Assembly: GCA_027449865.1 (NCBI GenBank)
Contig: DAIDKV010000251.1
Location: 1 to 63,728, forward strand
Length of the DNA: 63,728 nucleotides
Direction of reading: 5' to 3'
Source: Planctomycetales bacterium
GTDB lineage: Bacteria > Planctomycetota > Planctomycetia > Isosphaerales > Isosphaeraceae
Part shown: one piece after another, positions 1 to 63,728 of the stretch
Layout: the number at the start of each line of letters is the position of its first letter
How positions within the stretch are numbered: the stretch's first letter is position 1
Notes under the pieces: generated by a model
What the model was told of the DNA's origin: nothing
Seen by the model: the letters and a program-made list of their open reading frames with translations, nothing else
The model's database searches: none
Translations under genes and position numbers: made by a program

Positions 1-261
1 ATCCTGGCACGAGGGCACGGGTTCGCGGCTCACCCTGCGGAGCACCGACTCGCGAACGCCGTGAAGTGCCAAGATATAACATGACACCATCGATCGCGCT
101 AGACCGCGTAGACTGCCTATCTATGCGCGCTGGCCCTGCGCCAGACGCCGCTTACCGGGGGAATTCTGGATGCCGCGCTGGAGAGCCGGTTCCGCAACCA
201 TCAACGGATCGAGACGCCCGGCCTGCGACGATTGACTACCGCGCGCCGGCCGATTCGGGCT
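1..261. other. gene-free left edge
   Basis: No convincing coding region is visible here. It lies downstream of the minus-strand kinase gene. A 7-bp perfect inverted repeat (GTTCGCG at 21-27 and CGCGAAC at 51-57) with a 23-nt loop could form a weak hairpin, but there is no T-run. Confidence 0.4.
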
Positions 262-3200
262 TCATCCGGACCCCCTTGACGGACCCGGCGCCGAACCGCC
301 TTTGACCGCCGGACCGCCGGTTTTCGCCAGCAAGTCGTCGACGTCTTTCCAAAGTGCGCGGCAGGCGGCGCGCTCATCCTCGGGGAGTTTCTCGATCGCG
401 GCCGGATCGCGAATGCCGGCGAGGTTTGGGTTGGACTTCCAGTGTCGGTGGGTCTCCGCGATGAATTTGCGCCTTTGCGGAGATCCGGTTTCGAGGTCCC
501 TCGACCACGCCGCCAGGTCGGCCTTCAGCCATTCGACCGCCTGCTGTCGCCATCGGGCTCTGGCCGCCTCGTCGAGCGGCGGGACGTCCTTTCCCTGTCC
601 GCAGCCGGCCATCGCCGCGGCGCATGCGGCATTGTATCGGTGTTGTGGGAGCAGGGTTTCGGCGAGCTTCGGGTCGGATCGGAAGGCCTCGTACCAGAAT
701 CGCGACGAGGCGGCGTAGAGCTTCCGACGGTAGGACAACTGGGCCACCGCCAGGGATTCGTCGGCGTCAGCGGTCGGCCGCTTCCCATCGAGGATCGCCG
801 GGAGTTGCTCCTCGATCTCCACGAACCGCTGGGCCCTGCGGACCAACTCGGCCGAGGGATAAGACCAATCCCGCTTCGTCTTCTTCGAGCCGCGCTCGTG
901 GCCTCGAGACAGTTCGGCCAGTGCTTCCGCGTACTGCCCCCGCGCCAGGAGGACACTCCCGAGCTTGTAGTGGCTTTCGGCATGGTCCGGGTCCAGTCGC
1001 AGGGCCTCGCGATACTCCGCGATCTCGCCTTCCGGATCGCCCTGTATCCCCAGGACACGGCCGAGGTGGGAGTGCGGCCCAGCCGCGTCGGGATGCAGCC
1101 GCACGGCCTCGCGGAACTCGGCGGTCGCCTCCTTCCACTTGTTCTGCCGAAACCAGATCACGCCCAGTGTGTCGTGGGGCAAGGAATAAGACGGGTCCAG
1201 CCGAATGGCTTCGCGTGACTCGGCGATCGCCTCATCCATCCAGCCGTATTCATTCAAGGCGATACCGAGCAACGCGTGGGCCTGGGGATTGTGCCGCTCC
1301 GGTGGCGCGGACACGCCGAACGCGGCGATCGCATCCTCCCATTTCCCTAGCTGGAAGAGCACGTGTCCCAGCCTGGAACGAGCGGCGGTCGAGTCCGGAT
1401 GCCGCGTGACCGCCTCGCGGAGTGCCACCTCGGCCCGGCCCAGGGCCTCCCGGGCCTCTCGGGTCCGGCCCCGCTTTTCCAGGGCCCGGGCCAGGCAGAC
1501 GGCAATGGCCTCGGTGCTGTCCCTTGGCCACGATGGCTCCAGATCCTCGAAGACGGCAATCGCCTGGTCGTCCTCGCCCGCTCGCAGGAACGCGTGGCCC
1601 AGTTCATGCCCGAAGAGGGGATGGAGCGATCGTGCGGCCATGTAGTATCGAAACGCTTCCTCTGGCCGTCGACTCTCCAGGAGTCTCGCCAGCATATAAT
1701 TGATCCTGGCGTTACCGGGGAACCGACGAACGGCTCTGCGGAGGACCGACTCGGCCTCCGGGGCTCCCGATAAGAACATGGCCGTGCCGAAGGACTCAAC
1801 GCTCACAACGGGCCATTCGTCGAACCTCGCCGACCGGGCGAGATCGCTCAGCAGGATCCGCCTCTCGGCGGCGTCGGCCTTCGTCAGCACGGCTCGAAGC
1901 CCGCATCGCCAGGGATCGGGATCGGCGATTCGCGCGACCTCCTCGATCCGGGCCGCACCGGCCGGGTCGTGGCGCTGAATGCGAAGAATCCTCGCCCAGA
2001 AGTCGAGCGCGGCCGCCACATCGATCCTCACGGATGGGGGGCGGGAGGCGATCGCCGCACCCGCCTCGGCCGGCGACATGGTGGCCAGATCGATCCCGGC
2101 CTTCCGAAAGGCCTCCTCGTAGAGCGCGTGGTACACACGACCTTCGCGGTAGGCCCCACTATCGCGGATCTCCGCCAAGTGGGCGAGCCAGTCCCGGTCC
2201 AAATCGGCGGCGTCGGCGGCTCCGATCACTTTCTGGACGAGGGCGACCAGGCCGGCGCGCGTCGTCGCGTCGGGAGCATCGGCCCGCAAGCCGTCCAGCG
2301 AGCGGGCCGCCTCGCGGGCGGCGATCCATCGCGACGGGTCGACCTCGCCCCGCCTCGCCTCCTCGTAGAGGGACTCGACCCTGGCCATCGCCACCTCGAT
2401 CCGAAGCAACCGCTCGGCCCGCTGCCGGGCCAGGTACGTCCAGCCGGCGCCGCCCAGCACGACGAGGGCCAGCACCGACGCCGCCAGCGCGACCGTCACC
2501 TTCCGCCGCTTCCGCTCCTCCTCGGCCCTCGTCTGCGCCTCGACCCGCGCCAGCTCGGCGGCGCGGAGCCGGTCCCGCACCCCGTCCTGATACGCCGACA
2601 TCCGACGGGCCACCTCGCCCGCGTTCCGGGGTCGCTGCTCGTGGTCCGCCGCGAGGCAGTCCCGGGCCAGCGCGATCAGCTCGGCATCGGCGCCGCACCC
2701 CTCCAGCCGGGCCATCGCCGGGGCCAGATCGCCCCGCGTGGCCCGGGCGCGGATCACTTCGCGGCTGGTTCCTTCGTAGGGCGGCCGGCCCGTCAGGATC
2801 TCGCAGAGGATCGCCCCGAGACCGAACACATCCGCCCGTTCGTCGACCTGGTTGAGATCGCCCCTCGCCTGCTCGGGCGCCATGTACGACGGCGTTCCGA
2901 AGACGCTCCCCGGCTGCGATTCGACGTCGCTCCCCGACGGGCCGCCCCGGTCGGTCGAGACCCAGGTCTCTCGCTCCAGGGCCCTTGCCTCGTCGGCGAT
3001 CCCTCCTTCGGCCAGCACCTTCGCCAGCCCCCAGTCGACAACCTGCACCTCGCCGAACGACCCGACCATCACGTTCGCCGGCTTGAGGTCGCGGTGGATC
3101 ACCCGACGCGCATGGGCGTAGGCGACCGTCTGGCCGACCTGCTCGAAGATCGTCAGGAACCGCGACAGGTCGGAATCGGACGGCGAAGGACGCTCGGCCA

Positions 3201-3858
3201 GCAGAGCCGCCAGCGTCCGGCCCTTCACCAGCTTCATCGTGAAGTACGGCCGGTGGTCGGAGAGGGTCCCCAGCTCGTGGACCGGGACGATCCCCGGATG
3301 CTGTAACTGCCCGCCGATCCTCGCCTCCTCGACGAAGCGGCCCACGATCCCCGAATCGCCGCGGTGCCGCGATTGCAGGACCTTCACCGCCAGGTCGCGG
3401 CCGAGGCCGACGTCGTGGGCCCGGAGCACGATCCCCATCCCTCCCCGGGCGATCTCGCCGAGAATGTGATACCTCTCGGCGTCGAGCCCATTCGGCGCCT
3501 CGGGCGGATCGCCCAGGCCGACGCGGACGATCGGCGCATCCTCGCTCGGTGGATCGGGCAGGAGCAGCCGCGACGGCAGCTCGCTGCGCAGGCGGACCAT
3601 CGTCGGGCCGCTCCGGTCTGTCGTGCCGTTTCTGTCGCACCCGGCCGACTCGCTCAGGCCGGCGGCCAGGTGCATGACCTTCAGGCAAGTCCGGAGCGGG
3701 CCGGCGAGGTCGGGATGGTCGGCGATCAGCCCCTCGGCATCAGCGGGACGACCCGCCTCCAGCCCGGCCAGGTACGATTCCAGGATCCGGCCCAGCGCCG
3801 ATTCCTCGGTCGTCCCGGTCAGCTCGCCGTTCGTCGAGCCTTGCGCCTCGAGGGTCAT
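262..3858 (-). CDS. Ser/Thr protein kinase with TPR repeats
   Basis: 1198-aa Hanks-type kinase that would phosphorylate Ser/Thr on unknown partners at the membrane. An N-terminal segment of about 130 residues precedes a kinase domain at roughly 130-430. Visible motifs are the glycine loop GEIARGGMG, the lysine in AVKV (near 159), the catalytic loop HRDLKPAN (Asp near 257), DWG (near 275) and the GTPSYMAPEQ activation segment. One transmembrane helix follows at about 454-477. The rest is a long extracytoplasmic region with TPR-like repeats at about 620-1000. The start at 3858 was chosen because its ATG overlaps the TGA of the sigma factor gene (ATGA), which implies translational coupling. A longer reading from 3906 would run into that gene. 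The kinase probably acts with the sigma factor as a signalling pair, as is common in planctomycetes; its target is not known. Confidence 0.93.
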   Translation of the reverse strand: MTLEAQGSTNGELTGTTEESALGRILESYLAGLEAGRPADAEGLIADHPDLAGPLRTCLKVMHLAAGLSESAGCDRNGTTDRSGPTMVRLRSELPSRLLLPDPPSEDAPIVRVGLGDPPEAPNGLDAERYHILGEIARGGMGIVLRAHDVGLGRDLAVKVLQSRHRGDSGIVGRFVEEARIGGQLQHPGIVPVHELGTLSDHRPYFTMKLVKGRTLAALLAERPSPSDSDLSRFLTIFEQVGQTVAYAHARRVIHRDLKPANVMVGSFGEVQVVDWGLAKVLAEGGIADEARALERETWVSTDRGGPSGSDVESQPGSVFGTPSYMAPEQARGDLNQVDERADVFGLGAILCEILTGRPPYEGTSREVIRARATRGDLAPAMARLEGCGADAELIALARDCLAADHEQRPRNAGEVARRMSAYQDGVRDRLRAAELARVEAQTRAEEERKRRKVTVALAASVLALVVLGGAGWTYLARQRAERLLRIEVAMARVESLYEEARRGEVDPSRWIAAREAARSLDGLRADAPDATTRAGLVALVQKVIGAADAADLDRDWLAHLAEIRDSGAYREGRVYHALYEEAFRKAGIDLATMSPAEAGAAIASRPPSVRIDVAAALDFWARILRIQRHDPAGAARIEEVARIADPDPWRCGLRAVLTKADAAERRILLSDLARSARFDEWPVVSVESFGTAMFLSGAPEAESVLRRAVRRFPGNARINYMLARLLESRRPEEAFRYYMAARSLHPLFGHELGHAFLRAGEDDQAIAVFEDLEPSWPRDSTEAIAVCLARALEKRGRTREAREALGRAEVALREAVTRHPDSTAARSRLGHVLFQLGKWEDAIAAFGVSAPPERHNPQAHALLGIALNEYGWMDEAIAESREAIRLDPSYSLPHDTLGVIWFRQNKWKEATAEFREAVRLHPDAAGPHSHLGRVLGIQGDPEGEIAEYREALRLDPDHAESHYKLGSVLLARGQYAEALAELSRGHERGSKKTKRDWSYPSAELVRRAQRFVEIEEQLPAILDGKRPTADADESLAVAQLSYRRKLYAASSRFWYEAFRSDPKLAETLLPQHRYNAACAAAMAGCGQGKDVPPLDEAARARWRQQAVEWLKADLAAWSRDLETGSPQRRKFIAETHRHWKSNPNLAGIRDPAAIEKLPEDERAACRALWKDVDDLLAKTGGPAVKGGSAPGPSRGSG

Positions 3859-4466
3859 GGCTGCTCCTCCAGCAGGGCGCCCATTCGACGGATCGCCCGG
3901 GTCCACAGCACGCGAACGGCGCCCGGGGTACGGCCCAGGTGGGCCGCAATCTCTTCGAAAGGAACACGCTCGATGCTACGAAGGATGAAAACCGTTCGGT
4001 AGTCTTCGGAGAGCTTTTCCAGCGCGTCGGCCAGCAGGACGGCACGCTCTCGGCGGATGATCATCGAGCTGGGCGACGGCAGCGAGTCGGCCAGCGCCCG
4101 CTGCGCGGCGCCCCCAGCGCGGTCGAACAGCTCCTCCAGGGCGACCAGTCGTCGGTGGTCGCGCACGCCGGCCCGATGGTACTTCGCCTGGTCGGCCGCC
4201 GTCCGGACGAGGATCTTCCGCAGCCAGGACGCGAGTTCGGGTTCGTCCGACCCGGCGAAGTCGGCGAACTGACGATGCGCCTTCAGGAACGTCTCCTGAA
4301 CCAGGTCGGAGGCGTCGAGCTTCAGCTCCAGCGCCTGGCTCATGACCGATCGCGCAATCACGCGGAGGTAATTGCGGTAGTGCTCCAGCAACCGGCCCAG
4401 CGCGGCTGCGTCGCCAGCGCGGGCGCGGGCGAGGAGCATCTCGGGAAACTCATCGAGTCGCGGCAT
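3855..4466 (-). CDS. ECF-family RNA polymerase sigma factor
   Basis: 203-aa sigma-70 family protein of the ECF type with two parts. Region 2, at about residues 20-85, includes the DLVQETFLKAHRQF helix that binds core polymerase and the -10 element. Region 4, at about 140-198, has the helix-turn-helix EEIAAHLGRTPGAVRVLWTR. Regions 1 and 3 are lacking, as expected for the class. The ribosome binding site GGCGAGG lies just upstream of the ATG at 4466. The stop overlaps the start of the downstream kinase gene by 4 nt. No anti-sigma factor gene is seen; in planctomycetes, kinases often replace anti-sigma factors as the regulatory partner, so the downstream kinase may control it (inference). Confidence 0.93.
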   Translation of the reverse strand: MPRLDEFPEMLLARARAGDAAALGRLLEHYRNYLRVIARSVMSQALELKLDASDLVQETFLKAHRQFADFAGSDEPELASWLRKILVRTAADQAKYHRAGVRDHRRLVALEELFDRAGGAAQRALADSLPSPSSMIIRRERAVLLADALEKLSEDYRTVFILRSIERVPFEEIAAHLGRTPGAVRVLWTRAIRRMGALLEEQP

Positions 4467-4576
4467 CGGCGGGTCCTCGCCAGTCGGACTGGGATTGCGC
4501 CCGTACCCCGGCCCTCATCTCTACCAGGAGCGATCGTTCCAATCCAGCCGCTGCGATGGGGCCCGGGCCCCTCGGG

Positions 4577-5671
4577 TCATCGACCAGAGGACTCCCGCAG
4601 ACATTCGCCCACGTCCCAGAGCCGGAGGTCGCCGTCGCTCCCCGTCGCGGCCAGCAGTCGGCCGTCGGGCGAGAAGGTCACGGTGCGCAGGAACTCCGAG
4701 CGGCCGTCGAGCCGACGGACCAACCGGCCAGTCTCGACGTCCCACAGTCCGGCGGCTCCATCGTCGGCTGCGGTGGCCAGCAGCCCCCCATCGGGCGAGA
4801 ACGCGACCGAACGACAGGGCCGGGAATGTCCCGCGATGACCCGCACCGGCTCGCCGGTCGCGGCGTCCCAGAGCCGGACTTGCCGCTCGATCGGGCTGGC
4901 GCCGGCGAGCCGGCGGCTATCGGGAGAATAGGCCAGGGCCCCGATCGCACCAACGCGTTGCCCGATCCGCCGCTCCAGCCGGCCGGTGGACAGATCCCAG
5001 ACCCGTATCCCCAGGTCCTCCGCGGTCGACCCCGCGGCCGAGGCCAGCGACCGGCCGTCAGGGGCCAGGGCCATCGAGATCGAGGGCCTCGAATGCCCGC
5101 GGAGGGTCATCCGCACCCGGCCCGAATCGAGGTCCCAGAGGAGGATGTCCGTCGAGTCAGAGCCCGCGACGACCAGCATCCGCCCGTCCGTCGAGAACTT
5201 CAACTGGGTCGGATTCGGGATGGGAATCCCCAGCGGGCGGCCGCGAGGAGGTTCGCTCAGCTCCCAGAGCATGGCGTCCAGCCCGAGCCCGCCGACGGCC
5301 AGTCGGCCGTCGGGCGAGAAGGCCAGGTGCCGCGCATGGCCGCCGACCGCGAGGGGCGGTCCCGGGCTCCAGTCTGCTCCGACCCGCCAGAACAGGAGAC
5401 GCCCCGCGTCGTCGGTCGTCGCCGCAAGCTGGCCGTCGGGATGGAAAACCAGGTTGACCATCGGTGTCGGCCAGGGCCCGGGAGCCCGGCGGGCCGGCAC
5501 CGCGAGCGGTTCCCCCCGCCGCCACGGCAGACAGGGCAGGGCGATCGCCAGGACCAGCCCCATCGCGATCCGCCTCCGGCTCCAGGCCACCTCGCAGATT
5601 CGCGCGGCCTTCCCGCCCGACAGCTCACCGTCACGCGACCACCCGGCGGTCTCGTCCGTGGATCTGATCAT
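4577..5671 (-). CDS. WD40 repeat protein with N-terminal membrane segment
   Basis: 364-aa protein made almost entirely of WD40 repeats, seen as recurring FSPDGRLLA..D..LRLWD units from about residue 85 to the C-terminus, enough for one seven-bladed propeller. A hydrophobic stretch near residues 36-51 (RRRIAMGLVLAIALPCLP) suggests a signal anchor, so the propeller may be outside the cytoplasm. The start at 5671 is preceded by GAGGAG at 8 nt; a longer reading to 5719 has no such site. It lies 110 bp upstream of the sigma factor gene on the same strand and may be co-transcribed. Its role is probably as a protein-binding platform; no enzymatic domain is visible. Confidence 0.85.
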   Translation of the reverse strand: MIRSTDETAGWSRDGELSGGKAARICEVAWSRRRIAMGLVLAIALPCLPWRRGEPLAVPARRAPGPWPTPMVNLVFHPDGQLAATTDDAGRLLFWRVGADWSPGPPLAVGGHARHLAFSPDGRLAVGGLGLDAMLWELSEPPRGRPLGIPIPNPTQLKFSTDGRMLVVAGSDSTDILLWDLDSGRVRMTLRGHSRPSISMALAPDGRSLASAAGSTAEDLGIRVWDLSTGRLERRIGQRVGAIGALAYSPDSRRLAGASPIERQVRLWDAATGEPVRVIAGHSRPCRSVAFSPDGGLLATAADDGAAGLWDVETGRLVRRLDGRSEFLRTVTFSPDGRLLAATGSDGDLRLWDVGECLRESSGR

Positions 5672-5864
5672 GGGGATTCTCCTCGCGGGCCGACCCGCGG
5701 GTCGTCGGCGGTCTATCATCGTCCATCCTCTCCACCCTCCCCTGACGACGAAGCCAACGATCTGTTACACCAGCCGATCGGAATCCGCGAAAACCCACAA
5801 AACGATGACCCTGACCGAGATCCTCGCGGGATTCGTACGGAGTGGGTCTCATCCCCGACACGAG

Positions 5865-6100
5865 GACTCTGTAGCGAGGATGCCGGGGGAATGGAGAAGC
5901 GTCAGCGCCTTCGGAAACGCTCCGGGTTTGCGAGGGGTGCCCGGGGACGGCGTCCGCAGGACGTCGCCCCCGGCTGGGACCGCAGAGGCTTTGGAGGCGA
6001 TCGCCTCCGATCCCAGGTTCGATCGCTGCGGCCTCGGGACTGCGCCGCCTCTGTCTCCAGCCACCCATCGCTGACGACCCTGCATCCTTGCTACAGAGTC
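5865..6100. repeat. 236-bp element with 19-bp terminal inverted repeats
   Basis: GACTCTGTAGCGAGGATGC at 5865-5883 is matched in reverse complement at 6082-6100 with a single mismatch (18/19). Inside lies a perfect 16-bp palindrome GGAGGCGATCGCCTCC at 5993-6008 and an imperfect hairpin around 5942-5969. The minus strand would read the peptide TRSVSEG, which I associate with non-coding repeats often mistranslated in planctomycete genomes. The structure resembles a MITE-like or REP-like non-autonomous element. No transposase is encoded and no clear target duplication is visible. Confidence 0.6.
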
Positions 6101-6259
6101 GAAAAGGACCGCTGTTTCCGGGCATGAAACGGGGCTGTCTTGCTCCGTGAAGTTCATGAAACCGCCGGCTGGAGTGTTCGAAGAGCCTACATGTGTTCCA
6201 ATGCCGAATCGCCTCCGATAGGACGACCTGAATCGACACCCGCTCGGGTATTGCCATCA

Positions 6260-6523
6260 TCAGTCGAAGGCATACAACCGATCGGGATTGTTCTGGTCAC
6301 GGTCTGGCCGGCGGATCGCAACAGGGACTTCGCGTTTCATTAGAATGCTTTCAGTGTTCTCGATGATGCGAGCCAGGGCCAGGGAACGGGGTAAGTCGTT
6401 GATGGCGTCGGGATCGACGGAGGAATACTCCGGACGCCCATGACGTCGGCGGCGTGCAGACCGTTCAGCCAGGCCTGTCACTCCGGAAAGTCTCTCAATC
6501 TGGTGCGACACGGTTCTCACCAT
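6260..6523 (-). CDS. doubtful small ORF
   Basis: 87-codon open frame beginning MVRTVSHQIERL and ending NPDRLYAFD. The second half looks protein-like, but third-position GC is clearly lower than in neighbouring genes. GAGAGG abuts the ATG rather than standing at a normal distance; the GTG one codon later has a 3-nt spacing. No domain is recognised. It may be a gene remnant in the repeat-rich gap. Confidence 0.2.
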   Translation of the reverse strand: MVRTVSHQIERLSGVTGLAERSARRRRHGRPEYSSVDPDAINDLPRSLALARIIENTESILMKREVPVAIRRPDRDQNNPDRLYAFD

Positions 6524-6712
6524 CCTCTCTCAAGTTCAGGAAAGCGTTTTCGGGAACCTCGACAATCGGATCCCCGCGACAACCGCGATCGTCACCCTGA
6601 CCGGGAGAGCCGTGACGCCGTTCGCGATGTCCTCGCTGCCGGGACCGTGGGGGGATCGCGATCGTCGACTATCCTTGTAGTGGCGTGATGCCGACCGGCG
6701 GCGCCTGATCAC

Positions 6713-6899
6713 TCCGACCTGTGGGTCGGAGGCACTCAGCCCGACTGGTCCCAGATTGCTGACCGAATGAGAGACGCGGCGATGAGCCACATGACGTAGC
6801 CAATCACGGCGTCGAGGACTCGCCAGGCCGAGGGCCGGCGGACTGAAGGACCACCGGTTGGAAGCCGGTGGGTTCGACAGTCGGCTGAAAGTCCGACTG
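6713..6899. repeat. cluster of three short perfect hairpins
   Basis: Three perfect inverted repeats lie within 187 bp: TCCGACC 6713-6719 with GGTCGGA 6724-6730, CCACCGG 6851-6857 with CCGGTGG 6865-6871, and CAGTCGG 6878-6884 with CCGACTG 6893-6899. The last two are 6 bp apart, giving a tandem pair of stem-loops. There is no T-run, so these are more likely repeats or a structured RNA than terminators. Confidence 0.45.
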
Positions 6900-7075
6900 G
6901 TGTTCGAGCCAGAGAAGATCAGCGATCCCGGAAGCCTCGCCCCTTCAACATCCTCCGAGTTCGCCAGCCTCCGATACCAATCAGGCCCAGCCAAACGCAC
7001 TGGAAGTAGTCGCCTGGAAGGCGAGGGTTTTTAGATCCCAGAATGAGACAATAATGCCGCATTATCGGCCAGAGA

Positions 7076-7152
7076 AAATGGTGTCAGTTCTTTTTACGGC
7101 CCTCGCCGTAAAAAGAACTGACACCATTTATCCCTCGACACCATTTATCCCT
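7076..7152. repeat. REP-like 25-bp palindrome with tandem tail
   Basis: AAATGGTGTCAGTTCTTTTT (start of a 25-nt arm, 7076-7100) is followed after a 4-nt loop (7101-7104) by its perfect reverse complement at 7105-7129. The end of the right arm is then repeated: GACACCATTTATCCCT occurs at 7120-7135 and 7137-7152, a 17-bp tandem period. The AT-rich composition contrasts with the surroundings. It resembles the REP palindromes moved by RAYT (IS200-like) transposases, although no such gene is in the window. It abuts the broken end of the RHS fragment. Confidence 0.65.
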
Positions 7153-7564
7153 TCTGCCACTGGGGCGAGTAGTAGAGGTGGTCGGTCGAGCCGGTGCCGT
7201 AGGTCTCGGTGATCCGCCGCCCCAGCGCGTCATACGCATACGAGGCCACCGCGGTCGAGCCGCTCCGGACCGAGACGAGCTGGTCCCAGGCGTTGTAGAC
7301 GAAGGTCAGGCCGGCATCGCTGGTGGTGTTGCCGTTGTGGTCGAAGGCCGGGGCGGTGCTGCCGGAGACCGAGGTGGCCTGGTTCTGGGCGTTGAAGGTC
7401 TGGGTGGTGGTCGAGCCGTTGGTGGTGACGCCGGACCAGTTGCCGACGGAGTCGAGCGACCACGACTGCGAGGCCGAGGGGCTCGCGATCGTGTCGAGCT
7501 GATTGCCGTTGATTCCGGAGGCGGAGAGGGTGCCGCGGGCCTCGGCGGAGTCGGACGTCACCAA
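7145..7564 (-). pseudogene. RHS-repeat protein fragment
   Basis: A 139-codon frame matches the C-terminal core of RHS/YD-repeat proteins: repeated units such as NAQNQATSVSG, FDHNGNTTSDAGLTFVYNAWDQLV and SYAYDALGRRITETYG, ending LYYSPQWQ. Full RHS proteins are many hundreds of residues long and continue past this point into a variable toxic tip. Here the frame ends in KG-stop exactly where the REP-like tandem repeat begins, and its 5' side fades without a credible start. This is a remnant left by recombination or insertion. Confidence 0.75.
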
Positions 7565-7939
7565 TTACCGGGTCCATCCCGGGCAAAAAACGAGGATCGG
7601 ATGGGAAGGTCATTACGAGTCCCACCTCCGCGTCCGGATCGATCAGCGGGAGCGGGCGAGGCCCGGCAGGGACGGGGCGTTCCGGGAGGCGATCGCGAGC
7701 GTCTGCTCCCCGTATGCCGATAGCCTCAACGACCGGGAGCAGCCCCAGGCCGCGCGAGCCTACTGGCTGCGTTCTCTGACTGAGGGTGGCGTCCCGTCAG
7801 ATCCCCGGATCCACCCGTTGGATCCTCAAGGGCTACGTCCCGACGACCGTCCGACGGTCGCTGCGAGGCACCCTCGCCTCCCCGCGCGGACGAAAGGCGG
7901 CCGTGCATCTCGGTTGATGCGTATGTCTATGCGAAGTGA
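7565..7939. other. gene-free stretch
   Basis: 375 bp between the RHS remnant and the PPC-domain gene. Open frames cross it on both strands, but none shows a recognisable domain or a good ribosome binding site. I see no strong hairpin, promoter or repeat in it. Confidence 0.4.
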
Positions 7940-9592
7940 CTATTTTTGAGCCTTCTTCACATCGCGGTAGACCGTCAGCCAGGGCCGATCGGTCCGGGCC
8001 TCGACGCTCGCAATCGGTGCCGAGGCAGCGCGGGTGGTCCGAGGGCCCTTCGTCGTCCGCCCGATGATGCGGAACGGGCCCGATGTCGGGCTGTCGCCGC
8101 CCGAGAGTTCCAGCTCGACCGAGCTGGCCGACGCATCGCCCGACTTCGAGGTCATCGGCTTCGCCCGGACGCCGGTCGGGAGGCCCTCGGCGCCGATCTC
8201 GATCGGTTCGGAGAGGCGATTCTGACGTTTGATCGCCACCTTGATCTTCGTCGTTTTCCCCGGAGTCAGCTCGAAACGATCGGCGGCTAGCGTCAGCTCG
8301 AAGTCGGGGCGAGGCTCGCGGATCGTTAGCAGATAGGCGAACCGGGGACCGCCCCGGCCGTGGAGGTCGCGCACGAGAATCCGGTAGTCGCCATCCGCCG
8401 GCGCCGTGAAGGATCTTCCGGCATCCCGATCGTTGCCGTCGTCGTCCGACTCGGCGACGACCTTCCCCGCCGCGTCGAGGATGCGGAGGACCGGATCGAG
8501 CGGTCGACCCAGGGCACGCGACTCGACGCGGATCGATCGTGTTTCTCCTTTCTTCAGCGAAAGGCGGAAGGCGTCGCGATCTCCGGGTGGATCGATCCGG
8601 CCGCTGACCGCGATCGGGTCGGAGATCGCTTGCGGATGCGACGGGTCGTTCGGCTCGGCCTCGACCGTCGCGGGGCAGTGGAGATGCCGGACCTCGGCCT
8701 CCCCCGAGAGCGAGCCGGCGGCCACCGGGAGCACCTCGCGATCGTCCTGGTTTGGGACCGGCAGCGACCCGGCCCCTGGGATGTTCCAGCCGATGGCCTC
8801 GACCACCGCCGGCCCGTCCCGGCCGACCGCGAGAGGGAAGGCGTAGTCGAGGAAGCCGCCGGTCGTCAGGGTGAGTCGATAGATGTAGTCGCTCCCGCCG
8901 GCGAAACGGATGCTGCTGTCGGGCTTGCTCGGGAATGCGAAGAGCCGGACGACGTAGCGGCCGGAGGTCGGCGCCTCGAAGACGATCCGGGGGTCGGGGC
9001 CGACGTCGTCGTCGTTCTGGGCGAGCACCGAGCCTTCCGGCGTGGCGACCTGGAGCACGGCGTCCATCGGCGAGCCGAGTCGCCCCGCCGCCTCGACGCT
9101 GGCGATCATCGTCTGGCCGCGTTCGAGCTCGATGGCGAATCCGTCCACGTCCCCCGATTTTGAGAGTCGGCCGTTGACCGTCGTGGACGACCGCTCCAGG
9201 CGATGGGCCGCCTTCGGCTCGTCGTTCGGCTCGACCTCGATTGTCTCGGGCAGGACGCCGACGACGAACGGGCGCAGCTCGGTCGCGCCCTCGTCGTCGT
9301 GGAGCCGGATCCAGCGGAGGCCGGGCGCTGCGTCGGGCGCGACGACGGCCGAGAGCTTTCCCTTTGCCTTCTCGGCGCGGATCTCGACGCCCGGCCCGTC
9401 GACCCACGCCCCGAGAGGCCAGCGGTCGAAGCTCCCCGCGGCCTCGATTGCGACGGTCTGCCCGCGCGAGGCCCCCGGCGGGAAGAATCCGGTCAACGTC
9501 GGCGGCTTCGCGGGGCTGGAACCCGGGGCGAACAAAATCGCACCGACGATCGCCAGCGGCAGTTTCCAGGAGAGTCGCAAGGGAGGGCTCAT
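7940..9592 (-). CDS. secreted protein with two PPC domains
   Basis: 550-aa secreted protein. An N-terminal signal peptide (residues 1-28, ending GSSPAKP) is followed by an Ig-like region (about 30-112) and two bacterial pre-peptidase C-terminal (PPC) domains opening with EPNDEPKAAHRL (121) and EPNDPSHPQAI (313). Each has the GDVDGF or GDRDAF and DPVL motifs of the family. A C-terminal beta-rich domain completes it. The ATG at 9592 overlaps the TGA of the upstream DUF1501 gene (ATGA), which fixes the start; an open frame continuing to 10507 is only an out-of-frame reading of that gene. It is the last gene of a three-gene operon. PPC domains are adhesion or substrate-binding modules; no catalytic site is visible. 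Confidence 0.88.
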   Translation of the reverse strand: MSPPLRLSWKLPLAIVGAILFAPGSSPAKPPTLTGFFPPGASRGQTVAIEAAGSFDRWPLGAWVDGPGVEIRAEKAKGKLSAVVAPDAAPGLRWIRLHDDEGATELRPFVVGVLPETIEVEPNDEPKAAHRLERSSTTVNGRLSKSGDVDGFAIELERGQTMIASVEAAGRLGSPMDAVLQVATPEGSVLAQNDDDVGPDPRIVFEAPTSGRYVVRLFAFPSKPDSSIRFAGGSDYIYRLTLTTGGFLDYAFPLAVGRDGPAVVEAIGWNIPGAGSLPVPNQDDREVLPVAAGSLSGEAEVRHLHCPATVEAEPNDPSHPQAISDPIAVSGRIDPPGDRDAFRLSLKKGETRSIRVESRALGRPLDPVLRILDAAGKVVAESDDDGNDRDAGRSFTAPADGDYRILVRDLHGRGGPRFAYLLTIREPRPDFELTLAADRFELTPGKTTKIKVAIKRQNRLSEPIEIGAEGLPTGVRAKPMTSKSGDASASSVELELSGGDSPTSGPFRIIGRTTKGPRTTRAASAPIASVEARTDRPWLTVYRDVKKAQK

Positions 9593-10908
9593 CCCATGAG
9601 TTCCCGGATCGGGGTCGGGTTGCTCACGAGCTGGACCGGCCGGCCGTTGGGGGCGTGGAAGATTTTCGCCGGGTCGATGCCGAGCTTGGTGTAGATCGTC
9701 GCGGCGAAGTGCTCGGGCGAGAGCACGCGCTCGTTCGCGGCGTAGCCGTGGCGGTCGGTCGAGCCGACCACCTGGCCGCCAGGCGTCCCGCATCCGGCGA
9801 ACAGCACCGACATCGCATTCGACCAGTGGTCGCGCCCGGCGTCCTTGTTGATTTTCGGCGTCCGGCCGAATTCGCCGAGCGCCACGACGAGCGTCGACTC
9901 CAGCAGCCCGCGACGGTCGAGGTCCTGGATCAGCGCGGCGATCGTCGATTCGAAGGCGGCCATCCGCTCGCGGTACGCCTTGAAGATGCCGATATGGTGG
10001 TCCCATCCGCCCTGGTTGAGGGTCACGAACGGGACGCCCGCCTCGACCAGCCGGCGAGCCAGCAGCGCCCGCTGGCCGAAGGGGTTCCGGCCGTAGGCGT
10101 CCCGGACCGGGTCGGGCTCGTCGCCGATCCGGAAGGCCCGCTGCGCGTCGCGCGACGACATCAGGTCGTAGCCCTGCTCGTAATACGTGTCGAGCGTCAC
10201 GGCTGGGTCGGCGGCCGACTCGTCCTCGAACCGGCGGAAGCGGTCGACCCGCGCCCGGAGGCCCCGGCGCCGGTCGGCCCGGCGCTCGTCCAGACCCCTC
10301 GGCGGCGCGACGTCGCGGACGCGGAAGCCGTCGCGGCTCGGGTCGTCGGGAACCACGAAGGGCGCGTACTTCGCCCCCAGGAAGTTGGGCCCGCCCGACC
10401 TCGACATGCTCGGGATCGAGAAATAAGGCGGGAGCCCGCCGATCGCCCCTCGCTCGTGCGCCGCGACCGAGCCGAGGCTGGGGTGGAAGCTCACGAACGC
10501 CCCGCATCCGACGGGGATCCGGGTCGGCGCGCCGGTCATCATGTAATGATTCCCGGCGCCATGGTTCCCCTGGTTATGGCAGATCGACCGGACGATCGCG
10601 AGCTTGTCGGCGATCGCCGCCAGCCGCGGCATTGGCTCGGAGAAGTAGATGCCCGGCACCGACGTCTCGATCGGCGAGAACTCGCCGCGGATCTCGCGGG
10701 GCGCCTCGGGCTTCGGGTCGAAGGTCTCGTAGTGGCTCGGCCCTCCGTCCATCCAGATCAGGATGCAGCTCGTCGGCCGACGGCCGGGCAGAGCGGCCTC
10801 GCCCCGCAGTCGGAGGGCGTCCACCAGGCCGCCACCGATCAGGGCGCCCAGGCCCAGCCGGATGCAGTCGCGGCGGCTGACCGATTCGCAGTTCGTGTGC
10901 AGGCCCAT
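9589..10908 (-). CDS. DUF1501 protein, Tat-exported
   Basis: 439-aa DUF1501 protein of the sulfatase/alkaline-phosphatase-like fold. The N-terminus carries a Tat-type motif (SRRDCIRLG near residues 11-19) followed by a hydrophobic segment. Recognisable family blocks are ILIWMDGGPSHYETFDPKPEAPREIRGEF, GNHGAGNHYMMTG, VTLNQGGWDHH and LVVALGEFGRTPKIN. The ATG at 10908 lies 17 bp after the stop of the DUF1549 gene, and the stop overlaps the next start, so the three genes form an operon. DUF1501 and DUF1549/DUF1553 proteins are nearly always paired in planctomycetes; a role in periplasmic processing of polysaccharide or sulfated substrates is suspected but not shown. Confidence 0.92.
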   Translation of the reverse strand: MGLHTNCESVSRRDCIRLGLGALIGGGLVDALRLRGEAALPGRRPTSCILIWMDGGPSHYETFDPKPEAPREIRGEFSPIETSVPGIYFSEPMPRLAAIADKLAIVRSICHNQGNHGAGNHYMMTGAPTRIPVGCGAFVSFHPSLGSVAAHERGAIGGLPPYFSIPSMSRSGGPNFLGAKYAPFVVPDDPSRDGFRVRDVAPPRGLDERRADRRRGLRARVDRFRRFEDESAADPAVTLDTYYEQGYDLMSSRDAQRAFRIGDEPDPVRDAYGRNPFGQRALLARRLVEAGVPFVTLNQGGWDHHIGIFKAYRERMAAFESTIAALIQDLDRRGLLESTLVVALGEFGRTPKINKDAGRDHWSNAMSVLFAGCGTPGGQVVGSTDRHGYAANERVLSPEHFAATIYTKLGIDPAKIFHAPNGRPVQLVSNPTPIRELMG

Positions 10909-10925
10909 GGCAAAACCCCCAACCG

Positions 10926-13115
10926 TCAGTCCTTGAAGACGAATTCCGCCGAGTTAATGAGTGCCCAGAGCAGGTCCTCGACCGCCGCGCGGCGGTCGGC
11001 CCCGGACTCCTCGAACAGCGCGAGTCCGACCGAGATCTCCTCGTCCGTCGGGGGCCGCGAATACGCGAGCAAGTAGGCTTCCTCGACGATCGCGCCCGGC
11101 GTCCGGTCGCTCTTCGCCAGCCCGGCCGCCCGGCTCTCGTCGCCTGAGAACTTCTGATGCAGGTCGGGAGCGTTCATCAGGTGGAGAGCCTGAACGACGG
11201 TCGTGTCGGTGGTGCGCTCGCAGGGCGGATCCTGGTTCGGGTCGGGCCGGCCGAACGTGTCCAGGAAGAGCGAAGGCACCCGATGCGTCCAGATCTCCGA
11301 GGCCCTCGAACCGGGCGGCGCCGCGGAAAAGCGGTCGGGGACGCCGGTGACGTCCGAGATCGCGTCCAGCAGCACCTCGGCCCGGAGTCGCTGCCGGTAG
11401 TGTCGCGAGAAGTTTCTCGTATCGGCAACATTCCGATCGTTCGGCTCGGAGGCCAGCCCATAGACCGACGACGACAGGATCGTCCGGATCAGATGCTTGA
11501 GGTCGTATCCGTGGCGGCGGAAGTCGTCGGCCAGGGCGACGAGCAGAGGGCCGTTGCTCGGCGGGTTCGTCGCGCGCAGGTCGTCGACCGGATCCACAAT
11601 CCCCCGGCCCATGATCTCGGCCCAGACCCGATTGACGATCACCTGAGCGAAATAAGGATTCTTCGGCGAGGTCATCCAGTTCGCCAGCGCCTCGCGGGGG
11701 TCGGCGTCGGGATCATCGGGCACGGTCGCCGAGCCGAAGAGCGCCCGGGGCGCCAGCACCTCGCCCGTGAGCGGATGCTTCACCGAGCCCGACTTCCCGG
11801 CGAAGACGATCTCCTCGCTGCCCGAGATTGGCGGCGAGAGGCCGGTTCCCTTGCGGCCGATCCTCGCGAAGTAGGCGGCGAACTCGTAGAACTGCGACTG
11901 GTCCCACGACTCGAACGGATGGTGATGGCACTTGGCGCATTCGAGCCGGATGCCGAGAAAAAGCTGGCTGATCATCGGCGCGATCTCTTCCGGCTCGCGG
12001 CGGTCGCGGAAGAGGGTCGCCGGGCTCTGCTCGAACGTGCTCCCGCTTGCCGTCACGATCTCTCGGACGAACCGGTCGTACGGGATGTTTCGGCGGAAGG
12101 CGTCTCGGATCCAGCCATCGAGGTTCAGGACCGCCTTGATCCCGACGCGGTAGGGATTCGGCCGCAGCAGGTCCATCCACTTGTTCGCCCAGTGGTCGGC
12201 GTATTCGGGCCGATCGAGCAGGCGATCGACGAGACGCGCCCGCTTGTCGGGCGACCGATCGGCGAGAAACCGGCGCGTCTCCTCGGGAGTTGGGAGGCGG
12301 CCGATCACGTCGAGGTGCGCCCGGCGGAGGAACGTCGCGTCCCCCGCCGGTTTCGAGGGCAGCAGCCCGAGCTTGCGAAGCTTCGTCCAGACGTGCTCGT
12401 CGATGAAGTTCGACCGCGGCAGCTCGTCGTATCGAGCGGCCGGGACCGCGCCCGGCAGGGGGATGTTCACATCGCAATTGGCGAAGAGGCCGACGAACCG
12501 GGCCGAGACGGTCGCATCGCCCGGAATCGGCCCGGCCGTGACGCGCCCCTCGTCGTTGACCTTCACCAGCGCCGGCTCGCTGGAGGCAAAGGCGGCCAGG
12601 CCGGTCACGTCCTCGGTCGAGCCGTCGGTGTAATGAGCCGTGACCCGCATCGGGAAGGATTCGCCCCCCTTCAAGGTCCGCTCGATCGGCTCGACGGCGA
12701 TCCGATTCACCCGGGGCGCCTCGGCCGGCGTCCGGGGCATCCCTCCGGCGATCCAGTCGAGCACCGTCTCGTAGCCGGAAGTCCCGGGAGCCAGCCGGAT
12801 GCCGCCGCCGTGCGGCAGCCGCGCCGCGGCTTTCGCCAGCAGAAGGCTCTCGGCCGGGCGCATCCGGGAGACCCGGCGCCCGCCGGCATCCTTCACAATC
12901 GCCTCGTAATCGCCCGCCGGGTTGAACCCCAGCAGCGAGAGCGCGAAGCCATTCTGGCCCCGGGCCTTGCCGTGGCAGGCCCCGGCGTTACAGCCGGCCC
13001 GCGTCAGCACCGGTTCGACGTCTCGTTCGAACGTCAAAACCCGGCGCTCGCCGGCCTGGACCGCCCCGGCCATCGCCATCCATCCGACCAGCAGGCCGAG
13101 GTTGAGTCGATTCAT
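10926..13115 (-). CDS. DUF1549/DUF1553 cytochrome-like protein
   Basis: 729-aa exported protein. The signal peptide MNRLNLGLLVGWMAMAGAVQA is followed by a cytochrome-like domain with CNAGACHG, a CX4CH heme motif rather than the usual CXXCH. Next come a bacterial Ig-like (BIG2) domain around 140-220, DUF1549 (PSCyt2, about 230-430, with a second motif CAKCHHHPFE) and DUF1553 (PSD1) to the C-terminus. The start at 13115 was chosen because it begins a clean signal peptide; an upstream extension to 13199 adds only charged residues. The ribosome binding site is weak. It heads the minus-strand operon with the DUF1501 and PPC genes. It probably carries electrons or works as a periplasmic oxidoreductase with its DUF1501 partner (inference). 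Confidence 0.9.
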   Translation of the reverse strand: MNRLNLGLLVGWMAMAGAVQAGERRVLTFERDVEPVLTRAGCNAGACHGKARGQNGFALSLLGFNPAGDYEAIVKDAGGRRVSRMRPAESLLLAKAAARLPHGGGIRLAPGTSGYETVLDWIAGGMPRTPAEAPRVNRIAVEPIERTLKGGESFPMRVTAHYTDGSTEDVTGLAAFASSEPALVKVNDEGRVTAGPIPGDATVSARFVGLFANCDVNIPLPGAVPAARYDELPRSNFIDEHVWTKLRKLGLLPSKPAGDATFLRRAHLDVIGRLPTPEETRRFLADRSPDKRARLVDRLLDRPEYADHWANKWMDLLRPNPYRVGIKAVLNLDGWIRDAFRRNIPYDRFVREIVTASGSTFEQSPATLFRDRREPEEIAPMISQLFLGIRLECAKCHHHPFESWDQSQFYEFAAYFARIGRKGTGLSPPISGSEEIVFAGKSGSVKHPLTGEVLAPRALFGSATVPDDPDADPREALANWMTSPKNPYFAQVIVNRVWAEIMGRGIVDPVDDLRATNPPSNGPLLVALADDFRRHGYDLKHLIRTILSSSVYGLASEPNDRNVADTRNFSRHYRQRLRAEVLLDAISDVTGVPDRFSAAPPGSRASEIWTHRVPSLFLDTFGRPDPNQDPPCERTTDTTVVQALHLMNAPDLHQKFSGDESRAAGLAKSDRTPGAIVEEAYLLAYSRPPTDEEISVGLALFEESGADRRAAVEDLLWALINSAEFVFKD

Positions 13116-13371
13116 CCCGAAGTCCCGACGAGCATCATTAGGGGAGATCTTTCCGTTCTCTCCCCGTAGCCTACCCGATCTCGCCGAAAAATCCAACATT
13201 CCTTGAACAGACGGCTCGGAAAGCGTGATGCCGGCGGTATGATAGGGGCGTGGAGGTGTCGAGGACGGTGGTGGGGTACGCCGCGGACTCCCGACGGGGA
13301 TCGGCGTATCATCGGGCCGTGCCGGGACTGGTCTTGCCGCGCCGCCACCCTGGAAGAACCGGAGGGCCGCC
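13116..13371. promoter_or_regulatory. divergent promoter region of the two DUF1501 clusters
   Basis: 256 bp separate the divergent DUF1549 (minus) and DUF1501 (plus) genes, so both operons must start here or nearby. On the plus strand TATGAT at 13238-13243 is a good -10 candidate, but I see no matching -35 hexamer. No clear dyad operator is visible. Confidence 0.35.
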
Positions 13372-14844
13372 GTGCTCCCACGACGTCAACAACCGGCATC
13401 CATCACGTTCCGACACCCGGTCGTCTCCCGACGCTTCGCGTTGCAAGCTGGGGCGATGAGCCTGCTTGGCCTCGGGATGGAGCACCTGGGGGCGTTGCGC
13501 GAGGCGAACGCCTCGGGCGAGCCCTCCCGAAACGTCCCGGCGCGATCCGTGATCTTCGTCTTCCTCTCCGGAGGGCTGGCTCAGCACGAAAGCTTCGATC
13601 CCAAGCCCGACGCCCCCGAGGGCATCCGCGGGGAGTTCCGCTCGATCGCCACGGGTATTCCTGGCGTGCAGATCTGCGAGCACCTGCCGCTCCTGGCGCA
13701 AAGGACCCACCTCTGGTCGATGGTTCGCTCGCTGACTCATGGGTCGAATGAGCATTCGGCGGCTCACCACATCATGCTCACCGGCCGCTCGGACCTCCCG
13801 ATCGGCTTCAACCCCAGCCGCCCACAGTCGACCGACTGGCCCTCGATATCGGCGGTTGTTGGGGCGATGGCGGCCCCGAGGAACAACCTGCCGCCATCGG
13901 TGGTCTTGCCCGAGCGGCTGATCCACAATACCGGACGGGTGATCCCCGGCCAGTTTGCCGGCACGATGGGACCGCGCAAGGAGCCCTGGTTCATCGACGC
14001 CGCGCCGTTGGAGCCGTCGGCCTACGGCGCTTTCCCCGAGTACGAGTTCGACCACCAGGACCGCCCGCTTTCGCAAAGGCGGCAGCAGTTCGCTGTTCCC
14101 GACCTGGCACTCCCGGAAAGTCTCGGCGCTGCGAGACTATCCGGGCGGCTCGGATTGCTCGATTTTATCGACCGACGGCGCGCGGGCCTGGAACAATCGG
14201 CCGACGCGGGCCGGTTCGACGCCCGACGTCAGGCGGCCGTCTCGATGCTGACCGACCCGAGCGTCCGACGGGCATTCGACCTCGCCGACGCCGATCCCAG
14301 GCAACTCGACCGCTACGGCCGGAACGCCTTCGGCTGGTCGCTGCTGATGGCCCGCCGGTTGGTGGAGGCGGGCGTCTCGCTGGTGCAGGTGAACCTCGGG
14401 AACAACGAGACGTGGGACACGCACGGCAACGCCTTCCCGCACCTGAAGGACCGGCTCCTGCCGCCGATGGATCGCTCGGTTTCGGCCCTGCTCGACGACC
14501 TGCACGCCTGCGGCTTGCTCGAATCCACGCTGGTCGTGATGGCCGGCGAGTTCGGCCGGACGCCGAGGATCTCGCTGCTGCCCTCGGCTTACAAACTGCC
14601 GGGCCGCGACCACTGGGGCCGGGTGCAGTCGGTGCTGCTGGCGGGTGGGGGCGTCGTCGGTGGTCGCGTGATCGGATCGTCCGACCGGAACGGCGGAGAA
14701 CCGGCGAGCGAGCCTCATCCTCCGGAAAACCTCGCCGCGACGATCTATCGGGCGCTCGGCATCCCGCCGCTGGCCGCCTGGAAGGATGAGCTGGACCGTC
14801 CGCATCGGGTCTATCACGGCGCCCCGATCGCTGCGCTGGCCTGA
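13372..14844 (+). CDS. DUF1501 protein, Tat-exported
   Basis: 490-aa second DUF1501 protein. A Tat-like signal (SRRFALQAG near residue 19) precedes the core with SGGLAQHESFDPKPDAPEGI, NEHSAAHHIMLTG, VQVNLGNNETWDTHGN, VMAGEFGRTPRIS and a GRDHWG block. The start is a GTG at 13372 preceded by GGAGGG at 6 nt. It is the first gene of the plus-strand cluster. It is only distantly similar to the 9589-10908 copy, sharing the conserved blocks but not the loops, so the two are old paralogues. Export and a metal-dependent hydrolase-like fold are likely; the substrate is unknown. Confidence 0.9.
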   Translation: MLPRRQQPASITFRHPVVSRRFALQAGAMSLLGLGMEHLGALREANASGEPSRNVPARSVIFVFLSGGLAQHESFDPKPDAPEGIRGEFRSIATGIPGVQICEHLPLLAQRTHLWSMVRSLTHGSNEHSAAHHIMLTGRSDLPIGFNPSRPQSTDWPSISAVVGAMAAPRNNLPPSVVLPERLIHNTGRVIPGQFAGTMGPRKEPWFIDAAPLEPSAYGAFPEYEFDHQDRPLSQRRQQFAVPDLALPESLGAARLSGRLGLLDFIDRRRAGLEQSADAGRFDARRQAAVSMLTDPSVRRAFDLADADPRQLDRYGRNAFGWSLLMARRLVEAGVSLVQVNLGNNETWDTHGNAFPHLKDRLLPPMDRSVSALLDDLHACGLLESTLVVMAGEFGRTPRISLLPSAYKLPGRDHWGRVQSVLLAGGGVVGGRVIGSSDRNGGEPASEPHPPENLAATIYRALGIPPLAAWKDELDRPHRVYHGAPIAALA

Positions 14845-14956
14845 TTGATTTTCTGGTAAGATGAGACCCGGATGTTGTGCCGGGCCATCGACGACCGTTC
14901 GAGGGCTTCGGCGCCCTCGCCTGCCTTCCCTGGGTCGGGTCCTCGGAGAATTCCCC

Positions 14957-16333
14957 ATGCTGACGTTCACCGGAGAGGGCCAGACCTCGACCTGCGGCGG
15001 CGCCTCGCGCCGGGATTTCCTCCGGGTCGGAACGCTGGGAGCGCTCGGCTTCGGCCTGCCGCAATGGTACGCCGCGCGAGCCGCCGGGGCTGTCAGGCCG
15101 GGGGCCGACGACCGCGCCTGCATCATGATTTTTAACCTCGGCGCGCCGAGCAACATGGACCTCTGGGACATGAAGCCCGACGCCCCCGCCGAGATTCGCG
15201 GGCCGTTCCGGCCGATCGCGACCCGGTCGTCGGGGATCCAGGTCTCGGAGATCCTCCCGCGCCATGCCGCGATCGCCGACAAGTTTTCGCTCGTGCGATC
15301 GGTCCACCACGGCGGCGCGGCGGTCCACGACGCCGGATGGCAGATGATGCAGACCGGCCGCCTCTTCGCCGGCGGAGTCAACACGCCACATATCGGGTCG
15401 GTCGTCGGCTACCTCGAAGGGCGCAAGACCGACCTTCCGCCGTTTGTCGTCCTGCCCGAGTTGATGGGTCGGGGCGGCGGCAACCTGCCCAACGGCCAGG
15501 CAGGCGGCTTCCTCGGCAAGGCCAACGATCCGTTCGCCCTCAACGCCGACCCGTCCCGGCCCAACTTCCGCGTGCCTGACCTCCTTCCGCCAAGGGAGAT
15601 CGGCACGGTCCGCCTGGAACGCCGACGCAAGATCCGAGCGATGGTCGACGATGCCGTCGCCACCTTCGAGGCTTCCGAGGATGCCGCACTACTCAACGAC
15701 AACTTTCACTCGGCCTTCCGCCTGATGACCAGCGCGGAAGCACGCCGGGCGTTCGACCTCTCCGAGGAGCCGGAGACCGTTCGCGAGCACTACGGGATGA
15801 CCCGCTTCGGCCAGTGCTGCCTGCTAGCCCGCCGGCTGATTGAGTCGGGCGTCCGATTCGTCACGATCAACGCGTTCCTGACGGTCTTCGACGAGATCAC
15901 CTGGGACATCCACGGCTCGAAGCCATTTACCTCGATCGAGGGAATGCGCGACATCGTCTGTCCGATGTACGACCGTGCCTACTCGGCCCTGATCGAGGAC
16001 CTCTCGCAGCGCGGTCTGCTCGACCGGACGCTCGTCTGCAACCTGGCGGAGTTTGGCCGGACACCCCGGATCAATCCGGCCGGGGGTCGCGATCACTGGC
16101 CGCTCTGCTTCACGGTCGGATTCGCCGGCGGCGGCGTGCAGGGGGGCCGGGTGATTGGGGCCAGCGACCCGATCGGCGCCGTGCCGGCGGATCGCCCGGT
16201 CGAGCCGGCGGATATCGCCGCGACCATCTTCCACAGCCTCGGCCTCAAACTTGAAACGACGCTTCCCGGCCCCGCCGGGCGGCCGTTCCCGATCGTCGAC
16301 ATCGGCCATCGCGAGATCCACGAACTCTTCTAA
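14957..16333 (+). CDS. DUF1501 protein, Tat-exported
   Basis: 458-aa third DUF1501 protein, with the Tat motif SRRDFLRVGTLG near residue 16. Core blocks include IFNLGAPSNMDLWDMKPDAPAEIRG, HHGGAAVHDAGWQMMQTG, EITWDIHGSKPF and CNLAEFGRTPRINPAGGRDHWP. The ATG at 14957 has GGAG about 8 nt upstream; a longer frame from 14861 has no such site and no signal peptide at its start. It sits 112 bp after another DUF1501 gene and 85 bp before a DUF1549 gene. It is probably the functional partner of that cytochrome-like protein. Confidence 0.9.
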   Translation: MLTFTGEGQTSTCGGASRRDFLRVGTLGALGFGLPQWYAARAAGAVRPGADDRACIMIFNLGAPSNMDLWDMKPDAPAEIRGPFRPIATRSSGIQVSEILPRHAAIADKFSLVRSVHHGGAAVHDAGWQMMQTGRLFAGGVNTPHIGSVVGYLEGRKTDLPPFVVLPELMGRGGGNLPNGQAGGFLGKANDPFALNADPSRPNFRVPDLLPPREIGTVRLERRRKIRAMVDDAVATFEASEDAALLNDNFHSAFRLMTSAEARRAFDLSEEPETVREHYGMTRFGQCCLLARRLIESGVRFVTINAFLTVFDEITWDIHGSKPFTSIEGMRDIVCPMYDRAYSALIEDLSQRGLLDRTLVCNLAEFGRTPRINPAGGRDHWPLCFTVGFAGGGVQGGRVIGASDPIGAVPADRPVEPADIAATIFHSLGLKLETTLPGPAGRPFPIVDIGHREIHELF

Positions 16334-16418
16334 CAAGCTCTGCGAGTCTGGGGACGGGCTCCGAGTCTTCGATGTGCCTGTCCGCGTTTTCTCAGGGCTT
16401 CTCGGCGAGGTGATCGGC

Positions 16419-18923
16419 ATGAGGATTCGATCGGCGATACGATTCGCGTGGTCCTTCCAGGCGGTGTTTGCGATGACCTCCGCCTGGGCTGGCGAGGAAG
16501 CCGCCCTGCTTCCGTCGAGCTTCGTCCTCGACGCGCCTCAGGCTCGCCAGCGTTTGATTTTCCAGGAGTCCCGGAACGGCGAGATCGCGAAGCAAGTGGC
16601 CTCGGGTGTCGGCTGGTCGTCGAGCGATCCGGCCGTCGTCGAGGTGAAGGGGGGCGTTGCGAAACCGCTTCGCGACGGCCGGGCGACGATCACCGCGAGG
16701 TCGGGTAATCGGGTTGCGACGGCCCGCGTCGAGGTCCGCGGGATGGACCGGCCGATCACCTGGAGCTTTCGCAATCACGTCGAGCCGGTGCTGGCCCGAC
16801 TGGGCTGCAACTCGGGTGCCTGCCACGGCGCCCTGGCCGGCAAGGGCGGTTTCCGCCTCTCGCTCCGCGGTTATGACCCGCCGGCCGATTACTTCAACAT
16901 CGTCAAGCAGGACCGGGGCCGCCGCGTGGACCTCGCGGACCCAGGTCGGAGCCTGGTCCTCGCCAAGCCGTCCGGGGCGATCGCCCACAAGGGGGGAATT
17001 CGGTTCGCGACCGACTCGCCGGAATACCGCATCCTCGCCGGCTGGATCGCTGACGGTGCCCAACCCCCAGCCAACGCCGAGGCCCGCGTCGAGGGAATCG
17101 AGGTCCTGCCGGTTCGATCGGTTCAGGACATCGGCGCCTCGCAGCAGGCGCTGGTGCTCGCCCGATACTCCGACGGCCGGGTCGAGGACGTCACCCGATC
17201 GGCCAAGTGGTCGTCGGCCGACGAGTCGGTCTGCCGGGTCGATGAGGACGGCCGGATCCAGGTCATCGGGCCCGGCGAGGGAGCCGTGGTGGCCTGGTAC
17301 TCCAGCAAGCTCGCGATCGCGCGGGTCACCGTTCCGTATCCCGGCGGGCCGACGCCCCCGGGTGTGGAAGTCGACCGCCGCAAGCCCCGGAACTACATCG
17401 ACGAGCAGGTTGACCGGCAACTGGCCCGGCTCCGCCTCCCGGCGTCACCCCCCTGCTCCGACGCCGAGTTCCTCCGCCGCGCCTATGTCGATACGATCGG
17501 CCGCCCGCCCGACACGAACGAAACCCGCACTTTCCTCGCCGATCCCTCACCCCGGCGCAGGGATGCCCTGATCGAACGGCTACTCACCCATTCTGAGTTC
17601 GCCGATTACTGGACGTATAAATGGTCGGACCTGTTGATGCTCAACGGGACGCGGCTCCGCCCCGGGGCGCTCCGCTCTTATTATCGATGGATTCGCCAGC
17701 AGGTCGCTGACAATGTTCCCTGGGACCGCGTGGTCCGAGCCATTGTGACCGCCACGGGCGAGAGCCTCGAAGACGGGCCGACCAACTTCTATGCGTTGAG
17801 CCAGACCCCCGAGGACATGACCGAAAACGCCTGCCAGGCGTTCCTCGGCCTCTCGATCGGCTGCGCCAAATGTCACAATCATCCGCTGGAAAAATGGACT
17901 AACGACCAGTATTACGCGATGGCGAGCCTCTTCGCGCGGGTCCGGGCGAAGGGGTGGGGCGGCGAGGGCCGCGACGGTGACGGCCGACGGACGCTCTACG
18001 TGGCCGCCTCGGGCGAAATTGTCCAGCCGAGGACGGGCAAGCCACAGCCGCCCACTCCTCTCGACGGCCGGCCACTCGACCCGGATGATCCCGCCGACCG
18101 TCGCCTTGCCCTGGCCGACTGGCTCACCGCGCCCTCGAATCCCTACTTCGCCCGATCGATCGCCAACCGACTCTGGGCCAACTTCCTGGGCGTTGGACTG
18201 GTTGAGAAGGTCGACGACATGCGGGCGTCGAACCCGGCGAGCAACGAGGCGCTCCTCTCGGCTGCGGCCGACGACCTGGCTCGCCACAAGTTTGACCTGA
18301 AGTCGCTGATGCGATCGATCCTCCAGTCCAACACCTACCAGCGCTCCAGCCAGCCGCTCCCGGGCAACAGGGCCGACCGCCGGTTCTATTCGCACTACTT
18401 CCCGCGCCGGCTGATGGCCGAGGTTCTTCACGACGCGATCGCGCAGGCCACCGAGGTTCCGACCCCATTCGATGCGATCGCGTTTCCCGGCGGTGACCGC
18501 CAGAAGACCGACTTCTACCCGCTCGGCACCCGCGCCGTGCAACTCTACGACGCCGCCGTCGACAGCTACTTCCTCCAGGCGTTCGGCCGCAATCCACGTC
18601 GGATCGTCTGCGAATGCGAGCGGTCCGACCAACCGACGATGGTCCAGGTGCTCCACCTTTCCAACGGCGAGACGCTCAACCAGAAGCTGCACGCGCCCGG
18701 CAACCGCCTCGAGAAGCTGCGGAAGCTCCGGGCTGAGGGGATGTCTGACGCCTCGCTTGTCGACGAGATCTACCTGATCTGCCTCGCGCGCTACCCAACC
18801 CCGGTCGAGCGGCAGCACCTGCTCGGAATCCTGCCGCCACCAGGCTCGGCCATGGAGGCCGAGGTCGTCGAGGACATCTTCTGGGGCCTGATGAGCAGCC
18901 GGGAATTCCTGTTCAACCATTGA
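16419..18923 (+). CDS. DUF1549/DUF1553 cytochrome-like protein
   Basis: 834-aa exported protein. The signal peptide runs to about residue 24 (AMTSAWA/GEE). A bacterial Ig-like segment around 35-105 is followed by a cytochrome-like domain with CNSGACHG (CX4CH), a second Ig-like domain at about 220-310, DUF1549 with CAKCHNHPLEKW, and DUF1553 at the C-terminus. The ATG at 16419 has GCGAGGTG upstream and begins the signal peptide; the frame stays open upstream only through the end of the previous gene. Two Ig-like domains make it longer than the 10926-13115 paralogue. It lies 20 bp upstream of the cytochrome-WD40 gene, so the two are co-transcribed. Confidence 0.9.
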   Translation: MRIRSAIRFAWSFQAVFAMTSAWAGEEAALLPSSFVLDAPQARQRLIFQESRNGEIAKQVASGVGWSSSDPAVVEVKGGVAKPLRDGRATITARSGNRVATARVEVRGMDRPITWSFRNHVEPVLARLGCNSGACHGALAGKGGFRLSLRGYDPPADYFNIVKQDRGRRVDLADPGRSLVLAKPSGAIAHKGGIRFATDSPEYRILAGWIADGAQPPANAEARVEGIEVLPVRSVQDIGASQQALVLARYSDGRVEDVTRSAKWSSADESVCRVDEDGRIQVIGPGEGAVVAWYSSKLAIARVTVPYPGGPTPPGVEVDRRKPRNYIDEQVDRQLARLRLPASPPCSDAEFLRRAYVDTIGRPPDTNETRTFLADPSPRRRDALIERLLTHSEFADYWTYKWSDLLMLNGTRLRPGALRSYYRWIRQQVADNVPWDRVVRAIVTATGESLEDGPTNFYALSQTPEDMTENACQAFLGLSIGCAKCHNHPLEKWTNDQYYAMASLFARVRAKGWGGEGRDGDGRRTLYVAASGEIVQPRTGKPQPPTPLDGRPLDPDDPADRRLALADWLTAPSNPYFARSIANRLWANFLGVGLVEKVDDMRASNPASNEALLSAAADDLARHKFDLKSLMRSILQSNTYQRSSQPLPGNRADRRFYSHYFPRRLMAEVLHDAIAQATEVPTPFDAIAFPGGDRQKTDFYPLGTRAVQLYDAAVDSYFLQAFGRNPRRIVCECERSDQPTMVQVLHLSNGETLNQKLHAPGNRLEKLRKLRAEGMSDASLVDEIYLICLARYPTPVERQHLLGILPPPGSAMEAEVVEDIFWGLMSSREFLFNH

Positions 18924-18942
18924 TCGCGGGAGCGTTCTTCCG

Positions 18943-21789
18943 ATGTCAATCTCCATCATCGTGGCCGCCCTGGTGGCCGCGGTCCCCGGCGACCCGGGCG
19001 CCTCAGCCCCTGAGTTTTCCTCGCGGGTTGCGCCGATCTTCCGGAAGTATTGCGCCGGCTGCCACAACGACGAGGACCGCGAGGGAAAGTTCTCGCTGGA
19101 GTCGTTCGCGGCTCTCCAGAAGGGGACGGCGCACGGTCCGGCGCTCCTGCCTGGGGATTCGGCGGGGAGCCTGATCGTCCGGCTCATGACCACCGGGAAA
19201 AAACCGGTGATGCCGCCAGAGGACGAACCGAGGCCCGGGCCCGACGAGATCGCGACGATCCGCGACTGGATCGACGCGGGCGCCCGGGGCCCTCAGGGCC
19301 TTGAACCCGACCGCCTGGCGCTCCACGTCCCGAAAATCCCCTCGCACGCCCGGTCACGGCCGATCACCGCGATGGAGGCATCTCCCGACGGTCGATGGCT
19401 GGCCGTCGCCCGAGGCGCGGAGGTTGCCCTCTACCGCGACGCAACACCGCGAACCGGAGCGCCGACGAAAACCCTCGGCTCTTTCCCTGGCGAGGTGACC
19501 GCGCTCCACTTCGCCGACGGCGGACGTCGCCTCGTGACGGCCTCGGGGATCGCGGGGCTCGGAGGCGTCGCGGCGATCTGGGACGTCGCCTCCGGCGCTT
19601 TGATTCGCCGTTTCGAGGGCCACCGAGACCTGCTCTACGATGCCGAGCTTTCGCCCGACGGCCAGTCGCTGGCAACCTGCGGCTACGACAAAAAAATCGA
19701 GATCTGGGAGGCCGGCTCGGGGAAGCTCCTTCGCACGCTCGAAGGGCACACCGGCGCCGTCTACGACGTGGGATTCAGCCCCGACGGCCGGTTTCTCGTC
19801 AGCGCCAGTGCCGACGACACCTGCAAGGTCTGGCGAGTCGCGGACGGCCTGCGCCTCGATACCCTCCCGCAACCGCTGAAGGCCGAATACGCCTGTGCCT
19901 TCAGCCCCGACGGCCGGACAATCGTGGCTGGAGGCGCTGACAACAACATCCGGGTCTGGCGGTTTGTCTCGCGTGAGAAGCCCGAGATCAACCCGATGGA
20001 GATTGCCCGGTTCGCCCATGAGGGAGCGATCGTCCGGCTGGCGTTCACGCCCGACGGCTCGAAGCTCGTCACGCTCGCCGAGGACCGTACCATCAAGACC
20101 TGGCGGACGAGCGACTACCGCGAGCTCCGGCTCTGGTCCGATCAGTCCGACGCGTCGGTCGCGATGGCGATGGCCCCCGATGGCCGCTCGTTCGAGGTTG
20201 GTCGGCTCGACGGTTCGCTGGCCCGCTACGAGATTCCGGCCGGCCTCGAGGCCGAGGCCGCGCCCCGGCCCTCGCGAGAGGGATCGTCTTCGGCGAGGAC
20301 CATCGCCGAGGCAGGTCCGATTCGCGAGACGAGCGAGCAGGAGCCGAACGATTCGTTCGACAGGGCTAATCGGCTGGAACTCCCCGGGCGGGTTGTGGGT
20401 GTCATCAACGGCGGCAAGCCCGGCCATTCCGATTCGGACCTCTTCCGGTTCGAGGCAAAAGCCGGCCAGGAATGGGTCTTCGAGGTGGATGCCTCGCGGT
20501 CGAAGTCGCGACTCGACTCGTTCCTTGAAATCCTCGACGAACACGGCCGTCCTGTTCCTCGGGTCATGCTCCAGGCGGTCCGTGATTCGTACTTCACCTT
20601 CCGCGGCAAGAACGCCAGCGAGGCCAATGATTTTCGTGTGTTCAACTGGCAGGAGATGAGCCTCGACGATTACCTCTACGCCAACGGCGAGGTAGTTCGG
20701 CTCTGGCTTTATCCGCGAGGCCCCGACTCCGGCTTCGTCGTCTATCCCGGCCGCGGAGAGCGCTGGGGCTACTTCGACACGACACCCCTGGCCCACGCCC
20801 TGGGAGAGCCCTGCTACATCGTCCGGCCGCACCCGCCCGGCACCCGGCTCGTGCCGAACGGTCTGCCCGTCTTCACACTCGCCTACGAGAACGACGACGA
20901 TGCCCATCGCGAGCTGGGCAAGGACTCTCGGCTCTTCTTCAAGGCGCCGGCCGACGGGGCGTACCTCGTCCGGATCCGAGACGTGCGAGGGCTCCAGGGT
21001 GGCGACTTTGGCTACAAGCTCACGGCCCGCCCGCGCCGTCCCGATTTCGAGGTGAAGCTTGAAGGTGCGAATCCCAGCGTGGGAGCCGGCGGCGCGAAGG
21101 AATTTCGGGTCATGGCTCGGCGGCTCGACGGCTTCGAGGGTCCGATCCGGGTGGAGATTGGTGGCGTACCGGCTGGCTTTCGGGTCACGACACCGATCGT
21201 CATCCAGGAGGGTCAGCTCGACGCGCTCGGCGTGATCGAGGCGGAGCCAGGGGCGTCGTCGCCATCGGCCGCATCGGCGAAGGGAACGACCGTCCGAGCA
21301 ATGGCGAGCGTCGACGGGCGCGAGGTAACGCGCAAGGTGAACGACCTCGGCACGATCCGGCTTGCCCCCGCGCCCAGTCTCGGGATCACGATCGGCCCCG
21401 CCAAGGGGAACGCTCGGCCGATCAGCCCGCCCGGACGCATTCCGCTGGAATTCGCCATCGAGCCAGGACAGACGATCGCGATGACCGTGAAACTCGATCG
21501 CCGTGGGTTCCGCGGACCGGTCTCCTTCGGGAACGAGGGCTCCGGCCGTAACCTGCCGTTCGGGGTCATCATCGATAACCTCGGTCTCAACGGCCTCCTC
21601 GTCCTGGAGGACCAGCAAGAGCGCACGTTCTTCGTCACGGCCGACCCGGGCACACCACCCCAGGTCCGTGCTTTCCACCTGACAACGTCGGCCGACGGCG
21701 GCCAGTCGACCCGGCCTGTCCTCCTGCATGTCCAGGCCCGCGGGACGACCCATCCAGCAGAACTCACCCGCCAGAATCCTCCTGAGTGA
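18943..21789 (+). CDS. cytochrome-WD40-PPC fusion protein
   Basis: 948-aa exported protein of fused modules. A short signal peptide is followed by a planctomycete cytochrome C domain (PSCyt1) with CAGCHNDEDREGKFSLESF around residue 36. Next comes a seven-bladed WD40 propeller from about 130 to 430 (recurring FSPDGR...KVWR units), then PPC-like domains from about 465 (EQEPNDSFDRANRLELPG) to 700, and a beta-rich C-terminus. The ATG has GGGAG about 12 nt upstream. It closes the plus-strand DUF1501/DUF1549 operon. A heme domain tied to a propeller suggests a periplasmic electron-transfer scaffold that could hold DUF1501/DUF1549 partners together (inference). Confidence 0.9.
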   Translation: MSISIIVAALVAAVPGDPGASAPEFSSRVAPIFRKYCAGCHNDEDREGKFSLESFAALQKGTAHGPALLPGDSAGSLIVRLMTTGKKPVMPPEDEPRPGPDEIATIRDWIDAGARGPQGLEPDRLALHVPKIPSHARSRPITAMEASPDGRWLAVARGAEVALYRDATPRTGAPTKTLGSFPGEVTALHFADGGRRLVTASGIAGLGGVAAIWDVASGALIRRFEGHRDLLYDAELSPDGQSLATCGYDKKIEIWEAGSGKLLRTLEGHTGAVYDVGFSPDGRFLVSASADDTCKVWRVADGLRLDTLPQPLKAEYACAFSPDGRTIVAGGADNNIRVWRFVSREKPEINPMEIARFAHEGAIVRLAFTPDGSKLVTLAEDRTIKTWRTSDYRELRLWSDQSDASVAMAMAPDGRSFEVGRLDGSLARYEIPAGLEAEAAPRPSREGSSSARTIAEAGPIRETSEQEPNDSFDRANRLELPGRVVGVINGGKPGHSDSDLFRFEAKAGQEWVFEVDASRSKSRLDSFLEILDEHGRPVPRVMLQAVRDSYFTFRGKNASEANDFRVFNWQEMSLDDYLYANGEVVRLWLYPRGPDSGFVVYPGRGERWGYFDTTPLAHALGEPCYIVRPHPPGTRLVPNGLPVFTLAYENDDDAHRELGKDSRLFFKAPADGAYLVRIRDVRGLQGGDFGYKLTARPRRPDFEVKLEGANPSVGAGGAKEFRVMARRLDGFEGPIRVEIGGVPAGFRVTTPIVIQEGQLDALGVIEAEPGASSPSAASAKGTTVRAMASVDGREVTRKVNDLGTIRLAPAPSLGITIGPAKGNARPISPPGRIPLEFAIEPGQTIAMTVKLDRRGFRGPVSFGNEGSGRNLPFGVIIDNLGLNGLLVLEDQQERTFFVTADPGTPPQVRAFHLTTSADGGQSTRPVLLHVQARGTTHPAELTRQNPPE

Positions 21790-21812
21790 CCGGACCAGTT
21801 CGCATCCACGAC

Positions 21813-21840
21813 TTGACATCGCGCCGGCCACTACGATAAA
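21813..21840 (+). promoter_or_regulatory. candidate promoter of the blaI operon
   Basis: TTGACA at 21813-21818 is a perfect -35 hexamer, followed after 16 nt by GATAAA at 21835-21840. The region down to the blaI start is AT-rich with two AAAACCAAA runs, a plausible operator zone for BlaI autoregulation. No clean dyad is seen. Confidence 0.55.
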
Positions 21841-21898
21841 ACCAAATCTAGAAAACCAAAACTCGCGGCACAGCCTTTGGGCGAGGGGGGGAACGAGC

Positions 21899-22291
21899 AT
21901 GGGGCGACCTGCGGCGAAGGAGCTGACGGAACGTGAGCTGGAGGTAATGCACGTCTTCTGGGAGCGGGGCGAGTCGACGGTTGCGGACGTGCGGGAGGTG
22001 CTGGCGTCGCGGGGTCTGGACCGGGCGTACACGACGGTCGCGACGCTGGTTCGCATCCTGCTGGAGAAGGGATTTCTGGTCCAGACGAACGAGGAGCGGC
22101 CGTTCTCGTACCGGCCGGATCGGTCGTACGAGGACGTCTCGCGGAAGTTGCTCGGCGAGCTGATCGACCGGGTCTTCCGCGGCTCGCGCGAGGCGTTGCT
22201 GGTCCGGCTGATGGAGCAAAAATCGCTGACGGCGACCGAGCGGAAGGTCCTCGAACAGGCTCTCGGCGATCGCGAGGAGGAACGGAAATGA
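21899..22291 (+). CDS. BlaI/MecI/CopY family repressor
   Basis: 130-aa winged-helix regulator. The core is LTERELEVMHVFWERGESTVADVREVL followed by the recognition helix region AYTTVATLVRILLEKGFL and the wing NEERPFSYRPDRS, all typical of BlaI/MecI. The C-terminal dimerisation helix (RVFRGSREALLVRLMEQ) is present. Length fits the family at 120-130 aa. The ATG at 21899 follows GAGGGGGGG; upstream frame extension to 21728 overlaps the previous gene. Its TGA overlaps the ATG of the M56 peptidase gene. In known systems the repressor is released when the M56 partner senses a signal and triggers cleavage; the signal here is unknown. Confidence 0.95.
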   Translation: MGRPAAKELTERELEVMHVFWERGESTVADVREVLASRGLDRAYTTVATLVRILLEKGFLVQTNEERPFSYRPDRSYEDVSRKLLGELIDRVFRGSREALLVRLMEQKSLTATERKVLEQALGDREEERK

Positions 22292-25008
22292 GCGCGATGG
22301 GGATGATGCTGGCCGCCGCCGCGATCCATTCCTCGGTGTTCGCGATCGCGGGAATCGCGGCCTATTTGATGATCCGACGATGGGGCCCGGCGGCCGGCTC
22401 GCTGGCGGCCGGAGCGGGCCTGGTGGTGATGGCGATCGTCGCAGCGGTCGCGATGAGCCCCTGGCCACGATGGTGGACGATCGGGGGCATCGATCGTCCG
22501 AAAGCGGCGGTCGTGGCTCGCTCGGAAGAAAAGGCGGCGGCGGGCTCGGAGGATACGGCGTCGAAGGAGGCCGCATCGGAGCCGGCGGCACGGCCCCAGC
22601 CGGCGGCAGTGGAGGCAACGCCCTCGGTCTGGCGGATCTTCCTGGACGAGCTAAGAAAGGCCGACGTCGAATCGCCCGGCTGGACCTGGCGCGAGTGGCT
22701 GGCGGTCGGCTTCCTCGCGAGCCTGGCGATCGGAATGATTCGCCTGGGGCTCGGCCTCCGAGGTGTGGCCTGGCTGCGGTCTCGCGGTCGTCCGGTTTGC
22801 GAGGTGGAAATCCTCGATGATCTGGAGATCCTCCGCGCCGAGCTGGGTGTGGTGCGTCCCGTCCTGTTAACCGAAGCGCCCGAGATCGCGACGCCCGCGA
22901 CGATCGGATGGCGGCGTCCCGTCGTGATCCTCCCGATCGACTGGCGCGACTGGGACGCCGAGGAGCGCCGGGCCGTCCTGGCGCACGAGCTGGCGCACGT
23001 CCGACGCGGCGACTTCGCGGCGGGTGTCGTGGCGCAAATCGCGCTGGCGATGCAGTTCTACCATCCCCTGGCGCACTGGCTCTCGGCCCGGCTCCGGCTG
23101 GAGCAGGAGCTGGCCGCCGACGCCTGGGGCGCCCGGCTCTCGGGCGGTCGATCGACCTATCTGGCGGCGCTGGCGCGGATGGCCCTGCGGCTCGACGGCC
23201 GCAGCCCCGCCTGGCCGGCTCGCGCGTTTCTCCCTTCTCGCGACACATTCGTCAGGAGAATTCAAATGCTCAAGGAATCGCGGAATCTGGGGCAGGTCGC
23301 GCTGCCGAGATCGGCGCGGCTGGTGACGGTCGGAGCAATGGCGGCGCTGGGGCTGATCGTGGCCGGCCTGCGCGGGCCGATCGGCGAGGCCCCCGCGATG
23401 GCGCAGGGCCAACCGGTCAAGGCCGACGCGGTCGAATTGCACGACATGACCTACGTCCCGGAGGGCGCCCGGATGGTCGTCTCGATCCGGCCAGGCTCGC
23501 TGCTGCGGCGGCCTGAGATGAAGAAGCTCCTGGATGCCTTTCGCGAGGGTTCTTTCCTGGAAGGTTTCCCGATCCCTCCCGAGGAGATCGAGCAACTAAC
23601 ATTCTTCTGGGACCCAGACTCGGCGGTCGGGGCCGACATGGGCCGGCCGCTTGCGCCGATGCCTTCCGGAGCTATCTATCGAGCCACGGGGCCGAAGGAC
23701 TGGAAGGCGATTCTCGGGAAGGCGGGGAGACCGCCGCTCGTGGAGGTCCGCCATGCCGGCCGCGTGTATTATCGGCAAGGCGACCCGAACCAGAGATCCT
23801 TCGCCACGCTGATACCGGACGAGCGAACCATCGTGGCCACCGAAGAGGCTCCGATGCGAGACCTGATCTCCGACCTCGGCGGCCCGGCCCCGAAGTATCC
23901 CTGGGACGAAGCATGGAAGAAGGTCGCGCCGGGACAGGTCATGATGGCCGTCGATGCACGCTGGGTTCGTCGAGAGGTGGGACGCTGGCGAGGCAGAGGC
24001 GCGGGCCTCTCGCCCGCCGGGCCGGAGACCTTCTCGGCGCTCTACGAGAAGGCGCGGGCCTATGCGGTGAGCCTCAGCCTCTCCGATCGATCGCTCGCCC
24101 TCGACCTCGTCGGCCAGGTCGACACGCCGGAGAACGGCAAGGCCGTCGGCGAGACGTTGACGGCTACCCTCGTGCTGGGAAAGAACGCGATCGCCGGCCT
24201 TCGTCAGGTGCCGGGCGCATCGGCTGGCCCCGGGGCCTGGCTGCTCGGCACCGGCGAATCGCTCCTGAAATCGGCCCACGTCGAAACGTCCGACGGCCTG
24301 GTCCGGATGCACGCCGCAACCGACCTCGACCTCGCCGAGGTCCTGCGACTGTTTGGCCCGGTGCTGGCCTCGGCGCGGGTCACCAGACAGCGATCCCAGA
24401 GCGTGAACAACCTGAAGCAGATCGGCCTGGCGTTCCACAATTATCACGCGTATCACGCGGCCAACAATCACTTCCCGGCCTCAGCCAACCGCGACCGTGG
24501 GAAGTTCCCCTATAGCTGGCGGGTTGCGATCCTGCCCTACATCAACGAGCAGGAGCTCTTCAACCAGTACCGCTTCGACGAGCCCTGGAACAGCCCGAAC
24601 AACAGCAAGCTGATCGATCGGATGCCGGCTATCTACGCCTATCCCACGTGGTCGGGCGGCCCATCGAGCCGGAGCCAGACTTCCTACTTCGTCCTCACGG
24701 GCGACTCAACCATCGGCGGAACAGAGGGGGGCGCGACGATCGCGGAAATCACCGACGGCACGTCGAACACCATCCTCGCCGTCGAGTCGAGCCAGCAGGT
24801 CCCCTGGACGAAGCCCGAGGACATCCAGGTCGCTCCGAAGGATCCGACGTCCCTGCTCCCTGACCTCGGCGGCTTCACGCCCGAAGGCTTCAATGTTCTC
24901 TTCGCCGACGGGTCGGTCCACTTCCTCAAGAAGTCTGTCAGACCGAACGTCCTGAAGGCCCTGATGACGAGGAACGGCGGCGAGGTCGTTTCCAGCGACG
25001 CCTACTGA
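22288..25008 (+). CDS. M56 peptidase fused to DUF1559 domain
   Basis: 906-aa membrane protein. Two N-terminal transmembrane helices (about 8-28 and 38-56) and a third near 137-155 precede the BlaR1/MecR1-type M56 peptidase with the zinc motif HELAH at 233-237. Another helix follows at about 345-365. After roughly 300 residues of unassigned sequence comes a C-terminal DUF1559 domain (about 690-890) with VNNLKQIGLAFHNYH, DGTSNTILAVE and FADGSVHF. DUF1559 proteins normally stand alone with a prepilin-type N-terminus, so the fusion is unusual. The start overlaps blaI by 4 nt. A sensor-protease that inactivates the BlaI repressor is the expected role; the DUF1559 region may be the sensing part. 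Confidence 0.92.
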   Translation: MSAMGMMLAAAAIHSSVFAIAGIAAYLMIRRWGPAAGSLAAGAGLVVMAIVAAVAMSPWPRWWTIGGIDRPKAAVVARSEEKAAAGSEDTASKEAASEPAARPQPAAVEATPSVWRIFLDELRKADVESPGWTWREWLAVGFLASLAIGMIRLGLGLRGVAWLRSRGRPVCEVEILDDLEILRAELGVVRPVLLTEAPEIATPATIGWRRPVVILPIDWRDWDAEERRAVLAHELAHVRRGDFAAGVVAQIALAMQFYHPLAHWLSARLRLEQELAADAWGARLSGGRSTYLAALARMALRLDGRSPAWPARAFLPSRDTFVRRIQMLKESRNLGQVALPRSARLVTVGAMAALGLIVAGLRGPIGEAPAMAQGQPVKADAVELHDMTYVPEGARMVVSIRPGSLLRRPEMKKLLDAFREGSFLEGFPIPPEEIEQLTFFWDPDSAVGADMGRPLAPMPSGAIYRATGPKDWKAILGKAGRPPLVEVRHAGRVYYRQGDPNQRSFATLIPDERTIVATEEAPMRDLISDLGGPAPKYPWDEAWKKVAPGQVMMAVDARWVRREVGRWRGRGAGLSPAGPETFSALYEKARAYAVSLSLSDRSLALDLVGQVDTPENGKAVGETLTATLVLGKNAIAGLRQVPGASAGPGAWLLGTGESLLKSAHVETSDGLVRMHAATDLDLAEVLRLFGPVLASARVTRQRSQSVNNLKQIGLAFHNYHAYHAANNHFPASANRDRGKFPYSWRVAILPYINEQELFNQYRFDEPWNSPNNSKLIDRMPAIYAYPTWSGGPSSRSQTSYFVLTGDSTIGGTEGGATIAEITDGTSNTILAVESSQQVPWTKPEDIQVAPKDPTSLLPDLGGFTPEGFNVLFADGSVHFLKKSVRPNVLKALMTRNGGEVVSSDAY

Positions 25009-25034
25009 GCCGGGATGCTCCTAGAACAGAACGA

Positions 25035-25068
25035 GCGAGCCGGGGGACCGACCACCCCGGCTCGCCTT
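25035..25068 (+). terminator. strong hairpin after the blaI operon
   Basis: GCGAGCCGGGG (25035-25045) pairs perfectly with CCCCGGCTCGC (25055-25065) around a 9-nt loop, 27 bp after the M56 stop. The following CTT is only a weak T-tract. Confidence 0.6.
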
Positions 25069-25110
25069 GCGCGCTCAGCGGAGACCGTCTGCCCTGTGGA
25101 TCGTCAGGGA

Positions 25111-25119
25111 TGGTATAGT
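25111..25119 (+). promoter_or_regulatory. extended -10 promoter of the Uma2 gene
   Basis: TGGTATAGT at 25111-25119 fits an extended -10 element (TGN plus TATAGT), 40 nt upstream of the start codon. No good -35 hexamer is visible, as is tolerated with an extended -10. Confidence 0.45.
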
Positions 25120-25158
25120 GGCTGGTCGCGAGGCGCGAGACGTAGGGAGGACCGTTCG

Positions 25159-25827
25159 ATGAGCACAATCGTTGCCATCCAGCCCCCAGCCGGAGGTCTG
25201 GCCGATCTCCCGCCCCGGGACCATCCCCGGACCGAGGTCACGCCGGAAGAGTTGCTCGCGATGCCCGACGGAGGGCATTACGAGTTGATCGACGGCGAGC
25301 TACGGGAGCGGAATGTGGGAGCCCTATCGAATCTGGTCGCGTTCCGTGTCGGGCTGATCCTCGGGAATCACTGCGAGAAGCATCCCGAGGGGTGGCTCTT
25401 CGCGGCCGATCAGGGCTACCAGTGCTTCCCCGGCAAGCCGAGGCGAATCCGACGAGCCGATGTCAGCTACATCCGCCGAAAGCGTTATTCCCTCGCCCAG
25501 ATCGAGCGTGACGGATTCACCCGAATCGCCCCGGATCTCGCCGTCGAGGTCGTCTCGCTGAACGACCTGGCGTCACGAGACGTCGAGGAGAAGGTGGACG
25601 AGTACATCCGCGCGGGGGTGAGCCTCGTCTGGGTGGTCTACCCGACGACGCGGACGGTCTACGTCGTCCGGGGCGACGGGACGGGATATCGCCTCCGGGC
25701 CGACGACGAATTAACCGGTGAAGACATCCTCCCCGGCTTCCGATGCCGGGTCTCCGAGCTGTTCCCCGCCGATCTGGCTGTCGAGCCGGCCGGGTCCGAG
25801 GTCGGGACCGAGCCGTTCGAATCTTGA
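25159..25827 (+). CDS. Uma2 family PD-(D/E)XK nuclease
   Basis: 222-aa Uma2 (DUF820) protein. The fold's active-site pattern is visible as YELIDGELRE (about 45-54), RRADVSYI (about 100), PDLAVEVVS (about 128) and the helix EEKVDEYIRAGVSLVWVV. Length is normal for the family. The ATG at 25159 is preceded by GGGAGG at 8 nt; the reading frame extends upstream to 25015 without a ribosome binding site. Uma2 proteins are present in dozens of copies in planctomycetes and cyanobacteria; the function is unproven, with a putative restriction-type endonuclease role. It stands alone after the blaI operon terminator. Confidence 0.9.
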   Translation: MSTIVAIQPPAGGLADLPPRDHPRTEVTPEELLAMPDGGHYELIDGELRERNVGALSNLVAFRVGLILGNHCEKHPEGWLFAADQGYQCFPGKPRRIRRADVSYIRRKRYSLAQIERDGFTRIAPDLAVEVVSLNDLASRDVEEKVDEYIRAGVSLVWVVYPTTRTVYVVRGDGTGYRLRADDELTGEDILPGFRCRVSELFPADLAVEPAGSEVGTEPFES

Positions 25828-25879
25828 GAATCCGACGAATCGGCCGGCGCATCGATCGGCCGGCCGCGAGGGCCGAGTG

Positions 25880-27556
<1,677 letters not shown>

Positions 27557-27588
27557 CGTCTCCCCTGCCCTCGCGAGGCCCCGCGCGC

Positions 27589-28734
27589 ATGCCGATTCGA
27601 CCGATGACTCCTGTCGAGCCCACTGAATCACTCTCCGGCACGGCCTGGATGACCGAGCCGCTGGAGGTGATTGTCCACCTTGCCTTCGCCTTCGACGTCG
27701 GCGACGAGATCGATCTCGACCGCGCCCGGGGGATGCTGCAGGGCGAGCCCGGCCCGCTGCCTCGCCGTCGACGAACCCCCGAATCGCTCGCCTATCGCCC
27801 CGCTCCGATCCGTGTCGAGGTCGATCCCGGCCGCATCCGATTGCCAGGCGACCGGGCCGAGATCGTTCCGGCGCGGGGCGAGCTGGCTCTCTTCGACTTC
27901 GGCGCCGTCTCGATGAGCGTCCGCTTCCCGATGACCGCCTCACCTTCCGAGTTGCTCGAACTGGCCGGCGACCTGGCCGAGCCCTCCACACTCAACGAGG
28001 CCGCTCGTCGCGTCCTGGAACCGTGGCTCCGTCGCATCGAGCCGGCCGTCCACGACTTCGAATTTAGCGAGATCAGCGAGGAATACATCCTTTTCCAGCT
28101 CGCCGGCCGGCGCCCCGGCTGGCTGGAACATCGTCCTGAGTGGATCGCCGGACTTGTCCGCCTGGAATCGGGTCCGCTCAGCCCGGGCGAGGTTCGCGAG
28201 GCGACCCGGCTGGGGATCTCGTACACGCCGACCGACCTCGTCGTCCTCGACTGGGCCGCCGGCTTCGTCGCCGATACCGATTGCGCCGATACCTTGCAGG
28301 TGATCGAGTTCGCCAACGTCCAGTTGCTCGAATTCCGCCACATCGACGACCGCCTGGATGACCGGCTGGAGGCCGCCTATCGCCTGATCCGCCCCGAACG
28401 CCGACCGCGACGGCTCCCGTTCTCGTGGCGGATGCACGGCGACGCTGTCCGCCAGATCCGGGAGATGGAGATCGAGGCCACCAGCCTGTTCGAACGGGTC
28501 GACAACGCACTGAAGCTGATCGGCGACCACTACCTCGCCCGGATTTTCGAGGTCGCCTCAGCTCGGTTCCACCTTCGCGACTGGCAGAGCAGCATCCGGC
28601 GCAAGCTGGAGACGGTCGGCGACGTCTACGACCTCCTCGTCCAGCAGGCGGGCGGCCACCGGATGGAGGCGTTGGAGATCACCGTGGTCGTCCTGATCAT
28701 GCTGGAGATCGCCCTGGCGCTGATCCGGCACTGA
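27589..28734 (+). CDS. RMD1/DUF155 family protein
   Basis: 381-aa protein. The C-terminal half matches the RMD1/YagE (DUF155) family: ANVQLLEFRHIDDRLDD, a long helical region LFERVDNALKLIGDHYLARIFEVASARF, and RKLETVGDVYDLLVQQ before a terminal hydrophobic helix (EALEITVVVLIMLEIALALI) that anchors it. Start is uncertain: ATG 27589 is used, but a GTG at 27553 overlaps the kinase stop as GTGA and would add 12 residues. RMD1 homologues in yeast are mitochondrial or needed for meiotic division; bacterial roles are unknown. Coupling to the membrane kinase suggests that it could be a substrate. The TGA is followed directly by the stop of the convergent MFS gene. Confidence 0.78.
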   Translation: MPIRPMTPVEPTESLSGTAWMTEPLEVIVHLAFAFDVGDEIDLDRARGMLQGEPGPLPRRRRTPESLAYRPAPIRVEVDPGRIRLPGDRAEIVPARGELALFDFGAVSMSVRFPMTASPSELLELAGDLAEPSTLNEAARRVLEPWLRRIEPAVHDFEFSEISEEYILFQLAGRRPGWLEHRPEWIAGLVRLESGPLSPGEVREATRLGISYTPTDLVVLDWAAGFVADTDCADTLQVIEFANVQLLEFRHIDDRLDDRLEAAYRLIRPERRPRRLPFSWRMHGDAVRQIREMEIEATSLFERVDNALKLIGDHYLARIFEVASARFHLRDWQSSIRRKLETVGDVYDLLVQQAGGHRMEALEITVVVLIMLEIALALIRH

Positions 28735-30159
28735 TTAATGAAAATGCAGGCCGCCAGCCGGCTCGTGTCCCCTGCCGGCGGCATGGGCGCGGTCCTCGTC
28801 GGCTTCCAGGAATCGGGCGCCGATCAGGAACAGGACCGCGCCAAGGACCAGAACGGGCGTCACCGCAAGCAGGGCGACGGTGAGGTTCTCGTCACCGGCG
28901 GCGGTATGCACCGGCGAGGCGCCGATCGAGGCGAAGAACTGGCCGATCGGCGAGGCGACCACGTCCGGCCGCGAGAAGGCGCCCGATAGCAGGCCGAGGA
29001 GCACCGGCGAGCTGATGTCGCCGAACAGGTGGATGAGCAGGATGTAGACGGCGTATCCGCTGGCCCGCTCGCGCGCCGGGACGACGTTGGCGATCACCGT
29101 GTTGCACGGTCCGAGCACCATGGAGAGCATCACCATCGCACCGAAGAGCAAGGCCAGCGAGATCGTGTGGTCGGAGACCAGGATCGCGAAGAGCCCAAGC
29201 GGCGCCGAGGCGGCGGCGCAAAGACTGGCGAGGAGCAAATAGGCTCGTCGGGTGCGCTTGCGAAGGAAGTCGGCCAGGAACGAGCCAAGGGCGATTCCGA
29301 GGAGTCCGGCGATGGCGGTGAGACCGCCGATCCGCGTGCCGGCCTCCTTCATCGACATCCCGCGGACCTCCTGGTAGAAGTTCGATCCGTGGACGGCATA
29401 GGCTCCCGTGGCGAAGGTGATCGCGGCCATCCCGGCGGTGTTCAGAACGAAGCTCGGAATCAGAAAGAGGCGGAAGTAGTCGAGCATCCCGGGCCGGTCG
29501 GCCTTGCCGGCGATCTCGCCGCCTTCCGAGGCGCCCCGGCCGGGATCGCTCATCACCAGCCCGGCGGCCGCGGCGAGCAGGCCCGGCAACCCGACCACGA
29601 AGAACGCCGCCCGCCAGCCATGATCCTGCCCGATCCACGAGCCCAGCCCGTAGCCAATCGCCCCGCCGAGCGGCAGAGCCAGGTAATAAATCCCCATCGC
29701 CCGCCCACGCTCGCGGACCGGGAACAAATCGGCGATCAGGGCCGGCGCGATGACACCGTAACTGGCCTCGCCGATCCCCAGCAGCGACCGCCAGAAGAAG
29801 ATGTGCCAGTAATCGTACGAGAGCGCCGTGCCAACCGTCGCCACGCTCCAGAGAGCCACGCCGCCGGCCAGAAGCGCCCGCCGATGATAGCGATCGCCCA
29901 GCCAGCCCATGAACGGCGAGACAATCGTATAAACGATCATGAACGAGACACCGAGGACGCTGTACCAGAAGCTATCGATCTTGAAGTCGGTCTTGATCTG
30001 CTCGGCGACGCCGAAGAACGTGTAGCGATCGACGTAGTTCAGCAGATTCATCGCGAAGAGGACGCCCAGCGCGAAGACCTTACCGCCCATTGTCGGCAGA
30101 CCGCGAGGACGTGTGGCTGTTTCGGTGACGTCGATCGGATCGGACTTCGGCGGATGCAT
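28735..30159 (-). CDS. MFS transporter, spinster-like
   Basis: 474-aa major facilitator with 12 predicted helices. Family marks are the N-terminal NYVDRYTFFGVAEQI segment, the loop 2-3 signature GWLGDRYHRR and the helix 4 region GIGEASYGVIAPALIADLFPVRERGRAMGIYY, typical of the spinster/hexuronate-like branch. The ATG at 30159 was preferred over an in-frame TTG two codons earlier because GAGG lies about 10 nt upstream. The stop is directly adjacent to that of the convergent DUF155 gene with no intergenic base. The substrate cannot be told from sequence. It follows the TatD hydrolase gene on the same strand. Confidence 0.9.
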   Translation of the reverse strand: MHPPKSDPIDVTETATRPRGLPTMGGKVFALGVLFAMNLLNYVDRYTFFGVAEQIKTDFKIDSFWYSVLGVSFMIVYTIVSPFMGWLGDRYHRRALLAGGVALWSVATVGTALSYDYWHIFFWRSLLGIGEASYGVIAPALIADLFPVRERGRAMGIYYLALPLGGAIGYGLGSWIGQDHGWRAAFFVVGLPGLLAAAAGLVMSDPGRGASEGGEIAGKADRPGMLDYFRLFLIPSFVLNTAGMAAITFATGAYAVHGSNFYQEVRGMSMKEAGTRIGGLTAIAGLLGIALGSFLADFLRKRTRRAYLLLASLCAAASAPLGLFAILVSDHTISLALLFGAMVMLSMVLGPCNTVIANVVPARERASGYAVYILLIHLFGDISSPVLLGLLSGAFSRPDVVASPIGQFFASIGASPVHTAAGDENLTVALLAVTPVLVLGAVLFLIGARFLEADEDRAHAAGRGHEPAGGLHFH

Positions 30160-30263
30160 GGGCAAGCGGCCTCGAGCGATGGATACCTGGATACAGACGC
30201 GCCGCGATAAGATGCGGACTCTCGGTTATACCGGTTCGCGACGGGCGCGGCGAGGGACGTTAC

Positions 30264-30304
30264 GCGATCATGAGACCCCGGCACCATCGCCGGGGCACGA
30301 TCGC
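30264..30304 (-). terminator. two-part hairpin after the TatD gene
   Basis: Nested stems GCGATC (30264-30269) with GATCGC (30299-30304) and CCCCGGC (30276-30282) with GCCGGGG (30289-30295) lie just past the end of the TatD-family gene. There is no T-run, so termination is likely but not certain. Confidence 0.5.
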
Positions 30305-30332
30305 TGATTCGTTCGATCGGGGGAGCGATCCG

Positions 30333-31169
30333 TCAACCGACCGCCGCCTCGGCCGCCTCGCGGGGCGCATACTCGAAGCGGGCGCACTGAGAGAAGAAAG
30401 CCAGCGGGTTGTCGTGAACGACCTTGCGGATGAGGTTTTCATCGTGGCCCCGGCGCCGCAGCTCGAAGATCAGCTCGGGGACGGCCAGCGGATCGCTGTG
30501 GCCCCAGTCGCCGGCCGAGTTGACCATGATCCGATCGGACCCGTGGACCTCGATCATGTCGGCGGCGCGGGCGGGGGTACACTTGGTGATCGGGTAAAGG
30601 GTCATTCCCACCCAGTGACCGGCATCGAGCGCGGCGCGGATGGTGTGCTCCTCGACGTGGTCGATGCAGACCCGCTCGGGGGCGATCCGGCCGTCCTCGC
30701 GGATCATGTCGAGGATCATCCGGGTGCCCTGGTACTTGTCGGCCAGGTGGGGCGTGTGGACGAGGACGAGCTCGCCGGTCCGGGCGGCGAGGTCGAGATG
30801 TTCCTGAAAGACGGTCGCCTCGTTCCGGGTGTTCTTGTTCAGGCCGATCTCGCCGATCCCGAGGACGTTGGGATGGTCGAGGAACTCGGGGATCATCGCG
30901 ATCACCTCGCGCGAGAGCGAGACGTTCTCAGCCTCCTTGGCGTTGATGCAGAGCCAGCCATGATGCTGGATGCCGTAAGCCGAGGCGCGCCGGGGCTCGT
31001 ACTCGACGAGCTGGCGGAAGTAGTCGCGGAATCCCTCGACCCCCGACCGATCGAACCCCGCCCAGAACGCCGGCTCGCTGACCATCACGCAGCCGGCCAG
31101 CGCCATGCGCTTGTAGTCGTCGGTCGTCCGGGAGACCATGTGGATGTGCGGGTCGATGTAGTGGGACAT
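30333..31169 (-). CDS. TatD family hydrolase, EboB-like
   Basis: 278-aa metal-dependent hydrolase of the amidohydrolase/TatD fold. Metal-binding motifs are visible: DPHIHMVSRTTDDY at the N-terminus, GIGEIGLNKNT around 110, LVHTPHLADKYQGT around 140, CIDHVEEHT around 180 and NSAGDWGHSD near 222. The sequence follows the EboB branch of TatD proteins, found in eustigmatophyte/bacterial ebo clusters that move a metabolite precursor to the periplasm, but no other ebo gene is seen nearby. The ATG at 31169 starts the conserved domain; an upstream extension to 31265 is basic and unlike the family. The ribosome binding site is weak. Confidence 0.85.
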   Translation of the reverse strand: MSHYIDPHIHMVSRTTDDYKRMALAGCVMVSEPAFWAGFDRSGVEGFRDYFRQLVEYEPRRASAYGIQHHGWLCINAKEAENVSLSREVIAMIPEFLDHPNVLGIGEIGLNKNTRNEATVFQEHLDLAARTGELVLVHTPHLADKYQGTRMILDMIREDGRIAPERVCIDHVEEHTIRAALDAGHWVGMTLYPITKCTPARAADMIEVHGSDRIMVNSAGDWGHSDPLAVPELIFELRRRGHDENLIRKVVHDNPLAFFSQCARFEYAPREAAEAAVG

Positions 31170-31328
31170 AGCAGAATAGCCTCGCAGCAATGGGCAGTTT
31201 CGGGCCTGGCTTTTCGCGGTCTTCTTCGCCGTGTTGTGGCGGGGCACGAGCGATTTCGGTGTCAAGAATCTGCGACCCTCTTCACCAGAGAACCGACTCC
31301 TCCCAGACCTATCCGAGTTCCAACACGC

Positions 31329-32117
31329 TTAACTTTTTTCCATCTCCTGACGCAGTCTCATGATCTCGCACTCCGCCAGGTGCAGGGAGTGGCCGAGGGA
31401 GATCAACCGGGCTTCAGGAGAGGCAAACTCGTGCTTGGCGACGGGTTGCAGGCGCACCCGCTCGTAGAGCTGGTGCGAGAGCTTCCGCCACTCGCTCATC
31501 AATGTCGAGTAAATCTGCACCTCCGCGATGTAGCCGGATCGGAAGCGGACGAGACCATGATAAGCGAAATAGCCCGAGGCCATCTTCATCTCGGGTTCAA
31601 AGGAGACTGACTCAACCCGCTCCTCATACCGGGCCTTGAGCTCCTCCTCATACAGCAAGCCAGGAAGGTGATTCATCCGATCGGCGAGGAACCTCGCTCC
31701 ATCGAGGGTTTCCGTGCGGACATCGGTACGAATCAGGTCCGTGATCGAGTGCTGTATGTTCGAGAGCGTGACCGTCGGTTCGGCCTCGGCTTTCCTCCAC
31801 ATCTTCTCCACGATCGATCGTACAGGCTTGAACAGATCCAGATAGCCCGGGGAAGGGACGCCGCTCGGGCCGGTCCTGAGCGCCTCCAGCAAGGGGGTAT
31901 GATAGGTAGCTTCCTGCCCCCTCGCGAGGTTGTACTCCCTCCTGGTGTAGGTGAACATGTAGGTCAAAAGCCGAGAAAGGATTTCCAGATCGGGCCGCGA
32001 GTCGACCATCATCCGCTCGCGGAGCGCGGTGAGTCGTTCCACGACCGGGCGATCTGCCGCGACGACCGCTTCGTGCCAGGCGGCATACCCCTCGGGGCTG
32101 AACGGCGTCGGCTTCAT
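31329..32117 (-). CDS. small RelA/SpoT-type synthetase
   Basis: 262-aa protein containing a (p)ppGpp-synthetase-like nucleotidyltransferase domain without the HD hydrolase, ACT or TGS domains of long Rel proteins. Aligned with Rel synthetases, FKPVRSIVEKM (94-106) matches the KHIYSIYRKM block, ITDLIRTDV (125-133) carries the Mg-binding Asp, YFAYHG (183-188) matches the YQSLH G-loop and AEVQIYSTLMSEWRKLSH (198-215) matches the EVQIRT block with its catalytic Glu. The Arg of the first block is replaced by Leu, so activity is not certain. A second small ORF ends 30 bp upstream on the same strand. It could be a small alarmone synthetase or a toxSAS toxin that pyrophosphorylates nucleotides or tRNA. 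Confidence 0.8.
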   Translation of the reverse strand: MKPTPFSPEGYAAWHEAVVAADRPVVERLTALRERMMVDSRPDLEILSRLLTYMFTYTRREYNLARGQEATYHTPLLEALRTGPSGVPSPGYLDLFKPVRSIVEKMWRKAEAEPTVTLSNIQHSITDLIRTDVRTETLDGARFLADRMNHLPGLLYEEELKARYEERVESVSFEPEMKMASGYFAYHGLVRFRSGYIAEVQIYSTLMSEWRKLSHQLYERVRLQPVAKHEFASPEARLISLGHSLHLAECEIMRLRQEMEKS

Positions 32118-32147
32118 CGTCGGTCGGGCTCCCTGACCCGGGGCGGC

Positions 32148-32519
32148 TTAGTATCGGCTCGCGACGAGCAAGTCATAGGACCGCGCCACTTCCTCGGCGA
32201 TGCTCTTCACCTCGACGCTGCAAGAACTCGACAGGAACGCGTCGTAGAGGAGGCGAGCCCTGGGGAGGTTCTCATCGAAGCCGGCCGTCGTCGTGTAAAG
32301 GCCCGCCAGTCCCGAAACGACCATGACCTCCTGACCAACCCAGCGCCCTCCGCAGTTGCGTTCGAACCAGATCTGTTCGGACGTGAGCATCCTGGCGAGC
32401 GAAGCAAGCTCATCGGATTCGCCCCGCGACCAGATCTCCCGCCAGCGGTCGGCGGCCGTACGGTAGAACCCTACGATCTCACTTCTTCCATGGACGAGCA
32501 TTTCCAAACTATAATGCAT
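32148..32519 (-). CDS. small protein upstream of RelA/SpoT-type gene
   Basis: 123-aa protein of no recognised family. It is acidic to neutral and mostly helical in appearance, beginning MHYSLEMLVHGRSEIVGFYR and ending VARSYDLLVASRY. A ribosome binding site (AGGG) lies close to the ATG. The stop is 30 bp before the start of the RelA/SpoT-type gene, with nothing between, so the two share a transcript. Small ORFs in this position encode the antitoxin in toxSAS toxin-antitoxin pairs, which is the working idea here. It could equally be an unrelated regulator or a substrate-binding partner. Confidence 0.65.
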   Translation of the reverse strand: MHYSLEMLVHGRSEIVGFYRTAADRWREIWSRGESDELASLARMLTSEQIWFERNCGGRWVGQEVMVVSGLAGLYTTTAGFDENLPRARLLYDAFLSSSCSVEVKSIAEEVARSYDLLVASRY

Positions 32520-32666
32520 GGTTCACCCTGCTCCTGCTCTTCGCATGGCGCCCTTCCGAGCATCCGGCCGGAACGCCGACAATCCACGGCCAGGACCCGA
32601 CCTCTAGCTCACAAGGAGTACGCAGCCGCTCGCCAGCCTACCGTTTACGTCGCGAGGCCCGGCAAC

Positions 32667-32685
32667 CCATTCATTTTATCCGACC
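32667..32685 (-). repeat. GGTCRGATAAAATGAA motif, copy 1
   Basis: Read on the minus strand this site has GGTCGGATAAAATGAATG, about 150 nt upstream of the small ORF at 32148-32519. A near-identical copy lies upstream of hisF at 62029-62045. It could be a repeat or an AT-rich promoter element. Confidence 0.4.
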
Positions 32686-32697
32686 GGCGGGCGTCCT

Positions 32698-33285
32698 TCA
32701 CCCCGATTCCAGACCGCCGACGGATCCCCCCGCCCTGGCCTCCAGGATCATCCGCAGGTACGACCTCGGCTCGATCCGATCGAGCCCGAACAGGCCGACT
32801 GCTGCCATCACCGCTTCCTGAGTCGCCGGCAAGGCGGCTGCATCCGGGGCGATCGCCTCGATCTCGGCGAAGTCGCCCAGCCCTTCGACCCGGTCCAGCG
32901 TCACCTCGATCTCGTAGGGCGCGACCGTCAAGTGAAAGGCCGTCCGGTGCTTTCGGACCGCCGCGACCGGAACGAAGCCCAGGTTCTCGAACAGCCGAGA
33001 GAGCTGCCGGAAGGCGTCCTCGCCCTCCAGGAACGGGATCTCGATCTCCTCACGCGTCTTGGTCGGGCCGGGGAGCTTCGGCCCCTTGTACGTGATCCGA
33101 TTCTCGCCGCCGATCCTGCGCAGGCGGAGCGCCTCGTTGGTCTGCGCGAAGTCGCGGGACGGATGGCTCAGGTAGAGATCCTCCTGATCCATCGCCCCAA
33201 CCTCGACCGCCCCGACCTCCGCCAGCAGGCGACGAAGGCCATCGTGGTCCACTTCCCGGTACTTCACCTCGACTTCAAAGCTCAT
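32698..33285 (-). CDS. CYTH domain protein (class IV adenylyl cyclase-like)
   Basis: 195-aa CYTH-fold protein. The opening EVEVKYREVD carries the ExExK phosphate-binding motif, and charged strands of the tunnel follow: ALRLRRIGGENRITYKGPK, TREEIEIPF, RKHRTAFHL, IEVTLDRVEGLGDFAEIEAI. This pattern and length fit CyaB-type class IV adenylyl cyclases and related thiamine-triphosphatase/tripolyphosphatase enzymes, which act on triphosphates in the cytoplasm. The ATG at 33285 has GGAG just upstream. Its neighbour on the same strand is the RelA/SpoT-type pair, another nucleotide-modifying function, but a 178-bp gap separates them. I cannot say which triphosphate is used. Confidence 0.85.
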   Translation of the reverse strand: MSFEVEVKYREVDHDGLRRLLAEVGAVEVGAMDQEDLYLSHPSRDFAQTNEALRLRRIGGENRITYKGPKLPGPTKTREEIEIPFLEGEDAFRQLSRLFENLGFVPVAAVRKHRTAFHLTVAPYEIEVTLDRVEGLGDFAEIEAIAPDAAALPATQEAVMAAVGLFGLDRIEPRSYLRMILEARAGGSVGGLESG

Positions 33286-33404
33286 CGCTCCAGCGTAGCG
33301 CCCCGACGCCGGCCGGTCAATCGCCCCTTGATCGCCAACGACGTATGTCGTATACCGAGAATCCAGGCGGTTGGTCTTCCTGGTTTCTTTCCATCGGGGT
33401 CGTC

Positions 33405-35297
33405 ATGATGATTCGAATCCTGAGCATCGGTCTGGCAGCGATCGCCTGCGCAGGGATCGTCCGAGCCGACGATCCTCCGGCGAAGAAGAAGGCCGAGGCG
33501 ATGGGCGCCCTGGTGGGTCGCGTGGTCGACCTGAAGGGTCATCCGGTCGATGGGGCCGAGGTCTGGGGGACCATCGTTGTGGATCGGGTGGCCGCGACGA
33601 GGACCGGCCGCGACGGCCGGTTCCGGCTCGGCCCGATTGCCGCGGAGAAGGCGGTCGCCCTCTGGTTCGAGGCGCCGGGGAGGAGCCGGCAGCGACGAGA
33701 GCGGCTGCATGTCTTCGCCGGGCGGGATCGCAACCTCGGCGACCTGACGGCCCTGCCGGGCACGCGGTTCCGCGGCCGATTGGTCGACGCGAAGGGCCGG
33801 ACGATCGCCGGGGCGAAGCTTGCCGTCGAGGTCCGCCGTTTCCTCGCGGCGCAGACCACCACCTCGAATGAGACCCGATGGGACCTGGACGCCGGCGCCG
33901 ACGGCCGCTTCGAGACCCCGCCTTTGCCGCCCGGCATGGTCGATCTCATGTTCGACGCCCCCGCGAAGGTACGAACCCTGCTCACCAGGTGGGCGGAGCC
34001 CGGCGTCGAGGCGTTCGATCTGGGCGATGTCGCTCTGGTCGAGGAGGTGCCAATTCGGGGTCTCGTGCTCGATCAGGACGGACGTCCGGCACCGGGCGTA
34101 CGGGTCATCGTCGATTACGACCACGAGGGCGCGGTTTCGACCGACGCGTCGGGCCGGTTCCTCGTCCACGGCGCGGGGAAGGATGCGAAGACCCTCATGC
34201 TCCGATCGAACGACTATTTCGCGCCGAAGCGAGTGCTGGAGATCGGTCCCGACCATGACCACATTAGGATAACGGTGGCGAAGGCCCATCGGATTCAGGG
34301 GACAGTCGTCGACGCCGAGAGCGACAAGCCGGTCGAGATCGACACGATGCGGCTCTGCCGGGTCGTCAGGGAACGGGATGGCTCCTACGTTCTCGTCGGG
34401 TGACTGAGCCAATTCGAGCAGACCGAGCCCGGGCGGTTCGGCATCACCTACGAAGGCAAGGCCGACGAGTACCACATCACCGTCACGTCCCGAGATTACG
34501 TCGACGGCGAAGTCTTCCTGGGCAAATTGGCGGCCCGGCAGGACCTCTCGGGGATCGTCGTGAAGATGGCCCGCGAGGCGGGCGAAAAGGCGAGGGAGGA
34601 AACCACTCGAATCGTGGGTCTCGCGATTCGCGAGGGCAGGCCGGTGGCCGCCGGAGGCCGGGTGAGCGCCTGGCAAAAGCCCCGCGCGGAGAGGAGTCGG
34701 GCCAATCCGGCGATGCTCCGCGGCCGGGCCGTCCCGGACGGGGGCTATGAGGTCGGCTGGACTTGCGTCGGGCCTGATGGGCGGTTCGCCGTCGAGGGTC
34801 TCAAGAACTACCCGGGATACGAGCCCTGGTTCCTCGTCTACGAGGGGCCCGACGGCGCCTGCACGCAGGTCGGGCCGATCCGATTCACGTCAATGGACCG
34901 CGAGGTCCGTGCGGACATCCGGGTGGTCGAGAGCGGAGCAATCGAGGGGCGGGTGGAGCACGTCCCGGCCGCGATGGCCGGCCGGGTCTGGGTGGTCGCC
35001 TTCGACGCAGGCGTGATCCGGCGCGAGGTTCTGGCCAAGCCCGACGGCTCGTTCCAAATCGAGGATCTCCCGCCGGGACGGTACGGGCTCAAGCCCGGCC
35101 ACGATGCGTATCGGGACCCTCACGTTCCCCGGGTCGAGGAATTGCGGAACCTCGATCGGGCGCTCCTCCGCAAAAAGGCCGAGCCGTGGCAAGGAGCGGT
35201 TGTGGCGACCGTTGAATCCGGGAAGACGGCCGGCGGGGTCGTGCTCGACCTCCGACCGCCCGGGCCGATCGTCGACCCAGCGGATCGGGCGAAATGA
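33405..35297 (+). pseudogene. carboxypeptidase-regulatory-like gene with in-frame TGA
   Basis: One 631-codon frame interrupted by a single TGA at 34401-34403 (codon 333). Upstream is a signal peptide (MMIRILSIGLAAIACAGIVRA) and several carboxypeptidase regulatory-like beta domains (LVGRVVDLKGHPVDGAEV, FRGRLVDAKGRTIAGAKL, IRGLVLDQDGRPAPGVRV). The same frame continues after the stop with LSQFEQTEPGRFGITY and further beta domains to 35297, with codon use unchanged. A restart at the TTG 34527 or later would have no signal peptide. A nonsense mutation or sequencing error is the simple explanation. The 332-residue product could still be exported and functional; in other genomes I would expect one continuous protein. 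Confidence 0.75.
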
Positions 35298-35487
35298 GGA
35301 GGAATCGGCGCCGGCTGGGGGCGATTTTGCCCAATAATCCGGCCGGCCGGCGAATATCCGTCAACTCCGGGGACTCGAACGACCCCGGGGACGCGGCCCG
35401 TCGGGCCGATCGCGACGCGATGCGCCCTGCCCGGGACGTTCCGGGCCGGCGCGGCGTCGCCCTCCTCGTTCCGCAGGAGTTCGAGCC

Positions 35488-37779
35488 GTGTTCTCGCCAC
35501 TGGTCGATCAGGTGGCTCTCTTTTCAGCGATCTCGGAGATGCCCAGCGGCCTGCTCTGGCTGATTGGGCTGGTCGCCTTGATCCTGGCCGCGACGGAACT
35601 GGCCGGTCTACGCTACATCGCCAACAACCGCGTCGGAGTCGTGGAACGGCTCTGGTCGCTGAAGGGCTCGGTCCCCGAAGGACGGATCATCGCCCTCGAC
35701 GGCGAGGCCGGGTTCCAGGCCGAGGTCCTCCGCGGCGGCCTGCATCTGGGCCTCTGGCGGTGGCAGTACCGGATCCACAGAACTTCACTGGTTACGGTTC
35801 CACAAGGGAAGATTGGTTACGTTTACGCCCGAGACGGCGAGGCGTTGCAGCCAAGCCAGACCCTCGCCCGGATCATCGACTGCAACCAGTTTCAGGACGC
35901 CCGACGTTTCCTCGGCGGCGTCCCGGGCGGTCCTGAGACCGACCCAGCCGTCGGCCAGCGCGGCCGGCAGCGGGCGTTTCTCCGCGAGGGCGTGTACGCC
36001 ATCAACCTCTCGCTCTTCACCGTGATTCTGGAGGATTCGGTTTACCGGCTTGAGACCGGCGGTTCGAAGGAGCTCAAGACGCTTGTCAACTGGCAGAACG
36101 AGCTGAACGAGATCGACGCCTTCAGCCCCGTGATCATCGGCGGGCCGATCGAGGCGCCCGACCCGCTTCTGCCCGGTAAGACCATGATGGTCGACAGCAT
36201 CGGGATCGTTACGGTCCACGATGGGCCCTCGCTGCCCCCAGGCGAGATCATCGCCCCGGCCGTCGGTTGTGACCGCAACGACAAGGACTTCCATAATAAC
36301 TACCAGGACCCCGAGGCGTTCCTTCGTGCCAGTGGTCGGCGGGGGTTGCAATTCGTCCCGCTGACCGATGGCACGTACTTCATCAACCGATGGTTCGCCA
36401 CCATCGAATCGATCCCCAAGACGATCGTTCCGATCGGGTACGTGGGAGTGGTCGTCAGCTACTACGGAAGGAGCGGCCACGACATCTCGGGCCAGACCTT
36501 CCGCCACGGCGAGCGAGTGGCCGAGGGGGAGCGCGGCGTCCAGGAGAAGCCTCTCGGGCCGGGCAAGTACGCCTTCAATACCTACGCCGGCAACATCGTC
36601 CTGGTGCCGACCACGAACTTCGTCCTGCACTGGGTGACCGGCCGGACAGAGTCGCACCGCTACGACGAGAGTTTGCGCTCCATCGATCTGGTCACCAAGG
36701 ACGCCTACGAGCCAACTCTTCCGCTCTCCGTGGTCGTCCACATCGACTATCAGAAGGCACCCAGTGTGATCCAACGGTTCGGTGACGTGAAGAAGTTGAT
36801 CACCCAGACGCTCGACCCGATGCTGAGCGCTTACTTCCGAGACGTCGCCCACAAGCGGACCATGCTCGAGCTGTTGCAGGAGCGTGATGCGATCCAGCAC
36901 GAATCGGCCGAGGAACTGGGGCGGAAGTTCCACAACTTCGACATAGAGTGCGTCGACGTCCTGATCGGCAAGCCCGACACCGAGTCGGCCGGTGGAAAGA
37001 TCGAGACACTGCTCGAACAGTTGCGCCTCCGGCAACTCTCGCTGGAGCAGGTGGAGACCTACGCGAAGCAGGTGACAGCCGCCGATCGGCTCCGCGTCTT
37101 GAACGAGGCGCAGGCGCAGGCGCAGATGCAAACCCAGCTCACGAACTCGCTGGTGCAGATTCGAATCGCCGAGAACGAGGCCGAGGCCCAGCTCGTCCGG
37201 GCGCGGAAGCAGGCCGAGCAGCTTGTCGTCACGGCGCAGGCCGAGAGCCAGCAACGAATTCTCAGAGGCCGCGGCGAGGGCTCCCGAATCCTCCAGGAGG
37301 GTCTCTCGGAAGCATCGGTCCTGCTTCAAAAAATTCAGTCGTTCTCGGATCCGAGGCTTTACGCTCTATCCGTGGTCGCTCAGAACCTCTCGAAGTGCTC
37401 GCAGCCGCTGGTTCCCGAACGGGTTTTCATTGCTGGGGGCAACGGCCAGGCCGCCGACGGCGCGATCCCGACGGCGGCGGGTGCCTCGGCCGGTAGCGGG
37501 ATCTTCGGGACACTTTTGAGCCTGCTTGTCGCCGAGAAGTCGGGCTTCGGCATGGTCGAGCCAGCGGCTGGTTCGGAATTGCAGGCGTTCACGGAACAGG
37601 TCACCCGGCAGGCCATGGAATCCGTCCGACAGGCGATCGACGCGGGGACCACCACGTCCCCTGCCCGGCCAGACAAGGGCCCCTCGACGCCCGAGGTCGC
37701 GGCCGCGATGATTGTTCCGACCAGCTCGCGACTCGACGGGCTGGAGATTCCCAACGGAAACGCATCCGAGACGTTGTGA
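35488..37779 (+). CDS. large SPFH/flotillin-like membrane protein
   Basis: 763-aa protein. An N-terminal transmembrane helix (about 21-40, LLWLIGLVALILAATELAG) is followed by SPFH/band 7-type beta sheets, apparently in two or three tandem units (VPQGKIGYVYARDGEAL near 108, DSIGIVTVHDGPSLP near 235, VPIGYVGVVVSYYGRSG near 315). The helical band 7 end and a long coiled coil follow (about 450-620, rich in Ala, Glu and Gln). The tail is Gly/Ala-rich. It is much longer than ordinary flotillins (about 450-500 aa). The GTG start at 35488 has AGGAG at 9 nt. It probably forms membrane-associated oligomeric cages or lipid microdomains. No NfeD-like partner is seen nearby. Confidence 0.88.
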   Translation: MFSPLVDQVALFSAISEMPSGLLWLIGLVALILAATELAGLRYIANNRVGVVERLWSLKGSVPEGRIIALDGEAGFQAEVLRGGLHLGLWRWQYRIHRTSLVTVPQGKIGYVYARDGEALQPSQTLARIIDCNQFQDARRFLGGVPGGPETDPAVGQRGRQRAFLREGVYAINLSLFTVILEDSVYRLETGGSKELKTLVNWQNELNEIDAFSPVIIGGPIEAPDPLLPGKTMMVDSIGIVTVHDGPSLPPGEIIAPAVGCDRNDKDFHNNYQDPEAFLRASGRRGLQFVPLTDGTYFINRWFATIESIPKTIVPIGYVGVVVSYYGRSGHDISGQTFRHGERVAEGERGVQEKPLGPGKYAFNTYAGNIVLVPTTNFVLHWVTGRTESHRYDESLRSIDLVTKDAYEPTLPLSVVVHIDYQKAPSVIQRFGDVKKLITQTLDPMLSAYFRDVAHKRTMLELLQERDAIQHESAEELGRKFHNFDIECVDVLIGKPDTESAGGKIETLLEQLRLRQLSLEQVETYAKQVTAADRLRVLNEAQAQAQMQTQLTNSLVQIRIAENEAEAQLVRARKQAEQLVVTAQAESQQRILRGRGEGSRILQEGLSEASVLLQKIQSFSDPRLYALSVVAQNLSKCSQPLVPERVFIAGGNGQAADGAIPTAAGASAGSGIFGTLLSLLVAEKSGFGMVEPAAGSELQAFTEQVTRQAMESVRQAIDAGTTTSPARPDKGPSTPEVAAAMIVPTSSRLDGLEIPNGNASETL

Positions 37780-37855
37780 AACGATCGTGGTCTCGACCGG
37801 AGCGGCCTGGCGGATCGGGAGCACCCCGCACGCCCGGCCGCGTCCGTATTGAACC

Positions 37856-38683
37856 TTATCGGGCAAAACCCTCGGGCGCGACCCGGGTGATTGCATACTC
37901 GGGCGCGAAGCTGGCAATCCCACTGGGCGAGGTGGCCGACGTCCCGGCCCAGAATGCGTAGAAATACCGGGTGATGGGAAGGTGCGTACCGGGAGGACTC
38001 GTCGACGGGAGCAGGCTGGCCGGCACTTCGACCTGCACCTTGTCGCCAGCGACCTGCACGTCTCCGGCGGGTAGGGTCACGGTTGATTCCGCCGTCCCCG
38101 ATTTTCTGAACGATTGAACGGATCCGGTCGGGCCGGTCGGGCCGGTGGTGATGGTGACCAGCGAATCATAGTAGATCATCGGACGGTTGGGAAACGATCC
38201 CGGCGCCTGGGCGCCACCACGATTGATCCCGAATGTGTAAACCGCTGGTTGCGTTTTGCTGATTGGTCCGAGAACCTCACCCGTGAAGACGAAGCCCTGG
38301 CCGCGGATCAGCCGTCCGTTGGCGCCGATCGCGTCGAGGTTCGGACTCCGAACTCCCAGGAACGGACCATAGAACATCGGGAGCTTGCGAACGTGCCCGC
38401 CGACGATCTTCTCATTCAATGGGTGCTTTCGCTGGCTGATCTGATCGAGTTCGCCGCTGGGAAGCGGAAGGTGGCCGGGATGGAGCGGGGGCACGAAGGC
38501 GCCGGCGACATGGCTAAGCAGTCCCCGTGCCTCGAGCGACTCGAGCCCCAGTCGGTCCCATTGATGGAGAGCGCGCCGACCCAATCGGGTCGCTCGTGCC
38601 AGGGGGAATGTGAACACGGTAACCTCCCTGTCGATCCGGAGCCCCGGGAGATCGGGGTCTGTTGAGTGATCCGGGCGATCCAT
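37856..38683 (-). CDS. LEPR-type secreted protein
   Basis: 275-aa protein with the motif LESLEARGLLS at about residue 47, a version of the LEPR-XLL signature found near the N-terminus of many planctomycete exported proteins. The rest is beta-rich with no catalytic motif. Start choice: the strong promoter at 38717-38744 would begin transcription near 38709, which excludes the GTG at 38728 and leaves the ATG at 38704 nearly leaderless. The ATG at 38683 gives a normal short leader. It is transcribed alone toward the SPFH gene. Confidence 0.65.
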   Translation of the reverse strand: MDRPDHSTDPDLPGLRIDREVTVFTFPLARATRLGRRALHQWDRLGLESLEARGLLSHVAGAFVPPLHPGHLPLPSGELDQISQRKHPLNEKIVGGHVRKLPMFYGPFLGVRSPNLDAIGANGRLIRGQGFVFTGEVLGPISKTQPAVYTFGINRGGAQAPGSFPNRPMIYYDSLVTITTGPTGPTGSVQSFRKSGTAESTVTLPAGDVQVAGDKVQVEVPASLLPSTSPPGTHLPITRYFYAFWAGTSATSPSGIASFAPEYAITRVAPEGFAR

Positions 38684-38716
38684 GGCCCGGCCGCCATCGT
38701 CCATTCCTACGTTGGG

Positions 38717-38744
38717 TATATATTTCACTGCGAGGGGATGTCAA
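38717..38744 (-). promoter_or_regulatory. near-consensus sigma-70 promoter
   Basis: Read on the minus strand, TTGACA (38744-38739), a 16-nt spacer and TATATA (38722-38717) form the best sigma-70 type promoter seen in the window. It is placed to drive the LEPR-type protein gene with a leader of about 25 nt. Confidence 0.7.
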
Positions 38745-38786
38745 ACGAGCTGTCGGCCTGTTCGGGCGATCCGCGCGTTACATCCT

Positions 38787-40316
38787 TTAGAACCGGATGA
38801 TCGCGTCGAGTCCCAGGGTCAACTGGTCGTAAGAGGTGCCATTGTCGTAGGGATGGCTGAATTGCGACCAGTCCATGCGGATTTCCGGACGGATCATAAG
38901 CCAGGGCCTTGGAGTGATGATCAGGCCGAGCGTCATCTCGTAAAAGTTCCCGGGAAAGCCAGTACGCGCCCCGTGAACATCTCGAAACCACTCGGCCCTC
39001 CAGACGCCCGTGTACTCCTCGTTAAACTTGTAAAGGAACCAGTTAGCGAGGCCACCCCAGGCGTCCGACTGCGGGGCATCGTTTCGTCCATGAGACGCCA
39101 GGCCCGGAATCGACCGCTCCCAGCCCTGATCGGTCTCGAAGGTCTGCACCAGCTTCTTCGACCACTCGTGTGAGAAAACCCACGTCAGAAGCGTTCGATC
39201 GTTCCGATTGTAGCCCGGGTTGGGCAGTCCGGCGAGGCTGGGAATGTTGATGTAGCCGGTTGGATAAATCGGTTGATTGGCCGGAAGGAACCGAGGGAAT
39301 TGATTGGGACCCCAGATCCCGGTCAGCGCGAAGTGATTGCGTGCGCCCTCGGAAGTGTAACTCAGGCCGCCGATGTAGCCCCAGCGATAGGTCTCGTTGA
39401 CCCAGCGATCCCAGCCGTTGATTGCCCCATTGAAGAGGTCCAGGTGTTCACTGAGGTGCAGTGTGCTCAGCATCCCGAAGTGAGTGAAAGGCTGCCCATA
39501 ATTGAACAGGTAGGCCACGGATTGCAAGGGACGCGAGAGCGCCGGCACTCCCTCGAAACCGGCGATTGTGTACCATCGGCCCCCGATGATGTCGAGGCCG
39601 CGCGGCGTCAGGATGGGTAGGTGTGCCGATAAGTAAAACTGGGCCGGATCGAAGCCCAGGAAGGAGTTCAATCGAAAGGCACGATCGAACAGGCCCTGCA
39701 TGTGGTTGAATTGCCAGTCGTTGCCAAAGAGGGCGTCGACTCGGAAGCCAAAGTGGATTGTGTCATCCTGGCGGAGCCGCTTGGTCAGGACCAGGTAATA
39801 CTGGTTCCCCATCCACTGGTTGGCCAGGTTGTTCGGATTCACGCCGAAATTGAGTCCGTTGGAAGGCCTCCCCGGATTGCCCGTGAAGCCGTTCTCGATC
39901 CAGCCGAAGGCGCTGAAGTCGCTCGATTCGGGGATTCCGAGAGCCTGATCCAGGAGGCGAGATTCCTTGCGTCGGGGAGTGGCTTCTCGCGTCTCCTTGA
40001 CCGCCGAGCTTAATGAGGGAGTCGGCAGCCGAGGGCGCTGGATGCGCTCGGTCGGCCGCCGGTCGGCCATTTTGTCGCTTGACTCTCTCGGACGAGAGCC
40101 GTCCGACTCTTCCGAGGATGAGCCATCGTCCGTCGGTTCGGCCGAGGAGCTGGTTGGCGGTCCAGGGGCCTGAGCCGCGACACTGGGCCCGATGGCGACG
40201 AGTCCCAGCCCGAGCAGGAGGCCGAGCCGCGACCTCGACACGCCCCGGGGACGACCGATGCGGCCGGGAGCGGCCACGCCAGGCGGGCCGCCCCGGTGAT
40301 CGCGCGACAGTAGCAT
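38787..40316 (-). CDS. BBP2 family outer-membrane beta-barrel porin
   Basis: 509-aa protein. A signal peptide (LGLLLGLGLVAIGPSVAAQA) and a long polar, Ser/Glu/Pro-rich linker (about 50-115) precede a porin barrel of the BBP2 (OmpL-like) type: FGWIENGFTGN, alternating aromatic strands, and a terminal aromatic (LGLDAIIRF). The ATG at 40316 shares a base with the TGA of the upstream porin gene (TGATG), so the two are co-translated. With that neighbour it forms an outer-membrane pair divergent from the urea transporter and urease genes, which suggests uptake of urea or of the nickel it needs. Specificity cannot be read from sequence. Confidence 0.85.
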   Translation of the reverse strand: MLLSRDHRGGPPGVAAPGRIGRPRGVSRSRLGLLLGLGLVAIGPSVAAQAPGPPTSSSAEPTDDGSSSEESDGSRPRESSDKMADRRPTERIQRPRLPTPSLSSAVKETREATPRRKESRLLDQALGIPESSDFSAFGWIENGFTGNPGRPSNGLNFGVNPNNLANQWMGNQYYLVLTKRLRQDDTIHFGFRVDALFGNDWQFNHMQGLFDRAFRLNSFLGFDPAQFYLSAHLPILTPRGLDIIGGRWYTIAGFEGVPALSRPLQSVAYLFNYGQPFTHFGMLSTLHLSEHLDLFNGAINGWDRWVNETYRWGYIGGLSYTSEGARNHFALTGIWGPNQFPRFLPANQPIYPTGYINIPSLAGLPNPGYNRNDRTLLTWVFSHEWSKKLVQTFETDQGWERSIPGLASHGRNDAPQSDAWGGLANWFLYKFNEEYTGVWRAEWFRDVHGARTGFPGNFYEMTLGLIITPRPWLMIRPEIRMDWSQFSHPYDNGTSYDQLTLGLDAIIRF

Positions 40317-42151
40317 CAGAAGAACATCGCGAATCGGGTCCAGAAGGTCTGGAACTCCGAGATGGGGTTGGGGCCGTTGATCGGGATTGCGTTATTGAAT
40401 CCGGTCCAGACCCAGTCGAAGCTGATGCGCGTGTACTTGTTGGGCCAGCAGTTGATGCCGAGCATGAACTGGTCCAGACGGTTGGTGTACAGGGTCGGAT
40501 TGATGAATCCGTTATTGAAGTCGCCCCGCCCGATATTCAACTCGGAGAACTGGGCCGCGATCTGCCAGGCACCCGGGCCATACTTTCCGTGCCTCGGATC
40601 GAACGGGCGATTTGGCACGATGGTCGAATAGCCCTGGAATCCATTTCCGGCATAATCCCGCTCCCCTGTGAGCCAGTAGGAGGCATTCACGTAGTAGCCC
40701 CACTGTGTGGATCGGGCCGTCGTGGTACCGTCGCTCAGCATCCGGCTGTTGTTGATCATCTCGGCCAGGACGCTAAACCGGCCGAACCAGAAGAAGTGAG
40801 GCGCCCATCGGGTTCGCAGGCCATTCGCCACCACGTTATTGTTGTAGACCGCGAACGGGACGCCCGACGAGGTCACCCAGGCGGAGTTGGTGGTCGGTTC
40901 GCCCGCTCCGTTGACGAAACTAATACCGCCCTGTTGCAGCGCGTACTGTTCGTCACCGACAGAAAGGCCGATGCCGCCGCCCATTCCCTCGAGGAGCGGA
41001 TTATTGGTTCCCTTGAACGGGGTGAGCGTGAAAGCTCCGTTGTATTGCATGTTCCGGTTCAGGTCGTACCAGAAGCTCGTCCCGGAATTGGTCACACCCG
41101 ACCAGTACTGGAAGCGGTTGTTGAACAGGTTGCCCAGGAACATCACCCCCAGTTGTCGTTTGCCAGCGAGCTGGAACAGCGGCGAATTGGTGATGACCGG
41201 TTCCATCGCGGGGCTGAAGCCGTAGTACTCGTAAAGAGGAGGCGTCAAACCCTTGCCGAACCGAATCGTCAGCTTGTCGCTGGCTCGATAGGCCATCCAC
41301 ATATCCAGGAGATTAAACTGTCCGAGGAAACCCTGGGTGCCGATCTGGTAGAGCCAGTTCTTGGTGATATTGCCGTACAGGAAGGTACGGGCGAAGGGGA
41401 CATTGAATCCCTGTTCGATGGTCGGCATGTTCTGGCGGTCGAAGAACGTGCCGTCGACGGTGATCTGGTTGGTGAGGTTGACCGTGAATTCCTCGTCCTC
41501 GTCGCCGAGGTGGAAATATCCGCCGCCGCCGAGGGCCCCCGTGCCGAAGTTGTAGCGATAGCTTCCCCGGATCGGGAAGATGTCAACGGTGGGGCTGGGC
41601 TGATCCTCGACGGTGCCGCCGGGCTGCGGGCGGCTGAGCTCGTTGGTCGGCAAGTTGGCCTCGTAAGGGCCAGCCGGCCCCTCGCCGAGCCCCGGTTGTT
41701 CGCCGGTCGCCGGCGCTCCTCCCGTGATCGCGCCGCTCGAAGGGCCCGATTCGCCCATGGTGGCCCCGGATCGCATCCGGTTGAGTTCGCCGCCGCCCGT
41801 TCCCCCGGGCTGGGTCCCAGGCAGCGAGGGCATTTGTGGTGGCTCGGTCCCTTGCGGAACACGTGTCTGCGTCCTCATGCTGGCACGCCGGAGCCCCGTC
41901 AACTCGCTCTGGAGTTGTCCCACCTGATCCTTCAGCTTCCTCGCCTCGGCCACCTCCTGGCGCAAGGCACGGATTTCTCGGAGGAGTTCCTCATTCGTCG
42001 AGACCGCGCCCGGAGCCACCGACGGAGCGGGAGCCGCCTGCTGAGCCTCGACCGCCGGCATCATGATTGCCAACAAAAGTGCCGCCATCACGCACGCCCT
42101 GCCGACGTCGCGAGGATGGGACAGCGGTAAGGACGAGGCCTTCTCCAACAT
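40316..42151 (-). CDS. OprO/OprP-like porin
   Basis: 611-aa outer-membrane protein. A signal peptide (ACVMAALLLAIMMPAVEAQQ) is followed by a short coiled coil (NEELLREIRALRQEVAEARK) that could tie the barrel to the cell wall or trimerise it, a Pro/Gly linker, and a porin barrel with aromatic-rich strands ending IRFGKGLTPPLYEYYGFSPAM and a final Phe-Phe. The ATG at 42151 has GGAGGT at 9 nt; an upstream extension to 42304 has no such site and no signal peptide. It is the first gene of the minus-strand operon facing the urea transporter. OprO/OprP relatives take phosphate, but this branch in planctomycetes has unknown substrates. Confidence 0.85.
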   Translation of the reverse strand: MLEKASSLPLSHPRDVGRACVMAALLLAIMMPAVEAQQAAPAPSVAPGAVSTNEELLREIRALRQEVAEARKLKDQVGQLQSELTGLRRASMRTQTRVPQGTEPPQMPSLPGTQPGGTGGGELNRMRSGATMGESGPSSGAITGGAPATGEQPGLGEGPAGPYEANLPTNELSRPQPGGTVEDQPSPTVDIFPIRGSYRYNFGTGALGGGGYFHLGDEDEEFTVNLTNQITVDGTFFDRQNMPTIEQGFNVPFARTFLYGNITKNWLYQIGTQGFLGQFNLLDMWMAYRASDKLTIRFGKGLTPPLYEYYGFSPAMEPVITNSPLFQLAGKRQLGVMFLGNLFNNRFQYWSGVTNSGTSFWYDLNRNMQYNGAFTLTPFKGTNNPLLEGMGGGIGLSVGDEQYALQQGGISFVNGAGEPTTNSAWVTSSGVPFAVYNNNVVANGLRTRWAPHFFWFGRFSVLAEMINNSRMLSDGTTTARSTQWGYYVNASYWLTGERDYAGNGFQGYSTIVPNRPFDPRHGKYGPGAWQIAAQFSELNIGRGDFNNGFINPTLYTNRLDQFMLGINCWPNKYTRISFDWVWTGFNNAIPINGPNPISEFQTFWTRFAMFF

Positions 42152-42522
42152 CGGCTCTAGACCTCCGAATAAGTCGGGATCCCCCGAACGAGTGAGTTGA
42201 CAAAATGTATCGGTCGAATCGGTCGGGCGGATCAAGTCGTTTTGTGGAGGTTGACGGAGTTTTTTGATGCGAAAGCCAATCGAGCCATCGTCGCTAGAAT
42301 GCATCTTCGGAGTTCGCCACGCTTCTGTCCGCGTCGATCAGGAGGAGTCGCGAAGAGTCCCGGGGACAGTTCCGCGAGGGACCCATCCTGAATTTTTTCG
42401 TTGACGGTCACTTATCCCTTGAGACGGCGGATGGAGGTCAGTAAGATCGGCCTAGCGATGACGCCTCGGACCATCGGCGTTGAAGCGGTCCGAGAAATGA
42501 TTGAGAAGAGAGCGAGGTTGAG
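42152..42522. promoter_or_regulatory. divergent promoter region 1 of the urea locus
   Basis: 371 bp between the porin operon (minus) and the urea transporter-ureABC operon (plus). For the porin, the minus strand shows TTGATC (42235-42230) and GATACA (42211-42206) spaced by 18 nt. GTCCC (42357-42361) and GGGAC (42378-42382) form a weak hairpin reminiscent of REP-type GGGACAG repeats. The dyad at 42465-42494 is listed separately. No NtcA, NtrC or NikR site could be recognised with confidence. Confidence 0.45.
42465..42494. promoter_or_regulatory. CTCGGACC-N14-GGTCCGAG dyad
   Basis: A perfect 8-bp inverted repeat (42465-42472 and 42487-42494) lies 28 bp upstream of the urea transporter start. 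The right half, in the form GAAGCGGTCCGAG (42482-42494), recurs exactly at 50086-50098 in the second divergent region of the urea locus. It could be an operator or an RNA hairpin near the ribosome binding site. Confidence 0.45.
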
Positions 42523-43488
42523 ATGGTGACCCGAGCACCAGATCCTTCCGCGGCTGATTGGCTCAAGCTCGTACTCCGCGGTATCGGCCAGGTGATGTTT
42601 CAGGGGCACGCGGTCACCGGCCTGCTCTTCCTCATCGGCATCGCGTTCGCGTCTCCCTTAATGGGTCTGGGTGCCCTGATCGGCGCGGTGATCGGCCCGG
42701 TTGTCGCCCGGATTCTTCGATACGACGAAGCCGATCTTCACGACGGCATCTACGGATTCAACGCATGCCTTGTGGGCATCGCCGCGTTCTTTTTCTTTCA
42801 GCCTGGGGTGACCGAGTTCCTTCTACTGGTTGCGGCCTGCGCGGTGTCGACACCCGTCACATGGGCGATGCGGCGATTCTTGCCCTTTCCGACCTATACG
42901 ACGCCCTTCATCGTGACGACGTGGGTCATGTGGGGGATCGGCGGGGCGATGGGGCTGCCGACGGTTGTCTTGCCTCCTTCGCCCAATTCGCTGAACATGG
43001 TCAGCGCCATTGTCGAGGGTCTGAGCGAGGTCTTCCTTCAGGCCAGCATTGTGACCGGCGTCCTCTTCTACGCCGGCCTGGCGGTGAGCGACTGGCGGCA
43101 CGCGACAATGGCTCTGATGGGCTCGGTCGTGGGCACGATGGTCGGCCTGCATCACGCCGACGCACCGGGCGATATCACGATCGGGATCTTCGGTTACAAC
43201 GCAACCCTGGCGGCCATCGCGTTGTATCTCTGGAGGCCCTCGATCCTGATCCCGCTCCTGGGGGCGATGATCTCAACAGCGATCGCCGAGTTCTTCCCCC
43301 TGACTCAATTGCCGACTCTGACGGCTCCCTTCGTCCTGGCCTGCTGGGTCGTGCTGGGCATCGGCATTCTGGAGCCCCTCTTCAATCCCAGGCCGGCTCC
43401 GGCCTCCGCGCCGTCCGGCTCGCCGGATGGCACGGCGCTCTCCGGCGCTCCCCTGGCCGCCGATCCGATCCCGGGCCCTTCGGCCTGA
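42523..43488 (+). CDS. urea transporter (UT family) 1
   Basis: 321-aa inner-membrane protein of the urea transporter (UT/SLC14) family. Two homologous halves are visible, each with the GIGQVMFQG or [11 protein letters not shown] helix, the [13 protein letters not shown] or [13 protein letters not shown] helix, and the [17 protein letters not shown] or [17 protein letters not shown] selectivity-filter stretch. About ten helices in total form a urea channel. The ATG has GCGAGG at 6 nt. It precedes ureA by 49 bp in one operon, so it likely feeds urea to the urease. A second copy lies at 46261-47226. Confidence 0.92.
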
Positions 43489-43537
43489 ATCGGACCCGAA
43501 CCAGTCGCTTCCCGATCTCCCTTCTGGAGGACGCACC

Positions 43538-43840
<303 letters not shown>

Positions 43841-43880
43841 TCCCCCACTCACGTCATCCAATCACGGGAGGGCCAGCACG

Positions 43881-44264
43881 ATGATCCCGGGCGAATACAT
43901 CCTCGACGGGCCGGAGATCGAGATCAATCCCGGTCGGCCGACCATCACGCTGAAGGTCACGAACACGGGAGATCGCGGTGTTCAGGTCGGATCTCACTTC
44001 CACTTCTTTGAAGTCAACCCGGCGCTCTCCTTCGACCGCGAGAAGGCCTACGGGATGCGCCTCGATCTGCTCTCGGGCACCGCGATTCGCTTCGAGCCCG
44101 GCGACGTCAAGGAGGTCCGGCTCACCCCATTCGGCGGCGAGCGGCGAGTCCTTGGCCTGAACGGACTGGTCAACGGCCAGCTCGACGACCCGACGGTCAA
44201 GCGAGCGGCCATGGAGCGGCTCAGGGCGTGGCAGAAAGAGAACGGCGTCGAACCGGCCAGGTGA
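43881..44264 (+). CDS. ureB: urease beta subunit
   Basis: 127-aa beta subunit. Family marks are [42 protein letters not shown], a [18 protein letters not shown] block and the [12 protein letters not shown] strand. Usual length is about 100-110 aa; the extra residues are at the C-terminus (LNGQLDD onward). The ATG at 43881 has GGGAGG at 9 nt. It follows ureA and precedes ureC, so the three subunits are separate polypeptides as in most bacteria. Confidence 0.97.
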
Positions 44265-44304
44265 TCCGAGATCCGGAGACCTTCACGAAGGGGAGGGACG
44301 CATC

Positions 44305-46026
44305 ATGAGCCTCAAGATTTCCCGGGCCGCCTACGCGGGGCACTATGGCCCAACGGCCGGCGATCGGGTTCGGCTGGCCGACACCGAGCTCATCATCGAG
44401 ATCGAGCAAGACTTCGTCCACTACGGCGAGGAGGTCGTCTTCGGCGGCGGCAAGGTGATCCGAGACGGCCTCGGACAGTGCCCGTTCCAGGCGCCGATGA
44501 GCATGCCGCACCTCGACCTGGTCATCACGAACGTGATCGTGATCGACTACTGGGGGATCGTCAAGGGCGATATCGGCATCCGCGACGGACGGATCGTGGG
44601 GATCGGCAGCTCCGGCAACCCCATGATCCAGCCGCACATCGACCCGCGAATGGTGGTCGGGCCCGAGACCGAGGTGATCGCCGGCGAGGGAATGATCTGC
44701 ACGGCGGGCGGTATCGATACCCATATCCACATGATCTGTCCCCAGCAGGTCGATGTGGCCCTCGCCTCGGGGATCACCACCATGATCGGTGGTGGCACCG
44801 GATCGGCGACCGGAACCTGGGCGACGACATGCACCCCGGGTGCCTGGAACATCATGCGGATGCTTCAGGCCGCCGAGGGTCTCCCCGTGAACTGGGGCGT
44901 GCTGGGCAAGGGAAATGCGAGCCTCCCTCAGCCCCTGATCAACCAGGTTCGCGCCGGTGCCTGCGGCCTGAAACTGCACGAGGACTGGGGGACCACCCCG
45001 GCCGCCATCGACACCTGCTTGAAGGTTGCCGACGAGTACGACGTTCAGGTCGCCATCCACACCGACTCACTCAATGAGTCCGGGTTCGTGGACAACACCA
45101 TCCGCGCCTTCAAGAATCGGGCGATCCACACCTACCACACCGAAGGGGCCGGCGGCGGCCACGCCCCGGATATCATCAAGGTGGCCGGGCTGGCCAATGT
45201 TCTTCCTTCGAGCACCAATCCGACGCGGCCCTACACCGTCAACACCATCGACGAGCACCTCGACATGCTGATGGTCTGCCATCACCTGTCGAAGAACATC
45301 CCCGAGGACGTCGCCTTCGCCGAGAGCCGCATCCGGGCCGAGACCATCGGCGCCGAGGACGTCTTCCACGATCGCGGCATCATCAGCATGTATAGCTCCG
45401 ACTCGCAGGCGATGGGCCGCATCGGCGAGGTGATCCTTCGCTGCTGGCAGACAGCACACAAGATGAAGGTTCAGTTCGGACCGCTGGCCGAGGATTCGAG
45501 CCGCAACGACAACAACCGCGTCAAGCGATACGTCGCCAAGTACACGATCAACCCGGCCATTACGCACGGGGTCGGCCACCTGGTCGGCAGTGTCGAGCCG
45601 GGCAAGATCGCCGATTTGATCCTTTACAAGCCGGCGTACTTCGGCGTGAAGCCCGAACTGGTCCTCAAGGGGGGCTTCCTGATCGAGGCCCAGATGGGCG
45701 ACCCCAACGCCAGCATTCCCACGCCGCAGCCGGTCTACAGTCGGCCGCAATTCGGCCACTTCGGCCGGGCCCTCTCGAAGTCCTGCATGACCTTCGTCTC
45801 CAAGGCCTCGCTGGACGACGGGATCGTCGAGAAGTACGGCCTGGAGCGCGAGGTCGTCGCTGTCGAGAACACGCGCGAGATCGGCAAAAAGGACATGCTC
45901 CGCAACGACGCCATGCCCGACATCAAGGTCGATCCCGACACCTATCAGGTCTGGGTCGACGGCGAGAAGGTGGGCTCCGAGCCGGCCAAGGAACTCCCGA
46001 TGGCCCAGCGGTATTTCCTCTTCTAA
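44305..46026 (+). CDS. ureC: urease alpha (catalytic) subunit
   Basis: 573-aa catalytic subunit, full length. Nickel ligands and active-site residues are present: HIHMICPQQ, the carbamylated Lys in [11 protein letters not shown] (near 223), [25 protein letters not shown], the flap Cys in [13 protein letters not shown], and SSDSQAMGR with the Asp ligand. The C-terminus is the usual [10 protein letters not shown]. The ATG has GGGGAGGG at 7 nt. Nothing is truncated, so an active nickel urease is expected, given the accessory proteins UreF, UreG and UreD encoded about 4.4 kb downstream. Confidence 0.98.
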
Positions 46027-46260
46027 ACGGTTTCCCGCGGAGGTCCAGGGGGTGTGTCTCAGGACTCACTCCCTGGTTCGTCCGCTACCGGATTCGGCCG
46101 TCGAGTCGAACCACCTCCATCTCACCCGGTTCTCCGAAGCCAGGCTCTGGCCTGGCGCGGAGAGCCGACCGGAGATGGGAACGTTTTGCCGCGCTGGAGT
46201 GGCCAGGTCCAGGGGCGCATGGCATCGCGGGACGATGCGAAGGCGGGACCGGACGTTCCC

Positions 46261-47226
46261 TTATCCCGATTCCGATACCCCGCGAGGCTCGCCGAAGCAA
46301 CGTTGTTCGAACCAGCCGAGCGCCAGTACCAGCCAGGCGGCCACGACAAAAGGAGCCGTCAGCGCTGGGATTCCCAGGTAGGGGACCAGTTCGGTGAGCG
46401 GAACGGTCAGCAGCATCGCGAGCAAGGGCGCGACCAGCGACCTTCGCGAGAGGTAAAGCGCGATCGGCGCCAGCGTCGCGTTGTATCCATACAATCCCAG
46501 GGCGATGTTCTCGAAAATCGCGCGGTCGACCAGTCGTTCGGGGTCGATGGCCCTCGTGGTCTCGGTGGTGTGATGCCACGCCAGTAGCATCCCCACGATC
46601 GAGCCGGCCAGCACCCAGGCCGCATGCCGCCGGTCGCCGATGGCGATCCCGGCCAGGAACAGCAGCGCCGTCCAGAGGCTCCCCTGGAACATCACCTGGC
46701 CGACGCCGTGGGCCACAGCCGTGATCGCGAAGGGTAGCGGCGGGTCGGGGAGAAGCACCGGGTAGCCGACAACCGGCACGGCCTCCATCGCCCGGCCCAG
46801 GGCGTGGATCGCCCAGGTCGTGACGATGAACGCCGTCGTGTAGGTCGGGAACGGGACCACCCCGCGCAGGAGCCGGGTCAGCAGCGTCGCCACGACGCAG
46901 CCGGCCAGCAGGAGTGCCAGGCTCGCCGCTCCCGGCTGGAAGAAGAAAAGCGTGGCGATCCCGACGAGTGTGGCGTTGAACCCGTGAATCCCACCCGCGA
47001 CCTCGCCCGGGTCGAACCTCGCCAGCCGGGCCGTCGTGTACCCGAGCGCCGAGCCCACCAGGCCGCCGACGGCCATCAACGGCGAACTCACCGCGATCCC
47101 CAGCACGAAACACGCGCCAGCCAGGGCGTTCTCCTGGAAGAAGACCTGCCCGATCCCTCGAAGGATGGCCCGGGCGGGCTCCGGAATGGCGATCTCCGCG
47201 GCGGCAAGTTGCTCGGTCATGGTCAT
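46261..47226 (-). CDS. urea transporter (UT family) 2
   Basis: 321-aa second urea transporter with the same two-fold pattern: ILRGIGQVFFQENALAG, GGIHGFNATLVGIATLFFF, FPTYTTAFIVTTWAIHALG and then GVGQVMFQGSLWTALLF, GLYGYNATLAPIALYL, IPALTAPFVVAAWLVLALG. It diverges clearly from copy 1 although the core motifs are shared. The ATG at 47226 has GAGGA about 10 nt upstream. It lies 91 bp after the carbonic anhydrase gene on the same strand. Having two transporters in one urease locus suggests different affinities or expression conditions. Confidence 0.9.
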   Translation of the reverse strand: MTMTEQLAAAEIAIPEPARAILRGIGQVFFQENALAGACFVLGIAVSSPLMAVGGLVGSALGYTTARLARFDPGEVAGGIHGFNATLVGIATLFFFQPGAASLALLLAGCVVATLLTRLLRGVVPFPTYTTAFIVTTWAIHALGRAMEAVPVVGYPVLLPDPPLPFAITAVAHGVGQVMFQGSLWTALLFLAGIAIGDRRHAAWVLAGSIVGMLLAWHHTTETTRAIDPERLVDRAIFENIALGLYGYNATLAPIALYLSRRSLVAPLLAMLLTVPLTELVPYLGIPALTAPFVVAAWLVLALGWFEQRCFGEPRGVSESG

Positions 47227-47317
47227 CGAATATCCTCGCTCCTCGCCGCGCGAGACCCGCCCGGGACTTGCGATCGAACCGACATTCAAGAATCGGAGAG
47301 CCGATCGGCGCAAGCCA

Positions 47318-48028
47318 TCAGGAAAGGAGATCGACCCGGCCGGACTTCAACTCGTAGACCGCCCCGACGACCTTCAACGTCCCGGAGGCGACGGCCCTGG
47401 AGAGGATCGGGGCGAGGCCGGAGATGGTGTCGACGCACTTCCGAACATTGGCCCGGATGGTGTTCTCGAGCCGGTCGCCGGGGAGACCGGCCGCCGCGGT
47501 GACCGCGGGTTTGATCACCTCGACGAGTCCGCCGATCGAACCGGGCAAGGCGTCGTTCGAGTCGATGTGGGCCATCGCCGCCTTGACGGCCCCGCACTGG
47601 CTGTGGCCGACGACCATGATCAGGCGGCAGCCAAGCTCGGCGACGGCGTACTCGACGCTTCCCTTCACGACCGGCCCGGCGCCGGTGACGATATTTCCGG
47701 CGACGCGGACCACGAAGAGATCGCCGATCCCCTGGTCGAAGATCAGCTCGGGGGCCACTCGCGAGTCGGCGCACGCGACGATGACCGCGCTCGGGGCCTG
47801 ACCCTCGGCAAGACTCGCGAAATCCTGGGGTCTCCGCCGGGTCAGCAGCGAGGTCTGCCCGGCCATGAACCGCCGGTTGCCTTCCAGGAGCCTGGCGAGC
47901 ACGGCGTCCGGATCGCGCGGCGGATCTTCCGCGCCTCGCGCCCCGGTCTTCGCGGTCGCCGCCAGACCGGCGGCCAACCCGGCGGCGCGGAGGAGTTCGC
48001 GACGAGACGAACGATTCGAGGATCGCAT
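47318..48028 (-). CDS. Tat-exported beta carbonic anhydrase
   Basis: 236-aa beta-class carbonic anhydrase. Zinc ligands are visible in VACADSRVAPE (Cys, with its Asp-Arg dyad) and VVGHSQCGAVKAA (His and Cys). The N-terminus MRSSNRSSRRELLRAAGLAAG with the twin-Arg motif and hydrophobic stretch marks Tat export, so the enzyme works in the periplasm rather than in the cytoplasm with urease. The ATG at 48028 has GGGAGG at 10 nt. Located between urea transporter 2 and a porin, it probably hydrates CO2 that leaves the cell after urea hydrolysis, buffering the released ammonia as bicarbonate (inference). Confidence 0.92.
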   Translation of the reverse strand: MRSSNRSSRRELLRAAGLAAGLAATAKTGARGAEDPPRDPDAVLARLLEGNRRFMAGQTSLLTRRRPQDFASLAEGQAPSAVIVACADSRVAPELIFDQGIGDLFVVRVAGNIVTGAGPVVKGSVEYAVAELGCRLIMVVGHSQCGAVKAAMAHIDSNDALPGSIGGLVEVIKPAVTAAAGLPGDRLENTIRANVRKCVDTISGLAPILSRAVASGTLKVVGAVYELKSGRVDLLS

Positions 48029-48275
48029 GAACCGGTACCCTCCCGCGGCCGATCCGATCACTGCCGGGTGCAATGGCGCCCCGATCGGCGGCCATCCCTA
48101 TCGGAGAAAAGTCCCGGGCATCCCACGCGGCCCGGCACGGGCGACAGGCCATCCGCCTCCCTCCCGGCTGAACATAGGCGGCGGCCGTCTCCGAGACAAG
48201 TGCCTCCCGGGAAAATTGGAGAATCCGTCTCATTTGACCAGGCCCGACCCGGGACTCTTCGTCCGTCAGGGATCC

Positions 48276-49973
48276 TCAGAACCAGAGCTGGCACCTCAGC
48301 CAGAGCATGTCGGCCGACTTCTGGAAATCCCCGGGCCGAACAAGGACCGGATCGCCGAACGCGCCGTGGAGCCAGAAGATGTACATCTTGAAGTGCTCGT
48401 TCCAGTACCAATTCATGCCGATCTCGGTCGTGACGGCCGAGCTGGACCAGAGGCTCGGGTTGGCGAAGCCGGCGGTGAAGACATCCTGACCGACGCCGAG
48501 TCTGCTGATCCGAGTGACGGCCTCCCAGGCGCCCAGGCCGCGGACCTGGCCCGGCCCCGTTGGGAAGAGCGGTCGACGCGGCCGGAGCATTGTCCGGCTT
48601 TCGACGTGCTCGCCGGTCAGGAAGTAGGCGGTGGTGACGTAGTAGCCTGAGATCGGCACGGGCGTGGATCGGTGGGTGGGGGTCGCGTAGCTGTTATACC
48701 CGTACTGCCACTCGCCAAGCAGCGAGAGGCCCCGGAAGAAGTAGGCCCCGTGTACCGAGGCCAGCAGCCGGTCGCCTCGCTCGATCACGTCGGGGTTGAG
48801 GGTCAGGTACGGCAGGCTGGCGACGCTGGGCAGTGCGGCATCTGGCGAGACGGCCCCGATCCGGAGCGATCGTGGCACGGGGGCCTGGTCCTGATTGCCG
48901 TAATCGATCGAACTACCAACGTTCAGATATTTCAGGAACCAGAGAGATTCCGAGTTCTGGAATGGCCTGGCGTTGATGTAGGCGATGAAGTCCTTGCCGT
49001 TGTTGAGGCTATGGAACGAGTTGCGCGAGCCGTTGAAGATGCCGGCCGCGTAGTCGAGTCGATTGTCGAGAAGATATCCCCAGCCCATCAGGCCGATCTG
49101 CCGGTTCAGGCCGAGGTTGGTCGTGAAGAGCGACCGTTCCGGTGTCGGAAGCCACATCGGACGGATGGCGAACTGGTCGTAGGTCAGGGGCGTCATGAAG
49201 CGGCCGAAGCGAACCTGGAACCGATTGTCGAGGTTGAGATTCAGAAACGCGTCGAGCAGGTCGAGGCTGTTCAGCCCCCGATTGACCGAGAAGACGTATT
49301 CGATCGGTTTGGTGATCCGGCCGTTGAAGAAGATTCGCTGCCGCGGGAAGAAGAAGCCGTCGGCCGGGGGAGCCTGGGGGCTGTTGGACCAGGCGCGGCC
49401 CTCGACCTGTTCAAGCACGTGCATCTGGAGCCGGAACTCTTCATCGTCGGTCTGGAGCTGAAAGCCGGGACCGAAGTTCACCTGCAGCGGGCGCTTCGGC
49501 GGGGCGTTGATGTTTGAGAGGCGGAAATGGGGATCGGAGACAGCCGGTTCCGGGTCGAAACTATAGTAATCCGGGATCGGTGATCCGAGGTCGGGCTCCC
49601 CGCCGCCGTCCCGGGTCGGGAGCGGCTCGACCGCCGTCTCGACCGCCGGTTCGCTCGCTGGCCCCTCGCGCCGGGGCCCCTCGCTCACCCGCTTCTCCAG
49701 CTCCGCGTATCGGCCGAGGAGCTGGCGCATCTGTTCATCATGCTCCCGTGTGTTCCTCTCCAGTTGCTCGGCGAGCTTCCTGTTTGTCTCCTCCATCTTC
49801 CGCAGACGCTCGGCGAGCTGCTCGACAGACGGGGCGGGCGCGGAGGCGGTCCGCGCCACCGATGGCGCCGGGGGAATCTCGTCTCCCCGGGCCAGATCGA
49901 TGCGGACAGCCACGGCCGCCAGGCCCCACAGGAGGATGCCGATCCGCCCTTTCCCACAGGTTCTGGTCGGCAT
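48276..49973 (-). CDS. OprO/OprP-like porin
   Basis: 565-aa outer-membrane porin. A signal peptide (IGILLWGLAAVAVRIDLARGDE) precedes a heptad-like coiled coil (VEQLAERLRKMEETNRKLAE...), a Pro/Glu linker, and a barrel with FGPGFQLQTDDEEFRLQM, FNGRITKPIEYVFSVNRGLN and RFGRFMTPLTYDQFAI, ending in an aromatic Trp-Phe. Two starts are possible: ATG 49973 (used) and ATG 49997; neither has a clear ribosome binding site. It resembles the 40316-42151 porin in build. It heads the operon with carbonic anhydrase and urea transporter 2, divergent from ureFGD. Confidence 0.85.
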   Translation of the reverse strand: MPTRTCGKGRIGILLWGLAAVAVRIDLARGDEIPPAPSVARTASAPAPSVEQLAERLRKMEETNRKLAEQLERNTREHDEQMRQLLGRYAELEKRVSEGPRREGPASEPAVETAVEPLPTRDGGGEPDLGSPIPDYYSFDPEPAVSDPHFRLSNINAPPKRPLQVNFGPGFQLQTDDEEFRLQMHVLEQVEGRAWSNSPQAPPADGFFFPRQRIFFNGRITKPIEYVFSVNRGLNSLDLLDAFLNLNLDNRFQVRFGRFMTPLTYDQFAIRPMWLPTPERSLFTTNLGLNRQIGLMGWGYLLDNRLDYAAGIFNGSRNSFHSLNNGKDFIAYINARPFQNSESLWFLKYLNVGSSIDYGNQDQAPVPRSLRIGAVSPDAALPSVASLPYLTLNPDVIERGDRLLASVHGAYFFRGLSLLGEWQYGYNSYATPTHRSTPVPISGYYVTTAYFLTGEHVESRTMLRPRRPLFPTGPGQVRGLGAWEAVTRISRLGVGQDVFTAGFANPSLWSSSAVTTEIGMNWYWNEHFKMYIFWLHGAFGDPVLVRPGDFQKSADMLWLRCQLWF

Positions 49974-50442
49974 GCGGGTCTCTACCCCGGGCCTCATGGT
50001 CGGGTTGTCTCAGGCAGTCGAGCCATTGATGTGCGCTCGAGGGTCCAACGTCGGCCCCGAGAACGGCCCGAATCGCCTGGATTTCGAAGCGGTCCGAGCC
50101 CGTCGTCGTTTTCGAACCGGGATCAAACTCGGCGAGCCACGAGTCGGTGGCGCACTCGCGAACGGAGCCGAAGGGAGTCTGTTTCGACCAGGGACAGGCC
50201 TCCTGACCTGCCCGGCGCGGAAGTTCTGCCTTTACCCGTTTCGTGGATTTCGTCATTCTTGTGGGGACAACTTGAGTGATCTCCCGAAAGGCCCCGGCGT
50301 GGCGGCGGTCGCGGAGGATTCGGAGGGAGACATCGGTCCCGTTTGAGGCCGCGAGTCTGTCTTTTCATCGACGCGAAGAACGGCGGCCGAGCCCGGACGC
50401 GCGGGCCTCGAACATTCCACGATTTCCGGTCAGAAAGCGAGC
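49974..50442. promoter_or_regulatory. divergent promoter region 2 of the urea locus
   Basis: 469 bp between the porin operon (minus) and ureFGD (plus). The 13-mer GAAGCGGTCCGAG at 50086-50098 also occurs in divergent region 1 at 42482-42494, but here its dyad partner CTCGGACC is absent. Otherwise I see no near-consensus promoter and no convincing gene; open frames through it look like GC-rich noise. Confidence 0.4.
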
Positions 50443-51129
50443 ATGAATCTCCGACTGCTTCAGATGAGCGACTCGGCGGTGCCGATCGGGGGTTATACCC
50501 ATTCGTGGGGTCTGGAGGCGGCGATCGCCGCCGACCTGGCACGCGACGCGGCCTCGCTGGAAAAATGGGTTCGGGCCTGGATGTTCCATGCCCTCGGCCC
50601 GCTGGAAGGCGTGATTGTGGCCTCGACGTGTCGAGCCGCGGCCGACGGTGACTGGCCGACGGTCGGTCGAGCGAACGCCATCCTGACCGCGTCGATCGTC
50701 CCGCCCTCGATCCGGGCGGCGAGCCGCGAGATGGGGGAGCAATTGCTTTCACTGGCCTCGACCTGGGTCTGGAGTCGGGAGGGTCTCAACCGGTTCGAGG
50801 CAGGCGCCCCACACGGCCGCGAGTGGGGACGGTGGAATCACGCAACCGTCTTCGGTATGCTCGGGGCCATCGCGGGCGGTTCCCCCCACGAGACCCTTCT
50901 GGCCTATTTTCATCAGGCCGTCGTCGGTCTCATCGGCGCTGGGGTCCGGGCGATTCCCGTGGGCCACACACATGGCCAGCAGATCCTGGCGTACTTGCAC
51001 GAGGAGATCGTCGGCCTGGTCGCAAGCCTGGCCGATCGACCGCTGGACTCCGCAGGCGCCGGCTGCCCGTTTTACGAGGTGCTCTGCGATGAACAAACTC
51101 GACTGTACTCTCGCCTGTTCCGATCCTGA
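50443..51129 (+). CDS. ureF: urease accessory protein UreF
   Basis: 228-aa accessory protein, mostly helical, with the family blocks [24 protein letters not shown]-rich [14 protein letters not shown] and the [16 protein letters not shown] motif. UreF bridges the urease apoenzyme-UreD complex and UreG, gating GTP hydrolysis during nickel insertion. The ATG at 50443 has only a weak GAAAGCGAG upstream. Its end overlaps the UreG start by 41 nt, giving tight translational coupling. Length is normal. Confidence 0.93.
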
Positions 51130-51889
51130 AGCCCGGCTGGAGCCGTTCCGCCGCGCCGGCCGTCGATTTTTCCGCCTGCCGCACCCGTGTCACAAGGGAA
51201 ACCAGCCACACGAGCACCCCCACGACGCCGACTATCTGGGTGCGCCCGGTCCGGCCCGGTTCGCTGGCCCCCGCCGCAAGACCTTCACCCTGGGGATCGC
51301 CGGGCCGGTCGGCTCGGGCAAGACGGCGCTGGTGGAGCGACTCTGTCGTGAGCTCTGGCCGGAAATCAATCTAGCGGTCATCACCAACGACATCTACACA
51401 CACGAGGACGCCCAGTTCCTCTCGCGCCGCGAAGTCTTGCCGCTGGAACGCATCGTGGGCGTGCAGACCGGCGGCTGCCCGCACACCGCGATCCGCGACG
51501 ATGCCAGCGGCAACCTCAGTGCCATTGCCAATTTCGAGCGGCAGTTTCCCGACCTCGAAATGATCATCGTCGAGTCGGGCGGAGACAACCTCACGGCGGT
51601 CTTCTCTCGAGAACTCGCCGATGTTTTTATCTTCATCATCGACGTCGCCGAGGGTGACAAGATCCCCCGCAAGGGCGGCCCCGTTATCTGCACCAGCGAC
51701 CTGCTGGTGATCAACAAGATCGACCTGGCCCCGCTGGTCGGCGCCGACCTTGAGGTCATGAAGCGAGACAGCCTCCGAATGAGAGGTGATCGGCCGTTCC
51801 ACCTGATTAGCCTCCGGCAGGGTGACGGCGTGGAGGACGTGGTTCGATGGGTTCGCGAGCAGTTCGCATCACGAGTGAAGACTTCCTGA
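51089..51889 (+). CDS. ureG: urease accessory GTPase UreG with His-rich N-terminus
   Basis: 266-aa SIMIBI-class GTPase that drives nickel insertion. Core: [17 protein letters not shown] (P-loop), [13 protein letters not shown], the metal site CPH in [23 protein letters not shown], and [10 protein letters not shown]. Usual UreG length is about 205 aa; the first 60 residues are extra and carry [15 protein letters not shown], a run of His and Cys that could bind nickel. The ATG at 51089 has GAGG about 9 nt upstream and gives the long form; no start inside the extension has a better site. UreE, the usual nickel donor, is not encoded in the locus, which makes the extension likely to serve that role. 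Confidence 0.9.
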
Positions 51890-52806
51890 TTCCGCCCGAA
51901 TTTCGGGACTATCGCCTGGCCGAACGGTCGACCGGACAGATCGGCGGTGTCCGTCTGGGTCTGGTCAGGTCGGCCGGGCGGACCGTGTTCGCCGACTGCT
52001 ACCAGCAGGTTCCCCTCCGTGTCATGCCGCCGTTCCATTTCAGCGGCGAGCCGGCCGTCTTGCTTTATCTGATCAACCCGACGGCCGGCCTCCTGGACGG
52101 AGATGGCCACCTGGTCGAGATCGAGGCCGGCTCCGGAACCTGCGCCGTGGTCACAGGCCAGTCGGCCGCTCGGGTTCATCCGGCGGTCTCCAGCTTCGCC
52201 ACTCAGCAATGGCGAATCCGGGTCGCCGCGGGCGCCCGGTTGGTCGTGCTGCCCGGCCCCAACATCCCGTTCAAGGGCTGCCGTTTTCATCAACGCGTGA
52301 ATATCGAACTGGAAGGGGATGCCCGCCTCATCTGGGGAGACATCTGGACCCCAGGTCGTTACGAGCGGCGCGGCGACCTGGCCGAACACTACCGGTTCGA
52401 GCGGATCGTCCAGGAGCTTGAGATCCGGCGCGATGGCGAGCTGATCTACCGCGACCGATTCGATTGGAACGGGCCCTGGGATCGCGAGACCGCACGTTGG
52501 TACGTCGGGGGGACACCGGACGCCGGCACCGCCTCGCTTTTTGTCACCGGAACGCTGCCCCGCGACGGAGACGCCGCCGAGCCTGAGCACGGATACCAGG
52601 CTCCCGCGCTTCGCAGATCGATCCTGGCGCTCGCCCAGGGCGATACCCTCGTTCGATGGTGCGGGCCGACGCCGGAGCTTGTGCCGGCCGTTGTCCGAGA
52701 GGCGCTCGGCCTCGCCGCTGGCTGGCCCCCGGAGTTCTCGCCGCGTCCCTGGCTCATCGGTGGCCATCACCTCAATCCAAGCCACTGGTTCTCGACACCT
52801 GGCTAG
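51847..52806 (+). CDS. ureD: urease accessory protein UreD (UreH)
   Basis: 319-aa accessory protein that binds apo-urease and forms the nickel tunnel with UreF and UreG. It shows the family blocks [71 protein letters not shown] and [14 protein letters not shown]. Its start overlaps ureG by 43 nt, so ureF, ureG and ureD form one coupled unit. Length is normal. The position of ureD last, rather than before ureA, differs from the classical order. Confidence 0.92.
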
Positions 52807-52980
52807 CCGCCCAGGCGTCGAGGAGCGGCCGTGGAGACTCGCGGAAGCCCATTTCCCCCCCAAACACGCTGGCTCATCGCACGGACCGGGCCGGCGGCTC
52901 CACGGAATTCTCAGAATGTGGTCCCCCGAGTTATCGCTTCCCTCGCGTTTTGAAGCGGAGATCGCTCGATTTCGGTGGGA

Positions 52981-53009
52981 TTGACGCCACCTCGACTGCC
53001 GATTAAGCT
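52981..53009 (+). promoter_or_regulatory. candidate rpsR promoter
   Basis: TTGACG at 52981-52986 and TAAGCT at 53004-53009 are spaced by 17 nt and lie about 105 bp upstream of rpsR. Apart from this, the 307-bp gap 52807-53113 after ureD shows no gene and no strong hairpin. Confidence 0.45.
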
Positions 53010-53113
53010 TGAGGTTTCGCGTCTTCCGAAGGTGGCGCCCGCGTCGTCGACGGAGATGCTCCCTCCCCGCGCGAGGATACTCGAACGCTACTGTCATTGA
53101 GGAAGATGGATTC

Positions 53114-53356
53114 ATGCCGCGTAAGAAGTTCGGACGCAACCGCAAGAATCGCTGCCGGTTCTGCACACCTGAGGGATGCCCTCGCCCGGCGTACGTGGAC
53201 TACAAGGACGTCGGCTTGCTAAAGAAGCTCTGCACCAATCAAAACAAGATGTTTTCCCGCAAGCGCAGCGGAAGCTGCGCGGCCTTCCAGCGTGCGGCCA
53301 GCGCGGCGGTGAAGCGCGCCCGGTTCATGGCCCTGATGCCGTACGTCGGTGAGTGA
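53114..53356 (+). CDS. rpsR: ribosomal protein bS18
   Basis: 80-aa bS18 of the small ribosomal subunit. It begins MPRKKFGRNRKNRCRFC and continues through YVDYKDVGLLKKLCTNQNKMFSRKRSG to the basic helix AASAAVKRARFMALMPY. Three cysteines in CRFCTPEGC, with a fourth further on, suggest a zinc-binding (C+) form. The ATG has GAGGAAG about 9 nt upstream; an upstream frame extension adds an Arg-rich tail unlike bS18. Usual neighbours rpsF, ssb and rplI are absent here; the gene stands alone between ureD and an Rpn-type gene, with its own promoter and terminator. Confidence 0.93.
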   Translation: MPRKKFGRNRKNRCRFCTPEGCPRPAYVDYKDVGLLKKLCTNQNKMFSRKRSGSCAAFQRAASAAVKRARFMALMPYVGE

Positions 53357-53396
53357 GTCCGCCGGCTTCGCGCATCCGACCCGTTCGATCGACCCC

Positions 53397-53424
53397 GCGC
53401 GGGCGTCCCGATGACGCCCCGCGC
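53397..53424 (+). terminator. GC-rich hairpin after rpsR
   Basis: GCGCGGGCGTC (53397-53407) pairs with GACGCCCCGCGC (53413-53424) with one bulged C around a 5-nt loop, about 40 bp after the rpsR stop. No T-run follows. Confidence 0.5.
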
Positions 53425-53489
53425 CGAGGGTCGGGCCCATTGCCTCGATGATCCAGGGGCCTGAGTCACGTTCGAGGGAAGGTCGTCGG

Positions 53490-54449
53490 ATGGCCAAACC
53501 CTACGACGCCACGACCCGGCAACTGATCGAAATGGATCCGGTCGCCTGGTTGGAGTCGTTCGGCATCCCGGTGCCGGATCCGTCGCAGGTCCGGGTCGTC
53601 GATTCGAACCTCGCGACCATCCTGCCCGAGGCCGACCGCGTGATCCGGGTCGAGGGAGCTGCTCCCTGGATCGAGCAGTTTGAGCTCCAGGCCGGTCGGG
53701 ACCTCCAGCTCTCCGATCGCGCGCACCTCTACAGCGTGGTGCTGGGCTGGCGCTACGAGATCCCGGTCCGGACGACTCTGATCCTGCTGCGCCCCCAGGC
53801 CGACGGCCCCGAGCTGACCGGCCTGCTGGAGAAAAGAGATCGCGACGGGGCGGTCTACGACGTGTTCCGGTATGATGTGGTGAGGGTCTGGGAGCTCCCG
53901 CCGGAGCGGTTCCTCCGCGCCGGGCTGCCAGTCCTGCCGCTGGCCCCGGTCGCGAAGATCGACCCGGATCGGCTCCGCGAGGTTCTGGCGACCGTCGCCG
54001 GGAGGCTCCGCCACGAGGCAACCCCCGACCAGGCCCTGACCCTCTGGCGCGCGACCACGATTCTCCTGAGTCTCCGCTATACGAAGGAGCAGGTTCAGGC
54101 CATCGTTAAGGAGGTCTCGAGCATGTCGATGGGAATCCGCGGGATCGAGGAATCCTGGCTCTTCCAGGAGTATTTTCAGAAGGGCCTTGCCGAGGGGAAG
54201 GCGGAAGGCCTCGCCGAGGGTGAGGCCAGGGGCCTCGCCGAGGGTGAGGCCAGAGGACGGGCCGAGGCGCTCGCCATCTCTCTCGACCACTGGCGCAAGC
54301 ACCTGCTCCTCATCGGCCGGCGCCTGCTCGGCGAGCCGAGCGAGGCGATTGAGGCGGCCATCCACCAGATCGACGATCCCGAACGCCTCGACACGCTGGT
54401 GGAGCGCGCCTTGCACGTCTCGACCTGGGAGGAACTCCTCAACTCCTGA
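53490..54449 (+). CDS. Rpn/DUF4351-like PD-(D/E)XK nuclease
   Basis: 319-aa protein of the Rpn family (recombination-promoting nuclease, formerly transposase_31). An N-terminal nuclease-like fold (YDATTRQLIEMDPVAWLESFG, then strands RYEIPVRTTLILLRPQAD) is followed by a helical region and a variable C-terminal stretch of GLAEGEAR-type repeats near 231-262, a hallmark of this family. The ATG at 53490 has GAGGGAAGG at about 8 nt. Rpn proteins degrade DNA, often with no known physiological role, and are multicopy in planctomycetes. It stands apart from any operon here. Confidence 0.82.
   Translation: MAKPYDATTRQLIEMDPVAWLESFGIPVPDPSQVRVVDSNLATILPEADRVIRVEGAAPWIEQFELQAGRDLQLSDRAHLYSVVLGWRYEIPVRTTLILLRPQADGPELTGLLEKRDRDGAVYDVFRYDVVRVWELPPERFLRAGLPVLPLAPVAKIDPDRLREVLATVAGRLRHEATPDQALTLWRATTILLSLRYTKEQVQAIVKEVSSMSMGIRGIEESWLFQEYFQKGLAEGKAEGLAEGEARGLAEGEARGRAEALAISLDHWRKHLLLIGRRLLGEPSEAIEAAIHQIDDPERLDTLVERALHVSTWEELLNS
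54207..54254 (+). repeat. 24-bp tandem repeat within Rpn-type gene
   Basis: Two copies of a 24-bp unit (GGCCTCGCCGAGGGTGAGGC plus 4 nt), at 54207-54230 and 54231-54254, match at 23/24 positions and encode GLAEGEAR twice. A degenerate third copy precedes them. Slippage here would lengthen or shorten the protein without a frameshift. Confidence 0.7.
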
Positions 54450-54457
54450 CGCGGCGA

Positions 54458-56050
54458 TCAGGAGCGTGGGACGTTTCGGATCGATCGGCTCGGTGCCGGC
54501 TTCGGCGGCTCGGCCGGCTTCGCTAGGTCTGGACCGCGGTCCTTCTGGAGAAAGGCCAGGAGCTGGGCCTCAAGGGTTTCATAGCTGATACCCAGACGCT
54601 CCGGGAGCTTCCGCCCGGTCCGGGCTCGAAGCCGGCCGCGGTAGGCGTCGCGGACGTAATCCAGGAACCCTTCTCGGTACGCCCGATCGCGCCCCTGCAT
54701 CAGAAAAACCGTCAGAGCCATCGCCTCCTGATAGCGGAGGTAGATGTCCGGGTCTCGATGCGCGAAGCCCGACTCGTCATGGTGGACAAAGATCTCGAGC
54801 GGGATCATCCGTCCGTGGTCGACCAGCGATCGGATCGCTTCTTCCATTCGACGTCCGACGCGACCGCCGACCAGGATCGAGCCGTCGGGCTGAGGCTCCG
54901 TGGTCTCGAAGTAGGTGCCGAGTCCCTCGAACACCCAGTAATTCCCCGCATTCTGGGTATAACGATTGGGACCGGCGGACTCGAACAGGAGCTGATGCGA
55001 AACCTCGTGGTAGAGATTCGCGGTGATCGGAAGCTGACCGCCTGGGTCGCGGAAAAAATATGCGGGACTTCGCCCGTTGCTCGACTTCGGTGGGTCGTAG
55101 AAGCCCAGGCTCAGGTCGAGCATTTCTCGGTCGTACTTCGCCGAGAGGCGATCGAGGTAAACGTCACGCGACGAGAAGTAGTAGACCGTATGCCGCTTCC
55201 CCGCCGTCTCGCCGACGGCCTTCGGGTCGCGGAACCGCCGCGCCAGCGGCGAGAGGTCTCCCTGAACGTCGGCCATGATCGCCATGAAAAGGTCATGGAA
55301 GGCTTCCAGCCGCCGCCCAAAGCTGATGACCTCGGCGAGGGGAACGTTGCTCAGGATCAGGAAGTGCTCGGTCGGGATCTGCCAGGGCGGATCCCATCCC
55401 TCCCGGAGCTGGTCGGCCTCCTTGACCGGGAGCCAGCGGACCTGGCCCCGGACCGGCGGGCTGGGGAGTTCCCCACGTTCCAGATTCGGCTTCCAGTCGG
55501 CTCGGACCCAGCCGAAGACCGGGTGGTCGATGTAACCCACCCGGAATTGCTCGATGTCGAACGGACGAGCCCATCCGCCCTGGTAAGGAACGTATCCGAG
55601 CAGGCGGCGGGCTTCAGGCTGGTCGGGCTGGCGGTCGAGGACGGCCCGAAGACAGGAGTCGGACAGAGCGTATCGAGGCGGATCGGCCTTCGCCGCGCGC
55701 CGGGCCAGGTCCAGGAACGCCGAGGCCGACCGGGCTCGAATCGCGTCGATCCGCTGATCCACCGGAGTCGGCGACGCGGCGGGACGCGCTGGGACGACCC
55801 CCGGCATCGCGACAAAACGTGTCGGGCCGTCGGGATCCTCAGGGACCGGAATTCGGGCCCGGGCCGTTCGGGCACCTTCGGCATTGCCGGAGCGAGCCAG
55901 CTCGTTGGCCAGTCGTTCGAGCCCCTCCGACTCCGCTCGTCGGATCGCCCGGTCGGCCTCGTGGAGCTCACGCCTGGCCTCCTCGGCGGCAAAGGGCCGG
56001 GGGACCTGGAGAGGGACCATCACCAGTATCGCCAGGCATCCCAGGACCAT
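54458..56050 (-). CDS. DUF1570 zinc metallopeptidase-like protein
   Basis: 530-aa exported protein. A signal peptide (MVLGCLAILVMVPLQVPRPFAAEE) is followed by a helical region and a C-terminal DUF1570 domain with YHEVSHQLLFE near residue 350. The HEXXH zinc motif and the later VFEGLGTYFE, whose Glu could be the third ligand, fit a gluzincin-type peptidase. The start was set at ATG 56050, with GGGAG upstream; an adjacent GTG at 56053 is equally possible. It lies convergent to the Rpn-type gene, whose stop is 8 bp away. The substrate is unknown. Confidence 0.85.
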   Translation of the reverse strand: MVLGCLAILVMVPLQVPRPFAAEEARRELHEADRAIRRAESEGLERLANELARSGNAEGARTARARIPVPEDPDGPTRFVAMPGVVPARPAASPTPVDQRIDAIRARSASAFLDLARRAAKADPPRYALSDSCLRAVLDRQPDQPEARRLLGYVPYQGGWARPFDIEQFRVGYIDHPVFGWVRADWKPNLERGELPSPPVRGQVRWLPVKEADQLREGWDPPWQIPTEHFLILSNVPLAEVISFGRRLEAFHDLFMAIMADVQGDLSPLARRFRDPKAVGETAGKRHTVYYFSSRDVYLDRLSAKYDREMLDLSLGFYDPPKSSNGRSPAYFFRDPGGQLPITANLYHEVSHQLLFESAGPNRYTQNAGNYWVFEGLGTYFETTEPQPDGSILVGGRVGRRMEEAIRSLVDHGRMIPLEIFVHHDESGFAHRDPDIYLRYQEAMALTVFLMQGRDRAYREGFLDYVRDAYRGRLRARTGRKLPERLGISYETLEAQLLAFLQKDRGPDLAKPAEPPKPAPSRSIRNVPRS

Positions 56051-56275
56051 CACTCGCTCCCTTGCCTACGTTATCGAATCCCGAAACACGCCGCCCTGCC
56101 CCTCTCGCTTCGCGAACCCGATCGGAGGGGCCCGCCAGACGGTTCTCCGGCGCGTCCCCGGGTTGGAATGGGCTGGACGCCTCCACCGCTTCCTCGCACA
56201 ATGCCGCCCGTCTTTTTCGGCATGGCGACCGGTTGAGTCCTTTCGCTCCGGGGCATCAAGCAAGGGAGGCGTCTC

Positions 56276-56815
56276 GTGAAGCGTTCCAGGATGGGAACTC
56301 TGCTGTCAATAGGTCTCGGGATCGTGCTGGGCTGGCTGGCATCCGAATCCCGACCAAAGCCGATGCAGGCCGCCTCCGTCGACCGATCGAGCAACTGTAT
56401 TGTCGCGACGGGCCCAGTCCTGGTCGAGTACGATGAGGGAACCCGGTCATCGATCCCGCTTGAGGCCCTCTACTTCCTCGACTACAGGGGAGCCCGTCTG
56501 CTCGCCACCGTCCCCTCTTACAAGGGGCGAGGAACCAAAACGCAGATCCTCGACCGGTTCGCCGAGCGTGACCTCGCCGCCGACTTCGGGCTCGAGGGCG
56601 ATGCCCGGCCGCGCTTCCTGATGACGACGGGATCGCTGGGACGTTACAACGCGGGCTGGGCGCCGCTGTATGTGTTCGAGACGACGACCGGGCAGGTGGC
56701 CGTCTACCGGATGAAGGTCGGTGACTACGGCAAATCGAACGCGGCCCAGTTTGAACTCGTGGAAAGGCGACGATACGGCGACGATCCGGAGGTCGAGCCG
56801 CAGGCCCAGCCCTGA
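56276..56815 (+). CDS. membrane-anchored hypothetical protein
   Basis: 179-aa protein of no known family. An N-terminal membrane anchor (MGTLLSIGLGIVLGWLAS) is followed by a polar, beta-rich domain with GPVLVEYDEGTRSSIPLEALYFLDY and APLYVFETTTGQVAVYRMKVG. The GTG start at 56276 has GGGAGG at 7 nt. I recognise this only as a plausible conserved planctomycete protein; no catalytic residue is obvious. It is convergent with the CvpA-like gene. Confidence 0.75.
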   Translation: MKRSRMGTLLSIGLGIVLGWLASESRPKPMQAASVDRSSNCIVATGPVLVEYDEGTRSSIPLEALYFLDYRGARLLATVPSYKGRGTKTQILDRFAERDLAADFGLEGDARPRFLMTTGSLGRYNAGWAPLYVFETTTGQVAVYRMKVGDYGKSNAAQFELVERRRYGDDPEVEPQAQP

Positions 56816-56824
56816 CACAGAGTT

Positions 56825-56923
56825 TGTGAAGGAATCGGATGGAAGATTCCAGGTTCCATCAATGGAATGTCTCGCTGCCCTGAGACTTATATCCATCTGG
56901 AATCTGGAATCGATTCTTTCACA
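56825..56923. terminator. long imperfect inverted repeat between convergent genes
   Basis: TGTGAAGGAATCG (56825-56837) matches CGATTCTTTCACA (56911-56923) in reverse complement at 12/13. The arms continue with GATTCCAG-type segments, and an inner GTCTC-N8-GAGAC stem sits near 56870-56887. The region is much richer in AT than its neighbours. Lying between two convergent genes, it could work as a bidirectional terminator, or be a small mobile repeat. Confidence 0.6.
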
Positions 56924-56964
56924 GTCGCTGAGGCCGGGCCCGAATGGCTCTCCTCTCGATTCGA

Positions 56965-57666
56965 TCAGCCGCCAGGCGCTCCAGGTGCACTGGGCACTCC
57001 GCCCGTCGTGGCCGCTCCCGCACCAGCGCCGGCCGATTCCTCGGGCGGAACCTTCTCGTCGCCGTAGGGACGAGCGTTCTGGTGGTCGATCAGCCACTTG
57101 CCGTCCGGGTCAAAGAGATGGATCGGAAGACCCTGACCGTAGTTCAGCAGGGGATCGGGTCGTCCGGAGCCGTACTGAGCGAACGGGCCGCCGGTCGCGT
57201 GCTGGAAGAACCCGAGCCAGTTGTGATCGAAGCCCCAGTGGAAGGGCGGGCTCGAGTTGTACTCGTACGCCTTGAACAGCTTCTTGTGGACCGGGGCACA
57301 CTCGAATCCCAGGAGCAGCATGGAGATCGCGACCGCCGCACCGGCCACCGCGAAGATCCAACGGCCCGCGTGGTAGACCGGTGTCGGGAACCGAACCATC
57401 GCCGGCGCCAGACTCTCGGTGGTCAGCCGTAAAATCACCAGCGAGACGCAGAACAAACCGAGCAGGCAGAGGGTATCGGAGAAACCCCAGTTGATCCCGG
57501 TCTTGTCGAGCAGGGCCGCCAGCGGTTCGTAGAAATTGAACGCGATCATTCCGGCGAAGACCGCGTTGAAGAACATCAGTGCCGCGCCCCAGAGACCCTC
57601 GCTCGCCAGGGCGTAGGCCAGCCCCAGCACGAGTACGATCAGGAGCATATCGAACGCGATCACCAT
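56965..57666 (-). CDS. CvpA-like membrane protein
   Basis: 233-aa protein with four to five helices: VIAFDMLLIVLVLGLAYALAS, GAALMFFNAVFAGMIAFNFY, TLCLLGLFCVSLVILRLTTE, GRWIFAVAGAAVAISMLLLGF. The pattern and the FNAVFAGMIAFNFYEPL segment resemble CvpA (colicin V production) proteins. A soluble C-terminal tail of about 100 residues ends in Gly/Ala/Pro repeats. The ATG at 57666 has AGGGA at 10 nt; the frame upstream to 57777 is polar and lacks a site. It lies 138 bp downstream of the GspE-like gene on the same strand and may be in the same transcript. Confidence 0.8.
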   Translation of the reverse strand: MVIAFDMLLIVLVLGLAYALASEGLWGAALMFFNAVFAGMIAFNFYEPLAALLDKTGINWGFSDTLCLLGLFCVSLVILRLTTESLAPAMVRFPTPVYHAGRWIFAVAGAAVAISMLLLGFECAPVHKKLFKAYEYNSSPPFHWGFDHNWLGFFQHATGGPFAQYGSGRPDPLLNYGQGLPIHLFDPDGKWLIDHQNARPYGDEKVPPEESAGAGAGAATTGGVPSAPGAPGG

Positions 57667-57804
57667 CGGTCTTGTCCCTTTCGTCCCCTTGTCGGTTGCT
57701 CGGCCGGCCCCCGATCGATCACGCCCACCCCAACTCTCCGCTCCAGACATCGAGATCCGAGAACGAATCACGGACACCGAACCGGGAGCGGAAGCGCTTT
57801 AGCT

Positions 57805-59556
57805 TTACTTCACGACTCGAAGCAGCTCCTCGATCGACGTTCGCCCCTGGATCACCTGGCGGAGACCGTCTTCCTGGAGGTAAATCATCCCGTTCTTGCG
57901 TGCCTCGGCCTTGAGCTTGTTGATCGAGGGATTCTCTCGGATCAGCTCCTTCATCGGCTCGGTCAGGACGAGTAGCTCGTAGATGCCGGTTCGACCGAAG
58001 TAGCCGGTGCCTCCGCACTGCGGGCAAACCTGCTCGGGGTTCTCGGGACGTCGGTAGAAAACGTCGACCTTGTCGGCGGGGATGTTCGCCTTTTTCAGGA
58101 ACTCGGGCTTGGGCTTGTACGGCTCCTTGCAGGCCTCGCAAAGATTGCGAACCAGCCGCTGGGCCATGACTCCCGACAGCGCCGAGGCGATCATGTGCGG
58201 CTCGACACCCAGGTCCAGAAGCCGGAACAGCGCCGTGATCGCGTCGTTGGAGTGAACGGTGGAGAACACCATGTGGCCGGTGTTGGCCGCCTGGCAGGCG
58301 ATCGAGGCGGTCTCCTGGTCGCGGATCTCGCCGATCATGATGACGTCGGGATCCTGTCGAAGGATCGAGCGGAGCATCGCGGCGAAGGTCTGACCGGCCT
58401 TGGTGTTGACCTCCATCTGAGTGACATTGTCGAGCTGATACTCGATCGGATCTTCAACGGTGATGATGTTCCGCTGGTATCGGTCGATTTCGCGAAGCGA
58501 GGCGTAGAGGGTGGTGGACTTGCCGGCGCCGGTCGGGCCGCAGCAGAGGAACATCCCATGCGGCTGGGTCACCATCGCCCGAACCTGCTCGACCAGCTTG
58601 GGCCGCATTCCCAGCTCATCGAGCTTGGTGATCCCCGAACTGTTGTCGAGAATTCGCATGACCAGCTTCTCGCCGGCCTTCGAGCCCGAGGTGGCCACGC
58701 GGAAGTCGAGGTCGCGCCCCTGGAGCTTCGCCCCGAAGGAGCCGTCCTGCGGTTTGCGCTTCTCGGAGATGTCCATCGCCGAGAGAACCTTGAAAACGTT
58801 CACCACGGCATCGCCAGTGGCGCGGTCGAACGGCTCGGCGGCGTGGAGGATGCCGTCGATCCGGTAACGGACCGAAAGCTGCTCGGCCGTCGGCTCGAGG
58901 TGGATGTCGGTGGCCCGACGGAGAACCGCGTCATACACCAGTTCCTTGGCCGCCATGTACGATCGCGATTCCTCGGCCTGACTGACACGGGACGGGTCCT
59001 CCTTGCCGCCGCCGGTGGACGACTTGCCGATGAACTGGATCGGCGGCCCGGAGCGGTCGGAGGTACCGACGTCCTTGTTAAACAGAGGCCGCATCCCCAG
59101 CTTGGCCAGGATGTCGTTGGAGACCTCGCCCAGATGGTAGGGCGTGAGAACCTTCTGATCGTCGGGAACGGTCTGGTTCCGGGCGTAGATGTAGGTCAGG
59201 AGCGGGATGAAGTAGGCCAGCAGCAGTAGAATCAGCCCCATCACATACATGGGGAGGGCCAGGACCAGCAACAGGCCGAGCACACCCGAGAAGAAAACCA
59301 CGCTGTGCCAGATACCGAACTTGAGGTTGTTGAGTTCCTGGGTATCGTGCTCGACCCAGTCGGTGGTCCAGACCCAGAGCAAGTAGATCAGGACGACCGG
59401 GACGAACTTGAGCAGGTTCAGGTACATCCCGGGACCGCGGGGTACGTTGGGCGACTGCGCCAGGATGACGGAGAGGACGTCGGCGGCCTCCGATGCGGAG
59501 GCCAGCCCGATCGTGGCGAGGAGGAAGGTGCCGAGCACCAGGGACGGGCGAATCAT
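57805..59556 (-). CDS. GspE/PilB-like secretion ATPase with N-terminal membrane domain
   Basis: 583-aa type II/IV secretion ATPase. The catalytic part is complete: N2 domain with DIHLEPTAEQLSVRYRIDGILH, Walker A GPTGAGKST near 340, the Asp box NIITVEDPIEYQL, Walker B DVIMIGEIRD, the His box, and a tetracysteine zinc site CEAC...CPQC near 472-515. The usual cytoplasmic N1 domain is missing. Instead the first 125 residues hold a signal-like segment and three transmembrane helices (about 48-66, 85-106, 108-125), so the ATPase would be tethered to the membrane. The ATG has GGAG at about 10 nt. The pilT homologue lies upstream on the same strand. Confidence 0.9.
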   Translation of the reverse strand: MIRPSLVLGTFLLATIGLASASEAADVLSVILAQSPNVPRGPGMYLNLLKFVPVVLIYLLWVWTTDWVEHDTQELNNLKFGIWHSVVFFSGVLGLLLVLALPMYVMGLILLLLAYFIPLLTYIYARNQTVPDDQKVLTPYHLGEVSNDILAKLGMRPLFNKDVGTSDRSGPPIQFIGKSSTGGGKEDPSRVSQAEESRSYMAAKELVYDAVLRRATDIHLEPTAEQLSVRYRIDGILHAAEPFDRATGDAVVNVFKVLSAMDISEKRKPQDGSFGAKLQGRDLDFRVATSGSKAGEKLVMRILDNSSGITKLDELGMRPKLVEQVRAMVTQPHGMFLCCGPTGAGKSTTLYASLREIDRYQRNIITVEDPIEYQLDNVTQMEVNTKAGQTFAAMLRSILRQDPDVIMIGEIRDQETASIACQAANTGHMVFSTVHSNDAITALFRLLDLGVEPHMIASALSGVMAQRLVRNLCEACKEPYKPKPEFLKKANIPADKVDVFYRRPENPEQVCPQCGGTGYFGRTGIYELLVLTEPMKELIRENPSINKLKAEARKNGMIYLQEDGLRQVIQGRTSIEELLRVVK

Positions 59557-59820
59557 TGCTGGGCTTTCTCCGGGACGAGGCCGGCGCGATCCAACGGACC
59601 GGGAACGGCGATCGGTCGTCGAGGGCCGCGGTCGGGCGGTTCGAGGCCGGGGTCGTCACCCTCGCCCGATTTGGGCCAGGGCCCCGCGTCCACTCTTCGC
59701 GAGGGCCCGGGACCCGTTACGCCGGGGCCGCCGCACGACCTTGACATCGACGCCCCGCCGCTCTCGCCGGGGCGCCCGAAACGCCGATGACTTCGAGATT
59801 GTGTGATCCTAATGCCTTTC

Positions 59821-59845
59821 GGCCCCGATGGGAAGCCTCGGGGCC
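59821..59845 (-). terminator. hairpin in the pilT-gspE gap
   Basis: GGCCCCGA (59821-59828) pairs with TCGGGGCC (59838-59845) around a 9-nt loop, 29 bp past the pilT stop on the minus strand. No T-run. The rest of the 317-bp gap (59557-59873) shows nothing recognisable. Confidence 0.5.
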
Positions 59846-59873
59846 GCCAACCTTCCACACGGCGACCGGACGA

Positions 59874-61031
59874 TCAGAGGATGCCCTGCTCGGGGAGCTG
59901 AATCCCCTTGAGCACCATCCGCAATGTTTCCGGATTCGGGGCGACCTCGAACGCTGTCGCCCGCTCGATCGTCTCGTTCACCACAAGCTGCCGCAGACTC
60001 TCGGTGAAGTCCACCATTCCTTCTTCTTTCCCCATCCGGATCGCCTGTGCCAGCTTGATGTCTTCCTCGGTGAGAATCAGTTTGCGGACCGTCGGGTTCA
60101 TCCGCATGATCTCGACGAGAGGAACCCGCGACTGCCCCCGGGTGGCCTCCCATTCCTTGGTCGTCTTCAAAAGTTTCTGGGCAATGATCGCCTTCAGGTT
60201 GAACGCCAGGTTTTGCCGCATCGCCGAATGCATCTCCTCCGGGAAGAGGTCGAGAATCCGGCTGATCGTCGAGGGGGCGCTGGAGGCGTGGATCGTTCCG
60301 AACACCAGGTGGCCGGTCTCGGCGGCGTGCAACGCCGCGCTGAAGGTTTCCTGGTCACGCATCTCGCCCACCAGGATGATGTCGGGATCCTGCCGGACGG
60401 CGTGCTTCAACGCGGTGTTCCAGTCGATGACGTCGATGCCGACCTCACGCTGGTTGATGATGCACTTGTCGTCCTTGAAGGTAAACTCGATCGGATCCTC
60501 GATCGTGACGACGTGGCATCGCTCGGTCTTGTTGACGTAATTGAGCATCGAGGCGATGGTCGTCGACTTGCCCGAACCGGTGACACCGGCAAGAATGATG
60601 ATCCCCTGGTCGGTCGTGACGATATCGGCGAGCACCGGCGGCAGGCCCAGTCCCTCGAAGTCGGGGATCGAGGTATTCACTCGCCGGGCGACGAGGCTCA
60701 GCCGCCCGCGTTGCTTGAAGAGATTGACGCGGAACCGGGTCTCGTCGCCGTTGGGGTCGGTGATGATGTGCGCGAAGTCCGCCCCGCCGGTGGTCTCGAG
60801 GATTTCCTTCTGACGAGGGGTCAGGAGCGGGAACATCAGCCGTTCCATGTCGGCGCTGGTGAGCACCGGCAATTGCATCGTCCGGAGCACGCCAGCCAGC
60901 CGCATGGCGGGGGCGAGCCCGACCTTCAAATGCAGGTCGGAGCCCTTGTACTTCATGACCATCCGGAAAAGCTTGTTGGCTTCCGGCTCGTTGGGCATTG
61001 CTTCAACGGAGGTCTCGACGGCCGTCGCCAT
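59874..61031 (-). CDS. pilT: PilT-like retraction ATPase
   Basis: 385-aa twitching-motility-type ATPase. It has the PilT N-terminal domain (GSDLHLKVGLAPAMRLAG), Walker A GVTGSGKST, the Asp box VVTIEDPIEFTF, Walker B DIILVGEMRD and the His box HLVFGTIHASSA. A C-terminal KLAQAIRMGKEEGM stretch corresponds to the AIRNLIRE region of PilT in altered form. It would power depolymerisation of type IV pili. The ATG has CAGGAG at 9 nt. Next to a GspE/PilB-like ATPase it forms the motor pair of a pilus or secretion system whose other genes are outside the window. Confidence 0.9.
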   Translation of the reverse strand: MATAVETSVEAMPNEPEANKLFRMVMKYKGSDLHLKVGLAPAMRLAGVLRTMQLPVLTSADMERLMFPLLTPRQKEILETTGGADFAHIITDPNGDETRFRVNLFKQRGRLSLVARRVNTSIPDFEGLGLPPVLADIVTTDQGIIILAGVTGSGKSTTIASMLNYVNKTERCHVVTIEDPIEFTFKDDKCIINQREVGIDVIDWNTALKHAVRQDPDIILVGEMRDQETFSAALHAAETGHLVFGTIHASSAPSTISRILDLFPEEMHSAMRQNLAFNLKAIIAQKLLKTTKEWEATRGQSRVPLVEIMRMNPTVRKLILTEEDIKLAQAIRMGKEEGMVDFTESLRQLVVNETIERATAFEVAPNPETLRMVLKGIQLPEQGIL

Positions 61032-61140
61032 GGGCTGGACTCCTGCGGGTCAGGTACCACGGATTCGATTCGATTCAGACTGGAGGACGGAGCGGAAAGG
61101 GACCAAAAATCTCCTGGGAAACCTGCCGGGATCCGTCGGC

Positions 61141-61971
61141 TCACGACAACCCCGGCGCGGCGGTCTCGGCCCCGCGCCGGGGCCAGGCCGAGACCTGGCG
61201 GACCGGGAGGCCCCGGCCTTCGAGGAACTCCTTCGTCTCGGCAATCGTGAACTCGCCGTAATGGAAGATACTGGCCGCCAGCGCGGCCGAGGCCCCCGCG
61301 CCGGCCGGGGGATCCGTCAGGACCGCGGCCAGATGCTCGGGATGCCCCGCTCCGCCAGAGGCGACCACCGGAATCCCAACAGCCTCCACCACTGCCCGGG
61401 TCATCTCAATGTCATAGCCGGCCTTTGTACCGTCGGCGTCCATGCTGGTCAGGACAATCTCGCCGGCGCCCAGCCGCTCAACCTCGCGAGCCCAGGCCAC
61501 CGCCTCGAGCCCCGTCGCGACCCGGCCGCCGTTAATGTGGACCTCCCAGACCTCCCGACCCTCCCGGAACACCCGCTTTGGATCGATGTTGACCACGATA
61601 CACTGGCTGCCGAACCGACGCGAGGCCCGACGGACCAGTTCCGGATCCCGGACAGCCGCCGAGTTGATCGACACCTTGTCCGCACCAGCGTTCAGCAGCG
61701 TTCGTACGTCGTCGACCCCGCGAATCCCCCCGCCCACCGTGAGCGGCATGAAGCAAACCTCCGCCGTCCGCCGGACCACGTCCAGCAGAATGCCCCGGTC
61801 CTCATGGCTCGCGGTGATGTCCAGAAAGACCAGCTCGTCGGCTCCCTCGGCATCGTACCGGGCCGCCACGTCGACCGGGTCGCCCGCGTCCCGAAGGTTG
61901 ACGAAGTTCGTCCCCTTCACCACTCGCCCACGATTGACGTCCAGGCAGGGGATGATCCGCTTGGCCAGCAT
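61141..61971 (-). CDS. hisF: imidazole glycerol phosphate synthase, HisF subunit
   Basis: 276-aa (beta-alpha)8 barrel of histidine biosynthesis, which cyclises PRFAR to IGP and AICAR with ammonia from HisH. Catalytic residues are visible: Asp in [14 protein letters not shown] and Asp in [14 protein letters not shown]. Phosphate sites are [11 protein letters not shown] and [12 protein letters not shown]. The usual length is about 253 aa; the extra 20 residues are a C-terminal tail. The ribosome binding site is weak. No other his gene is adjacent; it lies upstream of pilT, separated by 109 bp. Confidence 0.96.
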
Positions 61972-62028
61972 CTTGCAGACTCGCCCCGAAATGGGAATGG
62001 GCCACGCGGTTCGGTCGTCGCCCGTTCG

Positions 62029-62045
62029 TTCATTTTATCTGACCC
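62029..62045 (-). repeat. GGTCRGATAAAATGAA motif, copy 2
   Basis: The minus strand reads GGTCAGATAAAATGAACG, about 58 nt upstream of hisF, near-identical to the copy at 32667-32685. Both lie upstream of minus-strand genes, and the TAAAAT core could serve as a -10. Confidence 0.4.
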
Positions 62046-62112
62046 AGCGCCGCGATCCTAGAGACTGCTCCGTCCCGCACATGCTCCCGCCCGAACTTTC
62101 GTCCCAAGACGG

Positions 62113-62141
62113 TTGATCGGCGCCTTCGGTCGGTATACAGT
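62113..62141 (+). promoter_or_regulatory. candidate promoter of the aroF leader
   Basis: TTGATC (62113-62118) and TACAGT (62136-62141) with a 17-nt spacer could drive the DAHP synthase transcript, giving an unusually long leader of about 600 nt. Nothing stronger lies nearby. Confidence 0.35.
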
Positions 62142-62281
62142 AATTTTGTCGGTCGAGATCCAACACACAATTCGGCCGACTTTCGTCTCGCGATACCGTG
62201 TCGCGAGGGACTAGAGCCCGCCCCCACTCGAGGCTGGTCTCCGGTGGGGCCGGGGAGGCTAGAACGAAAGGAGGTGATCGC

Positions 62282-62314
62282 GTGTGTAGTGATAACCAGG
62301 GGCGGCTCGCCTAA
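62282..62314 (+). CDS. 10-codon leader ORF with near-perfect SD
   Basis: GTG at 62282 opens the peptide MCSDNQGRLA and stops at TAA 62312-62314. It is preceded at 7 nt by GAAAGGAGGTGATC (62266-62279), which complements 14 nt of the conserved 16S rRNA 3' end. A hairpin CCGACGGG (62321-62328) and CCCGTCGG (62332-62339) with a 3-nt loop follows 6 nt after the stop. This looks like an upstream leader in the long 5' region of the DAHP synthase gene. Whether the peptide itself matters or only ribosome binding does is unknown. Confidence 0.4.
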   Translation: MCSDNQGRLA

Positions 62315-62481
62315 CGGCAGCCGACGGGTTGCCCGTCGGGCAGCCGCACTTTCGACCATAACTCAACGGTCAGGATCGACCGGGTCCGGGGCACCACCTC
62401 GGGCCCGGCCGGTTCCCAGATCGTCGAGATTTCTTGACCTTGTCCCGGCCCACGCGGGGACTTTTCGGGAGACTTACCGAG

Positions 62482-62598
62482 GTGGCTCGGTTCCAGTCGG
62501 CGACTTACGGCACCTTCTTCGACCGCGGTTGGTGGCGGTCGTGGGCGTTTACCACGTTCACGACAGGACCCCGGGCCGAATTCGGTGTGTCGACCTGA
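62482..62598 (+). CDS. aromatic-rich leader peptide (attenuator)
   Basis: 38-codon ORF from GTG 62482 to TGA 62596-62598, with GGGAG at 10 nt upstream. Residues start MARFQSATYGTFFDRGWW and continue RSWAFTTFTTG. Ten of 38 residues are Phe, Tyr or Trp, including FF and WW (Trp codons at 62530-62535 and 62542-62544). It lies in a different frame from the 171-codon open frame across this region and ends 33 bp before the terminator hairpin. The composition, size and placement are those of attenuation leader peptides in front of aromatic amino acid genes. Ribosome stalling here would occur when charged tRNA-Trp (or tRNA-Phe/Tyr) is scarce. Confidence 0.75.
   Translation: MARFQSATYGTFFDRGWWRSWAFTTFTTGPRAEFGVST
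62538..62577 (+). promoter_or_regulatory. pause hairpin and antiterminator arm
   Basis: Segment 1 (62538-62548) pairs with segment 2 (62554-62564) in an 11-bp stem with two G-U pairs and a 5-nt loop, covering the third Trp codon. Segment 2 continues as GACAGGACCCCGGGCC (62562-62577), which can pair at 15 of 16 positions with 62630-62645, the 5' arm of the terminator. A ribosome stalled at the Trp codons would block segment 1 and free segment 2 to form the antiterminator. Confidence 0.75.
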
Positions 62599-62630
62599 CT
62601 CCCGAATCTTCTTATCGAGGCATACAAACG

Positions 62631-62672
62631 GCCCCGGGTCCTGTCCTCTCGACAGGCTCCGGGGCTTTTTTT
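62631..62672 (+). terminator. intrinsic terminator of the aroF attenuator
   Basis: GCCCCGG (62631-62637) pairs with CCGGGGC (62659-62665), and CCTGTC (62640-62645) with GACAGG (62651-62656), separated by a 2x2 internal loop and closed by a 5-nt loop. Seven T residues follow (62666-62672). It is the clearest rho-independent terminator in the window and lies 83 bp before the DAHP synthase start, inside its transcript. Confidence 0.88.
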
Positions 62673-62755
62673 GATCCTGGCGTTTTCGATTTCTCGGACC
62701 CGTTCCAGCGTCCCGAGTGGGGCGCGGATTCCCTGACGATGGAGGGCGGTCGACC

Positions 62756-63728
62756 GTGATCGTGGTCATGAAAGCGGATGCAACCCCGGCGCAGATTGAG
62801 CACGTCGCCGCGCACATCCAGTCGCTCGGGATGAAGCCCCAGGTGATCCAGGGGACGCATCAAACCGTGATCGCCGCGATTGGCGAGGAGCGCGTCGGCC
62901 TGGCCGAGACGCTCGAGCCGGGCGAGGGGGTTGAGAAGGTTCTCCCCATCATGGCCCCTTACAAGCGGGCCTCCTCGGAACTGAAACGCGAGCGAACCGT
63001 CGTCAAGGCCCGCGGCCTCGAGGTCGGCGGTCATAAAATCGCCGTGATCGCCGGCCCCTGCTCCGTCGAGGACGAGGAGCAAATCGTCTCGATCGCCCGG
63101 AAACTCAAGGCCCTCGGCGCCACCGGTCTCCGAGGCGGCGCCTTCAAGCCCAGGACCAGCCCCTACAGCTTCCAGGGACACAAGGAACAGGGATTGAAGA
63201 TGCTCGCCGCTGCCCGAGCCGAGACCGGGCTGGCGATCGTCACCGAGGTCATGGCGCCCGAGCACGTCCCGATGGTCTCCGAATACGCCGACGTGCTCCA
63301 GATCGGCGCCCGGAACATGCAGAACTACCAGCTCCTTCAGGCCGTTGGCGACTCCGGTAAGCCGGCACTACTGAAACGAGGGATGAGCGCCACCATCGAC
63401 GAATTTCTCCTGGCCGCCGAGTACATCCTCGATCGCGGCAATCCCAACGTCATGCTCTGCGAGCGCGGCATCCGAACCTACGAGGACCACACCCGGTTCA
63501 CCCTCCCGCTGGCGACGGTCCCCTACCTCCACGAGAAGAGCCACCTCCCGGTAGTCGTCGATCCCTCGCACGGGACGGGCAAGTCGCGACTGGTCCCGCC
63601 AATGGCCCGCGCCTCGATCGCAGCCGGCGCCGACGGACTGATCGTTGAGGTCCACGAAGACCCCGAGCAGGCCGCGAGCGACGGCGCCCAGACCATCACA
63701 CCCGACGCGTTCCGACAGATGATGGAAC
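62756..63728 (+). CDS. aroF: 3-deoxy-7-phosphoheptulonate synthase (partial)
   Basis: First 324 codons of a DAHP synthase of the AroF/type I-beta class, running off the right edge. It condenses phosphoenolpyruvate and erythrose 4-phosphate, the first step of the shikimate pathway. An N-terminal ferredoxin-like regulatory domain ([21 protein letters not shown]) precedes the barrel with [58 protein letters not shown] and [10 protein letters not shown]. The N-terminal domain is where Tyr or Phe binds in relatives. The GTG start at 62756 follows GGAGGG at about 8 nt. Transcription seems to be controlled by the attenuator just upstream. Confidence 0.95.

Follow-up and report, generated by a model that had tools for sequence, protein, structure and literature searches.

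The palindrome and its surroundings

The window, the whole stretch of 63,728 nucleotides that was analysed, is contig C251 of an 8.48-Mb planctomycete draft genome (G000; in our labels, G stands for a genome, C for a contig and L for a locus in the comparison set). It contains a perfect palindrome with a tandem tail, adjoining a fragment of an RHS gene. The features are as follows.

7068–7079, plus strand: left outer tract, purine-rich with AAAT at its end, overlapping the left arm at its outermost 4 nt
7076–7100, plus strand: left palindrome arm, with the head GGTGTCAGTTC at 7080–7090, a head also found elsewhere
7101–7104, no strand: loop of 4 nt, from the sequence and the fold
7105–7129, minus strand: right palindrome arm, with the inverted head at 7115–7125
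7126–7136, minus strand: right outer tract, full copy, overlapping the right arm at its outermost 4 nt
7137–7153, minus strand: tandem partial copy of the right end (GACACC and outer tract), abutting the RHS homology
7154–7557, minus strand: fragment of an RHS (YD-repeat) gene with both ends cut, inside the ORF 7145–7564; right limit approximate

The 25-nt arms are 100% complementary around the 4-nt loop, as the preliminary description had stated. The sequence GACACCATTTATCCCT occurs twice (7120–7135 and 7137–7152), and since the two copies start 17 nt apart, the tandem repeat described there as a 17-bp repeat of the arm end is genuine but comprises 16 identical nt with a period of 17. In the window the palindrome is the sole perfect inverted repeat that has arms of at least 13 nt and a loop of at most 20 nt, and the longest arms in three first-order Markov replicas of it were 13, 10 and 10 nt. 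The DNA fold of 7070–7135 has an energy of −29.5 kcal/mol (z −14.5) that was equalled by none of 200 shuffles, and the structure predicted for a single strand of the palindrome is a strong hairpin. Such a hairpin would also suit a transcription terminator or a structured RNA of a host gene. We consider this reading extremely improbable: the sole Rfam match up to an E-value of 1 in 6400–8200 is to a microRNA family, at 24 bits against a cut-off of 80, and the palindrome stretch is unmatched at the one syntenic locus checked (G004). No RNA family in 6400–8200 exceeded its Rfam cut-off.

The RHS frame (7145–7564, minus strand, 139 aa) matches PF05593 with an E-value of 1.8e-8 (Pfam). Its stop falls within the tandem tail. 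Contig C105 carries an RHS paralogue, to which homology sets in at 7154, one base past the tail; the earlier observation that the frame is lost exactly at the repeat therefore holds. In a blastn search of 6401–8200 against this paralogue, 7154–7410 is the single match, and across the palindrome the RHS gene does not continue. The far side carries another repeat, 6841–7057, ending at about 7057; it is ~218 bp long, has hairpin-like stretches and recurs, at 73% identity, in two places of G001 (L055 and L060). The other end of the RHS fragment adjoins 7558–7778, where the identity to the genome's own contig C93 is 73% and an ORF has no Pfam family. The right limit of the fragment would thus lie at about 7557, where the C93 homology takes over at 7558, and the inverted-repeat scan of the window revealed no palindrome at this second cut. 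Within the genus, a further RHS match occurs in G004 only, at 37% identity, three of the four relatives being 77–89% complete. At the syntenic locus of G004, a match exists from 7961 rightwards only, the rest of 3801–8200 being unmatched in 15 kb there, so that this genome offers no clean empty site.

Copies of the head and the palindrome

With up to two mismatches allowed, the 15-nt head AAATGGTGTCAGTTC has 18 matches in the own genome, against 2 for the reversed pattern. Two of the 18 are the arms of the palindrome itself, six carry one mismatch and ten carry two. A strict palindrome pattern, GGTGTCNGTTC-N6-36-GAACNGACACC, was applied to 59 genomes including the own one, and found palindromes at 18 places in 8 of them (control 0): two in G000, two in G001, one each in G002, G003 and G013, four in G008, five in G010 and two in G019. 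They span 39–53 nt from head to head. All eight genomes fall among the 37 of family f1, which is probably Isosphaeraceae: the RAYT gene of G013 has the coordinates that it has in Singulisphaera sp. GP187, a member of Isosphaeraceae.

A second head family, CTAGCTGCGTCCCCGTTTCCC or near variants, adjoins other RAYT genes (L003, L006 and L032). Heads of this type stand in tandem at L003 and L032, and one is repeated in tandem near a copy of the head at L013.

Association with RAYT genes

Nine loci of the RAYT sub-family relevant here were examined, and six of them (L066, L067, L068, L069, L070 and L037) have the head or a variant of it at one or both ends of the gene. L071 and L072 have it at neither end, and the ninth, L087, gave no frame. 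In L067, L068, L070 and L037 the head or variant lies upstream, at a distance of about 50–70 nt from the start for the first three; in L066, L068, L069 and L070 an inverted copy lies at or just past the stop. Both ends are thus marked in L068, where the head reads GGTGTCAGATC, and in L070, there as more diverged variants. L069 has a full right end and a partial left end, and L066 (whose contig begins inside the gene), L067 and L037 have one end only. L067, the nearest RAYT orthologue, has no inverted copy downstream. Its protein matches NF047646 (REP_Tyr_transpos) at 87.6 bits, above the cut-off of 80, as well as PF01797, and its best solved relative is TnpArep 4er8 (3.8e-5). The proteins of L067, L031 and other RAYT loci end in an RPRGRPRK-like C-terminal tail, which we take to resemble an AT-hook. 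At L037 (G004:C437), the RAYT gene is broken after the HUH motif, and three nearly identical head units stand in front of it.

In the own genome, a one-mismatch head and a second variant copy precede a frameshifted RAYT gene (C193), and a two-mismatch variant precedes an N-terminal RAYT remnant (C239); more remnants lie on C213 and C172. Only decayed copies of the sub-family, and no intact one, were found in this draft genome, so that the element is probably immobile there. Intact RAYT genes with other heads are present (C202 and C179).

A wider set held 110 RAYT loci with enough flank, representing 104 distinct ORFs. A flanking inverted repeat rose above shuffles in 66 of the 110 (65 of the 104 distinct ORFs) and did not in the other 44. 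Terminal inverted repeats (TIRs) at 47 of the 66 loci have a GGKGWC core, 14 have a looser form and 5 neither. Across family f1, the presence of the sub-family and that of heads agree loosely: heads occur in 7 of the 9 genomes that have the sub-family and in 8 of the 28 that lack it (Fisher p 0.013, with the sets assigned by hand).

The preliminary description had implied a REP palindrome moved by a RAYT transposase, and had suggested a search for the arm sequence elsewhere in the genome and near RAYT genes. Copies do occur elsewhere in the genome, and they lie near RAYT genes in relatives and beside the remnants in the own genome. These copies, together with the heads beside RAYT genes and remnants, indicate that a RAYT-type element is the right class. 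The REP type did not stand, as the ends are TIRs with GGTGTCAG heads and no GTAG foot. A canonical GTAG-type REP or REPIN moved by its RAYT is accordingly improbable, even though NCBIfam names the RAYT protein REP_Tyr_transpos and PMC3116915 describes tandem clusters of REPINs, flanks included, in Pseudomonas. Inspection of the 18 palindromes by eye revealed no GTAG or GTGG at the hairpin foot, the lone GTGG lying more than 10 nt outside (L096), and the copies that flank the genes are inverted terminal repeats.

Where the element ends

Three junctions with host genes bear on the position of the terminus. At the RHS fragment, the C105 homology starts 11 nt outside the second GACACC (7137–7142). 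At L103, the match between a gene and its two paralogues in that genome (84.9% and 85.6% identity) breaks off at 1488, 12 nt before the GGTGTC at 1501; this gene fragment, which we presume may derive from a transposase, has no Pfam family. At L098, the match of an IS66 transposase fragment (PF03050, profile positions 197–282) starts 11 nt outside the head, the frame having been scanned up to the palindrome and the ends of the local profile match being approximate. End conservation and purine bias were analysed for all 18 palindromes. The four bases beside GGTGTC agree between left and right in 16–18 of the 18, and among the 36 ends the purine bias runs to position −11, with little standing out farther. 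The three junctions and the purine bias together suggest that the terminus would lie about 11–12 nt outside GGTGTC. On the same bias, the left outer tract (7068–7079) may reach the left end of the element.

The palindrome at the edge of an IS66 transposase fragment, like the MITE-like layout in general, might point to a MITE that has the same ends as RAYT loci but belongs to another transposase, of the DDE type. This is highly unlikely, given that several genomes have these ends at RAYT genes and that the IS66 gene at L098 stops at the palindrome.

At none of the three junctions was the host gene seen to resume, unlike the prediction of a simple insertion. The L103 gene does not resume past the palindrome in blastn; the far side of L098, which gives weaker evidence, holds two nearest minus-strand frames without a Pfam family, and no IS66 frame was noticed. 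Given that the RHS gene does not pick up again past the palindrome and that its fragment has a second cut at about 7557, truncation of the gene by simple insertion lacks support, and the earlier proposal that the element or its mobilisation truncated it is not demonstrated. The coincidence of the RHS break with the element edge is real; insertion followed by deletion, or the joining of broken ends, could each have produced it.

Tandem copies of the element end

The tail in the window is a partial copy of the element end, and such ends are frequent. An outward tandem copy of the head accompanies 10 of 17 distinct palindromes and 12 of the 32 ends with enough flank, in a count that keeps L106 and merges the two neighbours on G001:C424. 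Another count of 17 drops L106, whose core is the same as that of L098, and keeps both neighbours. Shuffles of the outer flanks, up to 100 per end, gave 2 tandem hits altogether. A search for tandem heads found 87 matches in 16 of the 59 genomes (control 5), and 17 of 136 RAYT gene ends with a TIR, Pseudomonas included, show a tandem, compared with 0 of 136 after one shuffle each.

Five of the 87 matches (one in G034, two in G044, one in G054 and one on G004:C119) were left out, being judged chance because the A/T-rich tetranucleotide is absent. The remaining 82 were sorted by crude class rules, and matches inside one array are not independent: 25 stop soon after GGTGTC (class I), 14 after GTTC (class II) and 43 deeper. 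Five of the class II units (36–42 nt) and six of the class I units (26–35 nt) reach past the main cluster, within an overall range of 26–42 nt, these being deeper or compound units. Head units form long head-to-tail arrays at L226 (G004:C64), L222 (G001:C107) and L099 (G001:C424), where the outer tract is locus-specific and the inner lengths vary.

At 57 tandem junctions, the outer match is mostly 10–11 nt, the inner end is variable and filler bases are common. Cleavage after TC dinucleotides was considered as the determinant of the inner break points and was rejected, as 17 of the 57 junctions follow TC and 15.8 would be expected.

Many junctions with filler bases or little microhomology, at a locus that is a mosaic of fragments, would suit an origin of palindrome and tail on the spot, through template switching at a DNA break and independently of any mobile element. 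For the structure as a whole we regard this as very improbable, because palindromes that share this head recur at unrelated loci in 8 of the 59 genomes and RAYT genes are flanked by it; for the tandem tail by itself, template switching could be the origin. Replication slippage at the hairpin is a full alternative to a nuclease product for the tail. We also offer, as a speculation that is rather unlikely to be correct, a one-ended reaction: a nick by the nuclease at a fixed terminus, about 11 nt outside GGTGTC, would be followed by synthesis of variable extent into the hairpin, a stop and rejoining. If so, truncated ends would build up on the element as a stutter, and host genes would be left broken on one side. 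The many natural end arrays offer material for comparing RAYT action with replication slippage.

Proposed origin of the palindrome

We consider it likely that the palindrome is the fossil of a non-autonomous TIR–TIR element of the TIRtron kind, linked to RAYT. It would consist of two inverted copies of the ~25–30-nt end of a RAYT-encoding element (near GGGAGAAATTGGTGTCAGTTCATTTTTC), with the gene between them absent. By analogy with the RAYT family, its single strand, folded into a hairpin, may serve as a substrate that a Y1/HUH nuclease of this family would recognise, nick and rejoin. The tandem tail would be a partial copy of the element's end, and the RHS fragment may have been joined to the edge by rearrangement, or by insertion and later deletion, rather than by a clean insertion. 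Neither movement nor a clean empty site of the element was seen. Our findings place the hairpin in a RAYT-linked TIR family within one planctomycete family, and the terminus of the element could be estimated from three host-gene junctions.

Comparison with known systems

The comparisons below hold for the parts of the cited papers considered here. In the open-licence literature, covered by a partly unspecific search, we recognised no paper that describes these repeats in Isosphaeraceae.

Corneloup 2021 (PMC8266576) describes REPs with perfect palindromes that are processed by TnpAREP. Both systems have a perfect palindrome that is the presumed RAYT substrate, whereas the GTAG motif carried by theirs is not seen here. 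Bertels 2011 (PMC3116915) treats REPINs and their RAYTs and reports tandem clusters in which flanks are repeated. Our element is likewise hairpin-forming, non-autonomous and RAYT-linked, but it differs in that no GTAG foot was seen, its repeated units are partial ends and, by the patterns used, it has far fewer copies. The copy number of REPs is usually above 100 (PMC2817692), which the 18 head matches and two strict palindromes of the own genome, by these patterns, do not reach.

The TnpA_REP subclasses (Quentin 2018, PMC6006769) have a Y1 HUH core, which is shared by the RAYT sub-family described here. Subclass 2.1 is reported probably to be the TIRYTs, some of which also fall in subclasses 2.2 and 2.5, and in the part of that study considered, no REP-like sequences lie beside 2.1 genes. 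The C-terminal HTH-like domain of subclass 2.1 was not found in the one protein examined, that of L067, in which Pfam finds only PF01797 at an E-value of up to 0.1.

The closest likeness in kind is to TIRtrons/TIRYTs (Di Nocera 2013, PMC3733652), in which a RAYT-like gene lies between long TIRs that are not GTAG REPs. Their TIR motif is GGGGWSAS, and the TIRs are also dispersed, as dimers or clusters, some being self-complementary. In the present system, too, Y1 RAYT-like genes have flanking terminal inverted repeats and heads are dispersed away from the gene. The head GGTGTCAG fits seven of the eight positions of GGGGWSAS and is off at one; the motif itself is present at other RAYT loci of our wider set, for example as AAAGGGGACAG. 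Further differences are the short palindromes (39–53 nt), the frequent partial tandem ends and the occurrence in a planctomycete family. The element is probably a member of the known TIRtron kind, with an unusual end-stutter.
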